From positions 1 to 64,000 of the IMG/VR virus record IMGVR_UViG_3300021963_000072: DNA of 64,000 nucleotides. The stretch is one strand, 5' to 3'. The translations under genes were made by a program, and so were the position numbers. This DNA comes from a virus. Each line of letters begins with the position of its first letter. Positions within the stretch are counted from its first letter, which is position 1. Positions 1 through 64,000 of the stretch are shown here, one piece after another. Under the pieces are notes generated by a model. It ran no database searches and was not told the DNA's origin. It saw only the letters and a program-made list of their open reading frames with translations.

Positions 1-29
1 GGCATATCTAAAAACTGCTCGTAGGTCAT
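1..29 (-). CDS. N-terminal fragment of an unidentified protein, cut by the left window edge
   Basis: An ATG on the minus strand overlaps the TGA stop of the glutaredoxin gene (ATGA overlap), the same coupling seen between many neighbouring genes here. Only nine full codons are visible (MTYEQFLDM) before the window ends. This is too short to assign a family. The call rests only on the overlap geometry and on the absence of any gap after glutaredoxin. Confidence 0.35.
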
Positions 30-277
30 ATAAGTTTTTGTTCCTTTAGATATTGAAGAGTTTCTTTAAGGCCACCAATATGCTTATATCCAATTGCAAC
101 CTGAGGGAATGACGCATTCATACCAAATTCAGATTCAAATTGCTTTTTATTAAAATCTTTTTGATATTTATATTCCAAATAAGAAATTTTAACACTATCC
201 AAGAGCATTCTTGCTCTTTCGCATTCTTGACAATTATCTTTGGAATACAGCACTGCTTGCATTAAATTAGGTTCCAT
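26..277 (-). CDS. nrdC: Glutaredoxin (NrdC-like)
   Basis: An 83-aa thioredoxin-fold protein. The redox motif CQEC is at residues 16-19, right after the first beta strand (AVLYSK), and the cis-proline signature FPQV is near residues 57-60, followed by HIGG, which in glutaredoxins contacts the glutathione side. Length matches T4 NrdC (87 aa). Phage glutaredoxins re-reduce ribonucleotide reductase, and nrdA and nrdB are present at 9386-12897, though in a different transcription unit. The start may instead be Met6. The gene lies at the distal end of a run of small, tightly packed genes driven by the sigma-70 promoter at 1344-1372. The family call is firm; the physiological partner is inferred. 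Confidence 0.85.
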   Translation of the reverse strand: MEPNLMQAVLYSKDNCQECERARMLLDSVKISYLEYKYQKDFNKKQFESEFGMNASFPQVAIGYKHIGGLKETLQYLKEQKLI

Positions 278-279
278 AC

Positions 280-414
280 TTATTTGTGATTATATCTCTC
301 AGGATGTTTCATACTATCTATCATAAAATAAGTTAGTGGTGCAGTGATAAATCCACTAATAACAATCATAATATATGTGTGATTTGAAAGCCAATGTGCA
401 AATACTTTAATCAT
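280..414 (-). CDS. Small membrane protein, 44 aa
   Basis: A short frame from ATG at 414 to TAA at 280, starting inside the last codons of the upstream zinc-ribbon gene and ending two bases before the glutaredoxin start. It has one hydrophobic segment at about residues 14-31 (YIMIVISGFITAPLTYF) followed by a short charged tail (HPERYNHK), so it is probably a single-pass inner-membrane peptide. No family is recognised. Its packing without gaps between two genes supports it as real. Function unknown. Confidence 0.6.
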   Translation of the reverse strand: MIKVFAHWLSNHTYIMIVISGFITAPLTYFMIDSMKHPERYNHK

Positions 415-637
415 CTTTCGGAAAGTCGTTTTCTAAATCTTGTTGCCTTTTTGCCCATGTAGTTCCACCTTCTTGCCCTCTACATGGATTAACACAGGTA
501 TCATCCCCAAGATTATTGCAGACAAGACCCGCAAGGTCTAATTCATTTCCAGGTTTTCCAGTTGCCCAAACGTGCTTCCCGTTCAACCAAACAGCACCGC
601 ATTTAGGGCAACTTTTAGTGGTAAGTTCATTTTCCAT
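407..637 (-). CDS. Small cysteine-rich (zinc-ribbon-like) protein
   Basis: 76 aa. CPKC at residues 10-13, followed by an aromatic/basic stretch and later cysteines in LVCNN and DTCVNPC, is compatible with one zinc-binding knuckle pair. The C-terminal third is hydrophilic and acidic. It overlaps the 44-aa membrane gene by 8 bases and the upstream membrane gene by 11. No named family is recognised. Metal binding is inferred only from the cysteine spacing. Confidence 0.65.
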   Translation of the reverse strand: MENELTTKSCPKCGAVWLNGKHVWATGKPGNELDLAGLVCNNLGDDTCVNPCRGQEGGTTWAKRQQDLENDFPKDD

Positions 638-845
638 TGAATTCTTTCTCCCAATTTTTTTGAGGTAAATTTAAATCTCTTTGAAGTTTTCTTTGCATTC
701 TTTTCATTTGAATCTTAATGAAAAAGTACCTCAATTGAAGATCGAGATAAGTAAATAACTTTAAAGTTTCATCGACTCCAGCATATGCAATTAATATTCC
801 CAGAATAATCAATAGAAAATATAGACCTATAAAATTGTCGGGCAT
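627..845 (-). CDS. Small single-pass membrane protein with basic tail
   Basis: The frame extends upstream to 878, but I place the start at 845 (MPDNFIGLY) because GGGGAG lies six bases before this ATG and nothing similar precedes the longer start. The resulting 72-aa protein has a hydrophobic segment at about residues 5-22 (GLYFLLIILGILIAYAG), then an amphipathic region and a strongly basic C-terminal part (KIQMKRMQRKLQRD). The predicted topology is N-terminal anchor with a cytoplasmic basic domain. No function is recognised. It is overlapped by the zinc-ribbon gene downstream. Confidence 0.65.
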   Translation of the reverse strand: MPDNFIGLYFLLIILGILIAYAGVDETLKLFTYLDLQLRYFFIKIQMKRMQRKLQRDLNLPQKNWEKEFNGK

Positions 846-874
846 AAAAAACTCCCCAGTTAAGTGTTCATGTA

Positions 875-1159
875 TCAAGTATCATCATCCAGTTCATCTT
901 CATATGTAGATGGTTCTTCAAATAGTTCATCGAGTTTTTGCTTTTGAATTCTTTCTGAAAGTTCAGAATAATCTTCATCGGTAAATCTTACTACCATTAG
1001 CAAATCTCCTTTTTTAACTCCTTTCATTTCTGGATGATTTTTAACTTTAGGATTCTGTTGATATCCATGAAGTTCTCTCATAATAATAACGCCATGAATA
1101 AACATTGATAGTATAATCAGTAACAAAACAAGAAAGGGCAAGTAATAACGGAAATCCAT
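875..1159 (-). CDS. N-terminally anchored membrane protein, acidic tail
   Basis: 94 aa. After a short start (MDFRYY), residues 7-28 are strongly hydrophobic (LPFLVLLLIILSMFIHGVII). The remainder is soluble, with a basic central patch and an acidic end (YEDELDDDT). This is a single-pass membrane protein of unknown function. It lies between two other tiny membrane genes, so positions 280-1314 encode four predicted membrane peptides in a row. They may act together at the host membrane, but that is inference from adjacency only. Confidence 0.65.
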   Translation of the reverse strand: MDFRYYLPFLVLLLIILSMFIHGVIIMRELHGYQQNPKVKNHPEMKGVKKGDLLMVVRFTDEDYSELSERIQKQKLDELFEEPSTYEDELDDDT

Positions 1160-1164
1160 TATAC

Positions 1165-1314
1165 TTACCCAGAAATTCTATTTACGATACAAACTACGCC
1201 ATGGGCATAGAAGAAAAGAAGAACAGATCCTATACAGGCACTTATCAAAGTTGCAGTTTTATTATGCTTATCAATAGCCTTATCAATAAGTTTTTGAACT
1301 TCTGATTCGTTCAT
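1165..1314 (-). CDS. Small membrane protein, 49 aa
   Basis: Frame from ATG at 1314 to TAA at 1165. The N-terminal part is charged (MNESEVQKLIDKAIDKHNK) and helical, followed by a hydrophobic segment at about residues 21-40 (ATLISACIGSVLLFFYAHGV). It is the first gene after the sigma-70 promoter at 1344-1372, with a leader of about 20 bases, so it opens the transcript that ends with glutaredoxin. No family is recognised. Confidence 0.6.
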   Translation of the reverse strand: MNESEVQKLIDKAIDKHNKTATLISACIGSVLLFFYAHGVVCIVNRISG

Positions 1315-1343
1315 TTAAACACTCAATAAACGTCATTATAATA

Positions 1344-1372
1344 GTTATAAAATATTTGACTTCAAAAGTCAA
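1344..1372 (-). promoter_or_regulatory. Sigma-70 type early promoter, small-gene/glutaredoxin unit
   Basis: Minus strand: -35 TTGACT (1367-1372), 17-base spacer, -10 TATAAC (1344-1349). It lies in the only gap between tRNA-Ser and the 49-aa gene. TTGACTT and AAGTCAA around the -35 form a perfect 7-bp inverted repeat that could also be an operator. Confidence 0.7.
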
Positions 1373-1413
1373 CTTTATGTGAATTTCAACAACATGATTA
1401 AGTAATTATTAAA

Positions 1414-1498
1414 CGGAGAGGGTGGGATTTGAACCCACGGATGCTTTCACATCGCTGGTTTTCAAGACCAGTGCCATAAACCACTCGACCACCTCTCC
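1414..1498 (-). tRNA. tRNA-Ser(UGA)
   Basis: 85 nt with a 7-bp acceptor stem (GGAGAGG/CCTCTCC), anticodon loop CTTGAAA (anticodon UGA), a long class II variable arm and T-arm GGGTTCAAATCCC. CCA is not encoded. It is the last tRNA of the cluster in the direction of transcription. Confidence 0.95.
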
Positions 1499-1503
1499 AA
1501 GAT

Positions 1504-1755
1504 TTAACGGATTTCAAAATCCAATTTACGAACTTTTCGTGCTTTTCTTGCTTCTTGGAATGCAAGATCCTGATCGGACAACAATCTTTGTTCTTTTTTT
1601 GAAGGTTTTGCACCATTGATCATAACCACTTGTGTTAAATCAACAGCAGAAACTTTGTCATCACGAACTTCCATTTTATTGGAACATCCGCAAACCTGTA
1701 TTTTTGGTGAACTTATTATTTCCGTATTGCAGGACTTGCATCTAACAACTAACAT
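1504..1755 (-). CDS. Cysteine-rich small protein between tRNA genes
   Basis: 83 aa. The N-terminal half has CKSC at residues 6-9 and CGC at about residues 22-24, a four-cysteine arrangement suggesting a small zinc ribbon. The C-terminal half is very basic and helical (EARKARKVRKLDFEIR). A zinc knuckle plus basic tail is typical of small nucleic-acid-binding proteins, but no named family is recognised. It sits between tRNA-Ser and tRNA-Val and so is probably co-transcribed with the tRNAs. Confidence 0.65.
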   Translation of the reverse strand: MLVVRCKSCNTEIISSPKIQVCGCSNKMEVRDDKVSAVDLTQVVMINGAKPSKKEQRLLSDQDLAFQEARKARKVRKLDFEIR

Positions 1756-1796
1756 TTTACTAATATCTTAACATTATATTCATATCTTATATATGA

Positions 1797-1868
1797 TGGG
1801 AAATGTCGGACTTGAACCAACGACTTACTGCGTGTAAAGCAGTCACTCTACCACTGAGTTAATCTCCC
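1797..1868 (-). tRNA. tRNA-Val(UAC)
   Basis: 72 nt. The acceptor stem GGGAGAT/ATTTCCC contains one G-U pair; the anticodon arm ACTGC-TTTACAC-GCAGT gives anticodon UAC; T-arm GGTTCAAGTCC. CCA is not encoded. Confidence 0.93.
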
Positions 1869-1872
1869 GAAC

Positions 1873-1905
1873 AGTGGTGAGTGTCCACCACTTGCACCAG
1901 ACACT
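1873..1905 (-). ncRNA. Candidate RNA pseudoknot just upstream of tRNA-Val
   Basis: On the minus strand, AGTGGTG (1892-1886) and CACCACT (1879-1873) form a perfect 7-bp hairpin with loop GACACT. The upstream hexamer AGTGTC (1905-1900), seven bases before the hairpin, is perfectly complementary to that whole loop. This is the geometry of an H-type pseudoknot. No open frame explains the stretch. The pairing is seen directly; folding and expression are inferred. It begins four bases upstream of the tRNA-Val 5' end. Confidence 0.4.
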
Positions 1906-1974
1906 TGATGCGATTTTCACCGTGTTAGAGGACGGCAAATAAAAGGTTTCCAGTAGCCTTTCTTATCTCCCATA

Positions 1975-2068
1975 AGGAAGATGTAGGTATCGAACCTACA
2001 AAGGATAGTCCCTTAAGGAACTACTGGGAATTCCACCCAGAACCAATATGAAAGAATCGAACATTTCC
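1975..2068 (-). pseudogene. Degenerate or non-canonical class II tRNA-like sequence
   Basis: On the minus strand there is a good T-arm (GTAGG-TTCGATA-CCTAC), a long variable-arm hairpin (GTTCC-TTAA-GGGAC) and a 5-bp arm with a 7-base loop (CTGGG-TGGAATT-CCCAG) in the anticodon-arm position. The anticodon loop lacks U33, the D-loop lacks the GG pair, and only four of seven acceptor pairs form (GGAAATG with ATCTTCC). It looks like a decayed Leu- or Ser-type tRNA, or a tRNA-like RNA with another role. Boundaries are approximate. Confidence 0.4.
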
Positions 2069-2079
2069 AACCCTTTCAA

Positions 2080-2152
2080 CTGGGGCGGCAGGGATCGAAC
2101 CTGCGACCTAGATGTTAACAGCATCCCGCTACTACCGCTGAGCTACACCCCA
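2080..2152 (-). tRNA. tRNA-Asn(GUU)
   Basis: 73 nt. Acceptor TGGGGTG/CGCCCCA with one G-U pair, anticodon loop CTGTTAA (anticodon GUU), T-arm GCAGG-TTCGATC-CCTGC. The D-stem has one imperfect pair. Its first 10 bases overlap the last codons and stop of the HNH endonuclease gene. Confidence 0.93.
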
Positions 2153-2445
2153 TTATGTTGTTCATGATGTATTTCTCGATGGCAGTTAGCACATACGAGA
2201 ATACATTTATCTGCTTCTGCCTTCTGCTTTTCAATGGCAACGGTGGTTCCAAGGTTTTTAGATTTTTTAGTTGTGGGATCGAGATGATGGAACTCTAAGG
2301 CAGAGATACATTTATCATATCCACAACGTTCACACTTACCACCTTTATATTCTACTAAAAGAAGTTTGTTTTTCTTACGTCTTTTAATGACACTTGCTTT
2401 GTTTGCTTCTTTACGATCAGAATACGTTCTATTTTCTTTAGGCAT
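2143..2445 (-). CDS. HNH endonuclease (homing type) inside the tRNA cluster
   Basis: 100 aa from Met at 2445. A basic N-terminal region is followed by an HNH fold: CERC at residues 38-41, the catalytic LEFHHLDP at 50-57, and CANCHREIHH at 85-94, so two zinc-binding Cys pairs bracket the His-rich core. Such stand-alone HNH genes are mobile and often sit beside tRNA genes. The frame extends to 2472, but a TATAAATA late promoter directly abuts that upstream ATG, so a transcript from it would begin after it; Met10 fits better. The 3' end overlaps tRNA-Asn by 10 bases. Nuclease family is clear; mobility is inferred. Confidence 0.8.
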   Translation of the reverse strand: MPKENRTYSDRKEANKASVIKRRKKNKLLLVEYKGGKCERCGYDKCISALEFHHLDPTTKKSKNLGTTVAIEKQKAEADKCILVCANCHREIHHEQHNGV

Positions 2446-2472
2446 TTGGCAGAAGTTTGATTGTTCTACCAT

Positions 2473-2480
2473 TATTTATA
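2473..2480 (-). promoter_or_regulatory. T4-type late promoter, HNH gene
   Basis: Exact TATAAATA on the minus strand, 28 bases upstream of the preferred HNH start at 2445. In T4-like phages this octamer is the whole late promoter, read by gp55 with gp33 and gp45. Confidence 0.6.
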
Positions 2481-2488
2481 AAATGTGT

Positions 2489-2617
2489 GGGTGGTGAGAT
2501 TCTGTCATACTCACAACTGGAAGGTCTCACTGACAACGTAATTATTCCAGCACTTTTAGGTTCCTTGGCATTGGATTCTGTAACTCTGGTCTCCCAGTTT
2601 TACAGCGGGCACCACCC
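2489..2617 (-). ncRNA. Candidate structured non-coding RNA between tRNA-Gly and the HNH gene
   Basis: A 250-base gap without a plausible gene contains strong complementarity on the minus strand. An 8-bp closing helix pairs GGGTGGTG (2617-2610) with CACCACCC (2496-2489). Inside is a two-part hairpin (2605-2578): CTGTAA pairs with TTACAG, enclosing CTGG-GAGA-CCAG with a GNRA tetraloop. A second 5-bp helix pairs TGTCA (2535-2531) with TGACA (2507-2503). Size and position resemble the two stable RNAs of unknown function (C and D) in the T4 tRNA cluster; homology is not claimed. Structure is read by eye. Confidence 0.45.
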
Positions 2618-2696
2618 CTACCTTACTATACAATATCCAGTGCTTGACCACATAGATTTTTCTGTCACACCCTTTGGAAATCCGTCGATCTCCAAG

Positions 2697-2768
2697 AGCG
2701 GGGTATCGGAATCGAACCGACGACATCTAACTTGGAAGGATAGCGTTCTACCGCTGAACTAACCCCGC
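2697..2768 (-). tRNA. tRNA-Gly(UCC)
   Basis: 72 nt. Acceptor GCGGGGT/ACCCCGC, anticodon loop CTTCCAA (anticodon UCC), T-arm GTCGG-TTCGATT-CCGAT. One mismatch is seen in the anticodon stem (T-T). CCA is not encoded. Confidence 0.92.
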
Positions 2769-2892
2769 AAATAAGAAAAGCAGATGCATATTGTGAATTT
2801 AAAATCCACGGACTTCATACTTTTCTCTTTTTCAAGTAGGTTTACTGTTGCTTACCCTTAAAACCCACTACAAAATGGATAAGCAGAAGACA

Positions 2893-2921
2893 ATCATATC
2901 ACACATTGATAAGATTGTCAA
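2893..2921 (-). promoter_or_regulatory. Sigma-70 type promoter inside the tRNA cluster
   Basis: Minus strand: -35 TTGACA (2916-2921, exact consensus), 17-base spacer, -10 TATGAT (2893-2898). It lies just after tRNA-Ala and would give a second start for tRNA-Gly and everything downstream. The 150-base gap it sits in (2769-2922) contains no gene I can support. Confidence 0.65.
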
Positions 2922-2922
2922 G

Positions 2923-2995
2923 TGGAGAATAGGGGACTTGAACCCCTTACCTTGGCCTTGCAAAGACCCTGCTCTACCAAATGAGCTAATTCCCC
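2923..2995 (-). tRNA. tRNA-Ala(UGC)
   Basis: 73 nt. Acceptor GGGGAAT/ATTCTCC with one G-U pair, D-arm AGCTCATTTGGTAGAGC, anticodon loop TTTGCAA (anticodon UGC), T-arm AGGGG-TTCAAGT-CCCCT. CCA is not encoded. Confidence 0.95.
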
Positions 2996-2998
2996 TGG

Positions 2999-3071
2999 CG
3001 ACTCAGGTTGGGGTCGAACCAACGACCGACTGCTTAGAAGGCAGTTGCTCTATCCACTGAGCTACTGAGTC
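2999..3071 (-). tRNA. tRNA-Arg(UCU)
   Basis: 73 nt. Acceptor GACTCAG/CTGAGTC, anticodon arm ACTGC-CTTCTAA-GCAGT (anticodon UCU), T-arm GTTGG-TTCGACC-CCAAC. First tRNA of the cluster, 16 bases downstream of the -10 of its promoter. Confidence 0.95.
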
Positions 3072-3086
3072 ATTTGCCATGAGATA

Positions 3087-3115
3087 ATAATACCAGATTG
3101 TCCTGGTGCTGTCAA
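3087..3115 (-). promoter_or_regulatory. Sigma-70 type early promoter of the tRNA cluster
   Basis: Minus strand: -35 TTGACA (3110-3115, exact consensus, overlapping the stop codon of the preceding gene), 17-base spacer, -10 TATTAT (3087-3092). It directly precedes tRNA-Arg. Confidence 0.75.
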
Positions 3116-3705
3116 GGGTCTTCGTTGACCCAAGGTGCTCTCAACCTCATTTCCCCACCAAGAAGATCTTGAGCATTGCTCCCGTCTGGTGGTTTCTCTG
3201 AGTATATAGGCTTGTTATCTGGAGGTTCTAATCCAAGTTTTTTAACTTCCTTATTATAATCAGATATTGCCATATCAACATCTCTCTTAACCTTATAATC
3301 AAGAAGTTCAGGAGTTTCTATAATTTTTTTGTTGATCTGATATTTAATTTCATCAGTTACTGGGTTTTTTCTTACCCATTTTTTATTCAAAAGATCCTGA
3401 CATGCGGCAAATAGTTTCCATAAGATAACTTTATTTTCCAAAAACTTTGGGTTTTTAGTCAGTTCCACATCTACCGCATTTACAAATTCATCCAAAAATT
3501 TATAAAATTCTTCTTCATTAATTTTTTCAAACAGAGTATTTAATTTTGATCTCTCAACAAACCGATCAACCTCATAATAAAGTTGATACAATTCAGTTTC
3601 AGTTACTTGAACTCCATATCTTTTTAACCAAAGAATAATACCATTCACAGCAGCAACTAATATTGCCGAAGCAGCACTTTGTTTTCCTAAAAGATTAATT
3701 CTCAT
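3112..3705 (-). CDS. Unknown soluble protein, paralogue of the next gene
   Basis: 197 aa from ATG at 3705, chosen over an ATG 11 codons upstream because GAGGAAT precedes it and it overlaps the end of the upstream gene. Helical and hydrophilic, with a proline-rich tail (PPDNKPIYSEKPPDG). The segment EFYKFLDEFVNAVDVEL and the later ELLDYKVKRDVDMAISDY match, in order, two segments of the 106-aa neighbour (VFNFLDELQLALDIEF and DLLKYRIKRVLDKALEEY). The two genes therefore look like tandem duplicates, this one carrying an insertion and a C-terminal extension. No function is recognised. Last gene before the tRNA promoter. Confidence 0.6.
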   Translation of the reverse strand: MRINLLGKQSAASAILVAAVNGIILWLKRYGVQVTETELYQLYYEVDRFVERSKLNTLFEKINEEEFYKFLDEFVNAVDVELTKNPKFLENKVILWKLFAACQDLLNKKWVRKNPVTDEIKYQINKKIIETPELLDYKVKRDVDMAISDYNKEVKKLGLEPPDNKPIYSEKPPDGSNAQDLLGGEMRLRAPWVNEDP

Positions 3706-4015
3706 TTTTCTTTTTGTATTCCTCAAGTGCTTTATCAAGCACTCTCTTTATTCTATATTTAAGCAGATCAATATCTTTGACAATATAATCATTAATAAAT
3801 TCAATATCCAAAGCTAACTGAAGTTCATCAAGGAAATTAAAAACTTTTTCTTCATCCAATCCAGGAACCCAAGCAATCAGAGCAATAGTTGTTCTTAAAA
3901 TAACTCCAAGTTTTGCATAATGTTTTATATCTCTTTGCTCCTTTCCAAATTTAAAATGAACGATATTAAATTTGGCAGTATCATCAAATATTTTTATCTT
4001 GTCCTTCCATCCCAT
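3695..4015 (-). CDS. Unknown protein, shorter paralogue
   Basis: 106 aa, overlapping both neighbours (11 bases with the 197-aa paralogue, 32 with the gene before). It has a central hydrophobic stretch (LGVILRTTIALIAWVPG) and two helical segments shared with the downstream gene. In the paralogue a similar hydrophobic stretch (ILVAAVNGIILWLKRYG) is also present. Function unknown; tight overlap suggests translation coupling and a joint role. Confidence 0.6.
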   Translation of the reverse strand: MGWKDKIKIFDDTAKFNIVHFKFGKEQRDIKHYAKLGVILRTTIALIAWVPGLDEEKVFNFLDELQLALDIEFINDYIVKDIDLLKYRIKRVLDKALEEYKKKNEN

Positions 4016-4289
4016 TTAAATAGTCCTCCAACGCATCGTCCAAAGCTTGTTTTGGGTCTGTCCTATTGATCACTGGCCTCATTTTTTTGCTATCAAAAGT
4101 TAAAGTTGGAGTTACTGACCCGTCCGATTCCAATTTTAATTTTGCTCCGAACGGAGTTCCTTTTGGTTGAATATTCACTTGATTATGTGCTTCTAAAGTT
4201 ATAGATCCACTTTCATCCTCGACTTTTAATAATTTAGTTTTTGCAAGTATATCTATAACTTCTTCTGGATTTTCTGGAAGATTTTCCAT
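3984..4289 (-). CDS. Unknown small protein
   Basis: 101 aa. N-terminal acidic helix (ENPEEVIDILAKTKLL), then a beta-rich middle (SGSITLEAHNQVNIQP, AKLKLESDGSVTPTLTF), and a helical acidic end (DPKQALDDALEDYLN). No motif is recognised. The start directly abuts the end of cpeT and the 3' end overlaps the paralogue pair, so cpeT and these three genes form one run. Confidence 0.6.
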   Translation of the reverse strand: MENLPENPEEVIDILAKTKLLKVEDESGSITLEAHNQVNIQPKGTPFGAKLKLESDGSVTPTLTFDSKKMRPVINRTDPKQALDDALEDYLNGMEGQDKNI

Positions 4290-4733
4290 TTACTTTACTT
4301 TCATAAAATGAAAATGTCCTTCATATAAATCTTTTCCCCAAAGAAATCTACCATTTTTTATGTGATATCCACCATCTTTAGAATAATAATTTTCACCATC
4401 AAATTTTATAGAAGTCAATACATACATGTTTTTAGATGGAATTGTATGTTTTGATTCCGCAATCCAATATCCATTAGAAAAAATAAACTCAACATCAAAT
4501 CCATCAATTGTAGCAATTATCTTATTATCAAATTCCTTTAATTCTAAAACACTTTTTCTATATGGATTTTTAGGACTTTCTGTTGCATACCAACTCTTTG
4601 AAAAAATATCACCTTCTGGGGTTTCTTCAAATTGCACATATATGTGTGCCCATTGTTGGGGATGACTCAACGCTTGAATTCTATTGTGATATAAACCTAA
4701 TAGTTTTTTCTTAAAATCAATCAATTTAGACAT
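4290..4733 (-). CDS. cpeT: CpeT-like phycobilin lyase family protein
   Basis: 147 aa. The order of conserved segments follows the CpeT/CpcT family: LLGLYHNRIQALSHP, the AHI segment (WAHIYVQFEE, residues 28-37), NPYRKSVLEL near residues 56-65, then FDVEFIFSNGYWIAE and a C-terminal beta region. Cyanobacterial members attach or handle bilin chromophores on phycobiliproteins; phage copies are shorter and are auxiliary genes of uncertain benefit. The ATG directly follows the T-run of the preceding terminator with no Shine-Dalgarno sequence, and there is no other ATG start upstream. A late promoter variant overlapping the lysozyme stop (4761-4768) would start transcription inside the hairpin. Family likely, exact activity not shown. 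Confidence 0.75.
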   Translation of the reverse strand: MSKLIDFKKKLLGLYHNRIQALSHPQQWAHIYVQFEETPEGDIFSKSWYATESPKNPYRKSVLELKEFDNKIIATIDGFDVEFIFSNGYWIAESKHTIPSKNMYVLTSIKFDGENYYSKDGGYHIKNGRFLWGKDLYEGHFHFMKVK

Positions 4734-4760
4734 AAAAAAGGGGGGAGATTGCTCTCCCCC
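4734..4760 (-). terminator. Intrinsic terminator of the lysozyme gene
   Basis: Perfect 8-bp stem GGGGGAGA/TCTCCCCC with GCAA tetraloop followed by six T on the minus strand. The T-run touches the cpeT start codon. Confidence 0.85.
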
Positions 4761-4768
4761 TATTTATC
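4761..4768 (-). promoter_or_regulatory. Possible late promoter (GATAAATA) for cpeT
   Basis: GATAAATA on the minus strand overlaps the lysozyme stop codon. By T4 spacing the transcript would start near 4755, inside the 5' arm of the terminator stem, so its RNA would lack a complete terminator. One base differs from TATAAATA. Confidence 0.4.
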
Positions 4769-5399
4769 AAACTTCAGTAAGGATTAGTTTTTTGGAATAA
4801 CCATAAGCAAAATCAGTCCTTGCTCCATGATGACCCCAACGGATCCACTTACTTGCAAGACGCATGTAATGATGAATTGATCCACCAGGAGTTTTCATAT
4901 AAGGCTCAATCATCTTCCAATCACCTTCATGCAGCATATAGTCAAGTTGTGCATCCAGTGATGAAGGATTGGCACCAATACGAGCAGCATGTCTTCCAAG
5001 TCCATAGAAACGAGGAGCATTGGTCCATTGGATAAGACCATACCCCCCACCACAGTTAGGATAGGAAGTTCGGGCACCACCTTCACAAATGTTAGGAATG
5101 AAGGTAGATTCCTGTCGAATATTGCCCATAATGGTAGCTAGGGCGTTTTTGTCAGTGATTCCACGATCTTGAAGGAATTGTAATGTTTTGATTTCATTAC
5201 TGTTACATCCTGTACAAATTAACCTTTTCACTTTAGGTTTTTCGGGAGCAACCTCTTTGGTCGTTGTCTCCTGAATTTTGCTTTCTTCAATTGGTGGACT
5301 ATATTGTGAAGTAGCAAAACTCGGTGTTGGCAATGTTGCCGCTGATGTCGCAACCGCACCAAAAAGAGATACGGCTACACTTGTAAGGTTTTTACGCAT
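4767..5399 (-). CDS. Secreted phage lysozyme / tail-lysozyme family hydrolase
   Basis: 210 aa. Residues 1-30 look like a Sec signal peptide: MRKN, a hydrophobic core (VAVSLFGAVATSAATL) and an SFA-TS cleavage site. After a proline-rich linker with a CTGC pair, the catalytic domain (about 75-210) has ATIMGNIRQEST, with the likely catalytic Glu, then GGGYGLIQWT. This pattern matches the phage tail-type lysozyme domain (Phage_lysozyme2-like). It would cut peptidoglycan in the periplasm; export by the host Sec system would make it independent of a holin for release. It has its own sigma-70 promoter (5526-5554), a 120-base leader and its own terminator. Virion association cannot be excluded. Confidence 0.75.
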   Translation of the reverse strand: MRKNLTSVAVSLFGAVATSAATLPTPSFATSQYSPPIEESKIQETTTKEVAPEKPKVKRLICTGCNSNEIKTLQFLQDRGITDKNALATIMGNIRQESTFIPNICEGGARTSYPNCGGGYGLIQWTNAPRFYGLGRHAARIGANPSSLDAQLDYMLHEGDWKMIEPYMKTPGGSIHHYMRLASKWIRWGHHGARTDFAYGYSKKLILTEV

Positions 5400-5441
5400 T
5401 TAGTTAAATAGAACTCTACATCCGTATAGAAGGGGGGTACA

Positions 5442-5457
5442 CCCTTTTCTCAAAGGG
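5442..5457 (-). promoter_or_regulatory. 5'-leader hairpin of the lysozyme mRNA
   Basis: CCCTTT-GAGA-AAAGGG on the minus strand, a 6-bp stem with a GNRA tetraloop, flanked by further G/C-rich complementary bases. No T-run follows, so it is not a terminator. It lies in the 120-base leader between promoter and start codon. Confidence 0.45.
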
Positions 5458-5493
5458 CACCTTCCACGGCTCTAAATCAAATCAATGACTCAT

Positions 5494-5520
5494 AATAAAA
5501 AACCTGCCTTTCGACAGGTG
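5494..5520 (-). terminator. Intrinsic terminator after the 78-aa gene
   Basis: ACCTGTC-GAAA-GGCAGGT followed by a T-run on the minus strand. The start point of the lysozyme promoter falls at the first base of this hairpin. Confidence 0.75.
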
Positions 5521-5525
5521 TACAC

Positions 5526-5554
5526 ATAATAAGTGATTATTTAGTATTTGTCAA
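5526..5554 (-). promoter_or_regulatory. Sigma-70 type promoter of the lysozyme gene
   Basis: Minus strand: -35 TTGACA (5549-5554), overlapping the stop codon of the upstream gene, 17-base spacer, -10 TATTAT (5526-5531). The predicted start is near 5519. Confidence 0.7.
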
Positions 5555-5787
5555 TCCCACGGATCTTTGATGTCAATCTCCTGCTCTTCCGTCCATCCCT
5601 GTTCCTTTAGATCATTTTCAATACAGATGTAAGGAATTTCATCTTCTCCGCAGGGAATATTAATCCACTCAGAAAATTCTGCAGCAAGTGCTTTTGCATT
5701 GCGATGACGATCTGCATCATGAAGAAGTTGAATTTTTTTGATTGCCCATTCACGAACCTCAAGAACGGGTTCAGTCACAATTTCCAT
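5551..5787 (-). CDS. Unknown acidic small protein
   Basis: 78 aa from ATG at 5787 (MEIVTEPVLEVREW). The same frame is open up to 6003, but that stretch lies entirely inside the overlapping GIY-YIG gene and reads as low-complexity Thr/Ser, so the short start is preferred; it overlaps the nuclease gene by 17 bases. It contains a helix with HRNAKALAAEFSEWIN and two cysteines, and ends in an acidic tail (EEQEIDIKDPWD). No family is recognised. Confidence 0.55.
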   Translation of the reverse strand: MEIVTEPVLEVREWAIKKIQLLHDADRHRNAKALAAEFSEWINIPCGEDEIPYICIENDLKEQGWTEEQEIDIKDPWD

Positions 5788-6208
5788 AGTAATCTTTTCG
5801 GAAGTACCTTGAGAGGATGTTGCTATTGTAGTAGGCAGGTTCTCCGTTGTCAAGGGATTCGGTGAGGACTCCGTTGAGAAAAAGTTGTCTGGTCTCCTCA
5901 AAATTTGTTCTTCCTCTGGATCGGTGAAGAGAAAGTATAGATCGTTTAAAATTCTCTTTACCATACTTTTCAATATCCTCTTTAAGTTCTGGGCAAGATC
6001 CATAATACTTTTTCCAATCAGATTCTGATTTTACTTTTCTTTTTTTGCCCTTAGGTGTTCTAAAAGACCAAAAATATTTTCTACCAATGTATTTTTTATG
6101 ATTTGAAATATTTTCAATAAGATAAACAAAACCAAAATAATCTTGAATATTATCTGACTCAAAAATTTCTCCATTATAAATCCACGGATTAGTATAACTG
6201 CAACTCAT
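5771..6208 (-). CDS. GIY-YIG nuclease superfamily protein (Seg-like)
   Basis: 145 aa. GFVYLIENISNHKKYIGRKY at about residues 26-45 carries the GIY-YIG signature in the form F-V-Y...Y-I-G-R. It is followed by basic DNA-contact segments (TPKGKKRKVKSESDWKKYYG), a helix with KEDIEKYGKENFKRSILS that includes the Arg/Glu positions, and an ETRQLFLNGV segment matching the Glu metal-ligand region. It resembles T4 Seg-type enzymes without the extra DNA-binding domain. It could be a free-standing homing endonuclease or a domesticated derivative. It overlaps the next gene. Confidence 0.7.
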   Translation of the reverse strand: MSCSYTNPWIYNGEIFESDNIQDYFGFVYLIENISNHKKYIGRKYFWSFRTPKGKKRKVKSESDWKKYYGSCPELKEDIEKYGKENFKRSILSLHRSRGRTNFEETRQLFLNGVLTESLDNGEPAYYNSNILSRYFRKDYYGNCD

Positions 6209-6210
6209 TA

Positions 6211-7041
6211 TTATTGAAATTTATTTTTAATTTTAGAAATTATATATTTAGCAGAAGATTCTGGACTCAAATAGTTTTTATAATATTCAATTCCTTCAGT
6301 TTGTTTTATGTCCATATTACTTTGAAGAATATTTTGAATATATTCATCAGTAACCTGATTCCAATTATTAACAAAGTAAGCTGGAGAATTTTTATAATAC
6401 CAAACGTCTATGTTTTCAGATGTAATTACTACACATCCAGAAGCAAATGCTTCTGCATATCTAAATGTTTCTTTACTCAATCCATTAGGAACTAAACATA
6501 TTTTCGTATCTGAGAGTGTTTTTACATAATTATCAATACCCATTCCAGCTCTAAATTTATTGTTAAAATTAATATGATAATTTCCACGTAAATTATTAGT
6601 TACATAATGATAAAAACTTTCTCTGTGTCCAATTTGCCCAGAAAAGAAAACATCTATTGATCTTTCGGATATTTTTTTACTATTATTAAATTCAACTATA
6701 GATTTCCCACTAGAATTATAACCCAAACTAAAATTAAATACTTTAGAATTATCAGATTTATTATAGTGATAATTTCTAAAGATCATATCAAAATTTTCAT
6801 ATAATTTATCATTATAATATTCCTCATTTCCAACATGAATTGCAATTTTTTTAATATTTTTTGCCTTCACTTCTTTAAGTTTAAGCAAAAATTCTTCCAT
6901 CAAATTTATATCCAAATCTAAATCTGGATGAATGAAGAAAAGATAATAACTATCATCCAATTCATTTTTTAAATGTTCCGTAATAATGTTTGTATGCGAT
7001 ATTTCACAATAATGTGATGGGAGCGAATTTTTAACTAACAT
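6211..7041 (-). CDS. Putative glycosyltransferase (exostosin-like)
   Basis: 276 aa. The N-terminal half is an alpha/beta region; the C-terminal half has the GT-B donor-binding pattern DVFFSGQIGHRESFY, then KICLVPNGLSKETFRYAEAF followed by ASGCVVIT, the conserved F-R-x-x-E-A...G-C-x-P/V segment of exostosin-like and group 1 transferases, where the Glu contacts the sugar nucleotide. Likely role: modification of a virion glycan or of host surface polysaccharide; the acceptor is unknown. Very AT-rich compared with its neighbours, with no Shine-Dalgarno sequence visible, which suggests recent acquisition. Confidence 0.65.
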   Translation of the reverse strand: MLVKNSLPSHYCEISHTNIITEHLKNELDDSYYLFFIHPDLDLDINLMEEFLLKLKEVKAKNIKKIAIHVGNEEYYNDKLYENFDMIFRNYHYNKSDNSKVFNFSLGYNSSGKSIVEFNNSKKISERSIDVFFSGQIGHRESFYHYVTNNLRGNYHINFNNKFRAGMGIDNYVKTLSDTKICLVPNGLSKETFRYAEAFASGCVVITSENIDVWYYKNSPAYFVNNWNQVTDEYIQNILQSNMDIKQTEGIEYYKNYLSPESSAKYIISKIKNKFQ

Positions 7042-7083
7042 AAAATTTCAATATAAATTTGCAAAATATTTTCCGTTAATTCA

Positions 7084-7239
7084 TCAGTACAATTGCAACT
7101 CATTTACATAGTCCATTGCTTTGTTCAGATATTTATGGGCAAGTTCTTTCTCTTGCCATGTCTTATGTTCAGAATCTAATTGATGCTTAAGATTATTCAA
7201 CCTTGCCTTTAATTCAAAGATGTCGTTATAGTGAACCAT
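7084..7239 (-). CDS. Small helical protein, 51 aa
   Basis: From ATG at 7239 (MVHYNDIFELK); an ATG 10 codons upstream would place hydrophobic residues in front and lies next to the terminator at 7268-7296, so the inner start is preferred. The whole chain is amphipathic helix (ELKARLNNLKHQLDSEHKTW), compatible with a short coiled coil. Unknown function. First gene after a terminator; I see only a weak promoter (TATAGT without a good -35). Confidence 0.5.
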   Translation of the reverse strand: MVHYNDIFELKARLNNLKHQLDSEHKTWQEKELAHKYLNKAMDYVNELQLY

Positions 7240-7267
7240 ATAAAAAAATACTCTACTATAGTTATAC

Positions 7268-7296
7268 AAAAAAAAGAGGGTCTGTGAAGACCCTCT
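7268..7296 (-). terminator. Intrinsic terminator of the 446-aa virion gene
   Basis: Perfect 9-bp stem AGAGGGTCT/AGACCCTCT with a 4-base loop and eight T on the minus strand. Confidence 0.9.
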
Positions 7297-7319
7297 AGTA
7301 AGCAGTTTTGGAAGTGGTT

Positions 7320-8660
7320 TCAGTTATTGGAATAATACTTATCTGGATTTTCCTGTTTAGATGATGATTTTTCTTTATTATACTTCCCTACAACATTTCT
7401 AATAGTTTGCCTATCTCCAAGTTCCTTTGCCCTTTTTGACCTTTCTTCTTTACTTCTTCTTGGTGGCATAGATTCCTCAACAATACTCTCTCTCCACTCT
7501 TCACTCATGTTTGCCATAATAACTAAAGCATCTTCATTCGTATCTGCATACCCTTCAGCAACCAGATACTCAAGAATATAATCAAACAGATCATCTCTCT
7601 CTTCTACTTGCTCAGAAAGGATTTCTTCTGCAAGCAATTCAAAATTTTCTGCAATTTCACCGACTTCATAATCAGTCAATCCTTCCATGATCTCATATGC
7701 TTCCTCATAAGTTTCTGCAAGACCCTTATCAATAATATCCTCAAGCATCAATTCAGCAATTACATCATAAGCCTCACCAAATCCTCTTGCAGCATTTCTA
7801 AATGCTCTCTGAGATTTATTCATTGGCTTTCCAGCCTTTGTGGATCCACCACTTTTACCTGCTGCTGGAAGTGCAGTTCCCTTAGATCCTTCACGACCGA
7901 TTGAACCACTTTTAGAGGATACGCCACCAGAAGATGCTGCTTCTTTGCGTCCTGCTCCAGCACCTCTATATGCGGTGCTTCTTGCTGATTTAATTGCTTC
8001 CTTTGCGGCAGCCTTTACACTCTTACCAACAACTTCTTTACGACCAGAACCTTCACCTCTATATGGTTTTGGTTCTCTTTTTGGTTCTTCTCTTTCTGGT
8101 GCTGCTGCTTTTGGATGTGCCTTTTTGGGTTCAACCTTGGATGCTGCTTTTGAAGCAAGTTCGGATCCCTTACGAAGACCCTTGGCAAGTGCAGATCTAC
8201 CTCTATTAAACAGTTCCTTACCCTTTGAAAGGATTCCCTTAATTGCTTTTTTGGCAGCAGCTTTAACTGCGGGTGCCTTTTCTCTTACCTTTGAAACTAC
8301 TACTTTACCTGCTTTTTTAGCAGCAGCTTTAATTTCTGGTGCCTTTTCTTTTGCTTTTGCAACTGCTGCTTTACCAATTCTTTTTGCAGCACCCTTTACT
8401 CTTTCAATTCTTTCTGCCTTTCTCTTTGCCTCGGGATCTTCAGTATCATGCCCAAAAGTTACCTTTGCTTCTTCAATATACTCGACACACTCATCAATAT
8501 CAAATGACCCCTCAAGAATAACTTCTTCTACGATCTCATCAAGTTCATTATCGCTAAATTCGTCAAGAACTTGATAATTTTCTTCTGCATGAAGCATTTC
8601 TTCTCTAAGTTCTTCATTATATACAGCAGAGTATGCTTCAATAAGTTCCTTATAATCCAT
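7320..8660 (-). CDS. Lysine/alanine-rich virion-type protein
   Basis: 446 aa with three zones. Residues 1-65 are acidic and helical. Residues 75-280 are Lys/Ala-rich like histone H1 and contain a tandem repeat (KEKAPEIKAAAKKAGK then REKAPAVKAAAKKAIK) and two copies of YRG-x-G-x-GRKE. Residues 290-415 are acidic helical repeats (TYEEAYEIMEGLTDYEVGEI, VAEGYADTNEDALVIM). The last zone resembles part of the 923-aa protein at 16280. The composition suits a DNA-neutralising or scaffold-packaged head protein. It has its own late promoter and terminator, as expected for a structural gene. Exact location in the virion is unknown. Confidence 0.65.
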   Translation of the reverse strand: MDYKELIEAYSAVYNEELREEMLHAEENYQVLDEFSDNELDEIVEEVILEGSFDIDECVEYIEEAKVTFGHDTEDPEAKRKAERIERVKGAAKRIGKAAVAKAKEKAPEIKAAAKKAGKVVVSKVREKAPAVKAAAKKAIKGILSKGKELFNRGRSALAKGLRKGSELASKAASKVEPKKAHPKAAAPEREEPKREPKPYRGEGSGRKEVVGKSVKAAAKEAIKSARSTAYRGAGAGRKEAASSGGVSSKSGSIGREGSKGTALPAAGKSGGSTKAGKPMNKSQRAFRNAARGFGEAYDVIAELMLEDIIDKGLAETYEEAYEIMEGLTDYEVGEIAENFELLAEEILSEQVEERDDLFDYILEYLVAEGYADTNEDALVIMANMSEEWRESIVEESMPPRRSKEERSKRAKELGDRQTIRNVVGKYNKEKSSSKQENPDKYYSNN

Positions 8661-8683
8661 ATTCGTATTAAAGAATTTATAGG

Positions 8684-8691
8684 TATTTATA
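8684..8691 (-). promoter_or_regulatory. T4-type late promoter
   Basis: Exact TATAAATA on the minus strand, 24 bases before the start codon of the 446-aa virion protein. Its first base is also the last base of the preceding terminator T-run. Confidence 0.75.
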
Positions 8692-8712
8692 AAAAAGGGG
8701 AGTTACCTCCCC
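8691..8712 (-). terminator. Intrinsic terminator of the primase-nrdA-nrdB unit
   Basis: GGGGAG-GTAA-CTCCCC with GNRA-type loop followed by six T on the minus strand, eight bases after the methyltransferase stop codon. Confidence 0.85.
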
Positions 8713-8720
8713 ACAAGTCA

Positions 8721-9389
8721 TTAAAAATTAGATCGAGTAAACACTATAATCTTATCGTTATTATATTTACCTAATGAAGATTGATTATGATATAAGTCAA
8801 TAAAGAGCATTTCGTCAAAATATACATCATGCCCATATTGTTTTACTTCATATACATACCTTTCTTCATCAAAATCTCTATTAATATCTTCAATAATTAA
8901 AAAAGCTCCTGGATTCAAATAATCAATGGAGTTTCTAATAAGTCGTATTTGATCCCAAAATAAATGACTGGCATCATCTATCAATACATCAAATTTACAT
9001 TTACATTTTAAAAATGATTCTTTAATAGATTCTTCATATGAAGTATGCATATAATTATAAATTACATTTCGTAATTTATCTTTTTTTGCATTTTTTAAAT
9101 GTTCTTCACTTCCATCCCAAGCGTATATTTTAGCTTTTATAAAATACTCCCTCCACATCTTTATGGATGCATTACATAAAATTCCAATCTCACCAAAATT
9201 TATTTTACTATACTTGAGATTTGAAAATAAAGTCGAATAAAATGGCGTATATGAATGCCTATAAACAGAATCATAGTACTCACAACTAGTATCATTATAT
9301 GGCGTTTTATCTGTGCCATATTTAGATCCTATTTCACAAAGATCTGTTTTACTATCAAATAAATTTACTGATAAATGACTTACGTTCAT
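8721..9389 (-). CDS. Class I SAM-dependent methyltransferase
   Basis: 222 aa. GSKYGTDKTPYNDT near residues 22-35, HSYTPFYSTLF, then INFGEIGI as the motif I strand-loop and IYAWDGSEEHL as the acidic end of strand 2, followed by FDVLIDDASHLFWDQ and PGAFLIIEDI. This order matches the CmcI/macrocin O-methyltransferase-like group acting on sugars and small molecules. It overlaps the nrdB stop by four bases, so it ends the early primase-nrdA-nrdB transcript although it has no obvious link to nucleotide metabolism. Target unknown. Confidence 0.7.
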   Translation of the reverse strand: MNVSHLSVNLFDSKTDLCEIGSKYGTDKTPYNDTSCEYYDSVYRHSYTPFYSTLFSNLKYSKINFGEIGILCNASIKMWREYFIKAKIYAWDGSEEHLKNAKKDKLRNVIYNYMHTSYEESIKESFLKCKCKFDVLIDDASHLFWDQIRLIRNSIDYLNPGAFLIIEDINRDFDEERYVYEVKQYGHDVYFDEMLFIDLYHNQSSLGKYNNDKIIVFTRSNF

Positions 9390-10564
9390 AGTTTAAATCC
9401 AGCAAGAGAATCTTTTTTGAAATCTTGCTTAATTCCACCAACCACATAAGATTCAACTTCTGTTTCCTGAGGAGCAACCTGAAGACCTTTGGAAGAAATC
9501 CAATGTTGCGTCCAAGGTAGAGGATTATTATTTGCAGCAATATCATAAACTGGTTTAAGACCTATTGCCTTTATCCTACGATTAGCAATCCATTCCACAT
9601 ACTGCTGAAGAAGTTTATCATTAAGTCCAATCATACTACCATCTTTGAACAGATAATCTGCCCATTTCTTTTCTTCATTTACAGCACGATCAAACATTGC
9701 ATAAACCCATTCTTCCTCTTCTTTAGCAATCTGACGCATTTCTGGATCATCACCTTCTCTCCACTTATTCAAAATATTTTGAGTGATCGCAAGATGTTGA
9801 TTTTCGTCTCTTGCAATCAAGGAAATAATCTTGGCAGATCCTTCCATAAGTTTCAGTTCACCAAAAGCAAAGGAGCAAGCAAAAGAAACATAGAAACGAA
9901 TACCTTCAAGGATATTCACGTTTGCAACTGCTCGATATAACTTTCTTTTCAATTCTTTTCTATCAAACTTTCCAGCAACGTGACCTTCTCTTGCAAGTTC
10001 CCACATTGATCCAGCATCATACTGATGAGCATGGTTAATAAAATCATCATAAGATTCGGTAACGCTCTTAGCACGTTCCAGAATACGTTGATCAGTAATA
10101 ATCTTATCAAACACCTCAGAGGGATCTGAATAGATGTTCTTAATGATGTATGTGTATGAACGTGAGTGAATCATTTCCATAAATCCCCACACTTCCATAC
10201 ATGCTTCCAATTCAGGAAGAGAGCAATAAGGAATAAATGCCATTCCAGGACCACGACCCTGAACAGAATCAAGCATAATCTGATACTTCAGATTAGAAGT
10301 ATAGATGTGTTTCTGCTCAGAACGAAGGGTTTGGTAATCTCCACGATCCTTCTGGAGAGACACTTCTTCAGGTCTCCAGAAGTATCCAAGTTGTTGAGTA
10401 GTTAGTTTATCAAAGATGGGATATTTGTATGAATCATATCTCTGAATTCCAAGTGGTTGACCAAAGAACATGGGTTGTTTTTTGGTATCAACTTGTTCAG
10501 TATTAAAAACAGTTGCTCCTCTAATTGAGGTCTCATTTTCAGAAACTTTGAAATCGTACTGCAT
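9386..10564 (-). CDS. nrdB: Ribonucleotide reductase class Ia small subunit NrdB
   Basis: 392 aa (T4 NrdB is 388). All diiron ligands and the radical tyrosine can be placed by alignment to the E. coli enzyme: Asp in IMLDSVQGR, Glu and His in EMIHSRSYTYI with the radical Tyr in HSRSY, Glu in NILEGIRFY, Glu and His in ARDENQH. With NrdA it reduces NDPs to dNDPs for phage replication. Start at 10564 chosen because GAGG lies eight bases upstream; two in-frame ATGs further up overlap the nrdA end and lack such a site. No intron or intein interrupts the gene. Glutaredoxin at 26-277 is the likely reductant. Confidence 0.97.
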   Translation of the reverse strand: MQYDFKVSENETSIRGATVFNTEQVDTKKQPMFFGQPLGIQRYDSYKYPIFDKLTTQQLGYFWRPEEVSLQKDRGDYQTLRSEQKHIYTSNLKYQIMLDSVQGRGPGMAFIPYCSLPELEACMEVWGFMEMIHSRSYTYIIKNIYSDPSEVFDKIITDQRILERAKSVTESYDDFINHAHQYDAGSMWELAREGHVAGKFDRKELKRKLYRAVANVNILEGIRFYVSFACSFAFGELKLMEGSAKIISLIARDENQHLAITQNILNKWREGDDPEMRQIAKEEEEWVYAMFDRAVNEEKKWADYLFKDGSMIGLNDKLLQQYVEWIANRRIKAIGLKPVYDIAANNNPLPWTQHWISSKGLQVAPQETEVESYVVGGIKQDFKKDSLAGFKL

Positions 10565-10602
10565 TTCCTTTTCCTCGTTTGTTAGAATTTGATTTAACAT
10601 AA

Positions 10603-12897
10603 TTAGATTTTGCAACTTTCACAATCTTCTTCAATAGAAAGAAGTTCATCAAGTAAAGATCCCAGTGTCTCTTGCTTTTCTTCTACTTCATCAGTTTTTA
10701 AATCATGAGTATTTTGATAATACGATGTTTTCCACCCATACTTATATGTTGTCAGGAAATCATTAACAATCACCGAAGTGGGAACTTCATTGTCATCATA
10801 ATTTTCTGGGTTGTATGACCAGTTACCTGAAATTGCTTGGTCAAAATATTTTTGCATCATAGCAACAACATTAATATAACCACGATTGGAATCCATCTCC
10901 CAGAGAAGAGTGTAATTGTTTTTAAGGCTTCCATATTGAGGGACAATCTGCTTAAGTGGACCCTTCTTCGATTTTTTAACGGACAAGTAATCCCGTGGAG
11001 GTTCGATTCCGTTTGTGGCATTTGACACAACGGAACTGCTCTCCGATGGCATCTGTGCGGACAGTGTTGAGTGCCTGAGACCGTGAGCCAAGATGGATGC
11101 TCTAAGATTTTCCCAATCATGTTGTAATGCGAGTGAAGAGATTTCGTCTACGTCTGTCTTATAGGTATCAATTGGAAGGATTCCATCCGAATACTTGGTG
11201 CGACCAAAGTATTCGCAGTGACCTTTTTCTTTTGCGAGTTGATTGGATGCTTTCAAAAGATAATACTGGAATGATTCAGACAGTCCGTTTACGGCATCCC
11301 ATGCCTCCTGTGAGTCGTATTTAAACCCAAGCTTCGCAAGGTAATGAGCAAGACCAATAAAACCGATTCCAAGGGATCTCCGTGCCTTTGTGGCAATTTC
11401 AGCAACCTTAACTGGATACTGCTGATAATCAATCAATTCCTCAAGACCACGAACTGAAAGTTCACAAAGTTCTTCAAGTTCTTCATCCGACTTTACTTTA
11501 CCAACATTAATTGCAGAGAGAATACAAAGTGCAATTTCACCACTCGTATCATCAATATGTTGAATTGGATGCGTTGGAAGAGTGATTTCTTGGCACAGAT
11601 TACTCATCTCAATTTTATCCTTGAAGGACGAATGAGTATTACAGTGGTCAATATTCATAATGTAGATACGACCCGTTTCAGCACGTTCTTTGAGGAGGCT
11701 AAGAATAAGTTCCTGTGCCTTAATACTTTTCGACGGAATGGACGAATTGTTCTCATATTGAACGTATAAATCGTCAAATGCGTCTGTTCCGAAAGAATCA
11801 TATAGTCCAGGTACATCATGTGGGGAGAAAAGTGTGATCTCACCGTCCTGAATAAATCTTTCGTAGAAGAGTTTACTGATTTGAATGCTGTAGTCAAGTT
11901 TACGAACACGATTATCCTCCGTACCCTTATTATTCTTAAGAACCAGAATGTCTTCTATTTCTTGGTGCCAGATTGGGAAGTGGACAGTCGCTGATCCACC
12001 TCGGATGCCATTTTGAGTGCAGCATCGGACAGTTGCTTCAAACTTTTTGAGGAAAGGGACAACACCAGTGTGTTGAACTTCTCCACCTCGGATCTTACTG
12101 TTGATGCCCCTGATTCGACCTGCGTTGATACCAATTCCTGCTCTTTGAGCAACATACCTGCCAATTGCCATATCAGAGCTGAAGATGCTGTCAAGGGTGT
12201 CATCAACATCAACAAGAACGCAACTCGCAAATTGTCGAAGTGGGGTTCTAACACCCGCCATGATTGGTGTAGGAATGTTGATTTTGTGCTTTGAGATTGC
12301 GTCATAGTACCTCTTAACGTATGACATACGGGTTTCCTTTGGATACTCTGCAAAGATAGTCAGAGCAATCATGATATACATGAACTGAGGAGTTTCATAT
12401 ACTCCACCACCACTTCTATCCTGAACCAAATATTTATCAACTACTTGACGAAGACCTGCATAAGTGAATAAGAAGTCACGATCATGATCAATGTAGTTAT
12501 TTGCTTTCTGAATTTCTTCCTTTGAATATTTGGTAAAAATATCTGCATCATATACTTCAGAACTCACACAATTGTAAATATGTGTCTCAAGATCAGGAAG
12601 TTCATTCATTCTTCCATAAATCTGCTTGCGAACAGAAAACAGAAGAAGACGAGCGGCAACATATTGATAGTTTGGATGGTCCAAATCAATCAAATCACTT
12701 GCACTACGAATTAGAATTTCTTGAATTTCTTGAGTAGAAATTCCGTCATAAAATTGAATCCCAGAAGTCATTTCCACTTGACTTGCAGAAACTCCAGAAA
12801 GATTTTTACATGCCTCATTCACCATCAAATGCATTTTGTCCAGATCAAGAGATTCAATTAGTCCACTTCTCTTGACGACTTTGGTTCCGTTGCTCAT
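10603..12897 (-). CDS. nrdA: Ribonucleotide reductase class Ia large subunit NrdA
   Basis: 764 aa. N-terminal ATP-cone region (VVKRSGLIESLDLDKMH), then the catalytic barrel: FASCVLVDVDDT holds the first redox cysteine, SNLCQEITLP the thiyl-radical Cys with its Asn and Glu partners, and ALCILSAINVG the second redox cysteine. The C-terminal CESC pair, four residues in from the end, is the flexible shuttle to glutaredoxin. Complete and uninterrupted, close to T4 length. The start overlaps the primase stop (ATGA), so it is translated from the early primase transcript. Confidence 0.97.
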   Translation of the reverse strand: MSNGTKVVKRSGLIESLDLDKMHLMVNEACKNLSGVSASQVEMTSGIQFYDGISTQEIQEILIRSASDLIDLDHPNYQYVAARLLLFSVRKQIYGRMNELPDLETHIYNCVSSEVYDADIFTKYSKEEIQKANNYIDHDRDFLFTYAGLRQVVDKYLVQDRSGGGVYETPQFMYIMIALTIFAEYPKETRMSYVKRYYDAISKHKINIPTPIMAGVRTPLRQFASCVLVDVDDTLDSIFSSDMAIGRYVAQRAGIGINAGRIRGINSKIRGGEVQHTGVVPFLKKFEATVRCCTQNGIRGGSATVHFPIWHQEIEDILVLKNNKGTEDNRVRKLDYSIQISKLFYERFIQDGEITLFSPHDVPGLYDSFGTDAFDDLYVQYENNSSIPSKSIKAQELILSLLKERAETGRIYIMNIDHCNTHSSFKDKIEMSNLCQEITLPTHPIQHIDDTSGEIALCILSAINVGKVKSDEELEELCELSVRGLEELIDYQQYPVKVAEIATKARRSLGIGFIGLAHYLAKLGFKYDSQEAWDAVNGLSESFQYYLLKASNQLAKEKGHCEYFGRTKYSDGILPIDTYKTDVDEISSLALQHDWENLRASILAHGLRHSTLSAQMPSESSSVVSNATNGIEPPRDYLSVKKSKKGPLKQIVPQYGSLKNNYTLLWEMDSNRGYINVVAMMQKYFDQAISGNWSYNPENYDDNEVPTSVIVNDFLTTYKYGWKTSYYQNTHDLKTDEVEEKQETLGSLLDELLSIEEDCESCKI

Positions 12898-13862
12898 ATT
12901 TTTTTCCAGTTGATAAACTTAAGTTTTGCTTCTAATCCTTGATAAGTACTACATTCTACCATATTCTGAACATTCAGTCCAGATAAAACCATATCATTAA
13001 TGTCCTTTTCTTCAACTCCAGTGTCCCATATCACTACCTTATCTCCCATGTCGATTGTTTTGGAGATTCTGTTGACGATTTCTCGATTGCGTGGTTCGTT
13101 ATCATAAATGTAAACAACACTGCTCCAACCAAACGAGCTAATATCAATATCGGCCCCACACATAGCAACAGAGTTTTTAATAAAGGTCGAGTCGAAAGGT
13201 CCTTCAGTAATGTAAATTGTTTCATCTGAATTTACTTCATCAAGTCCGTAAATTTTTGGTGCATCTTCGTCCAGCATAATGGTAATGTATTTTACCTGAC
13301 TTGGACCGATAGCTCTCCCCTGAAATCCAATTAATTTCTTTTTATAAAAAAGTGGTATGATAATTCTCTCCTCATCATAATTTGTATTATCAAAGGTTTG
13401 TTGAAGAGAATTAGTCCACTTTTTAAAATTGGGGGTGTAATAAAATTTATATGGGTTTAGATTTCTACTTTTTAGATATTCATTTGCCCTATCATTTTCA
13501 GATGCTTTTGGAAGATCTACAGTTTCACGAAACTCTGGCTTTTCAAATTCAAACTTAGGATCTTCTGTTTGAAAATTCTTCCCGCTTACTCCACTTTTAT
13601 ACTTTTCAAATACATATTGTTTATGAAGATTTGCATCAATATCCTTTAAAAAATTATTAAAGGACATATTAACTCCACAATTATGGCATTTGTAGTTTGT
13701 ATTATTTTTGATTTGGTAAAGGTATCCTCTTGCCTTATTTTTATTCTTCTGGGAATCTCCGCAAATAGGACAACGGAAGTTATAAAGATTACTCTTTACT
13801 CTTTTAAATTTTTGAAATTTAGATCCAAGAAAATTGATGTATTTGACATCAATAAAATCCAT
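12894..13862 (-). CDS. 61: DNA primase (gp61-like)
   Basis: 322 aa (T4 gp61 is 342). N-terminal zinc-binding domain with CPIC (residues 31-34) and CHNC further on, then a TOPRIM-type catalytic domain with IYITEGPFDST (catalytic Glu) and VVYIYDNEPRN (metal-binding Asp). It makes RNA primers for the lagging strand together with helicase gp41 at 22963-24348. First gene behind the consensus sigma-70 promoter at 13886-13914, with only about 17 bases of leader. Confidence 0.92.
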   Translation of the reverse strand: MDFIDVKYINFLGSKFQKFKRVKSNLYNFRCPICGDSQKNKNKARGYLYQIKNNTNYKCHNCGVNMSFNNFLKDIDANLHKQYVFEKYKSGVSGKNFQTEDPKFEFEKPEFRETVDLPKASENDRANEYLKSRNLNPYKFYYTPNFKKWTNSLQQTFDNTNYDEERIIIPLFYKKKLIGFQGRAIGPSQVKYITIMLDEDAPKIYGLDEVNSDETIYITEGPFDSTFIKNSVAMCGADIDISSFGWSSVVYIYDNEPRNREIVNRISKTIDMGDKVVIWDTGVEEKDINDMVLSGLNVQNMVECSTYQGLEAKLKFINWKKI

Positions 13863-13885
13863 AACGAAAGTCCATATCTCTGGAC

Positions 13886-13914
13886 ATTCTACACGACTGG
13901 ACGATCTCTGTCAA
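13886..13914 (-). promoter_or_regulatory. Sigma-70 type early promoter of primase-nrdA-nrdB
   Basis: Minus strand: -35 TTGACA (13909-13914, exact), 17-base spacer, -10 TAGAAT (13886-13891). The transcript would start near 13879 with a GTCC...GGAC hairpin before the primase ATG. The surrounding 13863-14072 gap holds nothing else I can support. Confidence 0.8.
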
Positions 13915-14072
13915 TCAACCCCTTTCGATGCAGCAGGATGAAATGATGGATGTCCACTTAACTACAGAATTAGTAAATTTTTGAAGATAATATGTCGATA
14001 CTTTAGTATTATCTTTTATCTTTAAATATTCTTTTTTCATCGGAACTGATGCCCGAAATTTAATAATATTTA

Positions 14073-14504
14073 TTATTTCTTCGTCTCTATTCTATAATTT
14101 GGTTGATTATCTGGCGTCAAAATATCTACAACCATACCAGATTGAGAAAATACAAAACTTATAATAATTACTGCTCCAGCAATTATCCAACGAAACTTAA
14201 TAAGGTCTTCTATTTTTAGTTCTAATTTTTGAATTCTTTCTACGACTGCCTTGTGATCATCCTTATTTTCAGTTTTTAATTCATCAAGTTGTTTGGCAAA
14301 ATTCTCATCATTCTTAATTGTCTGATCAATTCTTTCATCATGCTTACTAAGAATTGTAGCAATTTTATTATTTGCTTCAGATATTTTATCAACAGCTACT
14401 TCTAATTTATCCATCATTTGTCTAGATAAATCTTCGTAAATGTTGAACTTTGCTTCCAAAACATCTAATTTTGAAAGGTCTGACCTTCTTAATTGGAACG
14501 GCAT
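14073..14504 (-). CDS. Coiled-coil protein with C-terminal membrane anchor (XhlA-like pattern)
   Basis: 143 aa from ATG at 14504. Long amphipathic coiled coil (about residues 10-105, e.g. EVAVDKISEANNKIATILSK) followed by a basic residue pair and one hydrophobic segment (FRWIIAGAVIIISFVFSQSG), then a short tail. This architecture is that of haemolysin XhlA-type holin accessory proteins, though size and tail differ, so the role is tentative. A GTG at 14531 with AAAGGA upstream is an equally possible start. Late-promoter-like octamers AATAAATA (14554-14561) and TATAAATT (14518-14525) lie upstream. Confidence 0.6.
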   Translation of the reverse strand: MPFQLRRSDLSKLDVLEAKFNIYEDLSRQMMDKLEVAVDKISEANNKIATILSKHDERIDQTIKNDENFAKQLDELKTENKDDHKAVVERIQKLELKIEDLIKFRWIIAGAVIIISFVFSQSGMVVDILTPDNQPNYRIETKK

Positions 14505-14552
14505 CTTACATACTACCAATTTATACGTCACGTAGTCATCCTTTTGTATTAA

Positions 14553-14756
14553 TTATTTATTTTTTAAAGATTTTACCCAATTCTTATAATCTTTAGGAAC
14601 TTTACGAAAATCGACACTTCCTTTCTTTTTGTTTCGGAATCCTAATAGAGGATCAAATCCGGCAGTTGGTCCTTGCGCTGGAGAAGATCCAGTAAATCCA
14701 CCGCCTCCGACAACCATATTTTCCTTTATTATGGAAATCATTTTGTCTATCTTCAT
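14553..14756 (-). CDS. Unknown small glycine-rich protein
   Basis: 67 aa. Basic N-terminus (MKIDKMISIIKENM), a flexible glycine/proline segment (VVGGGGFTGSSPAQGPTAGF), and a basic end. The phrase PxAGFDPLL echoes PVAGFDPVLI in the N-terminal region of the gp23 capsid protein in this same genome, which hints at a structural protein or a shared binding segment. The ATG overlaps the stop of the upstream 126-aa gene (ATGA). Confidence 0.55.
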   Translation of the reverse strand: MKIDKMISIIKENMVVGGGGFTGSSPAQGPTAGFDPLLGFRNKKKGSVDFRKVPKDYKNWVKSLKNK

Positions 14757-15133
14757 GATTCTCCCAATCTAATTAGTTCTCCCATTATATTTTCATCTAC
14801 AGGAATGTCATGAATATAGCATCTTGGAGTTGGTGGCAATCTATTCATAAACACTATGAATGTTTTTATGCAACTCCAAAGTTCCTTTTCTGATTTAAAG
14901 AAAAACATTGGAGTTGCAGCTTCTCCAAAAATATTATATAAAATTATAAAATGATTGATGAGTAGATTGCATCGTAATTCCCCAGTATTTTTATATCTTT
15001 TTAAGAGACGTTTAATATACTTGAAATGATTCAAATCTTTATAAAAATCCTCTTCAGTAACTGCTTGAGGGTTTTCATAATTTTTGATGGCAAAAATTAA
15101 AAAATTACTTTCATCTAACTCATCAAATAACAT
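14753..15133 (-). CDS. Conserved-type unknown protein
   Basis: 126 aa, mostly helical with many aromatic residues: FYKDLNHFKYIKRLLKRYKN, NLLINHFIILYNIFGEAATP, ELWSCIKTFIVFMNRLP. It looks like a compact globular helical protein without catalytic motifs. I associate similar sequences with T4-like cyanophages but cannot name a function. It lies between a virion protein and small unknowns in a late block. Confidence 0.65.
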   Translation of the reverse strand: MLFDELDESNFLIFAIKNYENPQAVTEEDFYKDLNHFKYIKRLLKRYKNTGELRCNLLINHFIILYNIFGEAATPMFFFKSEKELWSCIKTFIVFMNRLPPTPRCYIHDIPVDENIMGELIRLGES

Positions 15134-15150
15134 ATTATTATATTATACTA

Positions 15151-15936
15151 TTATACAAATGGATTTCCGTCATAAAGTGGAGCATTTCCGGTTTGAATTC
15201 CAGACATTGCTACTAATACTTCCTTTTTAACTCTCAATTCTCCATGGCAATCTACATAAGTCGTTACACCAACCCATCCAGCATGAGTTAACTCATACTT
15301 AGTTGCGTGTGCTGCGGTAACTCCAGCTCCAGCAACACCATAAACATCTCTACTATACCCACCAACATATCTCTTAAATGTAAGAGTTGCTCCTGTAGCA
15401 ATGCCAACAGAAATTGTTGATGCAAGTCCGACATTTGTAGCACTAATGGAAGCAATACGAATATCATTTCCACCATTCAATAAAGTATCACCAACAACAA
15501 TGTCTTTACCTGTTGTTACCGTATAAACAGTGCTGTAACCAACAGGAGAGTTAGTTGTTGCAGTTCCAGTAACTCCAAAATTAGTTAAAGTTGGAGCAGA
15601 ATCAAGAGCATTACTAAAACTATAATCACCAACAGTATATTTTGGAAGTTCGCTGATTGTAAAGTTAGCTCCAGCAATAGCAGCACCACTCAATCCAGAA
15701 GTTGATGCAATAGAAATCTGTTGTGTTGAAGCAATAGATACGATTACAGCATCTCCAATATATGTACTATCACCTCTTCCAATTCTAATTACATCGCCAG
15801 TTTTTGCAGACCCAACTTGCCCAAAAAGAGTGCCCCATCCATTTACAACAACATTTCCATATACATCTGTTGTAACATAGTCGCAGGTTACAATACCTGC
15901 TGATGATACATTGTCATTATTTCCCCAGAGTGCCAT
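15151..15936 (-). CDS. Virion structural protein (beta-rich)
   Basis: 261 aa, very low in charged residues, rich in Gly, Ser, Thr, Val and Ala with alternating beta patterns (SIASTQQISIASTSGLSGAA, DIVVGDTLLNGGNDIRIASI). Starts MALWGNNDNV. No enzymatic motif. Composition and its own late promoter (15971-15978) point to an exterior virion or baseplate/fibre component. Cannot be placed more precisely. Confidence 0.65.
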   Translation of the reverse strand: MALWGNNDNVSSAGIVTCDYVTTDVYGNVVVNGWGTLFGQVGSAKTGDVIRIGRGDSTYIGDAVIVSIASTQQISIASTSGLSGAAIAGANFTISELPKYTVGDYSFSNALDSAPTLTNFGVTGTATTNSPVGYSTVYTVTTGKDIVVGDTLLNGGNDIRIASISATNVGLASTISVGIATGATLTFKRYVGGYSRDVYGVAGAGVTAAHATKYELTHAGWVGVTTYVDCHGELRVKKEVLVAMSGIQTGNAPLYDGNPFV

Positions 15937-15970
15937 GTTTCTTCTTCCGTAATTTTAGGATCTATAGAGA

Positions 15971-15978
15971 TATTTATA
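15971..15978 (-). promoter_or_regulatory. T4-type late promoter
   Basis: Exact TATAAATA on the minus strand, 35 bases upstream of the 261-aa structural gene and directly after the preceding terminator. Confidence 0.75.
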
Positions 15979-16008
15979 AAAAATGGGGAGTTCAATTATC
16001 TCCCCATT
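15978..16008 (-). terminator. Intrinsic terminator of the 63-aa membrane gene
   Basis: 9-bp stem AATGGGGAG/CTCCCCATT with a 9-base loop followed by a T-run on the minus strand. Confidence 0.8.
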
Positions 16009-16035
16009 AAATTATTTTTCTGTATTTATTTATTA

Positions 16036-16227
16036 TCAGTCGTTTGCTGTTGGATCGACAGCATCTTTTGTTTTGAGAAAATCTTGACCTTTCAACAATA
16101 AGAATGAAAGAATTCCATTTGCTTTTATAGCTGGAATAGCACCAAGAAATTCCGAGAGAATCAGAAGAATTGTTGCTACGGCAGCTTCATTTGCCATTAC
16201 CCAAGCCCAGATTGCAGCTACTGACAT
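16036..16227 (-). CDS. Small membrane protein, holin candidate
   Basis: 63 aa. Nearly the whole chain is hydrophobic: residues 3-30 (AAIWAWVMANEAAVATILLI and on) and 38-47 (NGILSFLLLK), with a charged tail (KTKDAVDPTAND). Two short membrane segments with a soluble C-terminus would fit a class II holin, and a lysozyme exists at 4767-5399, but size and sequence give no family match. Strong ribosome site (AGGAGG, six bases before ATG) and a late promoter at 16266-16273 indicate high late expression. It is monocistronic, ending in its own terminator. Confidence 0.6.
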   Translation of the reverse strand: MSVAAIWAWVMANEAAVATILLILSEFLGAIPAIKANGILSFLLLKGQDFLKTKDAVDPTAND

Positions 16228-16265
16228 AATTTACCTCCTAAGATTTAAGTCATTACAACCAACTA

Positions 16266-16273
16266 TATTTATA
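16266..16273 (-). promoter_or_regulatory. T4-type late promoter
   Basis: Exact TATAAATA on the minus strand, 39 bases before the 63-aa membrane gene. It lies in the short gap after the 923-aa gene. Confidence 0.75.
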
Positions 16274-16279
16274 AATTAA

Positions 16280-19051
16280 TTATCTTAAACGAGGGTTTCT
16301 TTCTCTAGCACTTAAAGATGGATGATCATCTAAACGACTTCTTCTTGGTGGATTTTCATCATCATACTCATCTTTCGATCTCGTTGCACCCTTATGAAGT
16401 CCAGTATCTCCGGGTGCTTTTTGTCTTTCCAAAGTAGCATCTTTTCTCAGTAGTTGAGCACTACCAAGATCACTTGCCTGAACTTCTTTTTTGGATCTGG
16501 TGCGGGTCAAACCTCCCCTTTGTGCCTCTCTTTTTTCAATTGCTCTTGCTGCCCATCCAAGTTTTGTTTCATCAATAGAATCACCTTCCATTTCGTAAGA
16601 AGATGTATCAAGTGGCAATTTACCTTGCTTTACAAGATTCAATTCTAAATTTTGAGTTTGAGTTTTTTTGTTAACTAATTTTTTTTTTAATTCTGCTTGC
16701 TTTTTGGCAACAGGATCAACTTCTTCATTTTTTGCCTTCCAGGCAGTGGCATATGCAATGGATTTTTCTTTATCACTCAAACCACCTTTTTTAGCATAGT
16801 TTTTTTTAATATGCTTTACCATTCTTTCAAACTTTGCTCCTGGAGGTGCTTTTTCCTCAAGATCAACTTCTTCAGATTTCACACACTTATCTTTTCCATT
16901 TTTAGTTCCAGCATACTTATATCCTTTCCAACAAGCTTTACCATCAGCACCTTGCTCTTTACCCTCTTTATTCTTTGCTTCATTGAGGAACATTTCCTCT
17001 ACCATAAAGTTTGATTCAAATACTAAGAAAGCAACATTTTCATCAAGATTAACTTCTTCAAGTAGTGCTTCCATCCACTCTTCAAATTCTTCTCTCTTAT
17101 ATGCTCTTGGACTTGATGCAGCACTTCCTCCCTTTGCCCATGCTTTATCAGTTTCTGGATTTCCAGACCATGGATCTCTTTCTGGAGTGTTTGGTTTTTT
17201 AATTGGAGTAGATGGTTTCTTTCTTTGTGGAGTATAAGGTGAATCTCCCGACTTCCCACTTGCCATTGCAGCACGATGGGCATCCATTCTCTGCTTAGCA
17301 AGTTGCTGTCTTTCAGATGGTTTTGGAGTAAGAAGTCCTCTCAAGGCACTTCCAATTCCTTCATCAAGATCTTCTGGAAGGTATGTGTCAATTAAATACC
17401 CCTCAGGATATTCGGATACATCATAACCTTCAGAAATTAATTCATTAATCCAAAGATCATAATCTTCTCTCATTTTCTTAATAAATGTTCCTGCAGCACG
17501 ACCTGCCGCAGCAGCATTACTCTTTCCAGCAACTTTAGAACCAATTCCTGCTCCCGCTGCTGCTACAGTTGCTTTAGCAGTTTTAGCAATTCCTGCCTTT
17601 ACTTTTTGTCCAGCTTCACTCTTACCAAACTCCTGACCAGCACGATGAACTGCTTTTGCAGCACCCACAGCAGCACCAGCGGCAGTTCCAGCAGCTCTTG
17701 CCACTCTTCTTTCATGCTCCTTCCCAACTTCCCTTGCAGTTTGCCATGACTGCTTCAGATGTCCAATAATACCCTTCTTAACTTCTTTCTTAGTTCCTTC
17801 TGAGGACTTATTGGATGCTGGTGCTTGTGATGATTTTGCGTTTTCAATACTCTTTTCAGTTTTTGCTTTTTTCAATCCAGAAGAAACCTTTGCTTTCTCA
17901 GATTGACTCTTAAGTGCTGCAGTCATTCCAGATGGTTTTGCAGCAGATGCAGATGATTCTGCTTCTCTTCTTTTTTCCTTTTCACCACGAAGACGCTTAA
18001 TTGCTGCAGTTTTTGCACCACCTTTTAATGATCCAACATCCTTTCCAGATTTTGTAGTTGGTTCAATACGTCCACTTCTTCTTGCTTCATCAAGATCAAG
18101 AATATAATCAACAAACTCATCTACACCAATATCTTCGATGAGAATATTGATTCCATTTTCATTCAAACCTTCAGCATAAAAATATTCTGTTGCAAAATCA
18201 GCAACTTCTTCAATATAATTTTCACCAAGATCTACAGATTCTACAAGTTCTCCACCAAGAGCATATGCAACTTCTTCCGAGTTTATTTCTGGATTTACAT
18301 TTACTTTTTTATCTTTATAATTATCAACTGATTTTTCTTTTATTTCTTTTTGCTGAATATCATTAATTTTTTCAACTACTTCACGAATTTCTTCTCTCCA
18401 TGAAGAGAACGATTCTTTTTTAGTTCCTTTTTTAGACATTGCTTTTTTAACAGCATTGTCTTTTACTCCAGCATACTCATGACCATCTGGCTCTACAGTG
18501 CCATCCCTATCCTTATCACCTACAGTATTTTTACCAGTTGCTGGACCATATTTTTTTTCATACTTTTCACCAGCACCGTCATAAGGACTTCCATGCTTAG
18601 TTACAGTAGTCACAATCCCCTTGTTCTGCAAACTATGTCTCTTTTTACGATCTTTTTCACTTGAAGGATCAAACTTCTTAACGTATGGCTTTTCTCCAGT
18701 TTTTCTACTTCTTGGATCAACTCTCAAATAATGCTTTCCTGCGTCTGCTTCTTCTTTTACAGGTCCACCAGAAGCACCAAGACCCAGTTTCTCTCTGACT
18801 GCTGCCTTCTCATTAGCAGGCATCGAAGTATGAGACATGTACTGAGAATATGCCTGATCTACACCAATTTCTTCTCTTCTTGCACGATATCTAATATCAT
18901 AAACAGCCTGCCTAATTCTCTTGGCAGATTGATCACCCAATGCCGGTGCTCCACCTTTTGCTTCACCACCACCATCTTCTTTTTTTCCTAATTGAGGTTC
19001 CATCTCGGTGAGATAGGACTCATAAAGATCTTGTGCGATATGGGATAACAT
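16280..19051 (-). CDS. Large lysine/alanine-rich virion-type protein
   Basis: 923 aa, modular. Basic N-terminal region (residues 30-210) with KHYLRVDPRSRKTGEKPYVK; acidic helical modules (GENYIEEVADFATEYFYAEG, VDEFVDYILDLDEARRSGRI); a central histone-like Ala/Lys tract (about 430-530, e.g. AAGTAAGAAVGAAKAVHRAG); further acidic modules; a small Cys module (ACWKGYKYAGTKNGKDKC); and a basic C-terminus. Alternating acidic and basic blocks, and a related acidic module in the 446-aa protein at 7320, suggest shuffled scaffold or internal head modules. It has its own late promoter. No enzymatic domain seen. Confidence 0.65.
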   Translation of the reverse strand: MLSHIAQDLYESYLTEMEPQLGKKEDGGGEAKGGAPALGDQSAKRIRQAVYDIRYRARREEIGVDQAYSQYMSHTSMPANEKAAVREKLGLGASGGPVKEEADAGKHYLRVDPRSRKTGEKPYVKKFDPSSEKDRKKRHSLQNKGIVTTVTKHGSPYDGAGEKYEKKYGPATGKNTVGDKDRDGTVEPDGHEYAGVKDNAVKKAMSKKGTKKESFSSWREEIREVVEKINDIQQKEIKEKSVDNYKDKKVNVNPEINSEEVAYALGGELVESVDLGENYIEEVADFATEYFYAEGLNENGINILIEDIGVDEFVDYILDLDEARRSGRIEPTTKSGKDVGSLKGGAKTAAIKRLRGEKEKRREAESSASAAKPSGMTAALKSQSEKAKVSSGLKKAKTEKSIENAKSSQAPASNKSSEGTKKEVKKGIIGHLKQSWQTAREVGKEHERRVARAAGTAAGAAVGAAKAVHRAGQEFGKSEAGQKVKAGIAKTAKATVAAAGAGIGSKVAGKSNAAAAGRAAGTFIKKMREDYDLWINELISEGYDVSEYPEGYLIDTYLPEDLDEGIGSALRGLLTPKPSERQQLAKQRMDAHRAAMASGKSGDSPYTPQRKKPSTPIKKPNTPERDPWSGNPETDKAWAKGGSAASSPRAYKREEFEEWMEALLEEVNLDENVAFLVFESNFMVEEMFLNEAKNKEGKEQGADGKACWKGYKYAGTKNGKDKCVKSEEVDLEEKAPPGAKFERMVKHIKKNYAKKGGLSDKEKSIAYATAWKAKNEEVDPVAKKQAELKKKLVNKKTQTQNLELNLVKQGKLPLDTSSYEMEGDSIDETKLGWAARAIEKREAQRGGLTRTRSKKEVQASDLGSAQLLRKDATLERQKAPGDTGLHKGATRSKDEYDDENPPRRSRLDDHPSLSARERNPRLR

Positions 19052-19079
19052 GTTATTTTTTAATTATTTTCCTTGTATT

Positions 19080-19087
19080 TATTTATA
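19080..19087 (-). promoter_or_regulatory. T4-type late promoter
   Basis: Exact TATAAATA on the minus strand with a second overlapping AATAAATA, 29 bases before the 923-aa gene. Confidence 0.75.
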
Positions 19088-19098
19088 AAATATTCAAA

Positions 19099-20649
19099 TT
19101 AATCTTCAATGAACGTAATTCCAGAATCTACTCTGGTCAATTGAGAAGAAGAACTAATTGCCATTGCAAGTCGTACAGTTGGTGGTAATGCGATTCTTAA
19201 ATCAGAAATATCAATAGTAATTGGAGATCCAGAAGTTACACTAAACACAGCAATTGGTGTTCCCGTAAGTGTAGTATCCGTAACTGCATAAGATGACGCA
19301 TTCCCAACTGACAGAAAACTGGGAGTTGCTCCATTATAAGTTGGATTTATGTACAAATAAACTAAGCAAGGAGCAGATCCAGAAGAAACTGCACCACAAG
19401 TAATTTTTTTAGGTATAATTTCTCTTGAATTGATCTTATTACTTGCTGCAAGATTTCCCTTAATTGTGAGCAGATGTGTAATAGTATTTGCAGATATATT
19501 TGTAGTTCTTGAACTATATACAGCAACTGGATAATCAATTGGTGAAATAAGTCCTTCAATAGCACCCAACATTGATGCTCCGCAAATAGTCACCCCTGCG
19601 CCAACATTTCCATTCAATTCAGCAGCAACATATCCAAGTTTTAATGATGGATTATCCAAATGAACATTATCATTTTGATTACTATAATGTTCATGGTGAA
19701 TAAAAATCATATCTCCGTTAATTGGATTTTCCATAGCATAACGTATTTCACCAGCGCCCAACCAACGAAAATTAATTTGAAATACATTTAATTTTTGTGG
19801 ATTGAGAGTAACTAAGGATGGATTAGTAGTTCCGCCAACACCAGTCAAAGTATCAAGATTCCAATCTTCCTGATAAGTCCAATTTTCAGTTTGTATAACA
19901 CCAACTTGAGCCGTTGATCCAGTTGATACAAGAGTCCCAGAACTTGTGATTGAAAATGATCCCGTTTTTGGTCCCAAACTATTGGCAAGAAATGTAATTA
20001 TATTGTCTCTATAATCTGCTGTCCACCCAGAAAATGTACGGGATCCGATAGCAGCAGCATTTTCGGCAGTTGTCCCAGCACCAATACTAAAAGTAGTTGA
20101 TAATCCAGCAAGAGTAACTGTTATTGTTTCAGTTCCACTCGATGCAGTATTAACAGTAAATTTATGAATGTGTGCCTTTCCACCATTTGCACGAAGGATT
20201 CCAAACTTTCCATTTGTATTATACCCAACTTGAAGTGCCTGTTCTTGAGTAAAGAACCCTGCTCTTTGTGTATAACCAGTTCTTCCTTCATCAAATTTTG
20301 CGGTAAATCTTGCAAGAGCACCTTGACCTGGACGATATCTTACAGATCTTTTAGAACGAACAACTCCATATCCATAAGCACCAGTTCCTGTTGATGCTTG
20401 AATTAAAATATTAGATGTGGTAATTCCAGTTCCAAAAGAATACGTTTCAATCTTATTTGGATCCAATCCATAAAGACCATCCAATTGAACAACTGGAGTT
20501 GGTGTAACCGTAAGTACTTCACCAAAAGCACTTCTAGAAGATGCACCATCATTTAAAATATTTCCGTATTGATCTGCACGAATATAAACCTCATGGATAG
20601 TCCTCTCTTGATTGAGGTAATCCTGATTATTCTTATGCCACTGTGCCAT
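19099..20649 (-). CDS. Virion structural protein
   Basis: 516 aa, beta-rich and poor in charge. The N-terminal segment (QERTIHEVYIRADQYGNILN) is distinct from a long Ser/Thr/Gly-rich body (TVNTASSGTETITVTLAGLS, AAENAA-type repeats). A central part with NVFQINFRWLGAGEIRY and FIHHEHYSNQNDN looks like a concanavalin-type or fibre beta-sandwich. Likely a tail or head fibre-associated protein recognised only by composition and position among late genes. It directly follows the small genes at 20653 and 20967 with no own promoter. Confidence 0.65.
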   Translation of the reverse strand: MAQWHKNNQDYLNQERTIHEVYIRADQYGNILNDGASSRSAFGEVLTVTPTPVVQLDGLYGLDPNKIETYSFGTGITTSNILIQASTGTGAYGYGVVRSKRSVRYRPGQGALARFTAKFDEGRTGYTQRAGFFTQEQALQVGYNTNGKFGILRANGGKAHIHKFTVNTASSGTETITVTLAGLSTTFSIGAGTTAENAAAIGSRTFSGWTADYRDNIITFLANSLGPKTGSFSITSSGTLVSTGSTAQVGVIQTENWTYQEDWNLDTLTGVGGTTNPSLVTLNPQKLNVFQINFRWLGAGEIRYAMENPINGDMIFIHHEHYSNQNDNVHLDNPSLKLGYVAAELNGNVGAGVTICGASMLGAIEGLISPIDYPVAVYSSRTTNISANTITHLLTIKGNLAASNKINSREIIPKKITCGAVSSGSAPCLVYLYINPTYNGATPSFLSVGNASSYAVTDTTLTGTPIAVFSVTSGSPITIDISDLRIALPPTVRLAMAISSSSQLTRVDSGITFIED

Positions 20650-20652
20650 AAC

Positions 20653-20970
20653 TTATAACCACTCTAATTTTCCTGGATGATATCTCTTGGTACTTGAAAT
20701 GTTTACGTCTGTTTTTTGAATTGCTGGATAAATCTGATGAACAATTGCTCCAGGATATTCGGTCTGTAATCTTTCTGCCAAATCCAATTTAGATGGCATT
20801 CCATTTGACACCAACTCTAATCTATAAATGCTTCCTTCCCAAACAAAGTCAGCAACGTATTCTTCACCAACAGATCTTGTTTCAGGTTCAGAATTGTTGA
20901 TATAGAGATTTCCATTAAAATCTCCAGCAATATTTACAGCTTCAGAAATAAATTGCTGATAGGATTTCAT
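20653..20970 (-). CDS. Candidate internal head protein with capsid-targeting N-terminus
   Basis: 105 aa. The first 11 residues, MKSYQQFISEA, closely match the capsid-targeting sequence of T4 internal proteins IPI-IPIII (MKTYQEFIAEA). ISE-A also fits the gp21 protease rule (Ile/Leu-x-Glu, cut after Glu). The rest is a small alpha/beta domain (DFVWEGSIYRLELVSNG, LAERLQTEYPGAIVHQIYP). The inferred route is co-packaging into the prohead core, trimming by gp21 (44961-45605), then residence in the mature head and possibly injection with DNA. The motif is seen directly; the route is inference. Confidence 0.6.
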   Translation of the reverse strand: MKSYQQFISEAVNIAGDFNGNLYINNSEPETRSVGEEYVADFVWEGSIYRLELVSNGMPSKLDLAERLQTEYPGAIVHQIYPAIQKTDVNISSTKRYHPGKLEWL

Positions 20971-21557
20971 TTGTTATCTGCCTTCTTTGCTTTGTACTTA
21001 TTTATGAAATTTCTAATATTCTTTACACCAACCAATCCCATTACATATTCTCTATATAAATCCGTTCCAACTAATCTTTGATCTGCAGGAACACCAGAAA
21101 CTTTAGTCCACTCTACAACATCATGAATCCAAGGTTTGAACATTCGATCATCTTCCGTGACGCAAATTAAATAATTTGTACCTCTACGAATAATTTTTCC
21201 AATCATTCCATTTGATGTACTTTCAATCCAATCACCTTCCAAAAATATTTCCTTTGCAATATATCTTTCTCTTATTTCTTTAATATAGGATTCAGTTTTA
21301 AGAGGATTATTTGGTTTATGGTCAGAAGCAACATCATTAGGATTACGAGTTCCTCGTACTTGTTTTGGATCCTTCTTTCCTAATTGCTGCCCCTGATTAT
21401 AAAACTTTAAATTTCCACCGTTTGTTTTTGCTACAAATTCTCCAGATTTTTTTCCATACCACCCACCATGTCCATCACCTACTAAATCCAATCGCTTTGC
21501 GTGGAATTTTGCAAGTGAGAACTTTGCTTCTGTTTGAAAATTAGAGAATTTTTTCAT
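20967..21557 (-). CDS. Candidate internal head protein, second targeting-like N-terminus
   Basis: 196 aa. MKKFSNFQTEA has the same spacing as the T4 internal-protein signal (basic start, aromatics, ending x-x-E-A), although P3 is Gln rather than Ile/Leu, so cleavage is less certain. The middle is basic (FHAKRLDLVGDGHGGWYGKK) and the C-terminal half is a beta-rich small domain (EGDWIESTSNGMIGKIIRRG, NYLICVTEDDRMFKPW), resembling an SH3-like barrel. It overlaps the 105-aa gene by four bases. Function otherwise unknown. Confidence 0.55.
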   Translation of the reverse strand: MKKFSNFQTEAKFSLAKFHAKRLDLVGDGHGGWYGKKSGEFVAKTNGGNLKFYNQGQQLGKKDPKQVRGTRNPNDVASDHKPNNPLKTESYIKEIRERYIAKEIFLEGDWIESTSNGMIGKIIRRGTNYLICVTEDDRMFKPWIHDVVEWTKVSGVPADQRLVGTDLYREYVMGLVGVKNIRNFINKYKAKKADNK

Positions 21558-22085
21558 TTATACTTTTAACAATAACTTAGTGTTTATGGACAAAACAATA
21601 TCTAATTCATCCCTATCTATTTTATAGAAATTACTTAGGACTCTGCCATCCTTTCCATTGTATTGTCGTATCATTCCAAGATGATGATTATAACCAAAAA
21701 ATCTTCCTTTTTCTAATCTTGTAATTGTAGAAACAGGATGCATATCATAAATTAAATTTGGTGTCTTTGCAACATATATGAAAGTAAACGTGTCTCCAGG
21801 TTGAGGATAACCATACTTCCTATCATCCAAAATATCAATCAATTTATACATGTTATTTTGTGGTGTTTCTAAAGAAGAGTTTTTTTGAAGTTCTATCAAC
21901 CTTTCCATAATATTGGAAGGTTGAGGATTATCTTCTTCAGAATCTATTTCACCAATAAATTCATTTATGCTTTTTTCAATATCCGTCGTTCTTGTATCAC
22001 CTATATCATAAGAATCATCAGATTCATCAAACCAAGGATCTTCAATTATTTGTGAATCGAACCAAGGATCTTGGAAAATTGGCAT
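21558..22085 (-). CDS. Unknown late protein
   Basis: 175 aa. The acidic N-terminus repeats DPWFD twice (IFQDPWFDSQIIEDPWFDES). The C-terminal half is a compact domain (GDTFTFIYVAKTPNLIYDMH, then RFFGYNHHLGMIRQY, ending in a basic/hydrophobic strand). I associate this Y-P-x-P...G-x-N-x-H-x-G pattern with uncharacterised T4-like phage proteins of the virion region. It sits at the head of the 20653-22085 late group. Confidence 0.6.
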   Translation of the reverse strand: MPIFQDPWFDSQIIEDPWFDESDDSYDIGDTRTTDIEKSINEFIGEIDSEEDNPQPSNIMERLIELQKNSSLETPQNNMYKLIDILDDRKYGYPQPGDTFTFIYVAKTPNLIYDMHPVSTITRLEKGRFFGYNHHLGMIRQYNGKDGRVLSNFYKIDRDELDIVLSINTKLLLKV

Positions 22086-22120
22086 AAAACAAAAACCCTT
22101 TCTATTATTTAGAAAGGGTT
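22086..22120 (-). terminator. Intrinsic terminator after mazG
   Basis: Perfect 10-bp stem AACCCTTTCT/AGAAAGGGTT with a 7-base loop followed by T-rich sequence on the minus strand. It ends the early gp43-uvsX-gp41-mazG unit. Confidence 0.85.
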
Positions 22121-22134
22121 AAATGTGAATATAT

Positions 22135-22142
22135 TATTTATA
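22135..22142 (-). promoter_or_regulatory. T4-type late promoter overlapping the mazG stop
   Basis: Exact TATAAATA on the minus strand spanning the mazG stop codon. The predicted start near 22129 lies just upstream of the terminator hairpin (22120-22094), so the late RNA for the 21558-22085 gene would begin with that hairpin. Confidence 0.6.
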
Positions 22143-22653
22143 GATCACCTTCTTTGCGATTTTCGGAGTAATGAACATCAAACTCACCGCCAGGATAACG
22201 TGCTTTGAGTTTATCAACATTCATTTCCATAAGTTCATCAAAGTTAGTGTCGAGTGCCATACATGCTTGAGCAACATACCAAAGAATATCACCAAGTTCA
22301 CGTTTCAGATGAAACACATTATCTCCACTGTATGGCTTTCCTTGGAAAACCATCTTCTTAACAACCTCAGTGAACTCTCCTGCTTCAGCACTCATACCAA
22401 GAGAAGCAGTGAGTAGCTTTGGAACATTTGCATCTTGGACTTCAAGTTCAGTAAGTCGTTTAAGAAGAGTCGCAAAGTCAGTGCTTTCTGCGCTTGTTAC
22501 AGCATCAACAAATTCAATATATCGTTTTTGATCTACTTTTTGCTCAGTCATGGTAAATTTTACGGATTGATCTGATTGTACTTCTTTTGTGATCGTGATA
22601 TTGGGTTCTGATGGTCGGCCACCTTGATTAAGTGCTTGTACATTCATTGGCAT
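22138..22653 (-). CDS. mazG: MazG-like nucleotide pyrophosphohydrolase
   Basis: 171 aa. The all-alpha NTP pyrophosphatase signature is clear: SAEAGEFTEVVKKMV supplies E-x-x-E and KRELGDILWYVAQ supplies E-x-x-D, together binding Mg2+. These enzymes hydrolyse dNTPs or (p)ppGpp-type nucleotides; cyanophage MazG is an auxiliary gene thought to alter host nucleotide balance. The first 35 residues are an extra polar extension. AGGAG lies seven bases before ATG at 22653, which decides the start. Last gene of the gp43 unit. Confidence 0.88.
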   Translation of the reverse strand: MPMNVQALNQGGRPSEPNITITKEVQSDQSVKFTMTEQKVDQKRYIEFVDAVTSAESTDFATLLKRLTELEVQDANVPKLLTASLGMSAEAGEFTEVVKKMVFQGKPYSGDNVFHLKRELGDILWYVAQACMALDTNFDELMEMNVDKLKARYPGGEFDVHYSENRKEGDL

Positions 22654-22655
22654 AG

Positions 22656-22970
22656 TTATTCTCCTTTAAATTCTTTTAGATCACTTTGATTTAATTTTTT
22701 AATTTTATCAATTATCCATTCCTCTTGATGTTTTTTAAAAGATTCGGTTTCAATCGGAATATGAACAACTTCATTTGTAGGAAGTTGTTTTGGAATTTCA
22801 ATATCAACCACTTGACCCATTAGAAAATTATTTTTAGTAATAGTTCTATTACTGGGATCAAAAGATACCATCATAAGAGCATCTTCATGTTCTGCACAAT
22901 CGCAAATTTTTCTTCCAGTTTTAATTTCAATAACTGAAAAATAATCTTCAGTTTTATATTTTTTACTCAA
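22656..22970 (-). CDS. Unknown small protein with a TTG start
   Basis: 104 aa. No ATG exists near the 5' end. GGAGGA lies seven bases before TTG at 22970, which overlaps the end of the gp41 gene, so I take TTG as the start (fMet-SKKYKTEDYF). An alternative TTG at 22985 lacks a ribosome site. The protein is mixed alpha/beta with CDCAEHEDALMMVSFDP, and a basic helical end (DKIKKLNQSDLKEFKG). ALMMVSFDPSNRTI may be a small ligand-binding turn, but no family is recognised. Lies between helicase and mazG. Confidence 0.6.
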   Translation of the reverse strand: MSKKYKTEDYFSVIEIKTGRKICDCAEHEDALMMVSFDPSNRTITKNNFLMGQVVDIEIPKQLPTNEVVHIPIETESFKKHQEEWIIDKIKKLNQSDLKEFKGE

Positions 22971-24348
22971 AACTAAATCCTCCAAATTTGCTTTTCATTG
23001 CCGAAATTGTTTTTTCTTTGTATTCATATTCTTCGTCATGCCCAGCATCATGAATTTCATTTTGGGCAGATTGTTCTACATCATACAACCTCATTTTAGA
23101 TCTGTCAATTCCAACCATAAATTTTTTATACCAACCTTTATCATTGTCTCGGTTTTTAAGTTGTTTGACTGTTATCTGTCCCAACTGCTCCAACTCATCA
23201 CTACTAATAAGAGCAAACATAAGGTCAGCAGTAGCAGGCAATCCAAAGGATTCAGAAGTATCGGTAAGTTCAGGATCAGAGTTACCATAACCAGAACGAG
23301 TAGTTTGAGTAGCAGATACGACTGGCACACAAAACTCACAGGCAAGTCCTCTTATTTCTTCTGCAATTGCCTTAACAAGTGTATACGTATTGACATTACT
23401 TCCCGCTTTATATCGAGAGGAGGCACAAATATTAAGGTAATCGATGAAAATAATATCAGGATGAAATGATTTTTTAAGTTCTAAATCATTAAGAAGAGAT
23501 CTAAAATGTCCCGCATGTGCAGAGGCAGTTGGATACTCTTTAATTATGAGTGTTCCTTGCGTTTTTTTTGCTAAACTATTTACTTTATTTTCAAATACTT
23601 TTTTTGGCAAATCTTTTAAATCTTGAAGTGCAACATTTAAAAGATTTGCGTCAATTCGTTCAGCAATTTTCTCTTCTGCCATTTCCATTGTAATGTAGAG
23701 AACGTTCCTCCCTTGGAGCAGCACGGAGCTAGCAAAATGGCACATGAATAAAGATTTGCCGACGCCTGTACCAGCAAGTGCGACAGTAAGAGTTTTTGGA
23801 GATAAACCACCTTTGGTAATTTTATTAAAATATTCAAGATCAAATGGAATTTTCTCTTCTTTTCTATGGTGGAATTCATAACGTTGTTCGTAATCTTCTA
23901 AGTAATCATGTCCAATGTGGTTATCAAAACTGACTGCCAATGCATCTTGAACAATTGATGGAATAGAATCTCTTTTTTTACCTCCTTCGGATTCATAAAG
24001 AGTTACCGTTTCCATAATTGCCAAATACAAGGCACGATCTTTACACCACTTTTCTGAGGTATCAACTAGCCATTCAAAGTCAACTGAAATATCTTCAAGT
24101 GTATTAATTAAGTGAATAACGGAATTAAATTGATCTTGATTTAGTTCATTCTTTGTTTCTATCTCTACACAAAGAACTTCTCTTGTTGGCAAAGAATTGT
24201 ATTCATCTACGAAAGATTTAATTGTGGAAAAAACAATTTTTTGAGATTCATCTTGAAAATATTCTTCCTTTATAAAAGGTATTACTTTTCTTAAAAATTC
24301 TTCATTGAAAAGCAAATTTCTTAAAATTAAGTACTCAATTTTTTCCAT
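22963..24348 (-). CDS. 41: Replicative DNA helicase gp41 (DnaB family)
   Basis: 461 aa (T4 gp41 is 475). N-terminal helical domain, then the RecA-like motor: Walker A AGTGVGKSLF, Walker B HPDIIFIDYLN, and VVSATQTTRSG containing the H3-type Gln. It encircles and unwinds the lagging-strand template and binds primase gp61. ATG at 24348 overlaps the TGA of the oxygenase gene; the TTG one codon earlier is ignored. Confidence 0.93.
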   Translation of the reverse strand: MEKIEYLILRNLLFNEEFLRKVIPFIKEEYFQDESQKIVFSTIKSFVDEYNSLPTREVLCVEIETKNELNQDQFNSVIHLINTLEDISVDFEWLVDTSEKWCKDRALYLAIMETVTLYESEGGKKRDSIPSIVQDALAVSFDNHIGHDYLEDYEQRYEFHHRKEEKIPFDLEYFNKITKGGLSPKTLTVALAGTGVGKSLFMCHFASSVLLQGRNVLYITMEMAEEKIAERIDANLLNVALQDLKDLPKKVFENKVNSLAKKTQGTLIIKEYPTASAHAGHFRSLLNDLELKKSFHPDIIFIDYLNICASSRYKAGSNVNTYTLVKAIAEEIRGLACEFCVPVVSATQTTRSGYGNSDPELTDTSESFGLPATADLMFALISSDELEQLGQITVKQLKNRDNDKGWYKKFMVGIDRSKMRLYDVEQSAQNEIHDAGHDEEYEYKEKTISAMKSKFGGFSFE

Positions 24349-24896
24349 CAATAATAATGCAAATAGGTTGACATAATGTATTTTTTACCTGACGTAACTT
24401 GTTTCCCAATATGAGGGTATTGCCAAGTAGGGGGGAATATGATTAAAGACCCCGTTTTTGGTTTGATTGCAAATTTTTGCTCAGGAAAAATTGTTTCTCC
24501 TCCAGAAAAATCTTCATTTAAATAATATAAAAATGAAAGGAATCTGATGGAAGAATTTTTATCTGTCACATCAACATGCAGATCAAATCGGTCTTTCCAT
24601 TCAGAATTATAGCACTTGATTCTGAATTCTTCAAGGCAAATTTTTGGAGGAAAGTATTTTGCAAATTGACTATATTGTTTTTTATATTGATTTAAATGAT
24701 TTAAAACTGTTCCCGATAATGGAGGCACCAAATTACTAATTTGTTTGTTTATATTTAATTGCGTAAAATTTGGTGCTCCTTCATTAACGATTCTTTCCGA
24801 ATGGATATAATTAGATTCAAATAATTCAATTATTTTTTTGCAAGTATTGGTTGAAATTGCATCATCTATCTTAAGAATAAAATCTTTAGCTTCCAT
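24348..24896 (-). CDS. 2OG-Fe(II) oxygenase (prolyl 4-hydroxylase-like)
   Basis: 182 aa from ATG at 24896, inside the last codons of uvsX. The double-stranded beta-helix iron site is visible: HVD in [12 protein letters not shown], the distal His in QYPHIGKQV, and a basic residue in [11 protein letters not shown] for 2-oxoglutarate. [20 protein letters not shown] is the standard family segment. Substrate unknown: candidates are a protein side chain, or a nucleic-acid base given the neighbours uvsX and gp41. Common in marine T4-like phages. Confidence 0.85.
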
Positions 24897-25890
24897 AAGA
24901 AAACTCTTTTTGTGCAATCTCATCTAAAGCTTGCATTACTTCAGCAGTAAAATATTCTTCAGGATTTGCAAGAATCTGTTTTGCATAGATCTTCTTACCA
25001 TCCATTTCATAACGACCCGCTACATTCTTCCAGAGTCCACCAAGTTCACCAAGTTCCAGAAGACCATAGTAACGATCAAGGCCGCGCTCATCATAATACA
25101 GACGGACTTCAACATCTTGATTCTCCTTGCTTAAACGCGATTTATGAGTCTTTGCCTTGATAATGTTTCCGATGACTTCAGTTCCGTCCTTTTCCTTTTT
25201 CTTGCTGAGATAGATGATAGTAGAAGCGGCGTACTTAAGACCACTACCACCACCCATTTCTTTTGTAGGAACATATGCGCCAATAACATCATAAGTGTGA
25301 TTAGTAACTAACATGGGGATTTTTGCTTGACCCAGTTTAAGAGTCAGCATACGGAAAGCACCTTTAATCAGTTGAGATTTGGTCATGTCCCGAACTTCTT
25401 TATCGTTCAGAGCATCATTAATCTCTTTGCTTGTAGAGAGCATCCCCAAAGAGTCTAGCACAAACATACAAGGACTGCGTTCTCCTTCAGGTTTCTTCAT
25501 ATACATATCAACTGCTTTCAATGCTTTTCCACGAAACTCCTCAACAGTTACGACATTGACAACCACCAAACGAGTTGTGTCAACTCCCCTACTTTCCAGA
25601 AGGGATTTTGTGATTGCTGCTTCAGTATCAAAATACAGACAATATCCATCAGGATTATTATCAAGGAAATTTTTAACGACGGCGAGAGAGAAGAAAGTTT
25701 TGCCGGTAGAACTTTCGCCTGCGATTGCAGTAATCTTATTCCCAGATACACCACCAAATATGCTGCCGGATACAAGAGCATTGAAAATGTACGAACCAGT
25801 ATCCACAAAGGTTTCAGTTTCATTAATCTCTGAAGCAAGTTGGGTGTATTCTCCACCAATTTCTTTTACAATATCTTTAAGAAAGTCCAT
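24886..25890 (-). CDS. uvsX: RecA-like recombinase UvsX
   Basis: 334 aa (T4 UvsX is about 390). Walker [11 protein letters not shown] at about residues 59-68, Walker [12 protein letters not shown], and a mobile-loop region with [13 protein letters not shown]. It forms filaments on single-stranded DNA, performs strand exchange and starts recombination-dependent replication; the mediator is UvsY at 40925-41362. The shorter C-terminus compared with T4 is typical of cyanophage forms as I recall them. Confidence 0.95.
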
Positions 25891-25915
25891 ATTTCAAATT
25901 AAGTTAAGTTTGCAT

Positions 25916-28414
25916 TTAAATATCAAAGGATATTCTTTTTTCGTGTTCCCATCCAATAGCATTCAAAATAATTTTAAGAGGTTCAAGGAATCCCTTTTCA
26001 AATTGAAGATCATAATCTATAAATTTATTCAATCCCAATTCTTTAGGAAAATCTTGAATGAAAGAAATCACATTTTCATAAATTGGATTGGGTAATTTAA
26101 GATAGCAGTATTTAATTTTTTCACCATTTTGAATTGCTGAGTATTTATTTGTTAGATTATTTTTTTTGATATAATGATTGAAAAGAAGTGCTCCTCTTAC
26201 ATGAATTGGACATCCCTTTCCAGTATTTTTCAAATAAATTGTTGATGATGATCTCCATTTAACGACATCAGTTACGGATTTTGGAAATGAAATCTCTTCT
26301 GGTGAATACTTCCTAAATTCAGATCTGGACTTATCAATGAATTTAATAATATCATCTTCAGTGCCACTCATCATAAGTTTCAAAGCATCCTTAATCATCT
26401 TCCTACAAGGTGCAGGAGTAGAAGATTTGATCGCTTCAATTCCCTTGATTTTAAGTTTAGGTTCTTCATATTGAACACCTTCACTATTCCAAACACTTAG
26501 AATGTATCTCTTTTTGGCAGTCCATATTCCACGTTCAGAAATACATTCACGTTTCATGATCATTTTTTGATCATAAGCATTTACGTAGTCAGCCAATTCT
26601 TGGTAAGAACTTTCAATATATTTTTCAAATTCCACCTTACACACCTTATCAAGGAACGAAACAACGTCTTGAGTAATTTTCTCTCTTCCCTTGAATATAC
26701 TTTCAACCAAAGGACCCATATTAATATACAAAGAGTCAGTATCAGAAGCAATAACATAATCAACCTCGTTTGTTTTGAGAACTTTATTTAAATAAGAATT
26801 CATCTTATTCATAATCCACTGAATCGAGACCTGTCCAGACAGTGTGATTGCCTCAGCATTTGCCAGCTTGAAATAACGGAAATACTGATTACCAATGGCA
26901 CCATAAGCAGAGTTGAGTTGAATCTTACGTGCCATCTGGATGTTATTGCATCGAGCAACTTCTTTCAGTAACTCTTTCTTCTTTGTTTTTTCATACTCTT
27001 GCTCTGCAATAAGCATCTTCTTCTTGAAGATCACACGTTCATTGTAGATCTTCTCCATCAGTTCGGGAAGGAATCCACGAACATCTTTACGATACATTGC
27101 TCCATTAGGACACACCGCATAATTTTGATACTTTCCAAAGTCAAGATCTTGATTTAAGATCCTCTCAACATTTGCAGTTGGATGTCTTTCTTCCAAGAGG
27201 GTTTCTGGGGAGATGTTGTATTGCATAATGAGGTGAGGGTAAAGGCTATTAAGGTCAAAGCTGACCACCCAATCATACACCCCAGGAATCGGTTCTTTGA
27301 CATAAGCACCCGCATATTTTTCATCCTTAGAGACATTTTCCTTTGGAGGAATCACGATGTTTCGTTTCTTCAAATAGTTATAAATGATGCTATCCCACAT
27401 GCGAACTTGATAGAAAACATCGACAAAGTTTACCTTTGCGTCAAATGCCATCGTTACAGCAAGTTCAATGAGTTTCATCTTGTCTTCCAAACGGTCAACA
27501 AGTTCTACGTCCTTGATGTTATATTCTACAAACTTTTGCCATCCCTGAGTATAAAACTCCTTGAAAGTATCAAACTCCGAGTGATCAAGTTTCTTTTGCC
27601 CAAGTTCTACTTGAGCAATGTAATCAAGACGGTAAGATTCCTGTGCAGAATAAGTAAACTTTTTATAGAGTGCAAGGTAGTCCAACTGAGTCAGACCGCC
27701 AACATCATAAGTAATCTGCTCTCTATTATTTGCAAAAACTTTGTTTTCACTTACAAGTCCCCAAGGTGAAAAACTTTTCATTCGTTTCTCACCAAGGACC
27801 CTTGCAAGTCGTCCACAAATATATGGAATATCATAAAACTCAATATTCCATCCAGTGACTACTTCTGGAATATTATTTTCCCAGTAATAAAGAAATTTGA
27901 CCAGAAGATCATGCTCACTATCACATTGAATATATTTTACATTATTCTGCTTATTATTAAATGGACCATTTCCCCAAGTAATAATTTCCTTAGTAGTATA
28001 ATCTTGAATCGTAATTAGAAGAATTTCTTCGATACAATCTTTTGGATCGGGGAATCCATTCTCTGAAGCAACCTCAATATCAATAGTGTAAAGTTTAATT
28101 TTACCAATATCAAACTTTATTTCATCCTCTGGATACTTATCGGAAATATATTGGTAGATATACCGATCATTTCCATAAATTTTAAAATTGTCTACATCAT
28201 CATATTTTTTATAAAATTCCCTACAATCTTTTACGGATCCAGGTTTAATCTCCTGGACATATTCGCCCTCAAGAGTTTTATGCTTTGTTTTTTTATTTGA
28301 TTTTATAAAAAGAGTTGGAGAATACTCTTCTTTAAACATTACTTGTTTTCCATTTTCATAACCACGAACGAGAAATTGATTCCCGATCATTTGCACATTG
28401 GTATAAAATCTCAT
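25916..28414 (-). CDS. 43: Family B DNA polymerase gp43
   Basis: 832 aa (T4 898). The 3'-5' exonuclease domain has YTIDIEVASENG (Exo I Asp/Glu) and GWNIEFYDIPY (Exo II). Polymerase motifs are SFDLNSLYPHLI (A), IQLNSAYGAIGN (B) and IASDTDSLYIN (C, catalytic Asp pair). Single uninterrupted chain, no intein or split. ATG overlaps the stop of the 78-aa gene (ATGA). Works with clamp gp45 and loader gp44/gp62 at 30757-34665. Confidence 0.97.
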   Translation of the reverse strand: MRFYTNVQMIGNQFLVRGYENGKQVMFKEEYSPTLFIKSNKKTKHKTLEGEYVQEIKPGSVKDCREFYKKYDDVDNFKIYGNDRYIYQYISDKYPEDEIKFDIGKIKLYTIDIEVASENGFPDPKDCIEEILLITIQDYTTKEIITWGNGPFNNKQNNVKYIQCDSEHDLLVKFLYYWENNIPEVVTGWNIEFYDIPYICGRLARVLGEKRMKSFSPWGLVSENKVFANNREQITYDVGGLTQLDYLALYKKFTYSAQESYRLDYIAQVELGQKKLDHSEFDTFKEFYTQGWQKFVEYNIKDVELVDRLEDKMKLIELAVTMAFDAKVNFVDVFYQVRMWDSIIYNYLKKRNIVIPPKENVSKDEKYAGAYVKEPIPGVYDWVVSFDLNSLYPHLIMQYNISPETLLEERHPTANVERILNQDLDFGKYQNYAVCPNGAMYRKDVRGFLPELMEKIYNERVIFKKKMLIAEQEYEKTKKKELLKEVARCNNIQMARKIQLNSAYGAIGNQYFRYFKLANAEAITLSGQVSIQWIMNKMNSYLNKVLKTNEVDYVIASDTDSLYINMGPLVESIFKGREKITQDVVSFLDKVCKVEFEKYIESSYQELADYVNAYDQKMIMKRECISERGIWTAKKRYILSVWNSEGVQYEEPKLKIKGIEAIKSSTPAPCRKMIKDALKLMMSGTEDDIIKFIDKSRSEFRKYSPEEISFPKSVTDVVKWRSSSTIYLKNTGKGCPIHVRGALLFNHYIKKNNLTNKYSAIQNGEKIKYCYLKLPNPIYENVISFIQDFPKELGLNKFIDYDLQFEKGFLEPLKIILNAIGWEHEKRISFDI

Positions 28415-28647
28415 TTAGTAAGTTCTTCGTATTTTTCCAGTAATGTTGCTCTTGGTTTAAAAAGAGTAAGAATTTTATCAGAATGAATATCAAAATAAGA
28501 TACACCCGGAGGAGTATAATTATCTAACCAAGATGACATTTCCATATTGGTTTGATCAACCAAATATGGATTGACTAATCGACAATCTGGTTCCCCAAGT
28601 TCTGATGAAATCTGCTCAACTTCAGATATCAGAAGTTGATTGTTCAT
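28411..28647 (-). CDS. Unknown small protein before gp43
   Basis: 78 aa from ATG at 28647, which overlaps the end of the upstream Sm-like gene; the longer Met-rich frame to 28698 (MIMMLMLMNN) is only a shifted reading of that gene. Contains EVEQISSELGEPDCRLVNPY and GVSYFDIHSDKILTLFKPRA, an acidic then beta-rich small domain. No family recognised. Translation appears coupled to both neighbours, so it may act with gp43. Confidence 0.6.
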   Translation of the reverse strand: MNNQLLISEVEQISSELGEPDCRLVNPYLVDQTNMEMSSWLDNYTPPGVSYFDIHSDKILTLFKPRATLLEKYEELTK

Positions 28648-29008
28648 CAACATTAACATCATTATCATTTTGAGATTCTGTTCCGTCTGTTGTTCCATTT
28701 CCTAATACCTGTTTATTATACATTTCTTCCAATTCTGGAGTCGGATTAACAAAGGTTACAACCCAATCCGAAGGAATTTCTACTTCTTCATCTTTAGACA
28801 AAGAAGGCCAAGGATATAAAGATACACTTAATTGATTAACTTTATTAAGTAATTCAGTATCTCCTTCTTTAATCTGAAATTCACCATTTATAACCACAGA
28901 ACATGGTCTATTGAATTGATACTTGACGAGTGTTTCTCCTGCAAATAATCCCATTGCATCGGTAATTAGTTGCTCACCACTCTTTAAAATTGCAATTTTA
29001 ACTGCCAT
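28622..29008 (-). CDS. Small Sm-like fold protein, paralogue 1
   Basis: 128 aa from ATG at 29008, ten bases after AGGAG; an ATG three codons upstream is too close to that site. The N-terminal 85 residues follow the pattern V-K-I-x-x-L-x-S-G-E-x-L-I-T-D...R-P-x-x-x, then LYPWPSLSKDEEVEIPSDWV and PTPELEEMYNKQVLG. Genes at 32019 and, more distantly, 39028 share this pattern in the same order. The strand layout resembles Sm/Lsm RNA-binding folds. The tail is acidic and Asn/Asp-rich. First gene behind the perfect consensus promoter at 29030-29058. Confidence 0.6.
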   Translation of the reverse strand: MAVKIAILKSGEQLITDAMGLFAGETLVKYQFNRPCSVVINGEFQIKEGDTELLNKVNQLSVSLYPWPSLSKDEEVEIPSDWVVTFVNPTPELEEMYNKQVLGNGTTDGTESQNDNDVNVDEQSTSDI

Positions 29009-29029
29009 AAATTTCATGCTCCTAACGAT

Positions 29030-29058
29030 ATTATATCAAGAAAAAAGAGGGGTGTCAA
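29030..29058 (-). promoter_or_regulatory. Perfect-consensus sigma-70 promoter of the gp43 unit
   Basis: Minus strand: -35 TTGACA (29053-29058) and -10 TATAAT (29030-29035), both exact, 17-base spacer. The -35 lies within the 3' half of the terminator hairpin of the preceding unit. Confidence 0.9.
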
Positions 29059-29081
29059 CTGGATTTTGCCAGTGTCCCCTC
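29041..29081 (-). terminator. Intrinsic terminator, overlapping the gp43 promoter
   Basis: GAGGGG pairs with CCCCTC around an inner ACTGG/CCAGT hairpin, followed by six T on the minus strand. It ends transcription from the methyltransferase side. Confidence 0.75.
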
Positions 29082-29111
29082 GGCCGACGATATTTGGGTA
29101 ATCCCCAAATT

Positions 29112-29119
29112 TATTTATA
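29112..29119 (-). promoter_or_regulatory. T4-type late promoter without a following gene
   Basis: Exact TATAAATA on the minus strand directly after the methyltransferase stop codon. Transcription from it meets the terminator at 29041-29081 after about 65 bases and crosses no open frame. Confidence 0.5.
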
Positions 29120-29710
29120 CTAGTAGTTTAATTTTTCAAAAGCCCAATCATATGGATGGAGAGCTTGAACTTGAGTATACCTCATTCCATGAAGCATATT
29201 TCTTATAGGATCACCATAGTATTCTAAATGTATAAATTCAAATTCTATTCTTTTTATATCATATTTTTTCCAATCAAAAGTCAACATGACTTCACCATCC
29301 ATCCCCTCAACATCAAGATATAACCAATCCAAATAATTTATTTTATGTTCCATCAATAAATTATCAAGTGTAATACACGGAGATTTAAAAGAATTTATCT
29401 CAGTATCACAACCAGGACAATGCATATGTTTGTACAAATGCTCAATCTTAGATGATGCCTTTTCATAGGAGGAAATAGAATCTCCTTCAAAATAGAAGAT
29501 TTCCATTTCCTCTTCTTTTTGAAGGGGAGTTTTTATAGCTCTCTGATCAAAAATGCAATTTTCGTACCTACTATAACATTCCTTTAAAGAATCTATAAGT
29601 AGGGGATTTGGTTCTACAAAAATTCCCAAGTCAATTTGTTCATAATTTGATAGCAAATAATTCGATAGATCATCGTAACCTTTATTTGCACCAACTTGCA
29701 CTATTCTCAT
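29120..29710 (-). CDS. FkbM-family methyltransferase
   Basis: 196 aa. Motif I VGANKGYDD (residues 6-14) and the acidic strand-2 end FVEPNP bind SAM; LDWLYLDVEGMDGEVML is the hallmark FkbM segment, with IKRIEFEFIHLEYYG after it. Such enzymes methylate sugars or small molecules. A CPGC pair in the middle may bind metal. A late promoter overlaps the hsp20 stop upstream and a terminator follows, so this gene forms its own late unit inserted between two early units. Target unknown; glycan modification is a guess. Confidence 0.8.
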   Translation of the reverse strand: MRIVQVGANKGYDDLSNYLLSNYEQIDLGIFVEPNPLLIDSLKECYSRYENCIFDQRAIKTPLQKEEEMEIFYFEGDSISSYEKASSKIEHLYKHMHCPGCDTEINSFKSPCITLDNLLMEHKINYLDWLYLDVEGMDGEVMLTFDWKKYDIKRIEFEFIHLEYYGDPIRNMLHGMRYTQVQALHPYDWAFEKLNY

Positions 29711-29737
29711 TTTTATTAATAAAAAATAATTACCCTT

Positions 29738-29745
29738 TATTTATA
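29738..29745 (-). promoter_or_regulatory. T4-type late promoter of the FkbM-type gene
   Basis: Exact TATAAATA on the minus strand overlapping the hsp20 stop codon, 28 bases before the methyltransferase ATG. TTACC/GGTAA flanks it and could form a weak hairpin followed by T-rich sequence. Confidence 0.65.
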
Positions 29746-30178
29746 GGTAATCTTTTCGTTTATGAGATTCTGGGACAATTTTACCAAGAACAACACTCAA
29801 CAATCCATCCTCAAATTCAACTGATCTAACTTCTGTGTCATCTGCGAGAGTCCAAGATCTGGTGAAGGATCGTTGCGCCAATCCTTTGTGTACGTAGGTG
29901 GACTCCGTTTCCTTGTCTTCTTTTTGCCCTTCCACAAAGAGTTTTCCGTCTTGCGTGTAGACAAAAACTTCCTTTTTCTTAAATCCTGCGAGTGCGATTT
30001 CCAAACGTGATTCGACATTGCTTAACGTAACTAAGTTATATGGGGGATAATTTGAAGTTGTTTCGTGAAGATTCCAGAATCTATCAAAAAAGTAATCATC
30101 AAAACCAATACCATATCGATGAATCCTATCCATAAGGGTAGGAAGATCCGACGTAGTTAATCGTGCGAGATTAGTCAT
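29741..30178 (-). CDS. Small heat-shock protein Hsp20
   Basis: 145 aa from ATG at 30178, eight bases after AAAAGGAG; the longer frame to 30229 has no ribosome site. Alpha-crystallin domain at about residues 45-140: VESRLEIALAGFKKKEVFVY, GKLFVEGQKE, RSFTRSWTLADDTEVRSVEF and DGLLSVVLGK. Binds unfolding proteins and is thought to protect host photosystems or phage proteins during infection. Core gene of T4-like cyanophages. The ribosome site lies in a weak hairpin (see 30186-30199). Confidence 0.93.
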   Translation of the reverse strand: MTNLARLTTSDLPTLMDRIHRYGIGFDDYFFDRFWNLHETTSNYPPYNLVTLSNVESRLEIALAGFKKKEVFVYTQDGKLFVEGQKEDKETESTYVHKGLAQRSFTRSWTLADDTEVRSVEFEDGLLSVVLGKIVPESHKRKDYL

Positions 30179-30185
30179 TATAGTA

Positions 30186-30199
30186 GCTCCTTTTAAAGC
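30186..30199 (-). promoter_or_regulatory. Hairpin enclosing the hsp20 ribosome binding site
   Basis: GCTTT-AAAA-GGAGC on the minus strand: a 5-bp stem with two G-U pairs that contains the GGAG Shine-Dalgarno core, eight bases before ATG. Weak pairing over the ribosome site is the layout of RNA thermometers such as cyanobacterial hsp17. The upstream leader also holds GGTAGATCTACC and a TTCG-loop hairpin. Confidence 0.4.
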
Positions 30200-30291
30200 G
30201 AGTTTGTATTTTGTGGACCCCGAAGGCATCCTTTAGCGAATGGGGGGGTAGATCTACCTCTCACCCATCATTATTATATATCACAAAGCAT

Positions 30292-30315
30292 AAAAAAAGG
30301 GAGTGTGGAACTCCC
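30292..30315 (-). terminator. Intrinsic terminator after regA
   Basis: GGGAGT-TCCAC-ACTCCC followed by seven T on the minus strand, eight bases after the regA stop. It ends the gp45-gp44-dam-gp62-regA unit. Confidence 0.9.
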
Positions 30316-30322
30316 TACAAAA

Positions 30323-30760
30323 TCATTCGGGTACTACCCTTTTTTTAACACCGATATTATATTTTTGCTCAAGAATCCAATCATTCTTTTCTTTATAAGC
30401 AATAACTTTGATTTGATTCAAAGGTGCAATGTCCATTACTTTATCTTCGTTTACGACTTCAATTAATCCCCAATCGGAAAGGAGTCGAATAATTCTGTTT
30501 CTGCGTTGAACATCATTCACAGTAAGATTTGCATGTTTGCCATCAAGAGCAAACAGTTCTTTGAAGTGAGTGATGTAATATCTTCCCTGCTTGTGAAGAA
30601 TATGAGCACTTTGGTATAGCTTTTTTTCCTTTCTGGATGCTACACCAATTCTCGTAAGTGTTTCCCTTACTTTCAAGAAATCGTCTGGTTCCCTAAGGGT
30701 AACTTCCACCATCATATCGGGAGACCAATTTACTTGAGGTTCAATAGTTTGTGTTGTCAT
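30323..30760 (-). CDS. regA: Translational repressor RegA
   Basis: 145 aa; the core from residue 17 aligns well with T4 RegA (122 aa): VEVTLREPDDFLKVRETLTR, IGVASRKEKKLYQSAHILHK and YYITHFKELFALDGKHANLT, then LLSDWGLIEVV. In T4, RegA binds initiation regions of early mRNAs including its own, gp44, gp62 and gp45, the same set of genes upstream here. A 16-residue N-terminal extension and a basic C-terminus (KKRVVPE) are extra. ATGA overlap with gp62. Confidence 0.95.
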   Translation of the reverse strand: MTTQTIEPQVNWSPDMMVEVTLREPDDFLKVRETLTRIGVASRKEKKLYQSAHILHKQGRYYITHFKELFALDGKHANLTVNDVQRRNRIIRLLSDWGLIEVVNEDKVMDIAPLNQIKVIAYKEKNDWILEQKYNIGVKKRVVPE

Positions 30761-31140
30761 TTTGTTCCACCAGTATCAAGTCGTTGTTTAATCCAATTAA
30801 TTTGATCATTTCTAAGGATCTTCAAAGCCTGGGATGCCTTTTCATTACTATAACCATAGTATTGCTTAACACATTCCAAATCCTTTACACTATCCTTACG
30901 GAGCCAGGGAGAAAATCTCTTCTTTTTCCTCAAAGTATTTAGCAGAAAAGAATATTGCATATCTTTGTCTAAGTCAGAATACTTATTCATTTCATTGACA
31001 AAAAGAACGCAGTCTATGTGTCCAGAAAGACATCGATTAATAATATATGGATTATATTCTTTTTTAAGAGATGGATCTTCCTCCATCAAATTCTTTTTTG
31101 AAGAATTAATTGAATTTAACCAATCCTTAAGTTCAATCAT
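30757..31140 (-). CDS. 62: Clamp loader small subunit gp62
   Basis: 127 aa (T4 gp62 is 187, so this is a short version). Position between gp44 and regA, length and segments WLNSINSSKKNLMEE, INRCLSGHIDCVLFVNEMN and LRKKKRFSPWLRK support the call. With four gp44 subunits it opens and loads the gp45 clamp. Overlaps dam by eight bases and regA by four. Confidence 0.88.
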   Translation of the reverse strand: MIELKDWLNSINSSKKNLMEEDPSLKKEYNPYIINRCLSGHIDCVLFVNEMNKYSDLDKDMQYSFLLNTLRKKKRFSPWLRKDSVKDLECVKQYYGYSNEKASQALKILRNDQINWIKQRLDTGGTK

Positions 31141-32017
31141 AAAGTAATTTTTCTAATGGATTCTTTTCTTCTATAGTGTAATTAGTTACAAGTAATTCAG
31201 TTTTTAAATTATCATCTGTACCCTTTTCACCTCTATGTGCCATAGAGTAACGAAGCTTCCATTCCTTGCAATTATAATCTTTATAGAGATCCAACAATCT
31301 ATCATTAAGATTGTACGTGATCATAAACTTATGGGGACAATCATAAACATCTTCAGCAAATTTGATGTGATCAAATCCTTTATGCATTTCTCTATTTTTG
31401 CCATAGAGAAAATCTTTGATGTCATATGGAGGATCTAAGAAAACAAATACGTTTTCTCCATCGGCATTCATAACTTCGGAATAATCAATATTTGTGATCT
31501 TCCAATTTTTAATCAGACGAGAAAACTTTTTAATTTTTTCGGCACCCATTAAAGAGAAATTAGCATTTGCTGCAGTGACTGAGAATGTACTGTTTTCAGT
31601 AAGACCAGAAAAGCTGCATTTGTTCATAATAAAAAATGCAACTGCCTTCTCAAGATTATCATAGGTATCAATTTCAATTTGATACCTATCAAATAATTCT
31701 TTGGCAAACTTATCCATTTCGTCTTGGGTTTCTTTGTCAAGCATATTTTGCTTTTCTTCTTTTACCCGTTCAGAAAGTTCTTCTCCATGATCACGAAGTT
31801 GAATCCAAAAATTGTAGAGAGGAACGTAGAGATCATTAATCCAAATAGGAACTCCTCGATATGCTTGTGCGGTATAAATTGCCATTGATCCACCACCAAT
31901 GAATGGTTCGCGATATTCCTTAAATGAAATAGGATACCATTCAGAAAGTGTTTTTATGGCTTTTGATTTACCACCAGGATACCTTAAGGGAGTTTTTAAT
32001 GGATAACGTGACGACAT
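31133..32017 (-). CDS. dam: DNA adenine-N6 methyltransferase (Dam, D12 class)
   Basis: 294 aa. N-terminal LRYPGGKSKAIKTL (SAM-binding FxGxK-type motif), FIGGGSMAIYTAQAYRG and INDLYVPLYNFW, then catalytic motif IV DPPYDI at about residues 196-201, and a target-recognition region between. Order of motifs is that of the alpha-class D12 enzymes that methylate adenine, GATC in the Dam type; the target here is inferred. It is inserted between clamp loader subunits, which are adjacent in T4, and overlaps gp62, so it is expressed with the replication genes and could mark newly made phage DNA. Confidence 0.9.
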   Translation of the reverse strand: MSSRYPLKTPLRYPGGKSKAIKTLSEWYPISFKEYREPFIGGGSMAIYTAQAYRGVPIWINDLYVPLYNFWIQLRDHGEELSERVKEEKQNMLDKETQDEMDKFAKELFDRYQIEIDTYDNLEKAVAFFIMNKCSFSGLTENSTFSVTAANANFSLMGAEKIKKFSRLIKNWKITNIDYSEVMNADGENVFVFLDPPYDIKDFLYGKNREMHKGFDHIKFAEDVYDCPHKFMITYNLNDRLLDLYKDYNCKEWKLRYSMAHRGEKGTDDNLKTELLVTNYTIEEKNPLEKLLYD

Positions 32018-32018
32018 A

Positions 32019-32312
32019 TCAAACGATTAATTTTTTATTAGGAGTCATGAGTTTACTGCCAAACATTTGATTATATTGTTCAACGATACCTTCGTCTGGA
32101 TCAGCAACGTAAATAATAAACTTTAAAGATACTTCAATTTCTTGATTTTCTTTACTCAAAAGTGGAGACCAAGGAGCAAATCCGATCTTTCCCATTTCAG
32201 ATGGAAAAGCAACAATAGGATTCTTGAATTTTAAGTAAGTATCTGTTTCTTCTACAATATTGGTGATTACATCTTCACCAGTGGAAAGACGAACCAATTT
32301 TACATTTAACAT
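32019..32312 (-). CDS. Small Sm-like fold protein, paralogue 2
   Basis: 97 aa. VKLVRLSTGEDVITNIVEE at residues 4-22, then YLKFKNPIVAFPSEM, APWSPLLSKENQEIEVSLKF and DPDEGIVEQYNQMFG. Nearly every segment has a counterpart in the 128-aa protein at 28622 (S-G-E at the same place, P-W-x-x-L-S-K, and the E-x-Y-N-x-x-x-G end). Beta-strand layout with a turn G-E is Sm/Lsm-like; RNA or protein binding unproven. Lies between gp44 and dam in the clamp-loader unit. Confidence 0.65.
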   Translation of the reverse strand: MLNVKLVRLSTGEDVITNIVEETDTYLKFKNPIVAFPSEMGKIGFAPWSPLLSKENQEIEVSLKFIIYVADPDEGIVEQYNQMFGSKLMTPNKKLIV

Positions 32313-32321
32313 TTTAAAACC

Positions 32322-33269
32322 TCATTTGAACTCACATTCTACCATGATTTCAGTCAATGCTGCAAGAAGATTAATTTCTTGGTCAGCAACAAAAGCAGAT
32401 TGATATTGATATTTTGCAATGATCAAAATTGCTGCTGGGACTGTATTTGGAGTTAGATATTGATAGCAGGCATCATAAATCTTACGAAGAATAATTCCCG
32501 AATCATTATCAAGATTAGAAACTACCCATTTACGAACATCATTAAACTTCTTCTCTTTAAGATTTTTAACCAGTTCATCTACAGCAACGTCAGAGAACAT
32601 TGCAAGGATTCCCGTGTCAATTTTACCACTGACAGAATACCTTTGGCATTCATTCAGAATCCTTCTCCAATCTGGGAAGTGACTATTTATGACTTGAATT
32701 AAAACTCTATCATCATATTCAATCAAGTTTTGATCCAGGATTGCTTTTAATCGTTCCATAAACTGAACTGCAAGTTTTGCCTTTTCCTTACCTTTGATGG
32801 AAAAGTCAATAACTGCACATCGACTATGAAGTGGTTCAAGAATCTTATTCTTGTAGTTGCAAGTGAAGATGAACCTACAGTTATTACTAAACTGCTCGAT
32901 GTTTGCCCTCAAAAGAAGTTGAACATCGTTTCCAGTATTATCAGCCTCATCAATAATAATAACTTTGTGCTTAGCATCTGATGTCATTGAAACTGTAGAA
33001 GCAAAATTCTTTGCCTGATTCCTTACAGTATCAAGAAATCTTCCTTCATCAGATCCATTGATGTAATAGTAATCAACTCCCAGTTCTTCACACAATGCCT
33101 TTGCTACTGTGGTTTTACCTACACCAGGAGGTCCAGAGAGAAGCAAGTGAGGAATTTCACCCTTCTCTACGAATTGTTTGAATGATTCTTTTGTCTTTTC
33201 GGGAAGAATACATTCATCAATAGTTTTGGGTCGATATTGCTCAACCCAAAGAAAATCAGTTTTGTTCAT
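32322..33269 (-). CDS. 44: Clamp loader ATPase subunit gp44
   Basis: 315 aa (T4 319). AAA+ motifs: Walker A GPPGVGKTTVAKAL (about residues 45-58), DEAD-type Walker B VIIIDEADN, sensor 1 FIFTCNY, and the SRC arginine finger LHSRCAVIDF. Loads clamp gp45 onto primer ends together with gp62. Confidence 0.96.
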   Translation of the reverse strand: MNKTDFLWVEQYRPKTIDECILPEKTKESFKQFVEKGEIPHLLLSGPPGVGKTTVAKALCEELGVDYYYINGSDEGRFLDTVRNQAKNFASTVSMTSDAKHKVIIIDEADNTGNDVQLLLRANIEQFSNNCRFIFTCNYKNKILEPLHSRCAVIDFSIKGKEKAKLAVQFMERLKAILDQNLIEYDDRVLIQVINSHFPDWRRILNECQRYSVSGKIDTGILAMFSDVAVDELVKNLKEKKFNDVRKWVVSNLDNDSGIILRKIYDACYQYLTPNTVPAAILIIAKYQYQSAFVADQEINLLAALTEIMVECEFK

Positions 33270-33272
33270 AAT

Positions 33273-33785
33273 TTAGATCCATTCAGGTTTTCGTTGCGGC
33301 ATACGAAGATAATTAGATGCAACCCAAGGTTTGGATGCGATATACATCTTGTAAGCAGTAAAAGTGTCAATGCTTGTATCAAATTTATACTCATCTGGCA
33401 TAGCACGGGTAAATTCGGTTACTTCAGTGATCTTCCCCTTAGGAAACAGATAATAAGCATCCACAAGTGTCTTGTAGCAAGAATGAGTTTTTCCATAACG
33501 GAGTGCATATTCATCACAGAGATTCATTCCATGCTTGATCAACCAATAGGCATTATGAATACTTTCAAGTGCCCATTTCGTACATGGATGATTACGGAAA
33601 GCACCCTTCTCAGTTTTGTAGGGTGTATCATCAGATTTATAGAGATTGCCGTATCCATGCCCCCATTTGTCAGACGCAACAATGGAAAGCATTTGACAGC
33701 ACTCCAGAGGCATCTTAACGATATGCTTATCGGGCAGACAGATGGCAGATTCTGCTGGCCAAGGAGAAGTCACAAAGATGTTCAT
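33273..33785 (-). CDS. Conserved-type unknown protein in the clamp operon
   Basis: 170 aa. MNIFVTSPWPAESAICLPDK then HIVKMPLECCQMLSIVASDK, with HPCTKWALESIHNAYWLIKH and YIASKPWVASNYLRMP. The N-terminal pattern (M-N-I-F...A...L-P-D-K-H...K-M...E...Q-M-L) faintly recalls pyrimidine-dimer glycosylase-type proteins (DenV superfamily), but key residues cannot be confirmed by eye. Located between gp45 and gp44, overlapping the membrane gene by four bases. Confidence 0.65.
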   Translation of the reverse strand: MNIFVTSPWPAESAICLPDKHIVKMPLECCQMLSIVASDKWGHGYGNLYKSDDTPYKTEKGAFRNHPCTKWALESIHNAYWLIKHGMNLCDEYALRYGKTHSCYKTLVDAYYLFPKGKITEVTEFTRAMPDEYKFDTSIDTFTAYKMYIASKPWVASNYLRMPQRKPEWI

Positions 33786-34000
33786 AATGAAAGTTCAATG
33801 ATTTTAGAGGCATCGATGACTGAGAAGAATGCTTCCAGACCAACTACGTCCCATGCCCGTATCTTAACAGCAAATGGGATCATTGCCAAGTTCCCGATCA
33901 GTCGTGCAATGCATCCAATCTTAACGTCAACATAAAGAATAAGGAAGTATCCCACTATAAGCAGGACACTTCCCAAAATTCTAAGAACAGTAGATGTCAT
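33782..34000 (-). CDS. Small two-pass membrane protein
   Basis: 72 aa. Two hydrophobic segments: VLRILGSVLLIVGYFLILYV (about residues 5-24) and an amphipathic second one (CIARLIGNLAMIPFAVKI). C-terminus VVGLEAFFSVIDASKIIEL. ATGA overlap with gp45 and with the downstream gene. A membrane protein within a replication operon is unexpected; it could help anchor replication to membrane, but no evidence beyond position. Confidence 0.6.
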   Translation of the reverse strand: MTSTVLRILGSVLLIVGYFLILYVDVKIGCIARLIGNLAMIPFAVKIRAWDVVGLEAFFSVIDASKIIELSL

Positions 34001-34665
34001 TCAAATTCGCAATCTGGTTCCAAAGCAATATAATACATAAGATTCATATCTTTACTCTTAAAGCTTGAAATCAGTTTTTTGCCGATAACTACTTCATAAG
34101 AACCGGGAAGAATTTTAATATTCTCAACTTTAAAATTCAAAACAAATTTAGAGTCAGTTTCTCCAACAATGATTGAATATTCATTTGAAGTATCATTCTT
34201 TTTGTCACGGACAACAAGTTTTACAACACCAGAATCACCAACTACAGATAAATCTGGAACACTGTAAACATTAGATGCTTTCAGAAGTTTATCAAGTTGA
34301 TCAGTTTCAAGATTGAAAGAAACAATTTCATCTTCAACAGAAACTTTTTTATCTGGATTTGGAGTGACAATTACATTTTCATCCGCAAAGAAAAATTTGG
34401 TTCTAGATTTTCCTTCACGAATTACCACATAACCATCATTTTCAAAATCAAACTCTGGATTCTTATAAAGGCTTATGCCAGAAAGAAATTGAGAAAGTTC
34501 ATAGATTCCAAAGTTCTTTGGAATATCTTCTTCAATAACTGCTTCTGCAAGAATATTTTTCATTACGGAAACTGTACGAAGAGTATTTCCCTTTCTAAAA
34601 AGAATCGATTGATTGATAGTAGAAAAGTTTTTGAGCAGATTGTTAGTTTTTTCAGAAAGTTTCAT
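33997..34665 (-). CDS. 45: DNA polymerase sliding clamp gp45
   Basis: 222 aa from Met at 34665. Start MKLSEKTNNLLKNFSTINQS aligns directly with T4 gp45 (MKLSKDTTALLKNFATINSG); an 18-residue upstream extension of the frame lies inside the preceding gene and is not conserved. Trimeric ring that holds gp43 on DNA and, with gp55, activates late transcription. C-terminal MNLMYYIALEPDCEFE also matches the T4 end. Confidence 0.95.
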   Translation of the reverse strand: MKLSEKTNNLLKNFSTINQSILFRKGNTLRTVSVMKNILAEAVIEEDIPKNFGIYELSQFLSGISLYKNPEFDFENDGYVVIREGKSRTKFFFADENVIVTPNPDKKVSVEDEIVSFNLETDQLDKLLKASNVYSVPDLSVVGDSGVVKLVVRDKKNDTSNEYSIIVGETDSKFVLNFKVENIKILPGSYEVVIGKKLISSFKSKDMNLMYYIALEPDCEFE

Positions 34666-35332
34666 AACGGTCAGTAGTATTTTTGTGGAATCCTGCGAAG
34701 TGGTACAGAAGAATACCATAATGGATAATCTTCAATGCGTCAAGCTTTGAAAAACCATTCTTTTTTCCAAACCTTGCGGAGTATTTGATAAGGTTGTCTC
34801 GACAAAAAGGAACCCCATCCCCAATTGCTTCAATGATGTCAAGAACTTGTACCTTTGATTCTTCGGAAGTATAGTGTTGATGATAAGTACTTGAAATATA
34901 ATCTTCAGCTGCTTTTAAGGTCTTATCTTCATTAAATTTCCAAAATCCATTTTTATTATCACCACCATTCATAACATTATTATCAATTGCTTTGGGAGTT
35001 TCTGGTTTTTCATTTTTATATTTTTTGGGATCAAATTCATCCACTTTCATTTCCGTAGAGGGATAATTTTGATTGGCATATTCATTAAAATTCATTGATG
35101 CCGTTTGTTGACTTTTTGCTTTTTTAATTAGTTCTTGTACCTGAGCTAAAGATTGTTTTTGCTCTTCTGGGATTTGCATATAACAATCGGAACAGGAACT
35201 TTCGTCTTCCATATTTTGTTCCAAAAGTTTTCTCAAATCTTCTGGAAGTTGTATTGGAGATTGATCTCTTGTGGGCATTCCACTCATAAACATATTAATC
35301 CCTGGATAGGGCATTCCTTCATTTTGGTTCAT
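34652..35332 (-). CDS. DUF3310-like domain protein
   Basis: 226 aa. The N-terminal half is low-complexity and hydrophilic, with a CSDC pair and Asn-rich segments. The C-terminal 75 residues (SKVQVLDIIEAIGDGVPFCR, DNLIKYSARFGKKNGFSKLD, ALKIIHYGILLYHF) follow the DUF3310 pattern: D-x-I-E-A-x-G...N-x-x-K-Y-x-x-R-x-G-K...A-x-x-x-x-x-Y. That domain is widespread in phages and sometimes called a nucleotide kinase, without proof known to me. First gene of the clamp unit, overlapping gp45. Confidence 0.65.
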   Translation of the reverse strand: MNQNEGMPYPGINMFMSGMPTRDQSPIQLPEDLRKLLEQNMEDESSCSDCYMQIPEEQKQSLAQVQELIKKAKSQQTASMNFNEYANQNYPSTEMKVDEFDPKKYKNEKPETPKAIDNNVMNGGDNKNGFWKFNEDKTLKAAEDYISSTYHQHYTSEESKVQVLDIIEAIGDGVPFCRDNLIKYSARFGKKNGFSKLDALKIIHYGILLYHFAGFHKNTTDRYETF

Positions 35333-35365
35333 AAAATTTCAATAGAATAATTTCCATCTTAATTC

Positions 35366-35394
35366 ATTGTATCAAAGTTATTCGATTTAGTCAA
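35366..35394 (-). promoter_or_regulatory. Sigma-70 type early promoter of the clamp unit
   Basis: Minus strand: -35 TTGACT (35389-35394), 17-base spacer, -10 TACAAT (35366-35371). Start near 35359, 27 bases before the first ATG. Confidence 0.75.
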
Positions 35395-35400
35395 ATCGAC

Positions 35401-37110
35401 TTATGCAATTTGACTAAACCCCTTGCACTTTTCAAATTTTACAACGTTTTCAAATCTATCTTCCATACCAACTTTATGGGAGATTATAAAAATATTTGAA
35501 TCCTTAACAACATATCTAATGATTTTGATGAATTCTTCCGTTCCATTTCCATCAAGAGAACTATCAAATACTTCATCCATAATCAAAAGATTTGTATTTG
35601 TTGAGTTTTTAAGTTTGGCAACTTCTCTCCAAGTGAAAAGAAGTGCCAAATCGATTCGTTGTCTTTCACCCTCACTAAAAGATCCATAAGTAAAATCTTC
35701 ATGAATAGGAGATTGAACTGTTTCGTTGAACTCTTCGTCCAGAGAAAAATTAATATAAAAATCCATCATTTGCAAATATCTGTTTACTTGCTGATTAATT
35801 AGTGGGAGATATTTTTTAATGATGGTAGTTTTTACACCAGAATCTTTTAAAAGACCGTAACAGAAATCGTAGTATGAAATTGTTTCTTTCTTTTCGGATA
35901 ATTCCTCAAAGATGCTATTCAGTTTTTGTTTGAATTGAGCTAACTTCTCATGTTCAATATTCTCGTTTTCCAGGTTATTGGTAATTCTTTGAATTTCCTT
36001 TTCAAGATCTCCGATTCGTTTTTGGAATCCAGAGATTCTAAGATTATTTTGAGAAATTTCATGCGTTAGGTTAGTGACTTCTTTTGAAATTTTAAGAAAA
36101 TGACTTTCTCTAATTTCTTCATCACGAATTGTCTGCTCAAGTTCTTTATAACCAGATTGCAGTTCTTTTGCCTTGTTTATGGCATCACTAATTCTATTTA
36201 ATCTAAAAGATTCTTCTATATTTTGTGTGCAGGTAGGGCATACCGAATTATTACGGAAAAACTCATGCTCTTCAGTAATCGTTGCTACTTTTTGTGAGAG
36301 TTTACCTTTAATTGAAGCAAGTTTTTTTAACTTATCTTTAGAGCTGGATAAATCTTCCAGTTCTTTTGTATATGAAAATATTTCTTCTTCGTACTTATTA
36401 TTATATCCAAAGCAAACTTCCACTTGACTATTAATCAAATTTATTTCTTTTTTGTTTTCTTTTATTTTAGTTTCGCCTTCATTTTGAATTTTTTGGATAA
36501 AATCTTCTTGCATTGAAATTTTATCCTTCAAAGAATCTTTCGATAAGTCCAAAGTTTTAACTTGATCTTTAAGTTCTTTGATTTTATCTTTAACCAAAGA
36601 ATTCATAGACGAAAATATTTTTATATCCAAAAGATCTTCAATAACTTCTCGTCTATTTGATGCACTTAATTGCATAAACGGAACAAAATTACTACTTCCA
36701 ATAATTACAACTTGTGTAAAGGATTTGTAGTTCATTTTAAGAACGGATTGTTCAAACCATTTTTGTTGGTCCGTTACAGAGGATTGTTGATCTATTGCCT
36801 TTCCATTTCGTTCGATCACAAAAATAGATGGTTTAATCCCACGAATTACTTTCCAAGAAACTGTTCCTATTTTAAATTCTATTTCTATAACACAATCTTT
36901 ATCATTTGCAGAATTGATTAGTTGAGATTTATTAATTCCACGAAATGATTTTCCAAACAATCCGAAAGTAATCGCATCAAGAATTGTACTTTTTCCAGCA
37001 CCATTTTGACCTATTATGAGGGTTGTTTTATTTTTTTCTAAATCAATTTCTATGAAATGATTTCCCGTACTTAAAAAGTTTTTCCAACGAATTTTTTCAA
37101 ATAATATCAT
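35401..37110 (-). CDS. 46: Recombination endonuclease subunit gp46 (Rad50-like)
   Basis: 569 aa (T4 560). Walker A GQNGAGKSTILDAI (residues 34-47), a long coiled coil interrupted by a zinc hook CPTC (VCPTCTQNIEE), ABC signature SFSEGERQRIDLAL, Walker B LLIMDEVFDS. With gp47 it resects double-strand ends for recombination and host DNA degradation. Start overlaps the DUF3110-like gene by 14 bases. Confidence 0.96.
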   Translation of the reverse strand: MILFEKIRWKNFLSTGNHFIEIDLEKNKTTLIIGQNGAGKSTILDAITFGLFGKSFRGINKSQLINSANDKDCVIEIEFKIGTVSWKVIRGIKPSIFVIERNGKAIDQQSSVTDQQKWFEQSVLKMNYKSFTQVVIIGSSNFVPFMQLSASNRREVIEDLLDIKIFSSMNSLVKDKIKELKDQVKTLDLSKDSLKDKISMQEDFIQKIQNEGETKIKENKKEINLINSQVEVCFGYNNKYEEEIFSYTKELEDLSSSKDKLKKLASIKGKLSQKVATITEEHEFFRNNSVCPTCTQNIEESFRLNRISDAINKAKELQSGYKELEQTIRDEEIRESHFLKISKEVTNLTHEISQNNLRISGFQKRIGDLEKEIQRITNNLENENIEHEKLAQFKQKLNSIFEELSEKKETISYYDFCYGLLKDSGVKTTIIKKYLPLINQQVNRYLQMMDFYINFSLDEEFNETVQSPIHEDFTYGSFSEGERQRIDLALLFTWREVAKLKNSTNTNLLIMDEVFDSSLDGNGTEEFIKIIRYVVKDSNIFIISHKVGMEDRFENVVKFEKCKGFSQIA

Positions 37111-37369
37111 TTTCTTCAGGCGGAATCACAAAATCAAAAGAAGTAAACACTGAATATTCATAACCATTTTCTTTACATGCGTGTAAAATATCTTCATCAT
37201 CTATTTCAACGACTCTCATGGGAGGATATCCTCTATCAATTTCAAGCATCATAGCAAATCGTGTTGCATCATCTTCTTCTTCAAACATATAAAGTATCTG
37301 ATCTCCATATTCATTTGTTACACAATAAGCACCAGATTCTTCTCTATCTTTAATGGCGATGATAAACAT
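37097..37369 (-). CDS. DUF3110-like protein
   Basis: 90 aa. The core QILYMFEEEDDATRFAMMLE followed by PPMRVVEIDDEDILHACKEN and GYEYSVF matches the cyanobacterial and plastid DUF3110 pattern (V-x-M-F-E-x-E-D-D-A-x-R-[FY]-A...L-E-A...P...E-x-I-D...C...G-Y). Function in host is not known to me. Gene lies exactly between gp47 and gp46 with a 14-base overlap into gp46, so it is likely made in step with the nuclease complex. Probable host origin; role as a modulator of gp46/47 is speculation. Confidence 0.7.
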   Translation of the reverse strand: MFIIAIKDREESGAYCVTNEYGDQILYMFEEEDDATRFAMMLEIDRGYPPMRVVEIDDEDILHACKENGYEYSVFTSFDFVIPPEENDII

Positions 37370-37370
37370 T

Positions 37371-38411
37371 TTACACCATTTCGCAAGATTCTTTGTAAAG
37401 ATCCCTCATAATATTTTTAATTTTTGTTTTATCCATAGTAATTTCTGAATCTTCAATATATCTATCCAATATAGAAACAGTATCTTCGGATTCAATTTCT
37501 TCAATTTCTTCTGAGAGAGTAATATCAAAATTTTCTACTATTTTAACTTCAGATACATTTGAACTGTAAAGTTTGTCTAAAAATTTTTCAAATTCAAATT
37601 GATTAGATTTAGTTTTAACAACTACCTTGACAATTTTATTCTCATACTTAGAAAAATTAAATTTTTTAATCGAAGTATCATCATAATTAATAACTTCAAA
37701 TATATTATATGGATTATCTACATGAAAATGTTCAAGAGTTTCAGTATCTAAAATAGTAAATCCTCTCGTATCATTTACATCTGTCCAATATATTTCATAG
37801 GGATTTCCCAAGTAATAAATTTTTCCGTCAGTTGATCTGGTGTGATAATGACCAGAGTAAACACGCTTAAATTTATCAAATGGTTTAGTTTCCAAACCAT
37901 GCTCCATAATGATTTGTCGATTAACTCGGAATCCTGCAAACTCAAGGTGCCCCATTGCACACTCACAAGTGCTCTTTTTAATTTCACTAAAAGTATTTTT
38001 TTGATTTTCCTCATTAATCCAAGGCAATAACAATACTTTAAGATCTCCAAGTTTAATTTCAGTTGGATCAGAATAAACTTTTACATTTGAATATTCTCTC
38101 AAAAGAAGATCAACTGCATTTACTTGATTGGTATTTTTATAATAAGCAGTATGATTTCCAACAATAGTATGGACTTGTACTCCCATTTCTTGAAGTCGAT
38201 CATAATAGTGATTTTTTGCCCAAGAAAGAGCTGAAAAATCAATACCTTTACGACTATCAAAAGTATCTCCCATGTCAACGACAGTGGTTATACTTTCTTT
38301 TTCTATGGTAGGAAAAAAAATATTATTGTAAAAATTTAAAAAATGATCATGAAACAATTTGGAATTTTTTCTTGCTCCAAAGTGTTGGTCAGTAATAATT
38401 GCTATTTTCAT
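37371..38411 (-). CDS. 47: Recombination endonuclease subunit gp47 (Mre11-like)
   Basis: 346 aa (T4 339). Calcineurin-like phosphoesterase motifs in order: ITDQHFGARK, VVDMGDTFDSRKG, HTIVGNHTAYY, and YSGHYHTRS, giving the two-metal nuclease site. The C-terminal 80 residues are helical and bind gp46 in the family. One base separates its stop codon from the upstream end of the DUF3110-like gene. Confidence 0.95.
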   Translation of the reverse strand: MKIAIITDQHFGARKNSKLFHDHFLNFYNNIFFPTIEKESITTVVDMGDTFDSRKGIDFSALSWAKNHYYDRLQEMGVQVHTIVGNHTAYYKNTNQVNAVDLLLREYSNVKVYSDPTEIKLGDLKVLLLPWINEENQKNTFSEIKKSTCECAMGHLEFAGFRVNRQIIMEHGLETKPFDKFKRVYSGHYHTRSTDGKIYYLGNPYEIYWTDVNDTRGFTILDTETLEHFHVDNPYNIFEVINYDDTSIKKFNFSKYENKIVKVVVKTKSNQFEFEKFLDKLYSSNVSEVKIVENFDITLSEEIEEIESEDTVSILDRYIEDSEITMDKTKIKNIMRDLYKESCEMV

Positions 38412-38909
38412 TCAACCACGAAGTTTAGAGTGAACGGAATCCTTGATCGAATTATAATCACTATAATTCATTCCGTCAATACCGGAATCATCATGAAAAA
38501 CTTCATCATAACCAGTGCGCTCAAGAATTTTATTTTTAATCTCTAGTTGACGTTTTTCTCTTTGTATTCTTCTCAAAAATGCGTAGTGAATAATTTGAGT
38601 AAAATATGCAAATGGGTTGGTAGATTTTTCTGGATTGAAATTATGAATATATTGAATGCAATTTTCAATACCATCAGAAATCATATCATCCTTAAAAATA
38701 TAATTTACGAAATTTGGTTTAAAAGACAAGTGTGTTGCTATTTTTAAAAAGCATTCCCCAATATAATTATTAATTCTTGGTTTTGGATCACCTCTTTCTT
38801 CAGATTCCTTTAATTGCTTTTTATATTCTATCAAAGCTTCTAAAAAATCTTTATTATTGACATAATGAACTGATCTCTTTCTTTTTGTCATGGTTGCAGT
38901 ATTAAACAT
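38412..38909 (-). CDS. 55: Late sigma factor gp55
   Basis: 165 aa (T4 185). Very basic start, then NNYIGECFLKIATHLSFKPN and the region-2-like segment FNPEKSTNPFAYFTQIIHYAFLRRI, which corresponds to the -10 recognition helices of sigma-70. It directs host polymerase to TATAAATA promoters such as those listed here. Met7 is an alternative start; neither has a clear ribosome site. Confidence 0.9.
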   Translation of the reverse strand: MFNTATMTKRKRSVHYVNNKDFLEALIEYKKQLKESEERGDPKPRINNYIGECFLKIATHLSFKPNFVNYIFKDDMISDGIENCIQYIHNFNPEKSTNPFAYFTQIIHYAFLRRIQREKRQLEIKNKILERTGYDEVFHDDSGIDGMNYSDYNSIKDSVHSKLRG

Positions 38910-38935
38910 AATTTATTTTAATGTATTATGTAGAC

Positions 38936-38964
38936 ATTATAACATTTTCATTGATATTAAACAA
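38936..38964 (-). promoter_or_regulatory. Weaker sigma-70 type promoter before gp55
   Basis: Minus strand: -35-like TTGTTT (38959-38964, three of six matches), 17-base spacer, exact -10 TATAAT (38936-38941), 27 bases before gp55. Confidence 0.45.
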
Positions 38965-38968
38965 CCTA

Positions 38969-38998
38969 TTGACAGACCAGTTAGATTGTGATTATAAT
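38969..38998 (+). promoter_or_regulatory. Plus-strand consensus promoter facing antisense to the gene at 39028
   Basis: On the plus strand, exact TTGACA (38969-38974), 18-base spacer, exact TATAAT (38993-38998). The transcript would start near 39005 and run antisense through the 39028-39417 gene toward uvsW. No plus-strand gene follows. Could be chance in AT-rich DNA. Confidence 0.4.
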
Positions 38999-39027
38999 AG
39001 GTTTGTTAACCGTAAAGATAATTTATA

Positions 39028-39417
39028 CTAAGATTTATTGAATATCTTTTCAAGTAGTATTTTAGCATCGTTTATATTTGTTATGTATCCCATTTCTCTA
39101 GTTACATCATTTCTATTTGATTTTGAATTATTAAATTTTCTAACAAAAGATTGATGTATTTTAATCATTTCAATATCATCGGTCTCAGATATTGTAATAA
39201 TTTTTTCCATGTTTAAAATAAACATGTCTTCTTTTGTTGTTTTTATCCATGGTTCTATTTTATATCCATTTGATCCATTTCTGGATTTCATTTCAGTTAT
39301 AGTAATTGGATTTGTAACTAATAAATTTATTCCAGTTTTTTCTTCACAAGGAACAACTCTGGCAAATATTTCCTCACCACTAATTAATTTTATAGACGCA
39401 TAAAAATCATCTTCCAT
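39028..39417 (-). CDS. Small Sm-like fold protein, paralogue 3 (divergent)
   Basis: 129 aa. ASIKLISGEEIFARVVPCEE at about residues 7-26 and LLVTNPITITEMK, then EPWIKTTKEDMFILNMEKII, parallel the segments S-G-E...N-P-I...P-W...S/T-K of the proteins at 28622 and 32019, but the end differs: a Lys/Asn-rich linker and a helical tail (ITNINDAKILLEKIFNKS). Overlaps uvsW by 11 bases and lies directly before the gap containing the gp55 promoter. Confidence 0.6.
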   Translation of the reverse strand: MEDDFYASIKLISGEEIFARVVPCEEKTGINLLVTNPITITEMKSRNGSNGYKIEPWIKTTKEDMFILNMEKIITISETDDIEMIKIHQSFVRKFNNSKSNRNDVTREMGYITNINDAKILLEKIFNKS

Positions 39418-40891
39418 CTATGGTTTCCTCTTTTTCTATATTAATTGGTATTATCTCATAGTTGAAATCTTCTTCCACATAAATTTTAATTCTTTCTATG
39501 AAATGATTTAATGTATAGTTTTTCTTTGAATTGTACGTTGCATCATCTGCAATATCATAAAGGGTAGCTGTATCTTTATTTTTACCCTTTCTTAAAACTC
39601 TTCCAATACTTTGAAGATTTCTTATTCTTGATTTACTGGGAGATGCAAAAATGATATTATGTAATCTTTTTATAGAAATACCTGTACTAAAAACACCATA
39701 AGAAGCAACAATAATCGCATTATTTTCTTTTTCAGTAATTTGCCTTATTGCTTCTCGTTCTTCTGCATCCACTCCACCATGTACAAAGAAGATTTTTCTA
39801 TTACCTTCTTTGCTATTATTTATTAAATTAAATAGTATCTCACCATGAGTTTCTACTCTTGAAAATAAAATAAGAGTATTTCCTTTTAAACTAAGGGCTA
39901 AATTTTTTATAAATTTATTTCTTTTTTGACTTCTAATAATGAATTGAATTTCATCTTCATAGGTATCAAATTTTTGAGGTTTATGTTTTAATAATAAACA
40001 GAAAATATCTAATTGAGATGCTCTTCCCTTCTCAATCATCTCAGATGTTCCTATTGTCTTATAAGAAGGTCCAAATAAACCACATACAACCCATTCATGA
40101 GTACTACTTCCAGATAAAGTTCCAGTAAATCCAAATCTATATTTTGCATTATGACACTTTTTCATAATGTCAATTAATGATTTAGATTTGGCAGTATGAG
40201 CTTCGTCTACAATTACGCAATCAAAATCCTCAAAGAACTTTTTGGGAAGAGTATAAAGAGATTGCCATGTAGAAAGAGTAACGGGCATGTCAGTATGCTT
40301 TTCTCTGCCAGAATAAATCAAGTGGCAATTATTTTCAGCATCCCACCCATAATCACTGAAGTCATTAAACATCTGACGAACAAGTGATGTAGTAGGAAAT
40401 ACAATTAATATTTTTTTACCTTTTGCAACATAATATCTTATGATCGAATAAATCATAAGAGATTTACCCGATGCTGTTGGACTCAATATGAGTTTTCTAT
40501 TGTATCTGAGGCACTCATAAACACCGTTTATTTGGTAGTCATATGGATCATGACTACAAATAGATTTCATGTACTCTGTGACTCCTTCTGGACATATCTC
40601 CTCGTTCACTTCAAAAGGAAGTCCGTAGTACTTGTTTTCTTTGAATGTATAATCGTAATTATATGTTTTTAATTTAGCAACAACTTTATCAAGAAGACCA
40701 GCGTACACTTCTCCAGTATGTGTACTTAATAACCTAATCTTCCCATCCCAATGCTTGTTTCTCATGTGCGGCATAAACTTTGCCCCCTCAACATCAAATG
40801 TAAAGTGAGGTTCAAGTTCATACAAAACATGAGGTTCACATTCTAATTTAATGTAAACCTCATTCTTTTTAGTGATTGCCACATCAGTCAT
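39407..40891 (-). CDS. uvsW: Recombination helicase UvsW
   Basis: 494 aa (T4 503). SF2 motifs: Walker A SPTASGKSLMIYSI, DEAH box VIVDEAHTAKS, motif III RFGFTGTLSG, motif VI QSIGRVLRKGK. N-terminal about 100 residues form the substrate-recognition domain. Unwinds R-loops and branched DNA, switching origin-dependent to recombination-dependent replication. Located between the UvsY gene and an Sm-like gene. Confidence 0.95.
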   Translation of the reverse strand: MTDVAITKKNEVYIKLECEPHVLYELEPHFTFDVEGAKFMPHMRNKHWDGKIRLLSTHTGEVYAGLLDKVVAKLKTYNYDYTFKENKYYGLPFEVNEEICPEGVTEYMKSICSHDPYDYQINGVYECLRYNRKLILSPTASGKSLMIYSIIRYYVAKGKKILIVFPTTSLVRQMFNDFSDYGWDAENNCHLIYSGREKHTDMPVTLSTWQSLYTLPKKFFEDFDCVIVDEAHTAKSKSLIDIMKKCHNAKYRFGFTGTLSGSSTHEWVVCGLFGPSYKTIGTSEMIEKGRASQLDIFCLLLKHKPQKFDTYEDEIQFIIRSQKRNKFIKNLALSLKGNTLILFSRVETHGEILFNLINNSKEGNRKIFFVHGGVDAEEREAIRQITEKENNAIIVASYGVFSTGISIKRLHNIIFASPSKSRIRNLQSIGRVLRKGKNKDTATLYDIADDATYNSKKNYTLNHFIERIKIYVEEDFNYEIIPINIEKEETIDGR

Positions 40892-40924
40892 GAAGTATTG
40901 CTATAACTGATATATTTAGATTTG

Positions 40925-41362
40925 TTATCCTAACCCACTCATGAATTTTTGATATTCAATTGCGTTTTTAATTTGATAAGTGCGATTATGAATTGTTTTA
41001 ATTATGTCTTCCAAATAACGAAGCATAATATCATAGTATTCTACTTTGAGTGAAACTTGAGCAAGGGTTTCATCCGCATCCAAATATTGTCGTAAAGTAT
41101 CTTTATCACGTATTTTTTTAGGGAATGGATTCTCCACATACTCATCAGGATCCGCTTTTCCAGAATAATACTCATGACGATTTTTCCTTACTGTTCTTTT
41201 TTTGTTTTCTGCACTTGCTCTGAGAATTGTTACTTTATTATATAAATCAAAATATTTTGCATGTAGGACTGGAACATTTAAAGATTCCGTATGAAGATTA
41301 TCTATATCTATTTTTGAATCTTTTTCCCACATTGATTGTATTGTATCTAAATCAATTGCCAT
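40925..41362 (-). CDS. uvsY: Recombination mediator UvsY
   Basis: 145 aa (T4 137). Helical, with ASAENKKRTVRKNRHEYYSG followed by KADPDEYVENPFPKK, matching the T4 segment with EYYSG-x-x-D-x-D-E. It loads UvsX onto gp32-covered DNA. Separated from the gp3-like gene by only three bases, so probably made from the late gp3 transcript as well as any early one. Confidence 0.92.
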   Translation of the reverse strand: MAIDLDTIQSMWEKDSKIDIDNLHTESLNVPVLHAKYFDLYNKVTILRASAENKKRTVRKNRHEYYSGKADPDEYVENPFPKKIRDKDTLRQYLDADETLAQVSLKVEYYDIMLRYLEDIIKTIHNRTYQIKNAIEYQKFMSGLG

Positions 41363-41365
41363 AAT

Positions 41366-41938
41366 TTAACTATATCTTCTTGGTAAATGTCTTCCTTCTT
41401 TATCTGTAATATTATACATCATATATTTAAAACTTACAGTAGCTGTAAAGTATGCCTCATCTGTATTTGTGGCATCAAATTGAAGTTCCGACAATCTGTA
41501 GGGAAACATTCTTCTGAATACAACTTGGTAATTTAAATTTAAATTACTATTTAATATGAATAATGTTCCGTCAGAATATAGATTCATTTCACCACCTTGA
41601 TTTACAACATAGTTGTCTGCATCAGATTGGTAATCGTATATTTGAGCAAGAGATTCTGGAAATCCAAGACCTCTCATCCAATTTTGTATTTCCATAAAGT
41701 TGGTCAAATCTTCATCAACTATAAAATCCAATTCAAAATCTTCAAATACCATATTATCACCAGGAACTGGAATAGGATTTGTGAGATAGTTTGAATGGTT
41801 TGCAACTCCCAAAGTAATTCCTGGAACTACTGCCTTGTTTGCATAGAATGCAGTTTTGGGAGAACGATTTAAAATAAAAGTAAAACCTGTACTTGATAGA
41901 TAATTTCTATTCTCTATCTGCCCTCTTCTTGTAGCCAT
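41366..41938 (-). CDS. 3: Tail completion and sheath stabiliser, gp3-like (tail-tube fold)
   Basis: 190 aa. NYLSSTGFTFILNRSPKTAF at residues 12-31 and DNMVFEDFELDFIVDEDLTN, with ENWMRGLGFP-type and FRRMFPYRLSELQFDATNTD segments, resemble the tail-tube fold shared by gp3, gp19 and gp54. A bona fide gp19 exists at 47838, and the position between gp23 and uvsY is where I recall gp3 in cyanophages, so gp3 is the best reading. In T4 gp3 caps the tail tube. Confidence 0.72.
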   Translation of the reverse strand: MATRRGQIENRNYLSSTGFTFILNRSPKTAFYANKAVVPGITLGVANHSNYLTNPIPVPGDNMVFEDFELDFIVDEDLTNFMEIQNWMRGLGFPESLAQIYDYQSDADNYVVNQGGEMNLYSDGTLFILNSNLNLNYQVVFRRMFPYRLSELQFDATNTDEAYFTATVSFKYMMYNITDKEGRHLPRRYS

Positions 41939-41968
41939 TTATGGAAAGACCCTTATTGGTCTATTTAT

Positions 41969-42055
41969 CTATTGGTATGCATGTGTAAGACCCCAATAAA
42001 CATATAACCCTATTGAAGAAAATAAGATTAAAGCATTTATTAATACCCTTGTCAT
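41969..42055 (-). CDS. Possible 28-aa membrane peptide
   Basis: ATG at 42055 to TAG at 41969: a basic start (MTR), one hydrophobic segment (VLINALILFSSIGLYVYWG) and a short tail. It resembles a real single-pass peptide, but the late promoter at 42062-42069 would start transcription essentially at the ATG, leaving no leader, and there is no ribosome site. Kept as tentative content of the 205-base gap between gp23 and the gp3-like gene. Confidence 0.25.
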   Translation of the reverse strand: MTRVLINALILFSSIGLYVYWGLTHAYQ

Positions 42056-42061
42056 TATCGG

Positions 42062-42069
42062 TATTTATA
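42062..42069 (-). promoter_or_regulatory. T4-type late promoter of the gp3-uvsY-uvsW side
   Basis: Exact TATAAATA on the minus strand, downstream of the gp23 terminator. A GATAAATA variant follows at 41962-41969, closer to the gp3-like gene. Confidence 0.65.
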
Positions 42070-42091
42070 CTCATGTACATATTTTATGTAT

Positions 42092-42120
42092 AAAAAAAGA
42101 CCCCCCATTCGGGAGGTCTT
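42092..42120 (-). terminator. Intrinsic terminator after gp23
   Basis: 10-bp stem AAGACCTCCC/GGGGGGTCTT (one G-U pair) with GAAT loop and a run of seven T on the minus strand, 23 bases after the capsid gene. Confidence 0.92.
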
Positions 42121-42143
42121 GTATGAGAACCGTGACAATTAAA

Positions 42144-43601
42144 TCACATGAGGTTCTTAACAGCAACTCTTCTGTAGTAACGGTTGCTGTTTGTAAGAAT
42201 ACGTCCAAGACCCTGGCCTGTGCCTTCTGCGAATGGGTTTGCAACCATTCCATAACGGGTCTTAAAGCCGATCTTAGGCTGGAAAGTATTCTCTCCAACT
42301 GCACGTACCATCTGGAGAGGTACATATGGGCAGTAGAAAAGTCCTGCGTCATAAGGTGAAGAACCCTTATATCCAATAACATAGTATTGGGTTGCAGCAT
42401 TATTTGCCGAATAAGGATCGATATAAACGCGGAATTTGCCCATCAGAACACCAGCAAAGGTGTTACCAGTGTCATCAACGTTCAGGTTTGCGTTGAGTGC
42501 TGGGGTGTAGTCAAGTACTCCTGCCATGGTCAGTGCCGAAGCAACGTCAGCAGAGCACATGATTACGTTGCCCTTTCCTCTACGAGTTCTTTGTGCAATC
42601 TGGTTCGCATCTCTTTCGATTTGGAACAGAAGACCCTTGAACTTCTCAACTGACCAACGACCGTTGGAGTCAACGTCGAGGTCGAATACACCAGGAGTTG
42701 CAACGTTGAGGGTTGCACCCTGCTCAGCAACCTTGTAGATGGTTCTGATGACTTCACGGTTGATTTCAGCAAGAATCTCTGTTGAGAGAATGTTTGCTAA
42801 TTCCGCTTCAGCATTCAGACCATGGATTGCCTTCAGGTCTTGTGCAAGCTCAAGGCTGTATTCTGCCTTCAGTGCTCTTGACTTGGCTTCAACAAGAACC
42901 TTCTCGATTGAGAATGCCATCTCGTTGAACTGATCGCCACTTCCAAGTGCCTCAGAAGTTGCGGTGTCCATTGCCTGACCAACTTTATAGTCAAGCTCAC
43001 TTGCTGTTGCAGTTGGGTTCAGGAGACCTGGGTTATTTTGTGATCCACCAGCTGCGGGAGGAGCATCGGCAGTAGTACCCATACCAACAGAAGCACCGGA
43101 TCCTGCTTCTCTGGTGTACTGTCCAAGAGGACCATTGAATCCAGAATCTTGTCCGGAGAAAGATGTATCTGGCTCATTGAACAGAGCTTCTGCACCGTTC
43201 TGGTCATTGTAACGTGATCTCATTGCGAAGATGAGTCCTGTTGGTCCGTTCATTGGTTGAACGCCAGCAAGATCATATGCAACAAGGTTTGGCATTGAAC
43301 GTCTGATCAATGAGATCAGTACGGGATCAAAACCTGCTACTGGACCTGCAGAATCTGCAGCTCCACCGAATCCAGGACCACCAACTCCATTACCACCTAC
43401 GGCGCCGGAATTTGTATTTACGGTTGGAGTTTCGGTGAGAAGACCACCAGCATTAAATGCTGATTGCTCTCTTAAAAACTTTTCTTGATTTTCTAACAGG
43501 ACTGCGGTTACGGCTCTTCTGTGGGAATCATTGATTGGATCGCATCCTTCGTGATTCAGAAGAGGTGCCCACTTTTCCTGCAATCTTTCTGATTGAAACA
43601 T
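42144..43601 (-). CDS. 23: Major capsid protein gp23
   Basis: 485 aa (T4 521). N-terminal RLQEKWAPLLNHEG matches the T4 start; LLTE followed by TPTV near residues 54-61 is the predicted gp21 cleavage site (Leu-x-Glu). SLIRRSMPNLVAYDLAGVQP and MNGPTGLIFAMRSRY are the conserved HK97-fold entry. Forms the hexamers of the head; with no separate vertex protein seen here it may also form pentamers. Base composition is clearly more GC-rich than the surrounding genes, as expected for a highly expressed gene. Followed by a strong terminator. Confidence 0.97.
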   Translation of the reverse strand: MFQSERLQEKWAPLLNHEGCDPINDSHRRAVTAVLLENQEKFLREQSAFNAGGLLTETPTVNTNSGAVGGNGVGGPGFGGAADSAGPVAGFDPVLISLIRRSMPNLVAYDLAGVQPMNGPTGLIFAMRSRYNDQNGAEALFNEPDTSFSGQDSGFNGPLGQYTREAGSGASVGMGTTADAPPAAGGSQNNPGLLNPTATASELDYKVGQAMDTATSEALGSGDQFNEMAFSIEKVLVEAKSRALKAEYSLELAQDLKAIHGLNAEAELANILSTEILAEINREVIRTIYKVAEQGATLNVATPGVFDLDVDSNGRWSVEKFKGLLFQIERDANQIAQRTRRGKGNVIMCSADVASALTMAGVLDYTPALNANLNVDDTGNTFAGVLMGKFRVYIDPYSANNAATQYYVIGYKGSSPYDAGLFYCPYVPLQMVRAVGENTFQPKIGFKTRYGMVANPFAEGTGQGLGRILTNSNRYYRRVAVKNLM

Positions 43602-43651
43602 TGCGTGTTACCTTTTACTAAAGTGCGTTTTTTGTTTGACTAATATTGAAT

Positions 43652-44902
43652 TCAGTTTTTTGCAACTGATGAAAGAGTTCTCAGATATGATTCCATTGTT
43701 TGTGAATGGAATTCGGGAACGATTTCTGTACCCTCTGAAAGAGTTTCAGTTGTTGCCGATGGAGATACTACTCTTGAAGGAAAATATGATTCCTTCAATG
43801 TCTCCAATTTTTCACGATATTCTTCTTCACTTTCAAACTCAACACTTTCGGAAAGTGAAGCGAGCTTTTCCTTCTGAGAAAGTGCAAGACCCTCAGCTAC
43901 ATTATCAAAGATTCCTACTGCAACCGACTCTGCGAGACGCTTGTTTAAGGAGATATTTTTCTCAATTTGCTCGTTGAGTTTTGTCTCCATGTCATCAAGT
44001 TTTTCTACCATACTCTCAAGTACATCATATTTCTCTTCAGGGATTTCTACATAATGTTCTTCAAAAAGATTCCTCATTCCTTGAATGAAGGATTCTGTCA
44101 TTTCTGTTCTAAGTCCTTGCTCAACTGCAAGGGCATTTTCTTCTAACCATTCTTGAGCAACGTACTCAAGATAAGCATCTGTTCTTTCTTCAAGAACAGA
44201 CTTAATCTCGGCAACTTCTTCTACCAATCTTTCTTCATAATGTGCCTCAAGAGATTCACGAATCTCTGAAACTTTAGAACGAAGTGCTGCCTCAAAAATG
44301 ATTTTTGCTTTTTCTTGGAATTCTTCAGAGAGTTCCTCACCTTCAAGGAGAGCATTAACATCTTCTTCGATGTCAAACTCTTCCTTCTTCATTTCATCTT
44401 CATCATCTTCTTCATCATCTTCTTTCTTGGACTTCTTCTTAGATTCTTTTGAATCTTCCTTCTCATCCTCTTTTGAATCTTCTTCCTCTTCTGCTTCTGC
44501 AATTACTTCATCATACTCATCTTCCAGTTCTTCCTCTTCTTTGACTGGATTTGCCATCTTCTTCATGGACTCACCAGCACTACGAGAAACTGTAGAACCT
44601 CCTGTTGTTGCATAGGCAGGAGCTTTCTTCATACCTTCAGCAGATTTTGCACCCTTTCCAACTACATCGCTTACTTTTTTAATTGGTGATGCAGCATCTC
44701 CAAGTTTTGCTGGTCCATTTGCATCATTTGTGTAATTGTCTGGTGTTGGTCCACCAAGATCCGTCCAACTTGTTGATTGACCATCAGGAATACCTGTGGT
44801 CAATTTGTGCATTGGCTCTGCTGCTTTTGAACCGGCATTGATAGCAGTTTTGGATTGTGTAGTGCCTGCTTCCATTTCCTGTAAATTTTTACCACGGGAC
44901 AT
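43652..44902 (-). CDS. 22: Prohead core scaffold protein gp22
   Basis: 416 aa, longer than T4 gp22 (269). Long acidic/basic stretch (residues 125-185, DEYDEVIAEAEEEEDSKEDE and on), then a helical coiled-coil body (FQEKAKIIFEAALRSKVSEI). Contains possible gp21 sites (e.g. TETLSEGTEI, Leu-x-Glu-Gly). It forms the core on which gp23 assembles and is degraded by gp21. Position between gp23 and gp21 is diagnostic. Confidence 0.92.
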   Translation of the reverse strand: MSRGKNLQEMEAGTTQSKTAINAGSKAAEPMHKLTTGIPDGQSTSWTDLGGPTPDNYTNDANGPAKLGDAASPIKKVSDVVGKGAKSAEGMKKAPAYATTGGSTVSRSAGESMKKMANPVKEEEELEDEYDEVIAEAEEEEDSKEDEKEDSKESKKKSKKEDDEEDDEDEMKKEEFDIEEDVNALLEGEELSEEFQEKAKIIFEAALRSKVSEIRESLEAHYEERLVEEVAEIKSVLEERTDAYLEYVAQEWLEENALAVEQGLRTEMTESFIQGMRNLFEEHYVEIPEEKYDVLESMVEKLDDMETKLNEQIEKNISLNKRLAESVAVGIFDNVAEGLALSQKEKLASLSESVEFESEEEYREKLETLKESYFPSRVVSPSATTETLSEGTEIVPEFHSQTMESYLRTLSSVAKN

Positions 44903-44942
44903 TTGAACTCTCCGTTAAACTATATTAGTAAATAACTATATT

Positions 44943-44950
44943 TATTTATA
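44943..44950 (-). promoter_or_regulatory. T4-type late promoter of gp22-gp23
   Basis: Exact TATAAATA on the minus strand, 41 bases before gp22, with an overlapping AATAAATA. Confidence 0.75.
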
Positions 44951-44960
44951 AATTAATTAA

Positions 44961-45605
44961 TTACAACGAATTTAAAAACTCGTTGAAAAGATTAAGTTTA
45001 TGCTCTTCAAGAGCACGTTGACTTACAAATCTTTCGACTTTGGATTGTAAAATGTGAACTTTTTGTTCTAAAACGCCATTATTCCAAATCCATTCAACAC
45101 CTTCCATGATCCCGTTTACGAATGCATCGGGAGCTGAAGGATCTGCAACAATATCTGCTGCAGTTGCTAACATAAAGTCATCATTAACAACTTTTACTCC
45201 ATTTCTTTCGACGAGAGAACCAACTCCTCTTGAAGAAACCCCGAGTTTTACACCTTCACCAATGAGTGATGATGCAATTTTTCCCATTGGAGTATCAAGA
45301 ATTTTTGCTTTTCCTACAAAATTATTTCCATCTTCTTTTAAAGATGTAATCATATGTGAAACCCTATCCAGGTTTACTGTTGGACCATCTGGATGTCCGA
45401 GTTCACCAAGAGCTCGTCCTTTTTGAATATAATTTTCATTGTATCTTTGTACTTCTCTTTGCAGAGTTTCCATTGGATACATACGACCATTACGGTTCTT
45501 TATATTAGCTTGAAGAAAAGTCCCTTCAATATGAAGAGATTTTTTGCCATCCTTACCTTCAGTAATAAAATTTACTGATTCTATTTCTTCTGTGATTAGT
45601 TTCAT
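44961..45605 (-). CDS. 21: Prohead protease gp21
   Basis: 214 aa (T4 212). Serine protease family S77: HIEGTFLQANIKNRNGRMYP, GELGHPDGPTVNLDRVSHMI with the catalytic His region, and KLGVSSRGVGSL with the nucleophile Ser. Cuts gp23, gp22 and core proteins at Ile/Leu-x-Glu sites during head maturation. Confidence 0.95.
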   Translation of the reverse strand: MKLITEEIESVNFITEGKDGKKSLHIEGTFLQANIKNRNGRMYPMETLQREVQRYNENYIQKGRALGELGHPDGPTVNLDRVSHMITSLKEDGNNFVGKAKILDTPMGKIASSLIGEGVKLGVSSRGVGSLVERNGVKVVNDDFMLATAADIVADPSAPDAFVNGIMEGVEWIWNNGVLEQKVHILQSKVERFVSQRALEEHKLNLFNEFLNSL

Positions 45606-45609
45606 GAGA

Positions 45610-45885
45610 TTAGTTAGTAAATCCTACTTGTGATCCCTTCACTGCAGCATTTGCAGCAAGAATGCAATGGGATGATTGCTTTTGTAAATATTCTGTAGTT
45701 CCTCTCATAAGAGTAAAAGACCCAATTCCTGGACCACTTTGAGATTCAACAACAGTCACCAGATAATCATCGGTGGTAGAAGTGTTAACTAATCTAACAA
45801 CAGTTGCCGCACTAAAACTGGTTGCAGTTCCAGTTGAAGTTGGTAAAGCTGCTTCTGACCCAAGTATTTTGATTCTATACGACAT
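45610..45885 (-). CDS. Unknown small beta-rich protein in the head cluster
   Basis: 91 aa. MSYRIKILGSEAALPTSTGT, then FSAATVVRLVNTSTTDDYLV and a beta-rich end (SFTLMRGTTEYLQKQSSHCI). Low charge and strand pattern suggest a small jelly-roll-like structural or decoration protein. The short gap before it holds two late promoter octamers. Not present in T4 at this position as far as I recall. Confidence 0.6.
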   Translation of the reverse strand: MSYRIKILGSEAALPTSTGTATSFSAATVVRLVNTSTTDDYLVTVVESQSGPGIGSFTLMRGTTEYLQKQSSHCILAANAAVKGSQVGFTN

Positions 45886-45900
45886 TATTATATAAGATAA

Positions 45901-45908
45901 TATTTATA
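45901..45908 (-). promoter_or_regulatory. T4-type late promoter
   Basis: Exact TATAAATA on the minus strand, 16 bases before the 91-aa gene; a GATAAATA variant at 45913-45920 overlaps the stop of the core peptide gene. Confidence 0.65.
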
Positions 45909-45918
45909 TTAATATTTA

Positions 45919-46068
45919 TCAATCGTTGGAATTAAAGAAACTTGCTGCAATTTCTGGCTTTACAGAATCTACTTTTTCTGCAGCTTTTGCAAAAAGAAGG
46001 TCTTTAATTTTATCACTAACTTGCGATGGTGATTCATCTGAAACAATTAAGTCAATAAGTTCTTCCAT
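45919..46068 (-). CDS. 67: Prohead core peptide, gp67-like
   Basis: 49 aa from ATG at 46068 to TGA at 45919. MEELIDLIVSDESPSQVSDK then IKDLLFAKAAEKVDSVKPEI compares with the start of T4 gp67 (MEGLIEAIKSNDLVAARKLF, IDLIKEEKIAIA): an acidic helix-turn-helix with the same M-E-x-L-I beginning and the same position between gp20 and gp21. It lacks the long acidic tail of T4 gp67. Expected in the scaffold core and cleaved by gp21. Late promoter at 46091-46098. Confidence 0.65.
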   Translation of the reverse strand: MEELIDLIVSDESPSQVSDKIKDLLFAKAAEKVDSVKPEIAASFFNSND

Positions 46069-46079
46069 AGTTTTTTCTA

Positions 46080-47795
46080 TTATTTTTTGCTATTTATACC
46101 ATTCACTGGTTTTGTTGTTGGAGGTTCTGCAACTTTTGCACTAAAATCTGGAGGTGTAGAATCCAAAGGGACTGTTCCAGAAGCACCATTAATTGCATCA
46201 CCTCCAGTAGGAAGAGGTAATCCAGTTTCTGGATCAATTGGTGCATTTGGATCTGGTATTTTTCCAGATTTAATTTCTTTTTTAATTTTTTGATCTTCTT
46301 CTATAATTTCTTGATCTGTTTGATGAAGAATCTTACTTCTGACATATTCTTGAGAAAAATATTTGCCAATATAAGGTTCTGCAGTTGCAGCAAGATTTAA
46401 TCTTTCCGTCATAAGTTCTGCATCCTTAAGTTCAGAGAAGTGATTATCATAAAGAAAATCATATTGTATATGTTGGGACATTTCTTCCCAATCTTCAGGA
46501 GTGATAATGTTCTTAAGAACTAATTGTGTTTTTAATAAATCGTGAAAAAGATTTGAAAATCTTTTTCTAAGACGACCTACAAATTTAGTAAATTTAAGTT
46601 CATCCCTTAAAATTTCTGAAGATCTTCCAAGATTGAATCCACCTTCACCTTCCATTCTTGAGGGAGGAACATTTAATGATCTATAAAGTTTTGCTTGAAA
46701 ATATTTAATATCTGTAATTTCTCCTAAATTTTGTCCACCAGGAAGAGTTGTAATTTCAGTTCCACGACCACCTTCTCTACGAGGTAACCAGAAGTCCTCA
46801 AGCATACTCATGAATTTTTTATCGTCACGAATTTCTCCGGTGTTTGCATCGTACACCATTTTATTTCTATAACGCATCATTACATCACGAAGGTATTGCT
46901 CGGCTTTCATTTTAGGAAGATTTCCCACATCGATGTAAAAAATTCTTCTTTCTGGCGCTCTTGATAATCTATAAATGACAAGAGAATCCTCAATCATGCG
47001 AAGTTGATTGAGAGATTTAATTGCTTTATTCAGATAAGACAAAACAATTTTTTTATTTCTATCTACTAATCCTGAAGTACAATAAGCTACAGCATCTCTA
47101 GCAATCTTTATTCCAGATTTTGATGCTGAATGCATGTCCATTATTGTGGCATTTCTTCCAGCAGTCCCTTGTCCGGGAGTATATAAAAAATATTCATAAA
47201 TTTCCGGAAAAGGATAATTTAATGGATTCTCTTCTTTTCCTGGTGTATTAGTTGGTATAGATGCTCCAGAAGCATCTCTTTTCTTTTTTTCCTTTCTAAC
47301 ATAACGAATATTCATGGGATCAATATATCTTAACTCTTGAATCCCATCTTGTGGTCTTTTAAAATCAATTACTTTATGGTAAAAGATTCTTCCATCTACA
47401 TACCAACTTCTATAAATCTCATGACACTTCTTATCAAAATCCAATAAATTTAAAATATGTTTAAATTCTTCTCTAATTTTAGTTTTAATTCCATCACTTG
47501 CTTTCAAATTTGATAATTCAATTTGAACTGGCGCATCATTAGAATCTGAAACAATAGCTTCATTAACAATATCTTCAATGGCACTATCCACCTCTGGATG
47601 AAGTGCCATCTCTCTATATCTTTTAATTAATTCAAATTCATTTCTATATACGCCTTCAATATCTACATAAGAACCAAAAAATCCAGACGTTAAATAATGA
47701 TCAACCCCATCCTCGTTGTTGACGGGGACGGGGGATAATGCAGATTTTGGTAATTTATTATCGTCTTCAATAGAAAATCCGAACAATTTAGTCAT
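46080..47795 (-). CDS. 20: Portal vertex protein gp20
   Basis: 571 aa (T4 524). Conserved segments: LIKRYREMALHPEVDSAIED, IVNEAIVSD, FHHILNLLDFDKKCHEIYRSW-type, LRYIDPMNIRYVRK, RAPERRIFYIDVGNLPKMKA and EQYLRDVMMRYRNKMVYD, with EDFWLPRREGGRGTEI. Forms the dodecameric DNA entry ring. C-terminal 60 residues are a proline-rich tail (DPNAPIDPETGLPLP). Confidence 0.97.
   Translation of the reverse strand: MTKLFGFSIEDDNKLPKSALSPVPVNNEDGVDHYLTSGFFGSYVDIEGVYRNEFELIKRYREMALHPEVDSAIEDIVNEAIVSDSNDAPVQIELSNLKASDGIKTKIREEFKHILNLLDFDKKCHEIYRSWYVDGRIFYHKVIDFKRPQDGIQELRYIDPMNIRYVRKEKKKRDASGASIPTNTPGKEENPLNYPFPEIYEYFLYTPGQGTAGRNATIMDMHSASKSGIKIARDAVAYCTSGLVDRNKKIVLSYLNKAIKSLNQLRMIEDSLVIYRLSRAPERRIFYIDVGNLPKMKAEQYLRDVMMRYRNKMVYDANTGEIRDDKKFMSMLEDFWLPRREGGRGTEITTLPGGQNLGEITDIKYFQAKLYRSLNVPPSRMEGEGGFNLGRSSEILRDELKFTKFVGRLRKRFSNLFHDLLKTQLVLKNIITPEDWEEMSQHIQYDFLYDNHFSELKDAELMTERLNLAATAEPYIGKYFSQEYVRSKILHQTDQEIIEEDQKIKKEIKSGKIPDPNAPIDPETGLPLPTGGDAINGASGTVPLDSTPPDFSAKVAEPPTTKPVNGINSKK
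46091..46098 (-). promoter_or_regulatory. T4-type late promoter of the gp67-like gene
   Basis: Exact TATAAATA on the minus strand inside the last codons of gp20, 23 bases before the core peptide ATG. Confidence 0.65.
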
Positions 47796-47821
47796 TATTA
47801 AATATTTTTAGAATTTTCTAC

Positions 47822-47829
47822 TATTTATT
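47822..47829 (-). promoter_or_regulatory. Late promoter variant (AATAAATA) before gp20
   Basis: AATAAATA on the minus strand in the gp19-gp20 gap, 27 bases before the portal gene. One base off the consensus. Confidence 0.5.
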
Positions 47830-47837
47830 CAACTAAA

Positions 47838-48539
47838 TTACACTACTCTATTGTTAGGAGCTTCTCCACCAACTGTTTCATTTGGTGCGTCAGCATCGTC
47901 AATTTCAAACCAGTTGACTTGGAATTCAACTGTGAATTCTTCAATTGTGTCGCCAGTGTCATATGACAAGTCAATCTGAGAAACATTGGTTGGGAAGATG
48001 TCGTGCATCTTATATGCTCTCAGAACTGGTGGATTATATGCACCATTATTTGGTGGAGCATCATTTCCAAGGAAAGAAGTTGAAGTGATAACTTCAGTAC
48101 CATTTCTTGAATTTGATCTTCCAAGTTGTCTTACGATTGCATCAGTCATGTAGGACTGTGGATTTACAGCACCAGAAGCATTATCGAGCTTAGAAATGTG
48201 GTTCATCCACTGTTCAAATGCATGTCTGAGGTTGAAGTCCTCATCGTTGATGATGGTAACTGTCCAGGTGTCAAATGTTCTGTCACCAGCAACTTTCAAG
48301 ATACGTCCTCTAAAAGGAACGTCAATTGGTGCTACGTTTGATGCAGGCAGAGCTGCTGATTTGCACAAGAAGTTGAAGTCGGTAACATCATTATTTCCCC
48401 AATATTCGGTGATATTTGTTGGGAAACTTGGGATGGTTACTTCAAACAGATTTGGTCTTGCACCGCCACCACGCAATCTATTTTTAAATTGCGAGATATT
48501 CTTTAATTCTGGTCTATTAGCATTTGCAAAAGCTGCCAT
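47838..48539 (-). CDS. 19: Tail tube protein gp19
   Basis: 233 aa (T4 163). PNLFEVTIPSFPTN, FLCKSAALPASNVAPIDVPF and GDRTFDTWTVTIINDEDFNL, then FEQWMNHISKLDNASGAVNP are typical tail-tube strands and helix. It stacks in hexamers as the inner tail tube. Order sheath-tube-portal is the same as in T4. Confidence 0.93.
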   Translation of the reverse strand: MAAFANANRPELKNISQFKNRLRGGGARPNLFEVTIPSFPTNITEYWGNNDVTDFNFLCKSAALPASNVAPIDVPFRGRILKVAGDRTFDTWTVTIINDEDFNLRHAFEQWMNHISKLDNASGAVNPQSYMTDAIVRQLGRSNSRNGTEVITSTSFLGNDAPPNNGAYNPPVLRAYKMHDIFPTNVSQIDLSYDTGDTIEEFTVEFQVNWFEIDDADAPNETVGGEAPNNRVV

Positions 48540-48580
48540 TGTTAGGTCCTCCGTTGTTTGTTATTATTTGGTTACATTAA

Positions 48581-51268
48581 TTAAACAGTTCCGGCAACTT
48601 CACCGAAGCTTACTCCAGTTCTTGTCGCAACGAAGGTCAAGGTTACATAATTAATTGACTTAGTTGGCTTGAGGTAAATGTCAGCTCTAAATTCATTATT
48701 ATCAATGAGGTCTGGAGTGTTGTTTGATTCATCGCAAACAATTAAATAACCATAGAGTCCTCTCTTAGCTTGAATTTCGGCAAGGAAAGGATCAACGAGA
48801 GATACAAAGTTTGCTCTAGTAATGTTATCGTTGATTTCAAAGAGTTGTGCATCTGCAAGTTTTTGCAGTGATTGCTCAACATAGAGGAACAATCTTCTAA
48901 CATTAATTCTATCGAATGCAGAAGCATATCCAAGAGCAGTTTTATCTCCGAAGAGAAGAGTTCCAAGTCCAGGTTGAGTGATGATTGGATTTACTCTTGC
49001 TGTGTACAGAGAATCTCTTTGTGCCTTATTTGGATTGTATGCAAGTTTAACTGCGTTGTTCAGAATTCCTCTTTGCTGTCCAGCAGGTGAATACCATGGA
49101 TATGCTTCAAGAGATGTTCTAACCATCAGACCAGCAACGTCTCCGTTACATGGAATGTATCTGAATGCATTGTTGAATCTATCATACATGTACTTGTATC
49201 CACTATCAAATACTGCATAAGAAGAGGATGCAAGAGTGCTGAAGAACTCTACAACGTTATCCGTAATGTCATCAGTGCTAACGAATCCGAGTCCATCACC
49301 AAGAACATCTGTTCTGTGTGGTGAGATGCAAGCAATGCAATCTCCTCTGTCTTCGGCAATAGCAATCAGGTTTTGTGCTTTTGCTTGTGACTCTTCCTTA
49401 TCTTCAAGTCCTGGTCCCATCAGCAAGAAGTCGATTGCAATTTCGTCCTTATCAGCAAAGTAATCATATGCATTAAGAACTTGTCCCAATGTTGCCTTCA
49501 AACTTCCTGTTGTGCTTGTTGATGCCAAACTTACAGTTGCAGCATTATTTACCGCAACAATTTGAGCTTGTACTACTGGATCAGCAGATGATGGAGGAAG
49601 TTCTGGAGTATAATCCTTACCCCCAGTTAACTTATAAAGTTTTGGTCCAACGACTGCAAAAGTTCTTTCTTTTCCTTCTTGGAACCAAAGTCCATCTGCA
49701 GCTGGAACTGGAATCCAGGTGTAAGTTCCATCAGCATTTACTACAAATCCTGAAGCATAAGTTACTTCATTATTTGAAATATCTGATGGGTTTGCACCAG
49801 CAAAGATATACTCAGAGTAAACTGCAAGATAATCTTTGTAGAATAATCTTTGTGGGGGATTTATTGCAGAAATTGCATCAAGTGACTTGGAAAGTGATGT
49901 GTGCTTCTCAAGAAGATTTCCCTTAATTCCACTTACTGTTCCGAGATCATCGAAAATTGCAATGTGGAGGGCATCATTTCTTCCCTTTCTATCAGCAACC
50001 CACTGGTTGGTTGTTGGCTTCTGTGCGATTGACTTCCAAGAAACTGAACCAGTTTCAAGAGCAATAAATTGCTCATTATACCAGTCCTTAATATCACTTC
50101 CTTGATCCAATGTTACCGTAGCAACTCCAACACCAGAGGTGTTGCGAACTACAATTTGGTTTCCTGGTTTAAATGATGCGTGTCTTGATCTGTTCTTATA
50201 TTCGATTGGTGTCTCTGCTCCATCCGAATCAACTTTTGATGTAATTTTAACGTCAATTGTACCAAGAGTTGCATCTTTACCAGTAACGATTGCTTTCAGA
50301 TAACCGTTTTCGGTAAAGAATCCACCGCCCTGATCATTTCTTCCAGTTCTTCTAACTGGTCTTCTAACTTGATCGATTGATACAGTAACACCAAATCCAA
50401 CTTGAGCAGCAGTTGCAGCAACTCCACCTACATTGAGAATTTGGTCTGCCTTGTCGTCAATTAAAGCAATAGTTAAATTATTAGACCATGTTCCTGGATT
50501 CTTTCCAGCAAACATATACGGGATTACATCACCTTCTGTTCCAGCATAGTCATTGAGATTTTTAATCTTTAAATCTGGATCAGCAACGACGGAATCTGCA
50601 GCATCTTGAATTCCATCTACAATAATTCTGATTGGATTATCATTTGCAGTATTTCCTAAAATACCATCATTAATGTAGATAATGTCATTAGATTCGTATC
50701 CTGAACCTCCATTAATTACACTTAAAGAAACAATTTCTCCAGTGGTTCCAATTCCAACAGAAATAATTGCACCAGATCCTGGAGATGAAGTTCCATCACT
50801 AGAAGAAACGGTAAAACCGTATCCTACTGCAGCAGTTGATGCTAACAGTGATGCAGCGTTTAATTGTGATAATTGATAAACACCTTCTGTTCTTGCACTG
50901 TCTGCAACATATTCTGTAGGACCACTTCCATATGCCGCAGTAATGGAGGTGAGTTCATCTTCTTGAGCGGTTCTTGTGCTGGAGTTTACAATTGTCTCTC
51001 CATCTGTTCTCACAACTTTAACTATTCCACCGTATGAGAGGAATGAGGATGCGGTCATCCAATACTCATACTGACCATCAGTACTTTGGGGTTTTCCAAA
51101 AACCCGAATTAACTCTTCTTCTGTTTCAATAGTAACAGGATCTTCTACCGGACCTTTTACAAATGGTCCAGCAATAGCTCCGATGTTATCTACGATGTTG
51201 TCGATCCTTCCTACCGTTAAATCAACTTCCCTGATTAATACACCAGGAGATAATTGAGGAGTCGCCAT
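48581..51268 (-). CDS. 18: Contractile tail sheath protein gp18
   Basis: 895 aa, much longer than T4 gp18 (659). N-terminus LSPGVLIREVDLTVGR and C-terminus (DNNEFRADIYLKPTKSINYV, TLTFVATRTGVSFGEVAGTV) match T4, so the extra length is internal. One insertion includes a G-x-G-Y repeat (VINGGSGYESNDIIYIND) also seen in gp14. AGGAG lies before ATG, and a late promoter variant is at 51302-51309. Confidence 0.95.
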   Translation of the reverse strand: MATPQLSPGVLIREVDLTVGRIDNIVDNIGAIAGPFVKGPVEDPVTIETEEELIRVFGKPQSTDGQYEYWMTASSFLSYGGIVKVVRTDGETIVNSSTRTAQEDELTSITAAYGSGPTEYVADSARTEGVYQLSQLNAASLLASTAAVGYGFTVSSSDGTSSPGSGAIISVGIGTTGEIVSLSVINGGSGYESNDIIYINDGILGNTANDNPIRIIVDGIQDAADSVVADPDLKIKNLNDYAGTEGDVIPYMFAGKNPGTWSNNLTIALIDDKADQILNVGGVAATAAQVGFGVTVSIDQVRRPVRRTGRNDQGGGFFTENGYLKAIVTGKDATLGTIDVKITSKVDSDGAETPIEYKNRSRHASFKPGNQIVVRNTSGVGVATVTLDQGSDIKDWYNEQFIALETGSVSWKSIAQKPTTNQWVADRKGRNDALHIAIFDDLGTVSGIKGNLLEKHTSLSKSLDAISAINPPQRLFYKDYLAVYSEYIFAGANPSDISNNEVTYASGFVVNADGTYTWIPVPAADGLWFQEGKERTFAVVGPKLYKLTGGKDYTPELPPSSADPVVQAQIVAVNNAATVSLASTSTTGSLKATLGQVLNAYDYFADKDEIAIDFLLMGPGLEDKEESQAKAQNLIAIAEDRGDCIACISPHRTDVLGDGLGFVSTDDITDNVVEFFSTLASSSYAVFDSGYKYMYDRFNNAFRYIPCNGDVAGLMVRTSLEAYPWYSPAGQQRGILNNAVKLAYNPNKAQRDSLYTARVNPIITQPGLGTLLFGDKTALGYASAFDRINVRRLFLYVEQSLQKLADAQLFEINDNITRANFVSLVDPFLAEIQAKRGLYGYLIVCDESNNTPDLIDNNEFRADIYLKPTKSINYVTLTFVATRTGVSFGEVAGTV

Positions 51269-51301
51269 GTTTTTCTCCTAAGACTCAGTTTATCTAAAAA
51301 A

Positions 51302-51309
51302 TATTTATT
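51302..51309 (-). promoter_or_regulatory. Late promoter variant (AATAAATA) before gp18
   Basis: AATAAATA on the minus strand in the gp17-gp18 gap, 34 bases before the sheath gene. Confidence 0.5.
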
Positions 51310-51331
51310 AAAATAATGTTTTTCAGAATGA

Positions 51332-52987
51332 TCAACTTATATAATCCCACATATATTCCATACCACCATATTCATCAACGTGCCATCTATCCCCTTGCTT
51401 GTCTACAAAAGAGTGTTCCTCGCTTATTCCATCAGTAATAAACCCAAATGGAGACATGTCTTGCTCTATTTGATTTTTTTGTTCTTCGTATAATCTTTTT
51501 CTAATATCTTGGTCCGTTAGTTCTCTAAAATAATCTTGTTGTATTAACCAAGAATAAATTACAAGGCACATCACAAGATCATCGTTCCTTCCTTCTTCGG
51601 CTTCAAATGAATTATTTTTTTGTATGAATGTAGTCAGTTCCGAAATAGTATCAAAATCAGAAATTAAAAGTTTGTCTTCTTCAATCAATGCTTTTAAATT
51701 TAAACATCCAACTTTTTTGGTTGCTTTAGACATCTTAACTCCCAACTGACACTTTTTGCCAGAAAATCCTTGACCTAAAACTTGACCAGCTCTTCCTCTC
51801 ATTGATGACATAAGAACATTTTCATATTCAAGGTCATAATGAAGGCCTGCCGCCACTTGATCTCCAACATCGTTTACTTCACATAAAACATAAGCTTTGT
51901 TGTAATTTACGGCAACTTCTTTTATTGTCTGTGGAAATACAATTGGTCTTATTTGATTATTTTTATATTTTGCTACCAATCTGTGCGGAAATTGTGATAT
52001 GTCTATAACTGTAAAAGCGGAATAATCTTTTTCAACACCTCTTGCAACATCGACTGTTATTACATAACTATGATCTTCTTGTGGATATTCATATACATCC
52101 AATCCATTATGAGATTTTGATGGAGTGTCAAATGCAAGTGTATTTAATTTTGCTCCAGATATTAAAGTATCTGTTGATCCAAGAAACTGACATTCAAATT
52201 CTTGTCTCCACTGAGATTCTGAAGTATTTGCAATTGTAGTTGCTTTAAACTTTTCATCTCTACCAGGAACATCAGTCCAATGGACATCTGTGGGAACGTA
52301 ACTATTTTTTTGCTTTTGTGCATCATCCCAAAGTTTATAAAAATGATTCATTCCAAATGGAGTAGAAACAATTATAACTTTTGATGATTGTCCAGAAGTT
52401 ATTGTTGGATATACTGAACTGAAAAAATTATCAGCAACAGTATTTGGAACGAACGCAAATTCGTCTAAAAAGATAATATTGAAAGTGCTTCCTCTGACAG
52501 ATGATGCAGATGTTGAGGCAGCAAAAATCCTTGATTTATTTTCTAATTCTAAAGAACCTTTATTCCAAGATAAAACTCCCTGCTGTAACCATTTTGGAAG
52601 ATTTTCATATCCTGTTTGTAATCTTTGAAGAAGATCCCTTGCAGTATTTGCTTTGTTTGCAAGAATTGCTATATTTACATTGTCATTAAAAATGGCATAA
52701 TGCAATAAAAATGCACAAACTGTGGTGGACTTTCCAGATTGACGAGGAAGTTTACATATATTAAAACGGTTATCATGAAACCGCCTAATCATTTTCTTTT
52801 GAAAGGGATACATTTTGAAAGGTTGTAATCCTTTATCAATAGTTACAATTTGCACATAATTTTCGGCAAAATATAGAGGATCATCATAACATTTTATGAT
52901 TTCATCAATTTGCTCTTGAGTATATTCAATTGATATATTTGCTTTTTTTAGTAACGGATTACCAAGATAATGTTCATCATTACTCAT
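51332..52987 (-). CDS. 17: Terminase large subunit gp17
   Basis: 551 aa (T4 610). ATPase: Walker A LPRQSGKSTT (around residue 100), Walker B IIFLDEFAF. RNase H-like nuclease: ITVDVARGVEKDYSAF, VLCEVNDVGDQ and NDDLVMCL supply the three acidic metal ligands. Packages DNA through the gp20 portal and cuts concatemers. Complete, no intein or intron. Confidence 0.97.
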   Translation of the reverse strand: MSNDEHYLGNPLLKKANISIEYTQEQIDEIIKCYDDPLYFAENYVQIVTIDKGLQPFKMYPFQKKMIRRFHDNRFNICKLPRQSGKSTTVCAFLLHYAIFNDNVNIAILANKANTARDLLQRLQTGYENLPKWLQQGVLSWNKGSLELENKSRIFAASTSASSVRGSTFNIIFLDEFAFVPNTVADNFFSSVYPTITSGQSSKVIIVSTPFGMNHFYKLWDDAQKQKNSYVPTDVHWTDVPGRDEKFKATTIANTSESQWRQEFECQFLGSTDTLISGAKLNTLAFDTPSKSHNGLDVYEYPQEDHSYVITVDVARGVEKDYSAFTVIDISQFPHRLVAKYKNNQIRPIVFPQTIKEVAVNYNKAYVLCEVNDVGDQVAAGLHYDLEYENVLMSSMRGRAGQVLGQGFSGKKCQLGVKMSKATKKVGCLNLKALIEEDKLLISDFDTISELTTFIQKNNSFEAEEGRNDDLVMCLVIYSWLIQQDYFRELTDQDIRKRLYEEQKNQIEQDMSPFGFITDGISEEHSFVDKQGDRWHVDEYGGMEYMWDYIS

Positions 52988-52994
52988 AAACTAC

Positions 52995-54398
52995 CTACCA
53001 TTTAACTTTATCTGCCCAATAAGCCGCACTCATTTTTCCTTTTGCAATATTTTTCGCATGTCTCGATTTAAATCTTTCACGACGATTTGCATATTCGTCA
53101 GATTCACCTTTTTTCTTAGGTGATCCTTTTACTCCAAGTTGACCAAATCGTATAAGTTTCTCTTTACCATTTGCACATGCTTTTACTACATGTGACTTGC
53201 CTTGTTCACCAGAACCATGTGCTTGTGATTTTGGTTTATTGCAAGGCATCTCGGACTTTTTTGCTTCCTCTATTTCAACCCCCTCTCCAACTACTTTATT
53301 ATTTAAAAGATAGTTTTTTGATGGAGTATTGGAAATTTGAATAAATGGCTCACCTGGATTTAATTCTGCAATTTTATATGCCACTACTCTTGAGTTTGGA
53401 TATATTTTCTGAACTTCAAATGATACTTCTTCTCTTGATGGAAATTTTGATTGAGGGAAGAACATTTGAACATAATAATATTTTCCTCGCCATGATAAAG
53501 TCACAGCAACAATATTTCCAGATTGTGCTTTTATTCTTGTTGCCTCTGTCACGCTTTTTTTGGATTCTACCTTTTTCAATTTTGTATAATAATCCGGAAC
53601 TTCATCTAAATGTTGAAGTGCTGTAATTCTAGCTGAAGTTTTATTGGAAGTATGTTCTCCTTCAACCTTTATTCCAATTTCAAGTTGTTTTTTTATTGAT
53701 TCTGGAGAAACTTTGTGCTTTTTTGCAATTTCTTCTGGGGATTTGTATGGTTGAACTGGACCTTTTGGATCCTTTTCCTCACTTACAGGACATGCCTTTT
53801 TCCCATGAACGGAACATGATTCACCTTCTTTTGTGTGGGAACATTTTTCTCCGGATTTAGTCCCATCAACATTTTTGCCAATTCCAACTTCAGTTGGTTT
53901 TTTTGATTGTCCTGGAACATCAAATCCCTTTGGCATTGGTTTGCATTTTTTATCTGTATTGCACCAATACATTCCTTTACCGCACTTCTCTTCGCCAAGA
54001 ATTTTTTCTACTAAAGATACTTCTTCTTTTTTTACTGACGGTAAAGATACAGATGCTGCCTTTTTCTTTTGAAGTTCTACTGCCTTTGATCCAAGTTGTT
54101 TTGCCGCATCCGGTGTCAATGCACCAGCACCAGAAGATTTTTTAATTGCAAAACTTGGATCTTTTCCCTCTTCAATTCCTTCATCACTTTGAAGATACTC
54201 TGCTGCCGTATCAATAAAATCTGCTGCTCTTGTAATTTTTGATTGAACCCAAGCGGGAAGTTGGTGATCTGATGTTTTTATTACTGTACGAAGTTTTTGA
54301 ATAGATCTTTCAATTTGATCTAATTCAACTCTTGCCATATACCCTTCATCATCCTTCTTTTTGCCAGAAGCAACTTCTTTATGATCTTCGTTTAACAT
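52995..54398 (-). CDS. Modular Lys-rich virion-type protein between terminase genes
   Basis: 467 aa. N-terminal helical segment (VELDQIERSIQKLRTVIKTS), an Ala/Lys tract, a cysteine-rich knuckle (CGKGMYWCNTDKKCKPMPKG, then CSHTKEGESC), a middle beta domain (IVAVTLSWRGKYYYVQMFFP), and a C-terminal basic module starting at MPCNKPKSQAHGSGEQGKSH and ending SAAYWADKVKW. I have seen the last module in other phage scaffold or head-associated proteins. In T4, gp16 and gp17 are adjacent, so this is an insertion between them. Function unknown. Confidence 0.6.
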   Translation of the reverse strand: MLNEDHKEVASGKKKDDEGYMARVELDQIERSIQKLRTVIKTSDHQLPAWVQSKITRAADFIDTAAEYLQSDEGIEEGKDPSFAIKKSSGAGALTPDAAKQLGSKAVELQKKKAASVSLPSVKKEEVSLVEKILGEEKCGKGMYWCNTDKKCKPMPKGFDVPGQSKKPTEVGIGKNVDGTKSGEKCSHTKEGESCSVHGKKACPVSEEKDPKGPVQPYKSPEEIAKKHKVSPESIKKQLEIGIKVEGEHTSNKTSARITALQHLDEVPDYYTKLKKVESKKSVTEATRIKAQSGNIVAVTLSWRGKYYYVQMFFPQSKFPSREEVSFEVQKIYPNSRVVAYKIAELNPGEPFIQISNTPSKNYLLNNKVVGEGVEIEEAKKSEMPCNKPKSQAHGSGEQGKSHVVKACANGKEKLIRFGQLGVKGSPKKKGESDEYANRRERFKSRHAKNIAKGKMSAAYWADKVKW

Positions 54399-54421
54399 TT
54401 CTATTAAAAAATCTATATAAT

Positions 54422-54856
54422 TTATTTAGCGTCTCCCTCACTTTTCTGCGATTTGATAAATTTAGTAAGTTCTGCTGTCGATCCAATAAATAACGAATTA
54501 TTTACAGTAGATGGTCCTTTTATTTCCCTTACTTCTTCTATATCTTTTAATTTTTTTTGCAAATCTAAAAGTTTTTCGGTAGCATCGGCAACATTTTTAA
54601 TTAATTGACCAGTTACTTCATAAGCTCTTGGAGATTCAGTTTCTCTTGCCAATTCCAGTGCTCCATTAATTGCATCTTGACCTTTTTCTATGATAGAATA
54701 TATGTTGGATCTACTATATTTGTAATCTTTTTCTATATCTCTTTTTATATCTAAATCACTTGAAGAATCGATAGATTTAATATCTACAGTTTTTTGAATT
54801 GCAGTAATATCAGAATCTTCGATATTAAAAATAGAATCTAAATTATTATTTTTCAT
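54422..54856 (-). CDS. 16: Terminase small subunit gp16
   Basis: 144 aa (T4 164). Mainly a central coiled coil (DAINGALELARETESPRAYEV followed by TGQLIKNVADATEKLLDLQK), which forms the oligomeric ring in this family, with acidic N-terminus and short C-terminal segment. Position between gp15 and gp17 supports it. It recognises and presents DNA to gp17. Confidence 0.85.
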   Translation of the reverse strand: MKNNNLDSIFNIEDSDITAIQKTVDIKSIDSSSDLDIKRDIEKDYKYSRSNIYSIIEKGQDAINGALELARETESPRAYEVTGQLIKNVADATEKLLDLQKKLKDIEEVREIKGPSTVNNSLFIGSTAELTKFIKSQKSEGDAK

Positions 54857-54861
54857 AAGAA

Positions 54862-55881
54862 TTAAAATAACTTCCCATCAAAACCAAAATCATCTCCCGG
54901 TTGAATTAAATCATTGTCAGCCTGAACAACCTTTTCTACTCCAGTTCCAGAAACATGATCTGTTGCTTTTGTTTTATAACTTCCTCTTACAACGGTAACA
55001 GTTTTTTTGTTTGAATCGATATAAGTGACTTTTAAAGATTCAGAATTTATTGTTATTATTGATCCGACAGAAATATTACTAATTTCATTTAAACTCAACA
55101 CGGTATCACTTCTTAAAACATCTTTTGTTAGATATGCAACTACTGTATCACTGTAACTCTTTGTTGCAGTTGGAGTAACTGAATATGTTGCGTCTCTTGT
55201 TATAGCATCTGGATTATCTGACGTAGTTCCAGCAACAAATCCAATTGTACTTTTTCTAATAATACCATCAGTAATTTTCTTAGTAGGACCAAATAGATAT
55301 GTTTTTGCAGTAAATTTAATAGTATATATTAAAGCTCTTCTTGTTTCAAAATTTCCCTCATAATCATCTTGCATTGTTATTCCTTCTATTTGAAAAGGAA
55401 TGTCTTTCTTCTCACCAATTTCTTTTTGCAAATCTATTGTAAGAGTGTATGCTGGTTGAAAATACGGAAGTATTTGTTCTATAATTTGGAGAGCATCATC
55501 GTTTATCTTTGTCATTATATTTAACTCAAATGCCATATTATATGGAACGGGAATAAATGTTTTAATCACAGAATTTGGATTATCTTTATCTTTAACAGTA
55601 AAATATTCTGTCGTGGTTAATTTTCTATCTTGATCATAAGTTAATCCATTAAATTCAAATGACATCCTTGGCAATGTAATTTGAACTGGATTATTAAGAT
55701 CTTTTGGAGCTTCATTTAATCTTGCTAAAAACTTTTGTTTTGGTCCATAAGCAATAGGAACTTTGACAACAGATGTAACTATCCCTTCTGCATTTGTTTT
55801 TCTTAATTCGATACTATTAAATAAAGTTCCAAATCCTATTACAACTTTTCTAAAAATTTCAAAGTAAAAATATTCAAACAT
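54862..55881 (-). CDS. 15: Proximal tail sheath stabiliser gp15
   Basis: 339 aa (T4 272). The start MFEYFYFEIFRKVVIGFGTL and VKVPIAYGPKQKFLARLNEA, then QIIEQILPYFQPAYTLTIDL, align segment by segment with T4 gp15. The extra C-terminal 70 residues (TLSLNEISNISVGSIITINS) are beta-rich and absent in T4. It forms the hexameric tail terminator that joins the neck. Confidence 0.93.
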   Translation of the reverse strand: MFEYFYFEIFRKVVIGFGTLFNSIELRKTNAEGIVTSVVKVPIAYGPKQKFLARLNEAPKDLNNPVQITLPRMSFEFNGLTYDQDRKLTTTEYFTVKDKDNPNSVIKTFIPVPYNMAFELNIMTKINDDALQIIEQILPYFQPAYTLTIDLQKEIGEKKDIPFQIEGITMQDDYEGNFETRRALIYTIKFTAKTYLFGPTKKITDGIIRKSTIGFVAGTTSDNPDAITRDATYSVTPTATKSYSDTVVAYLTKDVLRSDTVLSLNEISNISVGSIITINSESLKVTYIDSNKKTVTVVRGSYKTKATDHVSGTGVEKVVQADNDLIQPGDDFGFDGKLF

Positions 55882-55891
55882 TTCCCTTTAC

Positions 55892-57337
55892 CTATGGTGT
55901 TCCAAATGGATTTTGCTCTGAAAAATCTATTATTAAATTTGCTTCTTGTTGAATGTTTTTGTTGTCGGCAAAAACGTCTTCCTTATTATCTTTAAATTGA
56001 TCTTGTGGGTCTGCAAGATTATCAGTATTTATAATTCTAACAGTATATCTAGCTCCAGATTCCTGACCAACGAGAACATCACCGTCTATAAATTTCCCAT
56101 TAAGATTGCCAACTTCAAGAAGATAATTATTAATATTCCATCTCTTTACTCTTGCAGTTGTACTACTAATTGTTCCAACAACAACTTCATTAAAATCATA
56201 TGTACCAGTTCCGCCAGCAGATGGTGATCCAATAATTATTTGCGGTGTTGTTGAATATCCAGCTCCGGCATTAGTGATATAGATTCCTTCTATAGATCCA
56301 CTTGGAGTCAATCTTACCGTTGCTGCCGCAGATACTGTGGTTCCTCCTCCAACAAAGGTTATAGAGGGTCTTACGGAGTATCCAGACCCCGCATTTGATA
56401 ATGTTATTATTCCAATAATACCATCCTTTAAATATGCTTTTGCCGTAGCACTTTCACCGCCACCATCAAGAATTGAAACTGATGGAGTTTGTGTATATCC
56501 ATATCCGGGATTTATTAAATCAACCCTAACAACCTTAGATTTATTAGTGTCCATCTCACAAAAATCTGGCAGGTTTTTTTCAAGAACTGCTGTCGCAATT
56601 CCAGTTCTTCCTGCTGGAATAAATGTTGGATATCCCGTTCCTGGGAATGCAGAAGATATAGCCACTGTTGGGACAGATGTATAACCCCTACCCATATTAG
56701 TGACTTCAATATATTGAATTCCATCATTTACAATTGATGTGTATGCAGTTGCCGTCACTGCAATTCCAATCATTTGTAAAGTTTGGATGTATCCAGCATC
56801 TATCAAATTATCATCAATTTCGTCAATACTTGTATCAACAACTTCTCCTTGCTCATATCTGTAAAGTTCACACTTTAATTCATAAGTGTAATTTCCTTTT
56901 AATGGATAGAAAGGTTGTTCGTGCTCTACAAATTTTATTTCAAATAACCTATCTCCCAATGGGAACCAAATTAAATCTCCTTCCTTAGGTCTATCCGGTA
57001 GTTTAATATTTGGAAGTTGTTTTATTAATGGAACTATGTACGTTTCAAATCTTTCCCTTGATATGGTTAAAGTGAGATCATCCATATCTTGGAGACCAAA
57101 TTTTGATAAAATGGTTCCTTGTCCTCCATACCCTTCATAGTCATTTACATATGCTTCTAATGGGTATGCGTTTTCAAATTCTGATTCTACTACTTCTTTA
57201 ATTATTGTATTTTCTTTTTTAAATATTCTTGGAATATAATATACTTCAACGCCATACATTCTCAACTGTTCGTTGATTAAATCTTGAACAAGTCCTTGCT
57301 CTGCTTTAGTTCCGTTGAGAAAAAATGGATTTAACAT
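55892..57337 (-). CDS. 14: Neck protein gp14 with inserted G-x-G-Y repeats
   Basis: 481 aa, nearly twice T4 gp14 (256). The N-terminal MYGVEVYYIPRIF, AYPLEAYVNDYEGYGGQGTI and LSKFGLQD follow T4. Between about residues 205 and 370 are four repeats of the form N-x-G-x-G-Y-x-x-x-P-x-V-x-I (NMGRGYTSVPTVAI, NPGYGYTQTPSVSI, NAGSGYSVRPSITF, NAGAGYSTTPQIII), each followed by a beta-strand pair. Forms part of the head-tail connector with gp13; the insertion may stand out from the neck. Confidence 0.92.
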   Translation of the reverse strand: MLNPFFLNGTKAEQGLVQDLINEQLRMYGVEVYYIPRIFKKENTIIKEVVESEFENAYPLEAYVNDYEGYGGQGTILSKFGLQDMDDLTLTISRERFETYIVPLIKQLPNIKLPDRPKEGDLIWFPLGDRLFEIKFVEHEQPFYPLKGNYTYELKCELYRYEQGEVVDTSIDEIDDNLIDAGYIQTLQMIGIAVTATAYTSIVNDGIQYIEVTNMGRGYTSVPTVAISSAFPGTGYPTFIPAGRTGIATAVLEKNLPDFCEMDTNKSKVVRVDLINPGYGYTQTPSVSILDGGGESATAKAYLKDGIIGIITLSNAGSGYSVRPSITFVGGGTTVSAAATVRLTPSGSIEGIYITNAGAGYSTTPQIIIGSPSAGGTGTYDFNEVVVGTISSTTARVKRWNINNYLLEVGNLNGKFIDGDVLVGQESGARYTVRIINTDNLADPQDQFKDNKEDVFADNKNIQQEANLIIDFSEQNPFGTP

Positions 57338-57338
57338 A

Positions 57339-58184
57339 TTATCCTATCATGTCTAATGGTGGTAATTCATAGGTAGAAGACATTTTTTCAATTAAAGTGT
57401 CTATTTCTCTTTGTGCATCATCATACATTTGTCTCCCATTAAATTCTATACCTCCAGGAAGTTTAACTCCTTGGAATTTAATTAAATTCTGACCCCACTG
57501 CTTTTTAATCAATGATGTTGTATACATCTTTAAGAATGAATCATTCCAAACTCTTGAATAATCATTTGGATCTAATAATCGATCACAATCAATTACTAAA
57601 TATTGCCCAACTGATAATGACGACCAATCAATATCCAAATAAAGCCTATCTTGTCTCTTATTGAATCTTATTTGTTTTTGAGTAGAAAGTAGCCAGTCGA
57701 TATCTTCCAAATAAGTTTTTACCATCGAATAGGTTAATAAATCAACGGAACTCCAATAATAAACATCATTTAAAAATAGTTGATATTTTAAACTAAACAT
57801 TCCGCTTGCAACGGAATTGGAACCTTCAAATGAAAATATTTTTCTTATTCCTAAAATGTGAGGTGGTATTGGAATATAATTTCCGGTCTCATAAAAATTA
57901 AAAGAAGTTGTTCCAATTCCAGGTATATTTGTTGATGTAGTCATTGTGCTGACACCAACTCCATTTGGGTTTTTTGCTCTTCCCCTATCAATATCTTGTT
58001 GAGTTATTTTATATTTTAAAAATGTTTGAAATGAACCATCAAAGCATCGTTCTTGATACAGTTGTAAGGCATCATCAACCAAATCCTCAATTTGCTCTTC
58101 GGCAACGTTAATTTCCAAAACAGGCGCACCAAGTTTTCGTAAACAATAATCTATAAATTCTTGTCTAGTAGATGGTTGTGCCAT
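57339..58184 (-). CDS. 13: Neck protein gp13
   Basis: 281 aa (T4 309). FIDYCLRKLGAPVLEINVAE then QIEDLVDDALQLYQERCFDG, VYYWSSVDLLTYSMVKTYLE and LPGGIEFNGRQMYDDAQREI follow the T4 gp13 pattern. Connector protein that completes the head together with gp14. One base separates it from gp14. Confidence 0.93.
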   Translation of the reverse strand: MAQPSTRQEFIDYCLRKLGAPVLEINVAEEQIEDLVDDALQLYQERCFDGSFQTFLKYKITQQDIDRGRAKNPNGVGVSTMTTSTNIPGIGTTSFNFYETGNYIPIPPHILGIRKIFSFEGSNSVASGMFSLKYQLFLNDVYYWSSVDLLTYSMVKTYLEDIDWLLSTQKQIRFNKRQDRLYLDIDWSSLSVGQYLVIDCDRLLDPNDYSRVWNDSFLKMYTTSLIKKQWGQNLIKFQGVKLPGGIEFNGRQMYDDAQREIDTLIEKMSSTYELPPLDMIG

Positions 58185-58210
58185 AAAAATACTCTTTATT
58201 AATATCTATA

Positions 58211-58438
58211 TTATTTTGATAACAAAGATTTTAATAAATCTTTTATCTCATTAATGTCATCTTTTATTTCATTGAGATCATTTTCAAGAGTTTCTACACG
58301 TTTTAATTCTTTGGATTTTTGTTTATATGCCTCAATATAAGCATTATATGATTGAACGTCAGTATTTACGATTCCATTTGTATAAGAATCTCTCACCAAA
58401 TTGTCTTTTCCATGAACTGGAATATATCTATCATCCAT
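58211..58438 (-). CDS. Small coiled-coil protein before gp13
   Basis: 75 aa. N-terminal extended part (MDDRYIPVHGKDNLVRDSYT) and a C-terminal coiled coil with clear heptads (RVETLENDLNEIKDDINEIK, DLLKSLL). Three bases from the giant structural gene. Probably a small structural or assembly factor that trimerises through the coiled coil. No family named. Confidence 0.6.
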   Translation of the reverse strand: MDDRYIPVHGKDNLVRDSYTNGIVNTDVQSYNAYIEAYKQKSKELKRVETLENDLNEIKDDINEIKDLLKSLLSK

Positions 58439-58441
58439 AAT

Positions 58442-61400
58442 TTATATCTGCGGTTTAAGAGTTGCAATTGCTCTTAATGATTTGATCAACGGTGGCTTTG
58501 CTTGATTTTTTGAAGCCATGATAATTTTGATTGCATAAGCATTAAACTCTGGGAGATTATCTACAGTATACTCAAGTTCGTCAAAAACTTCCTCAGATGT
58601 TGAAACTATTTTTCTATCTGAAGATCCATCATTTCTTGATGGATCAATAACACGTTTTACTCCCAAAGAATCAACTTGATAATTTGAATATCCGGGGAAT
58701 AATTCAAAATTACTTACATCTGAATTTGAGTCGGTTCTTATCAATTTATATAAAACTCTAATATCACTATCCTCATTAGTAAATCCTTTCATTAAAACTT
58801 TTAATGAATTTGCTGGAAGTTTTAAAGATATTGGTTTTGAGATATAAACGCATTCATGCTCATCATTTGAACCTCTTACGTATTCAACATCTGCAAAAGT
58901 AGAATTTTCTTTTACTCCAGCTGGAGCATTAATTATATTAGAGGTTAAAATTATCGAAGTTGTTACATCATCTATTACTGGAGAAACTCTACTATCGTTT
59001 GTAGTCATATTCAACTCTATGGTCAAACTTCTATTTCCAGGAGAACCCTCTATCAATCTCGATTCATTAACAGCAGATGCCACCAATCTTGGGGAATCAA
59101 ATTGCTTTGTAGTTTCTAAAGAAATATCATCATATCCTTGATCTTCATACGAAGTTTCATCTCCATCAATACTTGTTCCACTAAAAGTTCTAACTCTTGC
59201 GGATAAAGATGTCTCACTTGGAACTATTGTTGCAAAGTTGGGAGTAATTAATTCAAATGGAATGTTATTTGATACCAAAGTTCCAGATTCTCCAACCGAC
59301 TTGGTATTTTTGAAATTGATTGCACTTCCTCTAGAAAATCCTATTGGATTTGATTCAAAATCATCACTTCCTGATTCAATTTTTACATGGAAAGAATTGA
59401 ATGTTGTTGGGTGAATTTCTTCATCTACTGCTAGTAATGAATGAACCTTGTTGATTCTTCTTAAAGAAATTCCATTAAGTTCATATTTGTATACTAAAAT
59501 TCCAGAATCATAAGCTTGAGATTCTGATCCATCAATACCTCTCTGAATACTTTGAGAAAGACCTCCGAGAGTAGTTGAATTGGAAACAGTAGTATAACCA
59601 ACAACCTCAGATCCAATTATTATATATCCTGGGTTACTTTCATCTACATTAAATCCTTCAAATTGTTCAAATCCAATTGTACTATCAACGTTTATTGATG
59701 TAGTTTCGTTAGATGATAATGGTTGAATCAACTTTGTATTTAATGAATCACGCTCTGGTCTCAAATTACTAATTCTAACGTAATTTTGACTTGAATGCAT
59801 ACCATGATTTAAACAATTTATTTTTAAATGCTGTCCGTCGTAATAATTATCGGAAATAATCTGTGTTGGAACTGCAAATGTTGAATTTTCCGTGCTAACT
59901 CCTACTTGAGAAGAAATTCCAACTTCATTAATATACAGAAGTTCCACTCCAACACTAAAATCAGATTCAATTACAGTAATGTTATCAAGGAACAACGTAT
60001 TTTTAAATGATAAATTAGATACCGATACTTTAGCACCAAAACCAACATCTTGCCCAACATTGGGAACTAATAATGAATCGCCAATTTGATATCCAAAACC
60101 ACCATTAACAATATTGACTCCAGATATTATTCCATCAGTGACAACGATATCTGCAATTGCGCCACTTCCCAATCCAGTTTCAGTAATAAGAACTTTATCT
60201 TCAAATGTATATGTTCCAGAGGCTGGAGTATATCCAGTTCCAACACTAGAAATTGTCACTCCAAGTCCTGTAGATATACTTCCACCAATTCCTATTAATT
60301 TGCCTTGAGATCTATTATTTTGATAAATTGTTACTCCCGGAACAACATTTGATTTAGGTTCTATATTTGTCTTTAATGCAAGTTTTTTAGATAATAATTG
60401 AATTTGATTTTCACCCAAAACACTAACTTTATTATTCTTTAAAGACAGAACCGGATTAAAATATCTAACAACACCTTGATTTGCAAAATCTGCTCTATAA
60501 ATTTTATACTTTAAATCTTGCAATTGAGATGGAGTCCAGGTAGTGCCATTTTGTGATTTAAACAAACTTCCTAAAGTTGGTTGTGATCCAACTTTTATGT
60601 TGGTTAATATATCATTTTCACCCAATTGGGCAATAAAAACTCTATAGTTTGCACTATTGGATAAAAGAACAATTGCATATTCTGCAGTTTGCTCACTTGC
60701 AATAGGGGCTCCTCTAACTTCTTGTGGCTTAGGTCCAGGTAAATATACTGGTGAACTAAATCTAAATCTGGTTGGAAGTATTCCATTAGTAGAAACATTT
60801 ATTTCATCTGGAACCAAAGTAACTTCAGAAAATGGAATAACAACATTACTTGGAACTCCAGCAATCATTGTGCGAATTTGAAGAGTAACTGGAATACTAT
60901 CATCTACAGATTCAAAATAAACATCAACTCCAGTTAAGAATATTCCAGTTTCGTCTGGAACATAGAATGACTGCGCTAATGGATCCCTAACCTCCCATCT
61001 GTTGACAAAATTAGTTTGGGTAGTTGATTGAGTTACTGTGGTAGTATTTGTAGTCGTATTTGTTATTACTGTAGTATTGACATTTCTTGATGGAGTTATA
61101 TTATAATTCCTTGTAGTCAATATTGTTTTTTCAGTTACATTAGTATTTGCAGTTGATGTAAAATCTTTTTCTGCGGAGCTTTCATTTATAACATTTTTAT
61201 CATTTGAAGATACTGATGCAAGAGAAGGAACATCAATAATGGTGAATGTGTTTTCTCCATTAATCCATTTTGGATTTCCTGGTATTTTCGGATCTGGAAT
61301 GAACAAAGATCCAATCAATCTACCAACATTATCTGAAATTAATCTATTAGTTTTAACTCTTGCAACTGCTCCAGATGTTTTTCCAATAATTTTCATATCC

Positions 61401-64000
61401 ACAGAAATTTGACCATAATAATCTACTTCACTGCTCAACTCTAAAGATCTTGTATCTACGTTTAAATAACTTGAAGATTCTGTGTAATTATCTGGGGGTG
61501 ATTGTTGTGTATATGGTATAAGATTGAATTTTTCTACTGGCGATGCAAATGGTCCAGATTTATGATTTGGCTTACAAACTCTAAATCTAATTTTACTGGC
61601 AGTAAAATGAGGATCAGTTTCTACCGTCTCTCCAATTTCAAACCTTCCAGATATCATATCAATTTCCAATAATTTTGGAATAATATATGAACTTACATCA
61701 ATACCTTCAAAAAATGAGTAAAATCTTGTTCTTGGTCTTAATCCCTTAACATCAAATTCTATATTTCTTGATCTTAAATATCTTATAGGTTCAGTAAAGT
61801 TTGAAACTGATTCTGAAACTGAATCTTCTCCTACTGTTATATCTGGTGGTATAGTAGTTGTTGTTGTATTGCTGACTGTCTGAACTGATGTGGTTGTTGA
61901 AGAATCTGTAGTGGTTGTTGTAAAGTTTGGAGAAAATTCCAAGAAAATTGCTTGATTTACTCCACTACTTTGAACTTGAGTGATGTAACTATTTGCAATA
62001 TCTTCTGGCAATACGGACCTTAAATAATTTTGGTCTGCAGAATCCAATCTTTTCCTAAATGCCCTGAATCTAACAACTCTTCTTCCATTGGATGTGACAA
62101 TTGAACTATTTAAAGCACTACTATTTCTTGTTCTAAAACTATTCCACCATAAATTTAAAGATGCAACACTTGATCGATTAGTTATCCAAATATTATTTGC
62201 TACTCCAGTTCTAGTGTTGACGTTTTCTCTAAAAACTACCTTATTTTCTACAACGTCATTTGTTGTTGATATATTAATATCAGGAAGAGCATTTAATATA
62301 TTATATTTTTCATTGGATAATCTATTAACAACCTCCCTTTCTTCTACCCAAGAATCAAGTGGTGGACGCAATTCAATTGTTCCAGTCCAGTACTTCACTA
62401 AGAATGGAGTAACACTTTCAGTTCTTGTTGCATAGGGTTGTTCAAAATATAATACATCCGAATAATTTAATGTGATCAAATCTCCGGTTTTTCTAACATT
62501 AATTGACCCCAAATTTGTAACAAAATCATGATCTTTTGATTGATCGAACTCATTTGAAATTCCTAATATAACTTCAGACCCCAACTGCATATCTAACGCA
62601 GTTGTATAATGAGTTGGTCTTAATGTTTTTAATTTTGTATCTATTGATACTTTATTATTTGGGTCTGAAAAATCTTGCAAATCCGTATTAATAAAGCTAT
62701 CGGCAAAAAATCCACATTTAAATCTATCTAATCCTGTTTCTGCGTCTTTTAACGTTAAGTTTTCAGTTTGAGTTTCTAATGAATTTAAAATAGTATACTC
62801 TTCAAGTTTTCTTATTCTATCTTCTAATGAAGATATATCTTTCATAGTATATTTTTTATGTTTTGTGACATCAACTTCAATGCTATTGATATTAAAAATA
62901 TATGGAGGAAGATTAATAGTTGCTACATCTAAACAATTATCTGATAAAGACGGGGCTAATGGTAAAGTTGATGGTACTCCTTGAATTACTTCAAATGAAC
63001 CATTTGGCTTTAAACATATTTTATCGATTCTTCCAAGATAATGCTTATAACATACTTGTAAATTTTCTCCTGGAGCTAAGATATATTTTGAATATTGACC
63101 ATCTCCAGTAAAGTTTCTCTGATTAAATTCAAAAGGTGAATATTGATTTAAAGTATATGGAGAAACTCTAGGTCTTATATCAATGTAATCCGATACTCTT
63201 GAAGAGTCGAATGTTGGAATATCATGCTTAAATCCTGATGTTGAATAACTATTGATTGTAAAAATTTCTCCAGTATCTGAAGAATCAACTGTGTAATTTT
63301 GAAATACTACTTTAATTTTTCTTTCTGGTTCGTTTGAATTTTTCTTTTTAATTATTCTTGAATAATCATAATAAGTGCTTCTTTGACCATTATCAAATGA
63401 ATAATTTTGAGTGATATTTTTATCAGATTGAAAAATATCAAGTACACCCATCAACTTATTCGATTCTTTAAATACAACATTTTCACCATTTTGCAAAGGA
63501 AAAGAATTTAAATAAACATATTCAATTAAATCTGTTCCTATTTTTTTAACGACCAATCCAACAAATCCAGATTGTTCTCCTACAAATTGCTCTCCTACAA
63601 TAATGTCTGAAGTATTCTGATTGACTTGAATTCTTGGCAATTGTGGATCATTTGTGCTTGTAGATTCATATATTGCTAAAACACGTATTGCATCTGGCAC
63701 ATTTAATGAAATTTCTTTATCTTGAACTCTAGTTCCATAAACTCTACTATAAGTCAATCCATCATCTTTTGTGCCATCACCCGTACCAGAATAATCATAT
63801 TTTGAATTTGATACAGTTAAAGTTGATACTCTATTTAATTTTTTAATTTTTGAATTTGGTTTGTAGTTAATTACGGTAACTATTACATCAGCAAATCCAC
63901 TTGAAGATGGAGAATTTGTCAGGTCTACAAAAGTAACTCGTTTTCCATTATTACTTACATTAAATTTATCAAATCTAATAATTTCTTTTTTCCCATTAGA
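58442..64000 (-). CDS. Giant virion structural protein, cut by the right window edge
   Basis: The frame is open from TAA at 58442 to the last base, so at least 1852 aa are visible and the true start is outside. A TTG at 63757 is not the start; the upstream codons (KYDYSGTGDGTKDD and before) read as normal protein. The chain is beta-rich with Thr-rich linkers (TTTTTDSSTTTSVQTVSNTT), two G-x-G-Y repeats (SVGTGYTPASGTYTFE, NGGFGYQIGDSLLVP) and a long C-terminal beta domain. I recall similar proteins in cyanophages as tail or baseplate-associated structural proteins (DUF4815-type). Exact position in the virion unknown. Confidence 0.8.
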   Translation of the reverse strand, partial: SNGKKEIIRFDKFNVSNNGKRVTFVDLTNSPSSSGFADVIVTVINYKPNSKIKKLNRVSTLTVSNSKYDYSGTGDGTKDDGLTYSRVYGTRVQDKEISLNVPDAIRVLAIYESTSTNDPQLPRIQVNQNTSDIIVGEQFVGEQSGFVGLVVKKIGTDLIEYVYLNSFPLQNGENVVFKESNKLMGVLDIFQSDKNITQNYSFDNGQRSTYYDYSRIIKKKNSNEPERKIKVVFQNYTVDSSDTGEIFTINSYSTSGFKHDIPTFDSSRVSDYIDIRPRVSPYTLNQYSPFEFNQRNFTGDGQYSKYILAPGENLQVCYKHYLGRIDKICLKPNGSFEVIQGVPSTLPLAPSLSDNCLDVATINLPPYIFNINSIEVDVTKHKKYTMKDISSLEDRIRKLEEYTILNSLETQTENLTLKDAETGLDRFKCGFFADSFINTDLQDFSDPNNKVSIDTKLKTLRPTHYTTALDMQLGSEVILGISNEFDQSKDHDFVTNLGSINVRKTGDLITLNYSDVLYFEQPYATRTESVTPFLVKYWTGTIELRPPLDSWVEEREVVNRLSNEKYNILNALPDINISTTNDVVENKVVFRENVNTRTGVANNIWITNRSSVASLNLWWNSFRTRNSSALNSSIVTSNGRRVVRFRAFRKRLDSADQNYLRSVLPEDIANSYITQVQSSGVNQAIFLEFSPNFTTTTTDSSTTTSVQTVSNTTTTTIPPDITVGEDSVSESVSNFTEPIRYLRSRNIEFDVKGLRPRTRFYSFFEGIDVSSYIIPKLLEIDMISGRFEIGETVETDPHFTASKIRFRVCKPNHKSGPFASPVEKFNLIPYTQQSPPDNYTESSSYLNVDTRSLELSSEVDYYGQISVDMKIIGKTSGAVARVKTNRLISDNVGRLIGSLFIPDPKIPGNPKWINGENTFTIIDVPSLASVSSNDKNVINESSAEKDFTSTANTNVTEKTILTTRNYNITPSRNVNTTVITNTTTNTTTVTQSTTQTNFVNRWEVRDPLAQSFYVPDETGIFLTGVDVYFESVDDSIPVTLQIRTMIAGVPSNVVIPFSEVTLVPDEINVSTNGILPTRFRFSSPVYLPGPKPQEVRGAPIASEQTAEYAIVLLSNSANYRVFIAQLGENDILTNIKVGSQPTLGSLFKSQNGTTWTPSQLQDLKYKIYRADFANQGVVRYFNPVLSLKNNKVSVLGENQIQLLSKKLALKTNIEPKSNVVPGVTIYQNNRSQGKLIGIGGSISTGLGVTISSVGTGYTPASGTYTFEDKVLITETGLGSGAIADIVVTDGIISGVNIVNGGFGYQIGDSLLVPNVGQDVGFGAKVSVSNLSFKNTLFLDNITVIESDFSVGVELLYINEVGISSQVGVSTENSTFAVPTQIISDNYYDGQHLKINCLNHGMHSSQNYVRISNLRPERDSLNTKLIQPLSSNETTSINVDSTIGFEQFEGFNVDESNPGYIIIGSEVVGYTTVSNSTTLGGLSQSIQRGIDGSESQAYDSGILVYKYELNGISLRRINKVHSLLAVDEEIHPTTFNSFHVKIESGSDDFESNPIGFSRGSAINFKNTKSVGESGTLVSNNIPFELITPNFATIVPSETSLSARVRTFSGTSIDGDETSYEDQGYDDISLETTKQFDSPRLVASAVNESRLIEGSPGNRSLTIELNMTTNDSRVSPVIDDVTTSIILTSNIINAPAGVKENSTFADVEYVRGSNDEHECVYISKPISLKLPANSLKVLMKGFTNEDSDIRVLYKLIRTDSNSDVSNFELFPGYSNYQVDSLGVKRVIDPSRNDGSSDRKIVSTSEEVFDELEYTVDNLPEFNAYAIKIIMASKNQAKPPLIKSLRAIATLKPQI

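Follow-up and report, generated by a model that had tools for sequence, protein, structure and literature searches.

The tRNA region of phage T4 encodes RNAs C and D, two stable RNAs of unknown function; their genes are annotated as small stable RNAs of 119-139 nt, rnaD being separated from tRNA-Arg by 1 nt and rnaC beginning 6 nt after rnaD. GOLLD and ROOL RNAs, which are encoded by phages or prophages, are often found near tRNA islands, and GOLLD combines a conserved 3' part with a less conserved 5' part (PMC12286853). The manA RNA was described in 2010 from marine metagenomes and T4-like cyanophages as a likely cis-regulator (PMC2864571), and phage S-CREM1 carries a manA RNA in its tRNA cluster, between tRNA-Leu and tRNA-Asn (PMC9964418).

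Here we analyse a tRNA array in a stretch of 64,000 nt (the window) taken from a 91-kb virus record of IMG/VR (IMGVR_UViG_3300021963_000072). The replication genes of the window are closest to those of Synechococcus phage S-SRM01 (76% identity, with 36% of a 24-kb query covered), followed by other T4-like Kyanoviridae, and the source of the window is a T4-like freshwater cyanophage. Read along the minus strand, the array consists of tRNA-Arg, tRNA-Ala, tRNA-Gly, gap 2, a small HNH ORF, tRNA-Asn, gap 1, tRNA-Val, an ORF and tRNA-Ser. The two gaps had been predicted, from the letters of the DNA only, to hold structured non-coding RNAs that might be counterparts of T4 RNAs C and D or form a new class. 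We find that they are two structured non-coding RNAs on the tRNA (minus) strand, and that these are unrelated to each other.

Results

Structured RNAs in two gaps of the tRNA array

The presence of structured non-coding RNAs inside this cyanophage tRNA cluster is borne out by the folds of both gaps, by a family match for gap 2 and by covariation in gap 1. Gap 1 (1869-2079) has a minimum free energy (MFE) of -74.3 kcal/mol, compared with a mean of -53.4 for shuffled sequences (z = -4.8), and gap 2 folds with z = -2.9; the region from tRNA-Ala to tRNA-Gly (2769-2900) gave no significant fold (z = -1.6). Two promoter-like sites are present (Table 1). The one that is TG-extended stands upstream of tRNA-Gly, manA, tRNA-Asn, the gap-1 RNA and tRNA-Val, and the gap-1 RNA is probably transcribed together with the tRNAs.

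Table 1. Coordinates of the features of the tRNA array, in window positions
Feature	Position	Strand	Basis
Second strong promoter-like site, ahead of tRNA-Arg	3115-3087	-	11/12 consensus positions
Promoter-like site, TTGACA-17-TATGAT, TG-extended	2893-2921	-	11/12 consensus; consensus match only
manA RNA (RF01745), starts 1 nt after tRNA-Gly	2484-2694	-	cmscan, tRNA spacing
Small HNH-type homing endonuclease ORF	2143-2472	-	ORF; Pfam HNH E = 3e-4, just under cut-off
tRNA-Asn(GUU), 5' boundary of gap-1 RNA	2080-2152	-	ARAGORN
Module A, 13-bp hairpin directly after tRNA-Asn	2049-2078	-	26 variants, compensatory pairs
Module B, five-helix domain (P1 closing; hairpins P2, P3, P4, P5)	1943-2046	-	21 sequences, CM
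Within B: T-arm-like hairpin GUAGG-UUCGAUA-CCUAC (1999-1983), then spacerless 7-bp acceptor-like hairpin with UUAU loop (1982-1965)	1965-1999	-	
Module C1, 8-bp hairpin, conserved 8-nt loop CCUCUAAY	1916-1939	-	covariation
Module K, first kissing hairpin, loop AGUGUC (1905-1900)	1894-1911	-	covariation
Module K, second kissing hairpin, loop GACACU (1885-1880), ends 3 nt before tRNA-Val	1872-1893	-	covariation
tRNA-Val(UAC), 3' boundary of gap-1 RNA	1797-1868	-	ARAGORN

Gap 2 belongs to the manA family

Using cmscan with Rfam 15, we found that gap 2 matches RF01745 over the full length of the model (1-192) with 103.5 bits, above the gathering cut-off of 55.2. Gap 2 is hence a manA RNA, a known family, and the suggestion of a new RNA class fails for this gap. 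The sequence features on which the original prediction was built are nevertheless real: the 8-nt complementarity between 2617-2610 and 2496-2489 is present, as is the GNRA loop (GAGA), which belongs to a hairpin of the manA family consensus. What does not hold is the 8-bp closing helix drawn from this complementarity. Both the Rfam consensus and the MFE structure pair the strand 2496-2489 with a 5' GGGUGUG segment instead, so that the proposed helix is an alternative pairing.

Other known RNA families also occur in such tRNA arrays. We found the abiF RNA (RF03085) in L001 (2304-2340), L018 (1910-1946), L043 (697-733), L025 (408-444) and S-CREM1, and wcaG (RF01761) in the tRNA array of L018.

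Gap 1 holds a modular RNA ending in a kissing loop

Gap 1 holds a single RNA of about 210 nt, in which four modules, A, B, C1 and K, stand in a row (Table 1). In the window copy, the P1 helix that closes module B pairs 2044-2041 with 1948-1945, and it reaches up to 6 bp in relatives; the CM built on B (R2) places the module at 1940-2051 with 130.8 bits. The full pairing of the GACACU loop with an upstream AGUGUC hexamer, which had been noticed before, was confirmed. The pseudoknot geometry assigned to it was not: the hexamer forms the loop of another hairpin, and the two make up a kissing loop and not an H-type pseudoknot. Thus, the earlier description of the gap stands for the loop-hexamer pairing but did not include modules A, B and C1.

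Rfam 15 gave no match at E<=5 within 1869-2079, the GOLLD and ROOL family models included, and the homologous gaps in nine loci were likewise without an Rfam match; neither ARAGORN nor the Rfam tRNA models called a tRNA or tmRNA in gap 1. Direct blastn of the gap against cultured phages found nothing, and its relatives came to light after the gap was split into modules. With covariation in these homologous gaps (see below) and no counterpart in Rfam, the gap-1 RNA is an undescribed RNA class, as had been considered in the original prediction.

Several other roles for gap 1 or its parts were considered and rejected. Hairpin A was flagged as terminator-like, but the sequences downstream of it are varied and have no T-run in the variants. 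A leader of the downstream ORF (1755-1504) is separated from that ORF by tRNA-Val, and the self-complementary P2 loop GGAAUUCC is an implausible dimer interface, its palindrome being broken in variants.

Compensatory changes support all four modules

Compensatory changes were sought in homologous gaps, and they were found in A, B, C1 and K; all counts given for A, B and C1+K are uncorrected for phylogeny. For C1 and K together (23 distinct sequences), 97.5% of cells are paired and 10 of 27 pairs are compensatory, with a covariation score of 0.245 compared with at most 0.085 for slid structures. Broken down by helix, the C1 hairpin is 95.1% paired with 3/8 compensatory pairs, the first kissing hairpin of K is 100% paired (3/5) and the second is 98.3% paired (4/8). 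The 6-bp loop-loop helix is nearly invariant (97.7% paired), an invariance that is inflated, as many K loci were fetched by a pattern fixing part of K. Locus L387, which was fetched otherwise, has one mismatch in the kissing loops, and a U-U occurs in the kissing-loop helix in 3 of the 23 aligned variants.

Module B (21 distinct sequences) is 96.3% paired, with 6 compensatory pairs and a score of 0.122 compared with at most 0.087 for slid structures. Its closing helix P1 switches between GC, CG and UA, and covariation comes mainly from P1 and P3, whereas the T-arm-like and acceptor-like helices P4 and P5 hardly vary and are supported by conservation. In module A, 95.0% of cells are paired over 26 distinct variants, again with 6 compensatory pairs, while slid structures are 35-60% paired. 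On the tRNA strand the alignments contain 91 G-U cells and 6 C-A cells, which points to the tRNA strand as the RNA strand. Taken together, all four modules are backed by compensatory changes, and the structure of gap 1 is under selection.

The gap-1 RNA lies in tRNA arrays and exchanges its modules

Pattern scans of IMG/VR returned 99 stretches with the K core and 64 with the B core, and in loci fetched via the neighbouring HNH protein the interval from tRNA-Asn to the next tRNA is a mosaic. K lies between two tRNAs in 132 of 147 matches and has a tRNA on one side within range in the other 15; no tRNA was found on the opposite strand within 3 kb of any of the 147. The tRNA upstream of the K gap is tRNA-Asn in 64 of the 67 distinct gaps, and on the downstream side a Val, Thr or Leu tRNA or an aberrant tRNA-like element was called. 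Where K is the last module, its core ends 10, 11 or 12 nt before the next tRNA in 52 of 53 gaps. The 67 gaps comprise 23 module orders: A comes first and K late, B, E, F, G, H or I are exchanged between them, and D and the tRNA-like element may follow K.

The CM built on C1+K (R1) found one copy per genome in the six genomes with matches, and we therefore dismissed a dispersed repeat; a host-derived RNA was rejected because the exact K pattern is absent from 84,980 cellular genomes. Among named phages, K was found only in the cultured S-SRM01, where the layout is the same; the gap there measures 207 nt and lies between tRNA-Asn and tRNA-Thr (about 184351-184558 of MW015081). Excerpts of the paper on this phage list the flanking tRNAs and pass over the gap (PMC8557907). 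Many freshwater relatives have the RNA at the corresponding site. Two marine relatives have an empty site, with tRNA-Asn and tRNA-Val 4 nt apart in S-SM2 and 3 nt apart in Bellamy. S-PM2 carries A, F and a C1-like hairpin in which an identical CCUCUAAC loop sits on a different stem.

Further structured elements were observed in these intervals. Module D (GUAGGUGCCAAA...CACCUACC, ~95 nt) is an undescribed structured RNA between tRNAs (25 variants, 98.4% paired, 11/22 pairs compensatory), found at L048 (1443-1549), L001, L005, L023, L025, L187 and other loci. Insert domains between hairpin A and C1/K include H (L086, L115, L125, L137, L150), I (L082, L101, L138, L151) and G (L088, L161), which have few variants and some of which are closed by long helices. 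In the tRNA-Asn/tRNA-Thr interval of L164, the C1 loop is inverted (ATTAGAGG vs CCTCTAAT) while its stem is intact, which looks like a flip of the hairpin DNA.

Module B resembles joined tRNA pieces

An apparent second copy of B in genome G002 proved to be the junction between neighbouring tRNA-Ser and tRNA-Ile genes, and this identity provided a lead to a tRNA origin of B. The R2 model scores the tRNA-Ser(gct)/tRNA-Ile(gat) junction of this related phage with 31.6 bits (E = 7e-6), and blastn aligns positions 53-90 of B to it with 79% identity over 38 nt. There is thus a moderate case, by sequence likeness, that B looks like the part of a long-variable-arm tRNA from the anticodon to the 3' end, fused with the 5' portion of the following tRNA, and B now looks like a domain that folds on its own. 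A match of B to Bacteriophage Eos covered merely a 25-nt T-arm and was ignored.

In L183, L184, L194, L209 and L226, B directly follows an apparent ORF whose frame seems to enter B and stop in the P3 loop. Another RNA has the shape of a tRNA and an anticodon loop of 5 nt, GACAA; its 58 loci comprise 19 variants, with 5 compensatory pairs, and include S-PM2 (L083, 3110-3182), L050, L183 and L192. ARAGORN calls it His(atg), Leu(caa) or ???, and it is probably not a decoding tRNA.

Discussion

In tRNA operons generally, each tRNA is cleaved at its 5' side by RNase P, and its 3' end is trimmed by trailer nucleases. We consider it about 70% probable that the array carries a manA RNA together with a modular gap-1 RNA that is released by tRNA processing and acts in trans. 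According to this model, the tRNA array would be transcribed through, and 3' processing of tRNA-Asn together with RNase P cleavage before tRNA-Val would set the gap-1 RNA free as a separate molecule that has hairpin A at its 5' end and the compact kissing-loop domain K at its 3' end. The free RNA would then act in trans during infection, A and K serving as constant ends and the variable modules, some of them tRNA-derived, as the putative working part. The weakest step concerns the role itself, which may be an accessory one directed at the host: the RNA might, for instance, bind or divert a host protein that processes RNA or targets tRNAs. The absence of the RNA from marine relatives argues against a need for it in tRNA maturation, and the fast swapping of modules and their tRNA-like parts would suit an accessory, host-directed role.

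We were wondering whether the modules might instead be structured spacers of the tRNA precursor, which guide or insulate cleavage by RNase P, RNase Z or RNase E and are then degraded, with no role as free RNA. The modules are indeed flush with tRNA ends, A following a tRNA 3' end and K ending a few nucleotides before the next tRNA, yet for marine relatives a spacing of 3-4 nt suffices to process this tRNA pair, spacers reach up to 313 nt with elaborate, sequence-conserved domains, and processing alone would need no conserved loops such as CCUCUAAY; we regard this explanation as quite unlikely. Far less probable still, and very unlikely, is that the gap-1 RNA, or at least module B, represents tRNA decay, with recombined pieces of tRNA-Ser and tRNA-Ile that fold by chance. 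The likeness of B to the Ser/Ile junction speaks for it, but A, C1 and K do not resemble tRNAs, and B, with compensatory changes in its closing helix and a mean column identity of 91% over the 21 variants, is under constraint. A tRNA origin of B is therefore likely and decay is not, which suggests that tRNA pieces may be recycled into new structured RNAs.

For gap 2 the competing explanation is an ordinary 5' leader, a candidate riboswitch controlling the HNH endonuclease whose ORF starts 12 nt downstream of manA. Such a role agrees with the cis-regulatory classification of the family in Rfam, and most manA copies in the fetched loci do not stand beside tRNAs, a tRNA being present within 30 nt in 18 of 128 (the window is counted twice, as L081). 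In 17 of these 18 copies, however, the spacing to the tRNA is -2 to +6 nt, and in S-CREM1, RN05-S, S-H68, L063 and L155 manA is flush on both sides, with no protein gene in the intervals. In S-CREM1 it runs straight into tRNA-Asn without an HNH gene, and in the other four it fills the tRNA-tRNA interval with spacings of -1 to +3 nt; conversely, the HNH gene occurs without manA in L001 and similar loci. Since the window HNH gene sits exactly between manA and tRNA-Asn, which touch each other in S-CREM1, and since this gene occurs elsewhere without manA, it is best read as an insertion and not as the gene that manA evolved to control. A leader role of the gap-2 RNA appears unlikely. The tRNA-flush copies, a subset of manA, do not fit a pure leader role and put the status of such manA RNAs as cis-regulators in question. 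The HNH ORF was also seen to overlap the 5' end of tRNA-Asn by 10 nt (2143-2152), and the HNH/tRNA-Asn overlap in S-WAM2 is identical.

Returning to a released, trans-acting RNA, two reports document phage tRNAs that evade tRNA-targeting defences (PMC10264068, PMC11555353), and by analogy a decoy role of the gap-1 RNA is conceivable, no more. A wider version, which we think is quite unlikely as a whole, would have the tRNA arrays of freshwater T4-like cyanophages serve as a rack of interchangeable structured RNAs, some made from tRNA pieces (B and the GACAA-loop element), which tRNA-processing enzymes excise. As decoys or inhibitors, these RNAs would counter host defences that target tRNAs, or host enzymes that process RNA, and some manA RNAs would behave likewise and not be riboswitches.

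How do the two RNAs compare with described systems? For gap 2, T4-like cyanophages are known carriers of manA and the RNA fits the full-length model. Typical marine copies score 152-197 bits, above the window copy, and lie mostly away from tRNAs, whereas the window copy is flush with the tRNA before it, and a leader role is not obvious in that place. The order of elements in module B (T-arm, acceptor-like 3' strand, short loop, acceptor-like 5' strand; read from sequence) is like that of circularly permuted tRNAs and two-piece tmRNA, but B has no ARAGORN call, CCA, tag peptide or usable anticodon arm. Like many GOLLD and ROOL RNAs, the gap-1 RNA is a phage RNA close to tRNA genes, and like GOLLD it is better conserved in its 3' part than in its 5' part, while GOLLD often exceeds 800 nt and gap-1-type RNAs measure ~70-310 nt.

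The proposed kinship with T4 RNAs C and D stands for the layout. In both cases the RNA is encoded by a T4-like phage on the tRNA strand and immediately beside a tRNA, although RNAs C and D lie at the cluster end and the gap-1 RNA between two tRNAs. It does not stand for homology: R1 and R2 found no match in T4 (AF158101), under stricter filters with which weak matches could be missed. Gap 1 as a single counterpart of RNA C or D was rejected on this ground, and 'counterpart' here means similar position only. The gap-1 RNA is a new structured RNA that would belong to a known general type, the stable RNAs of phage tRNA clusters, and its modular build is unusual. Occupying the same kind of position as T4 RNAs C and D, the gap-1 system offers natural variants by the dozen, exchanged modules, relatives with an empty site and a cultured pair, S-SRM01 and freshwater Synechococcus (KCZYC6), so that the role of tRNA-cluster RNAs becomes testable.
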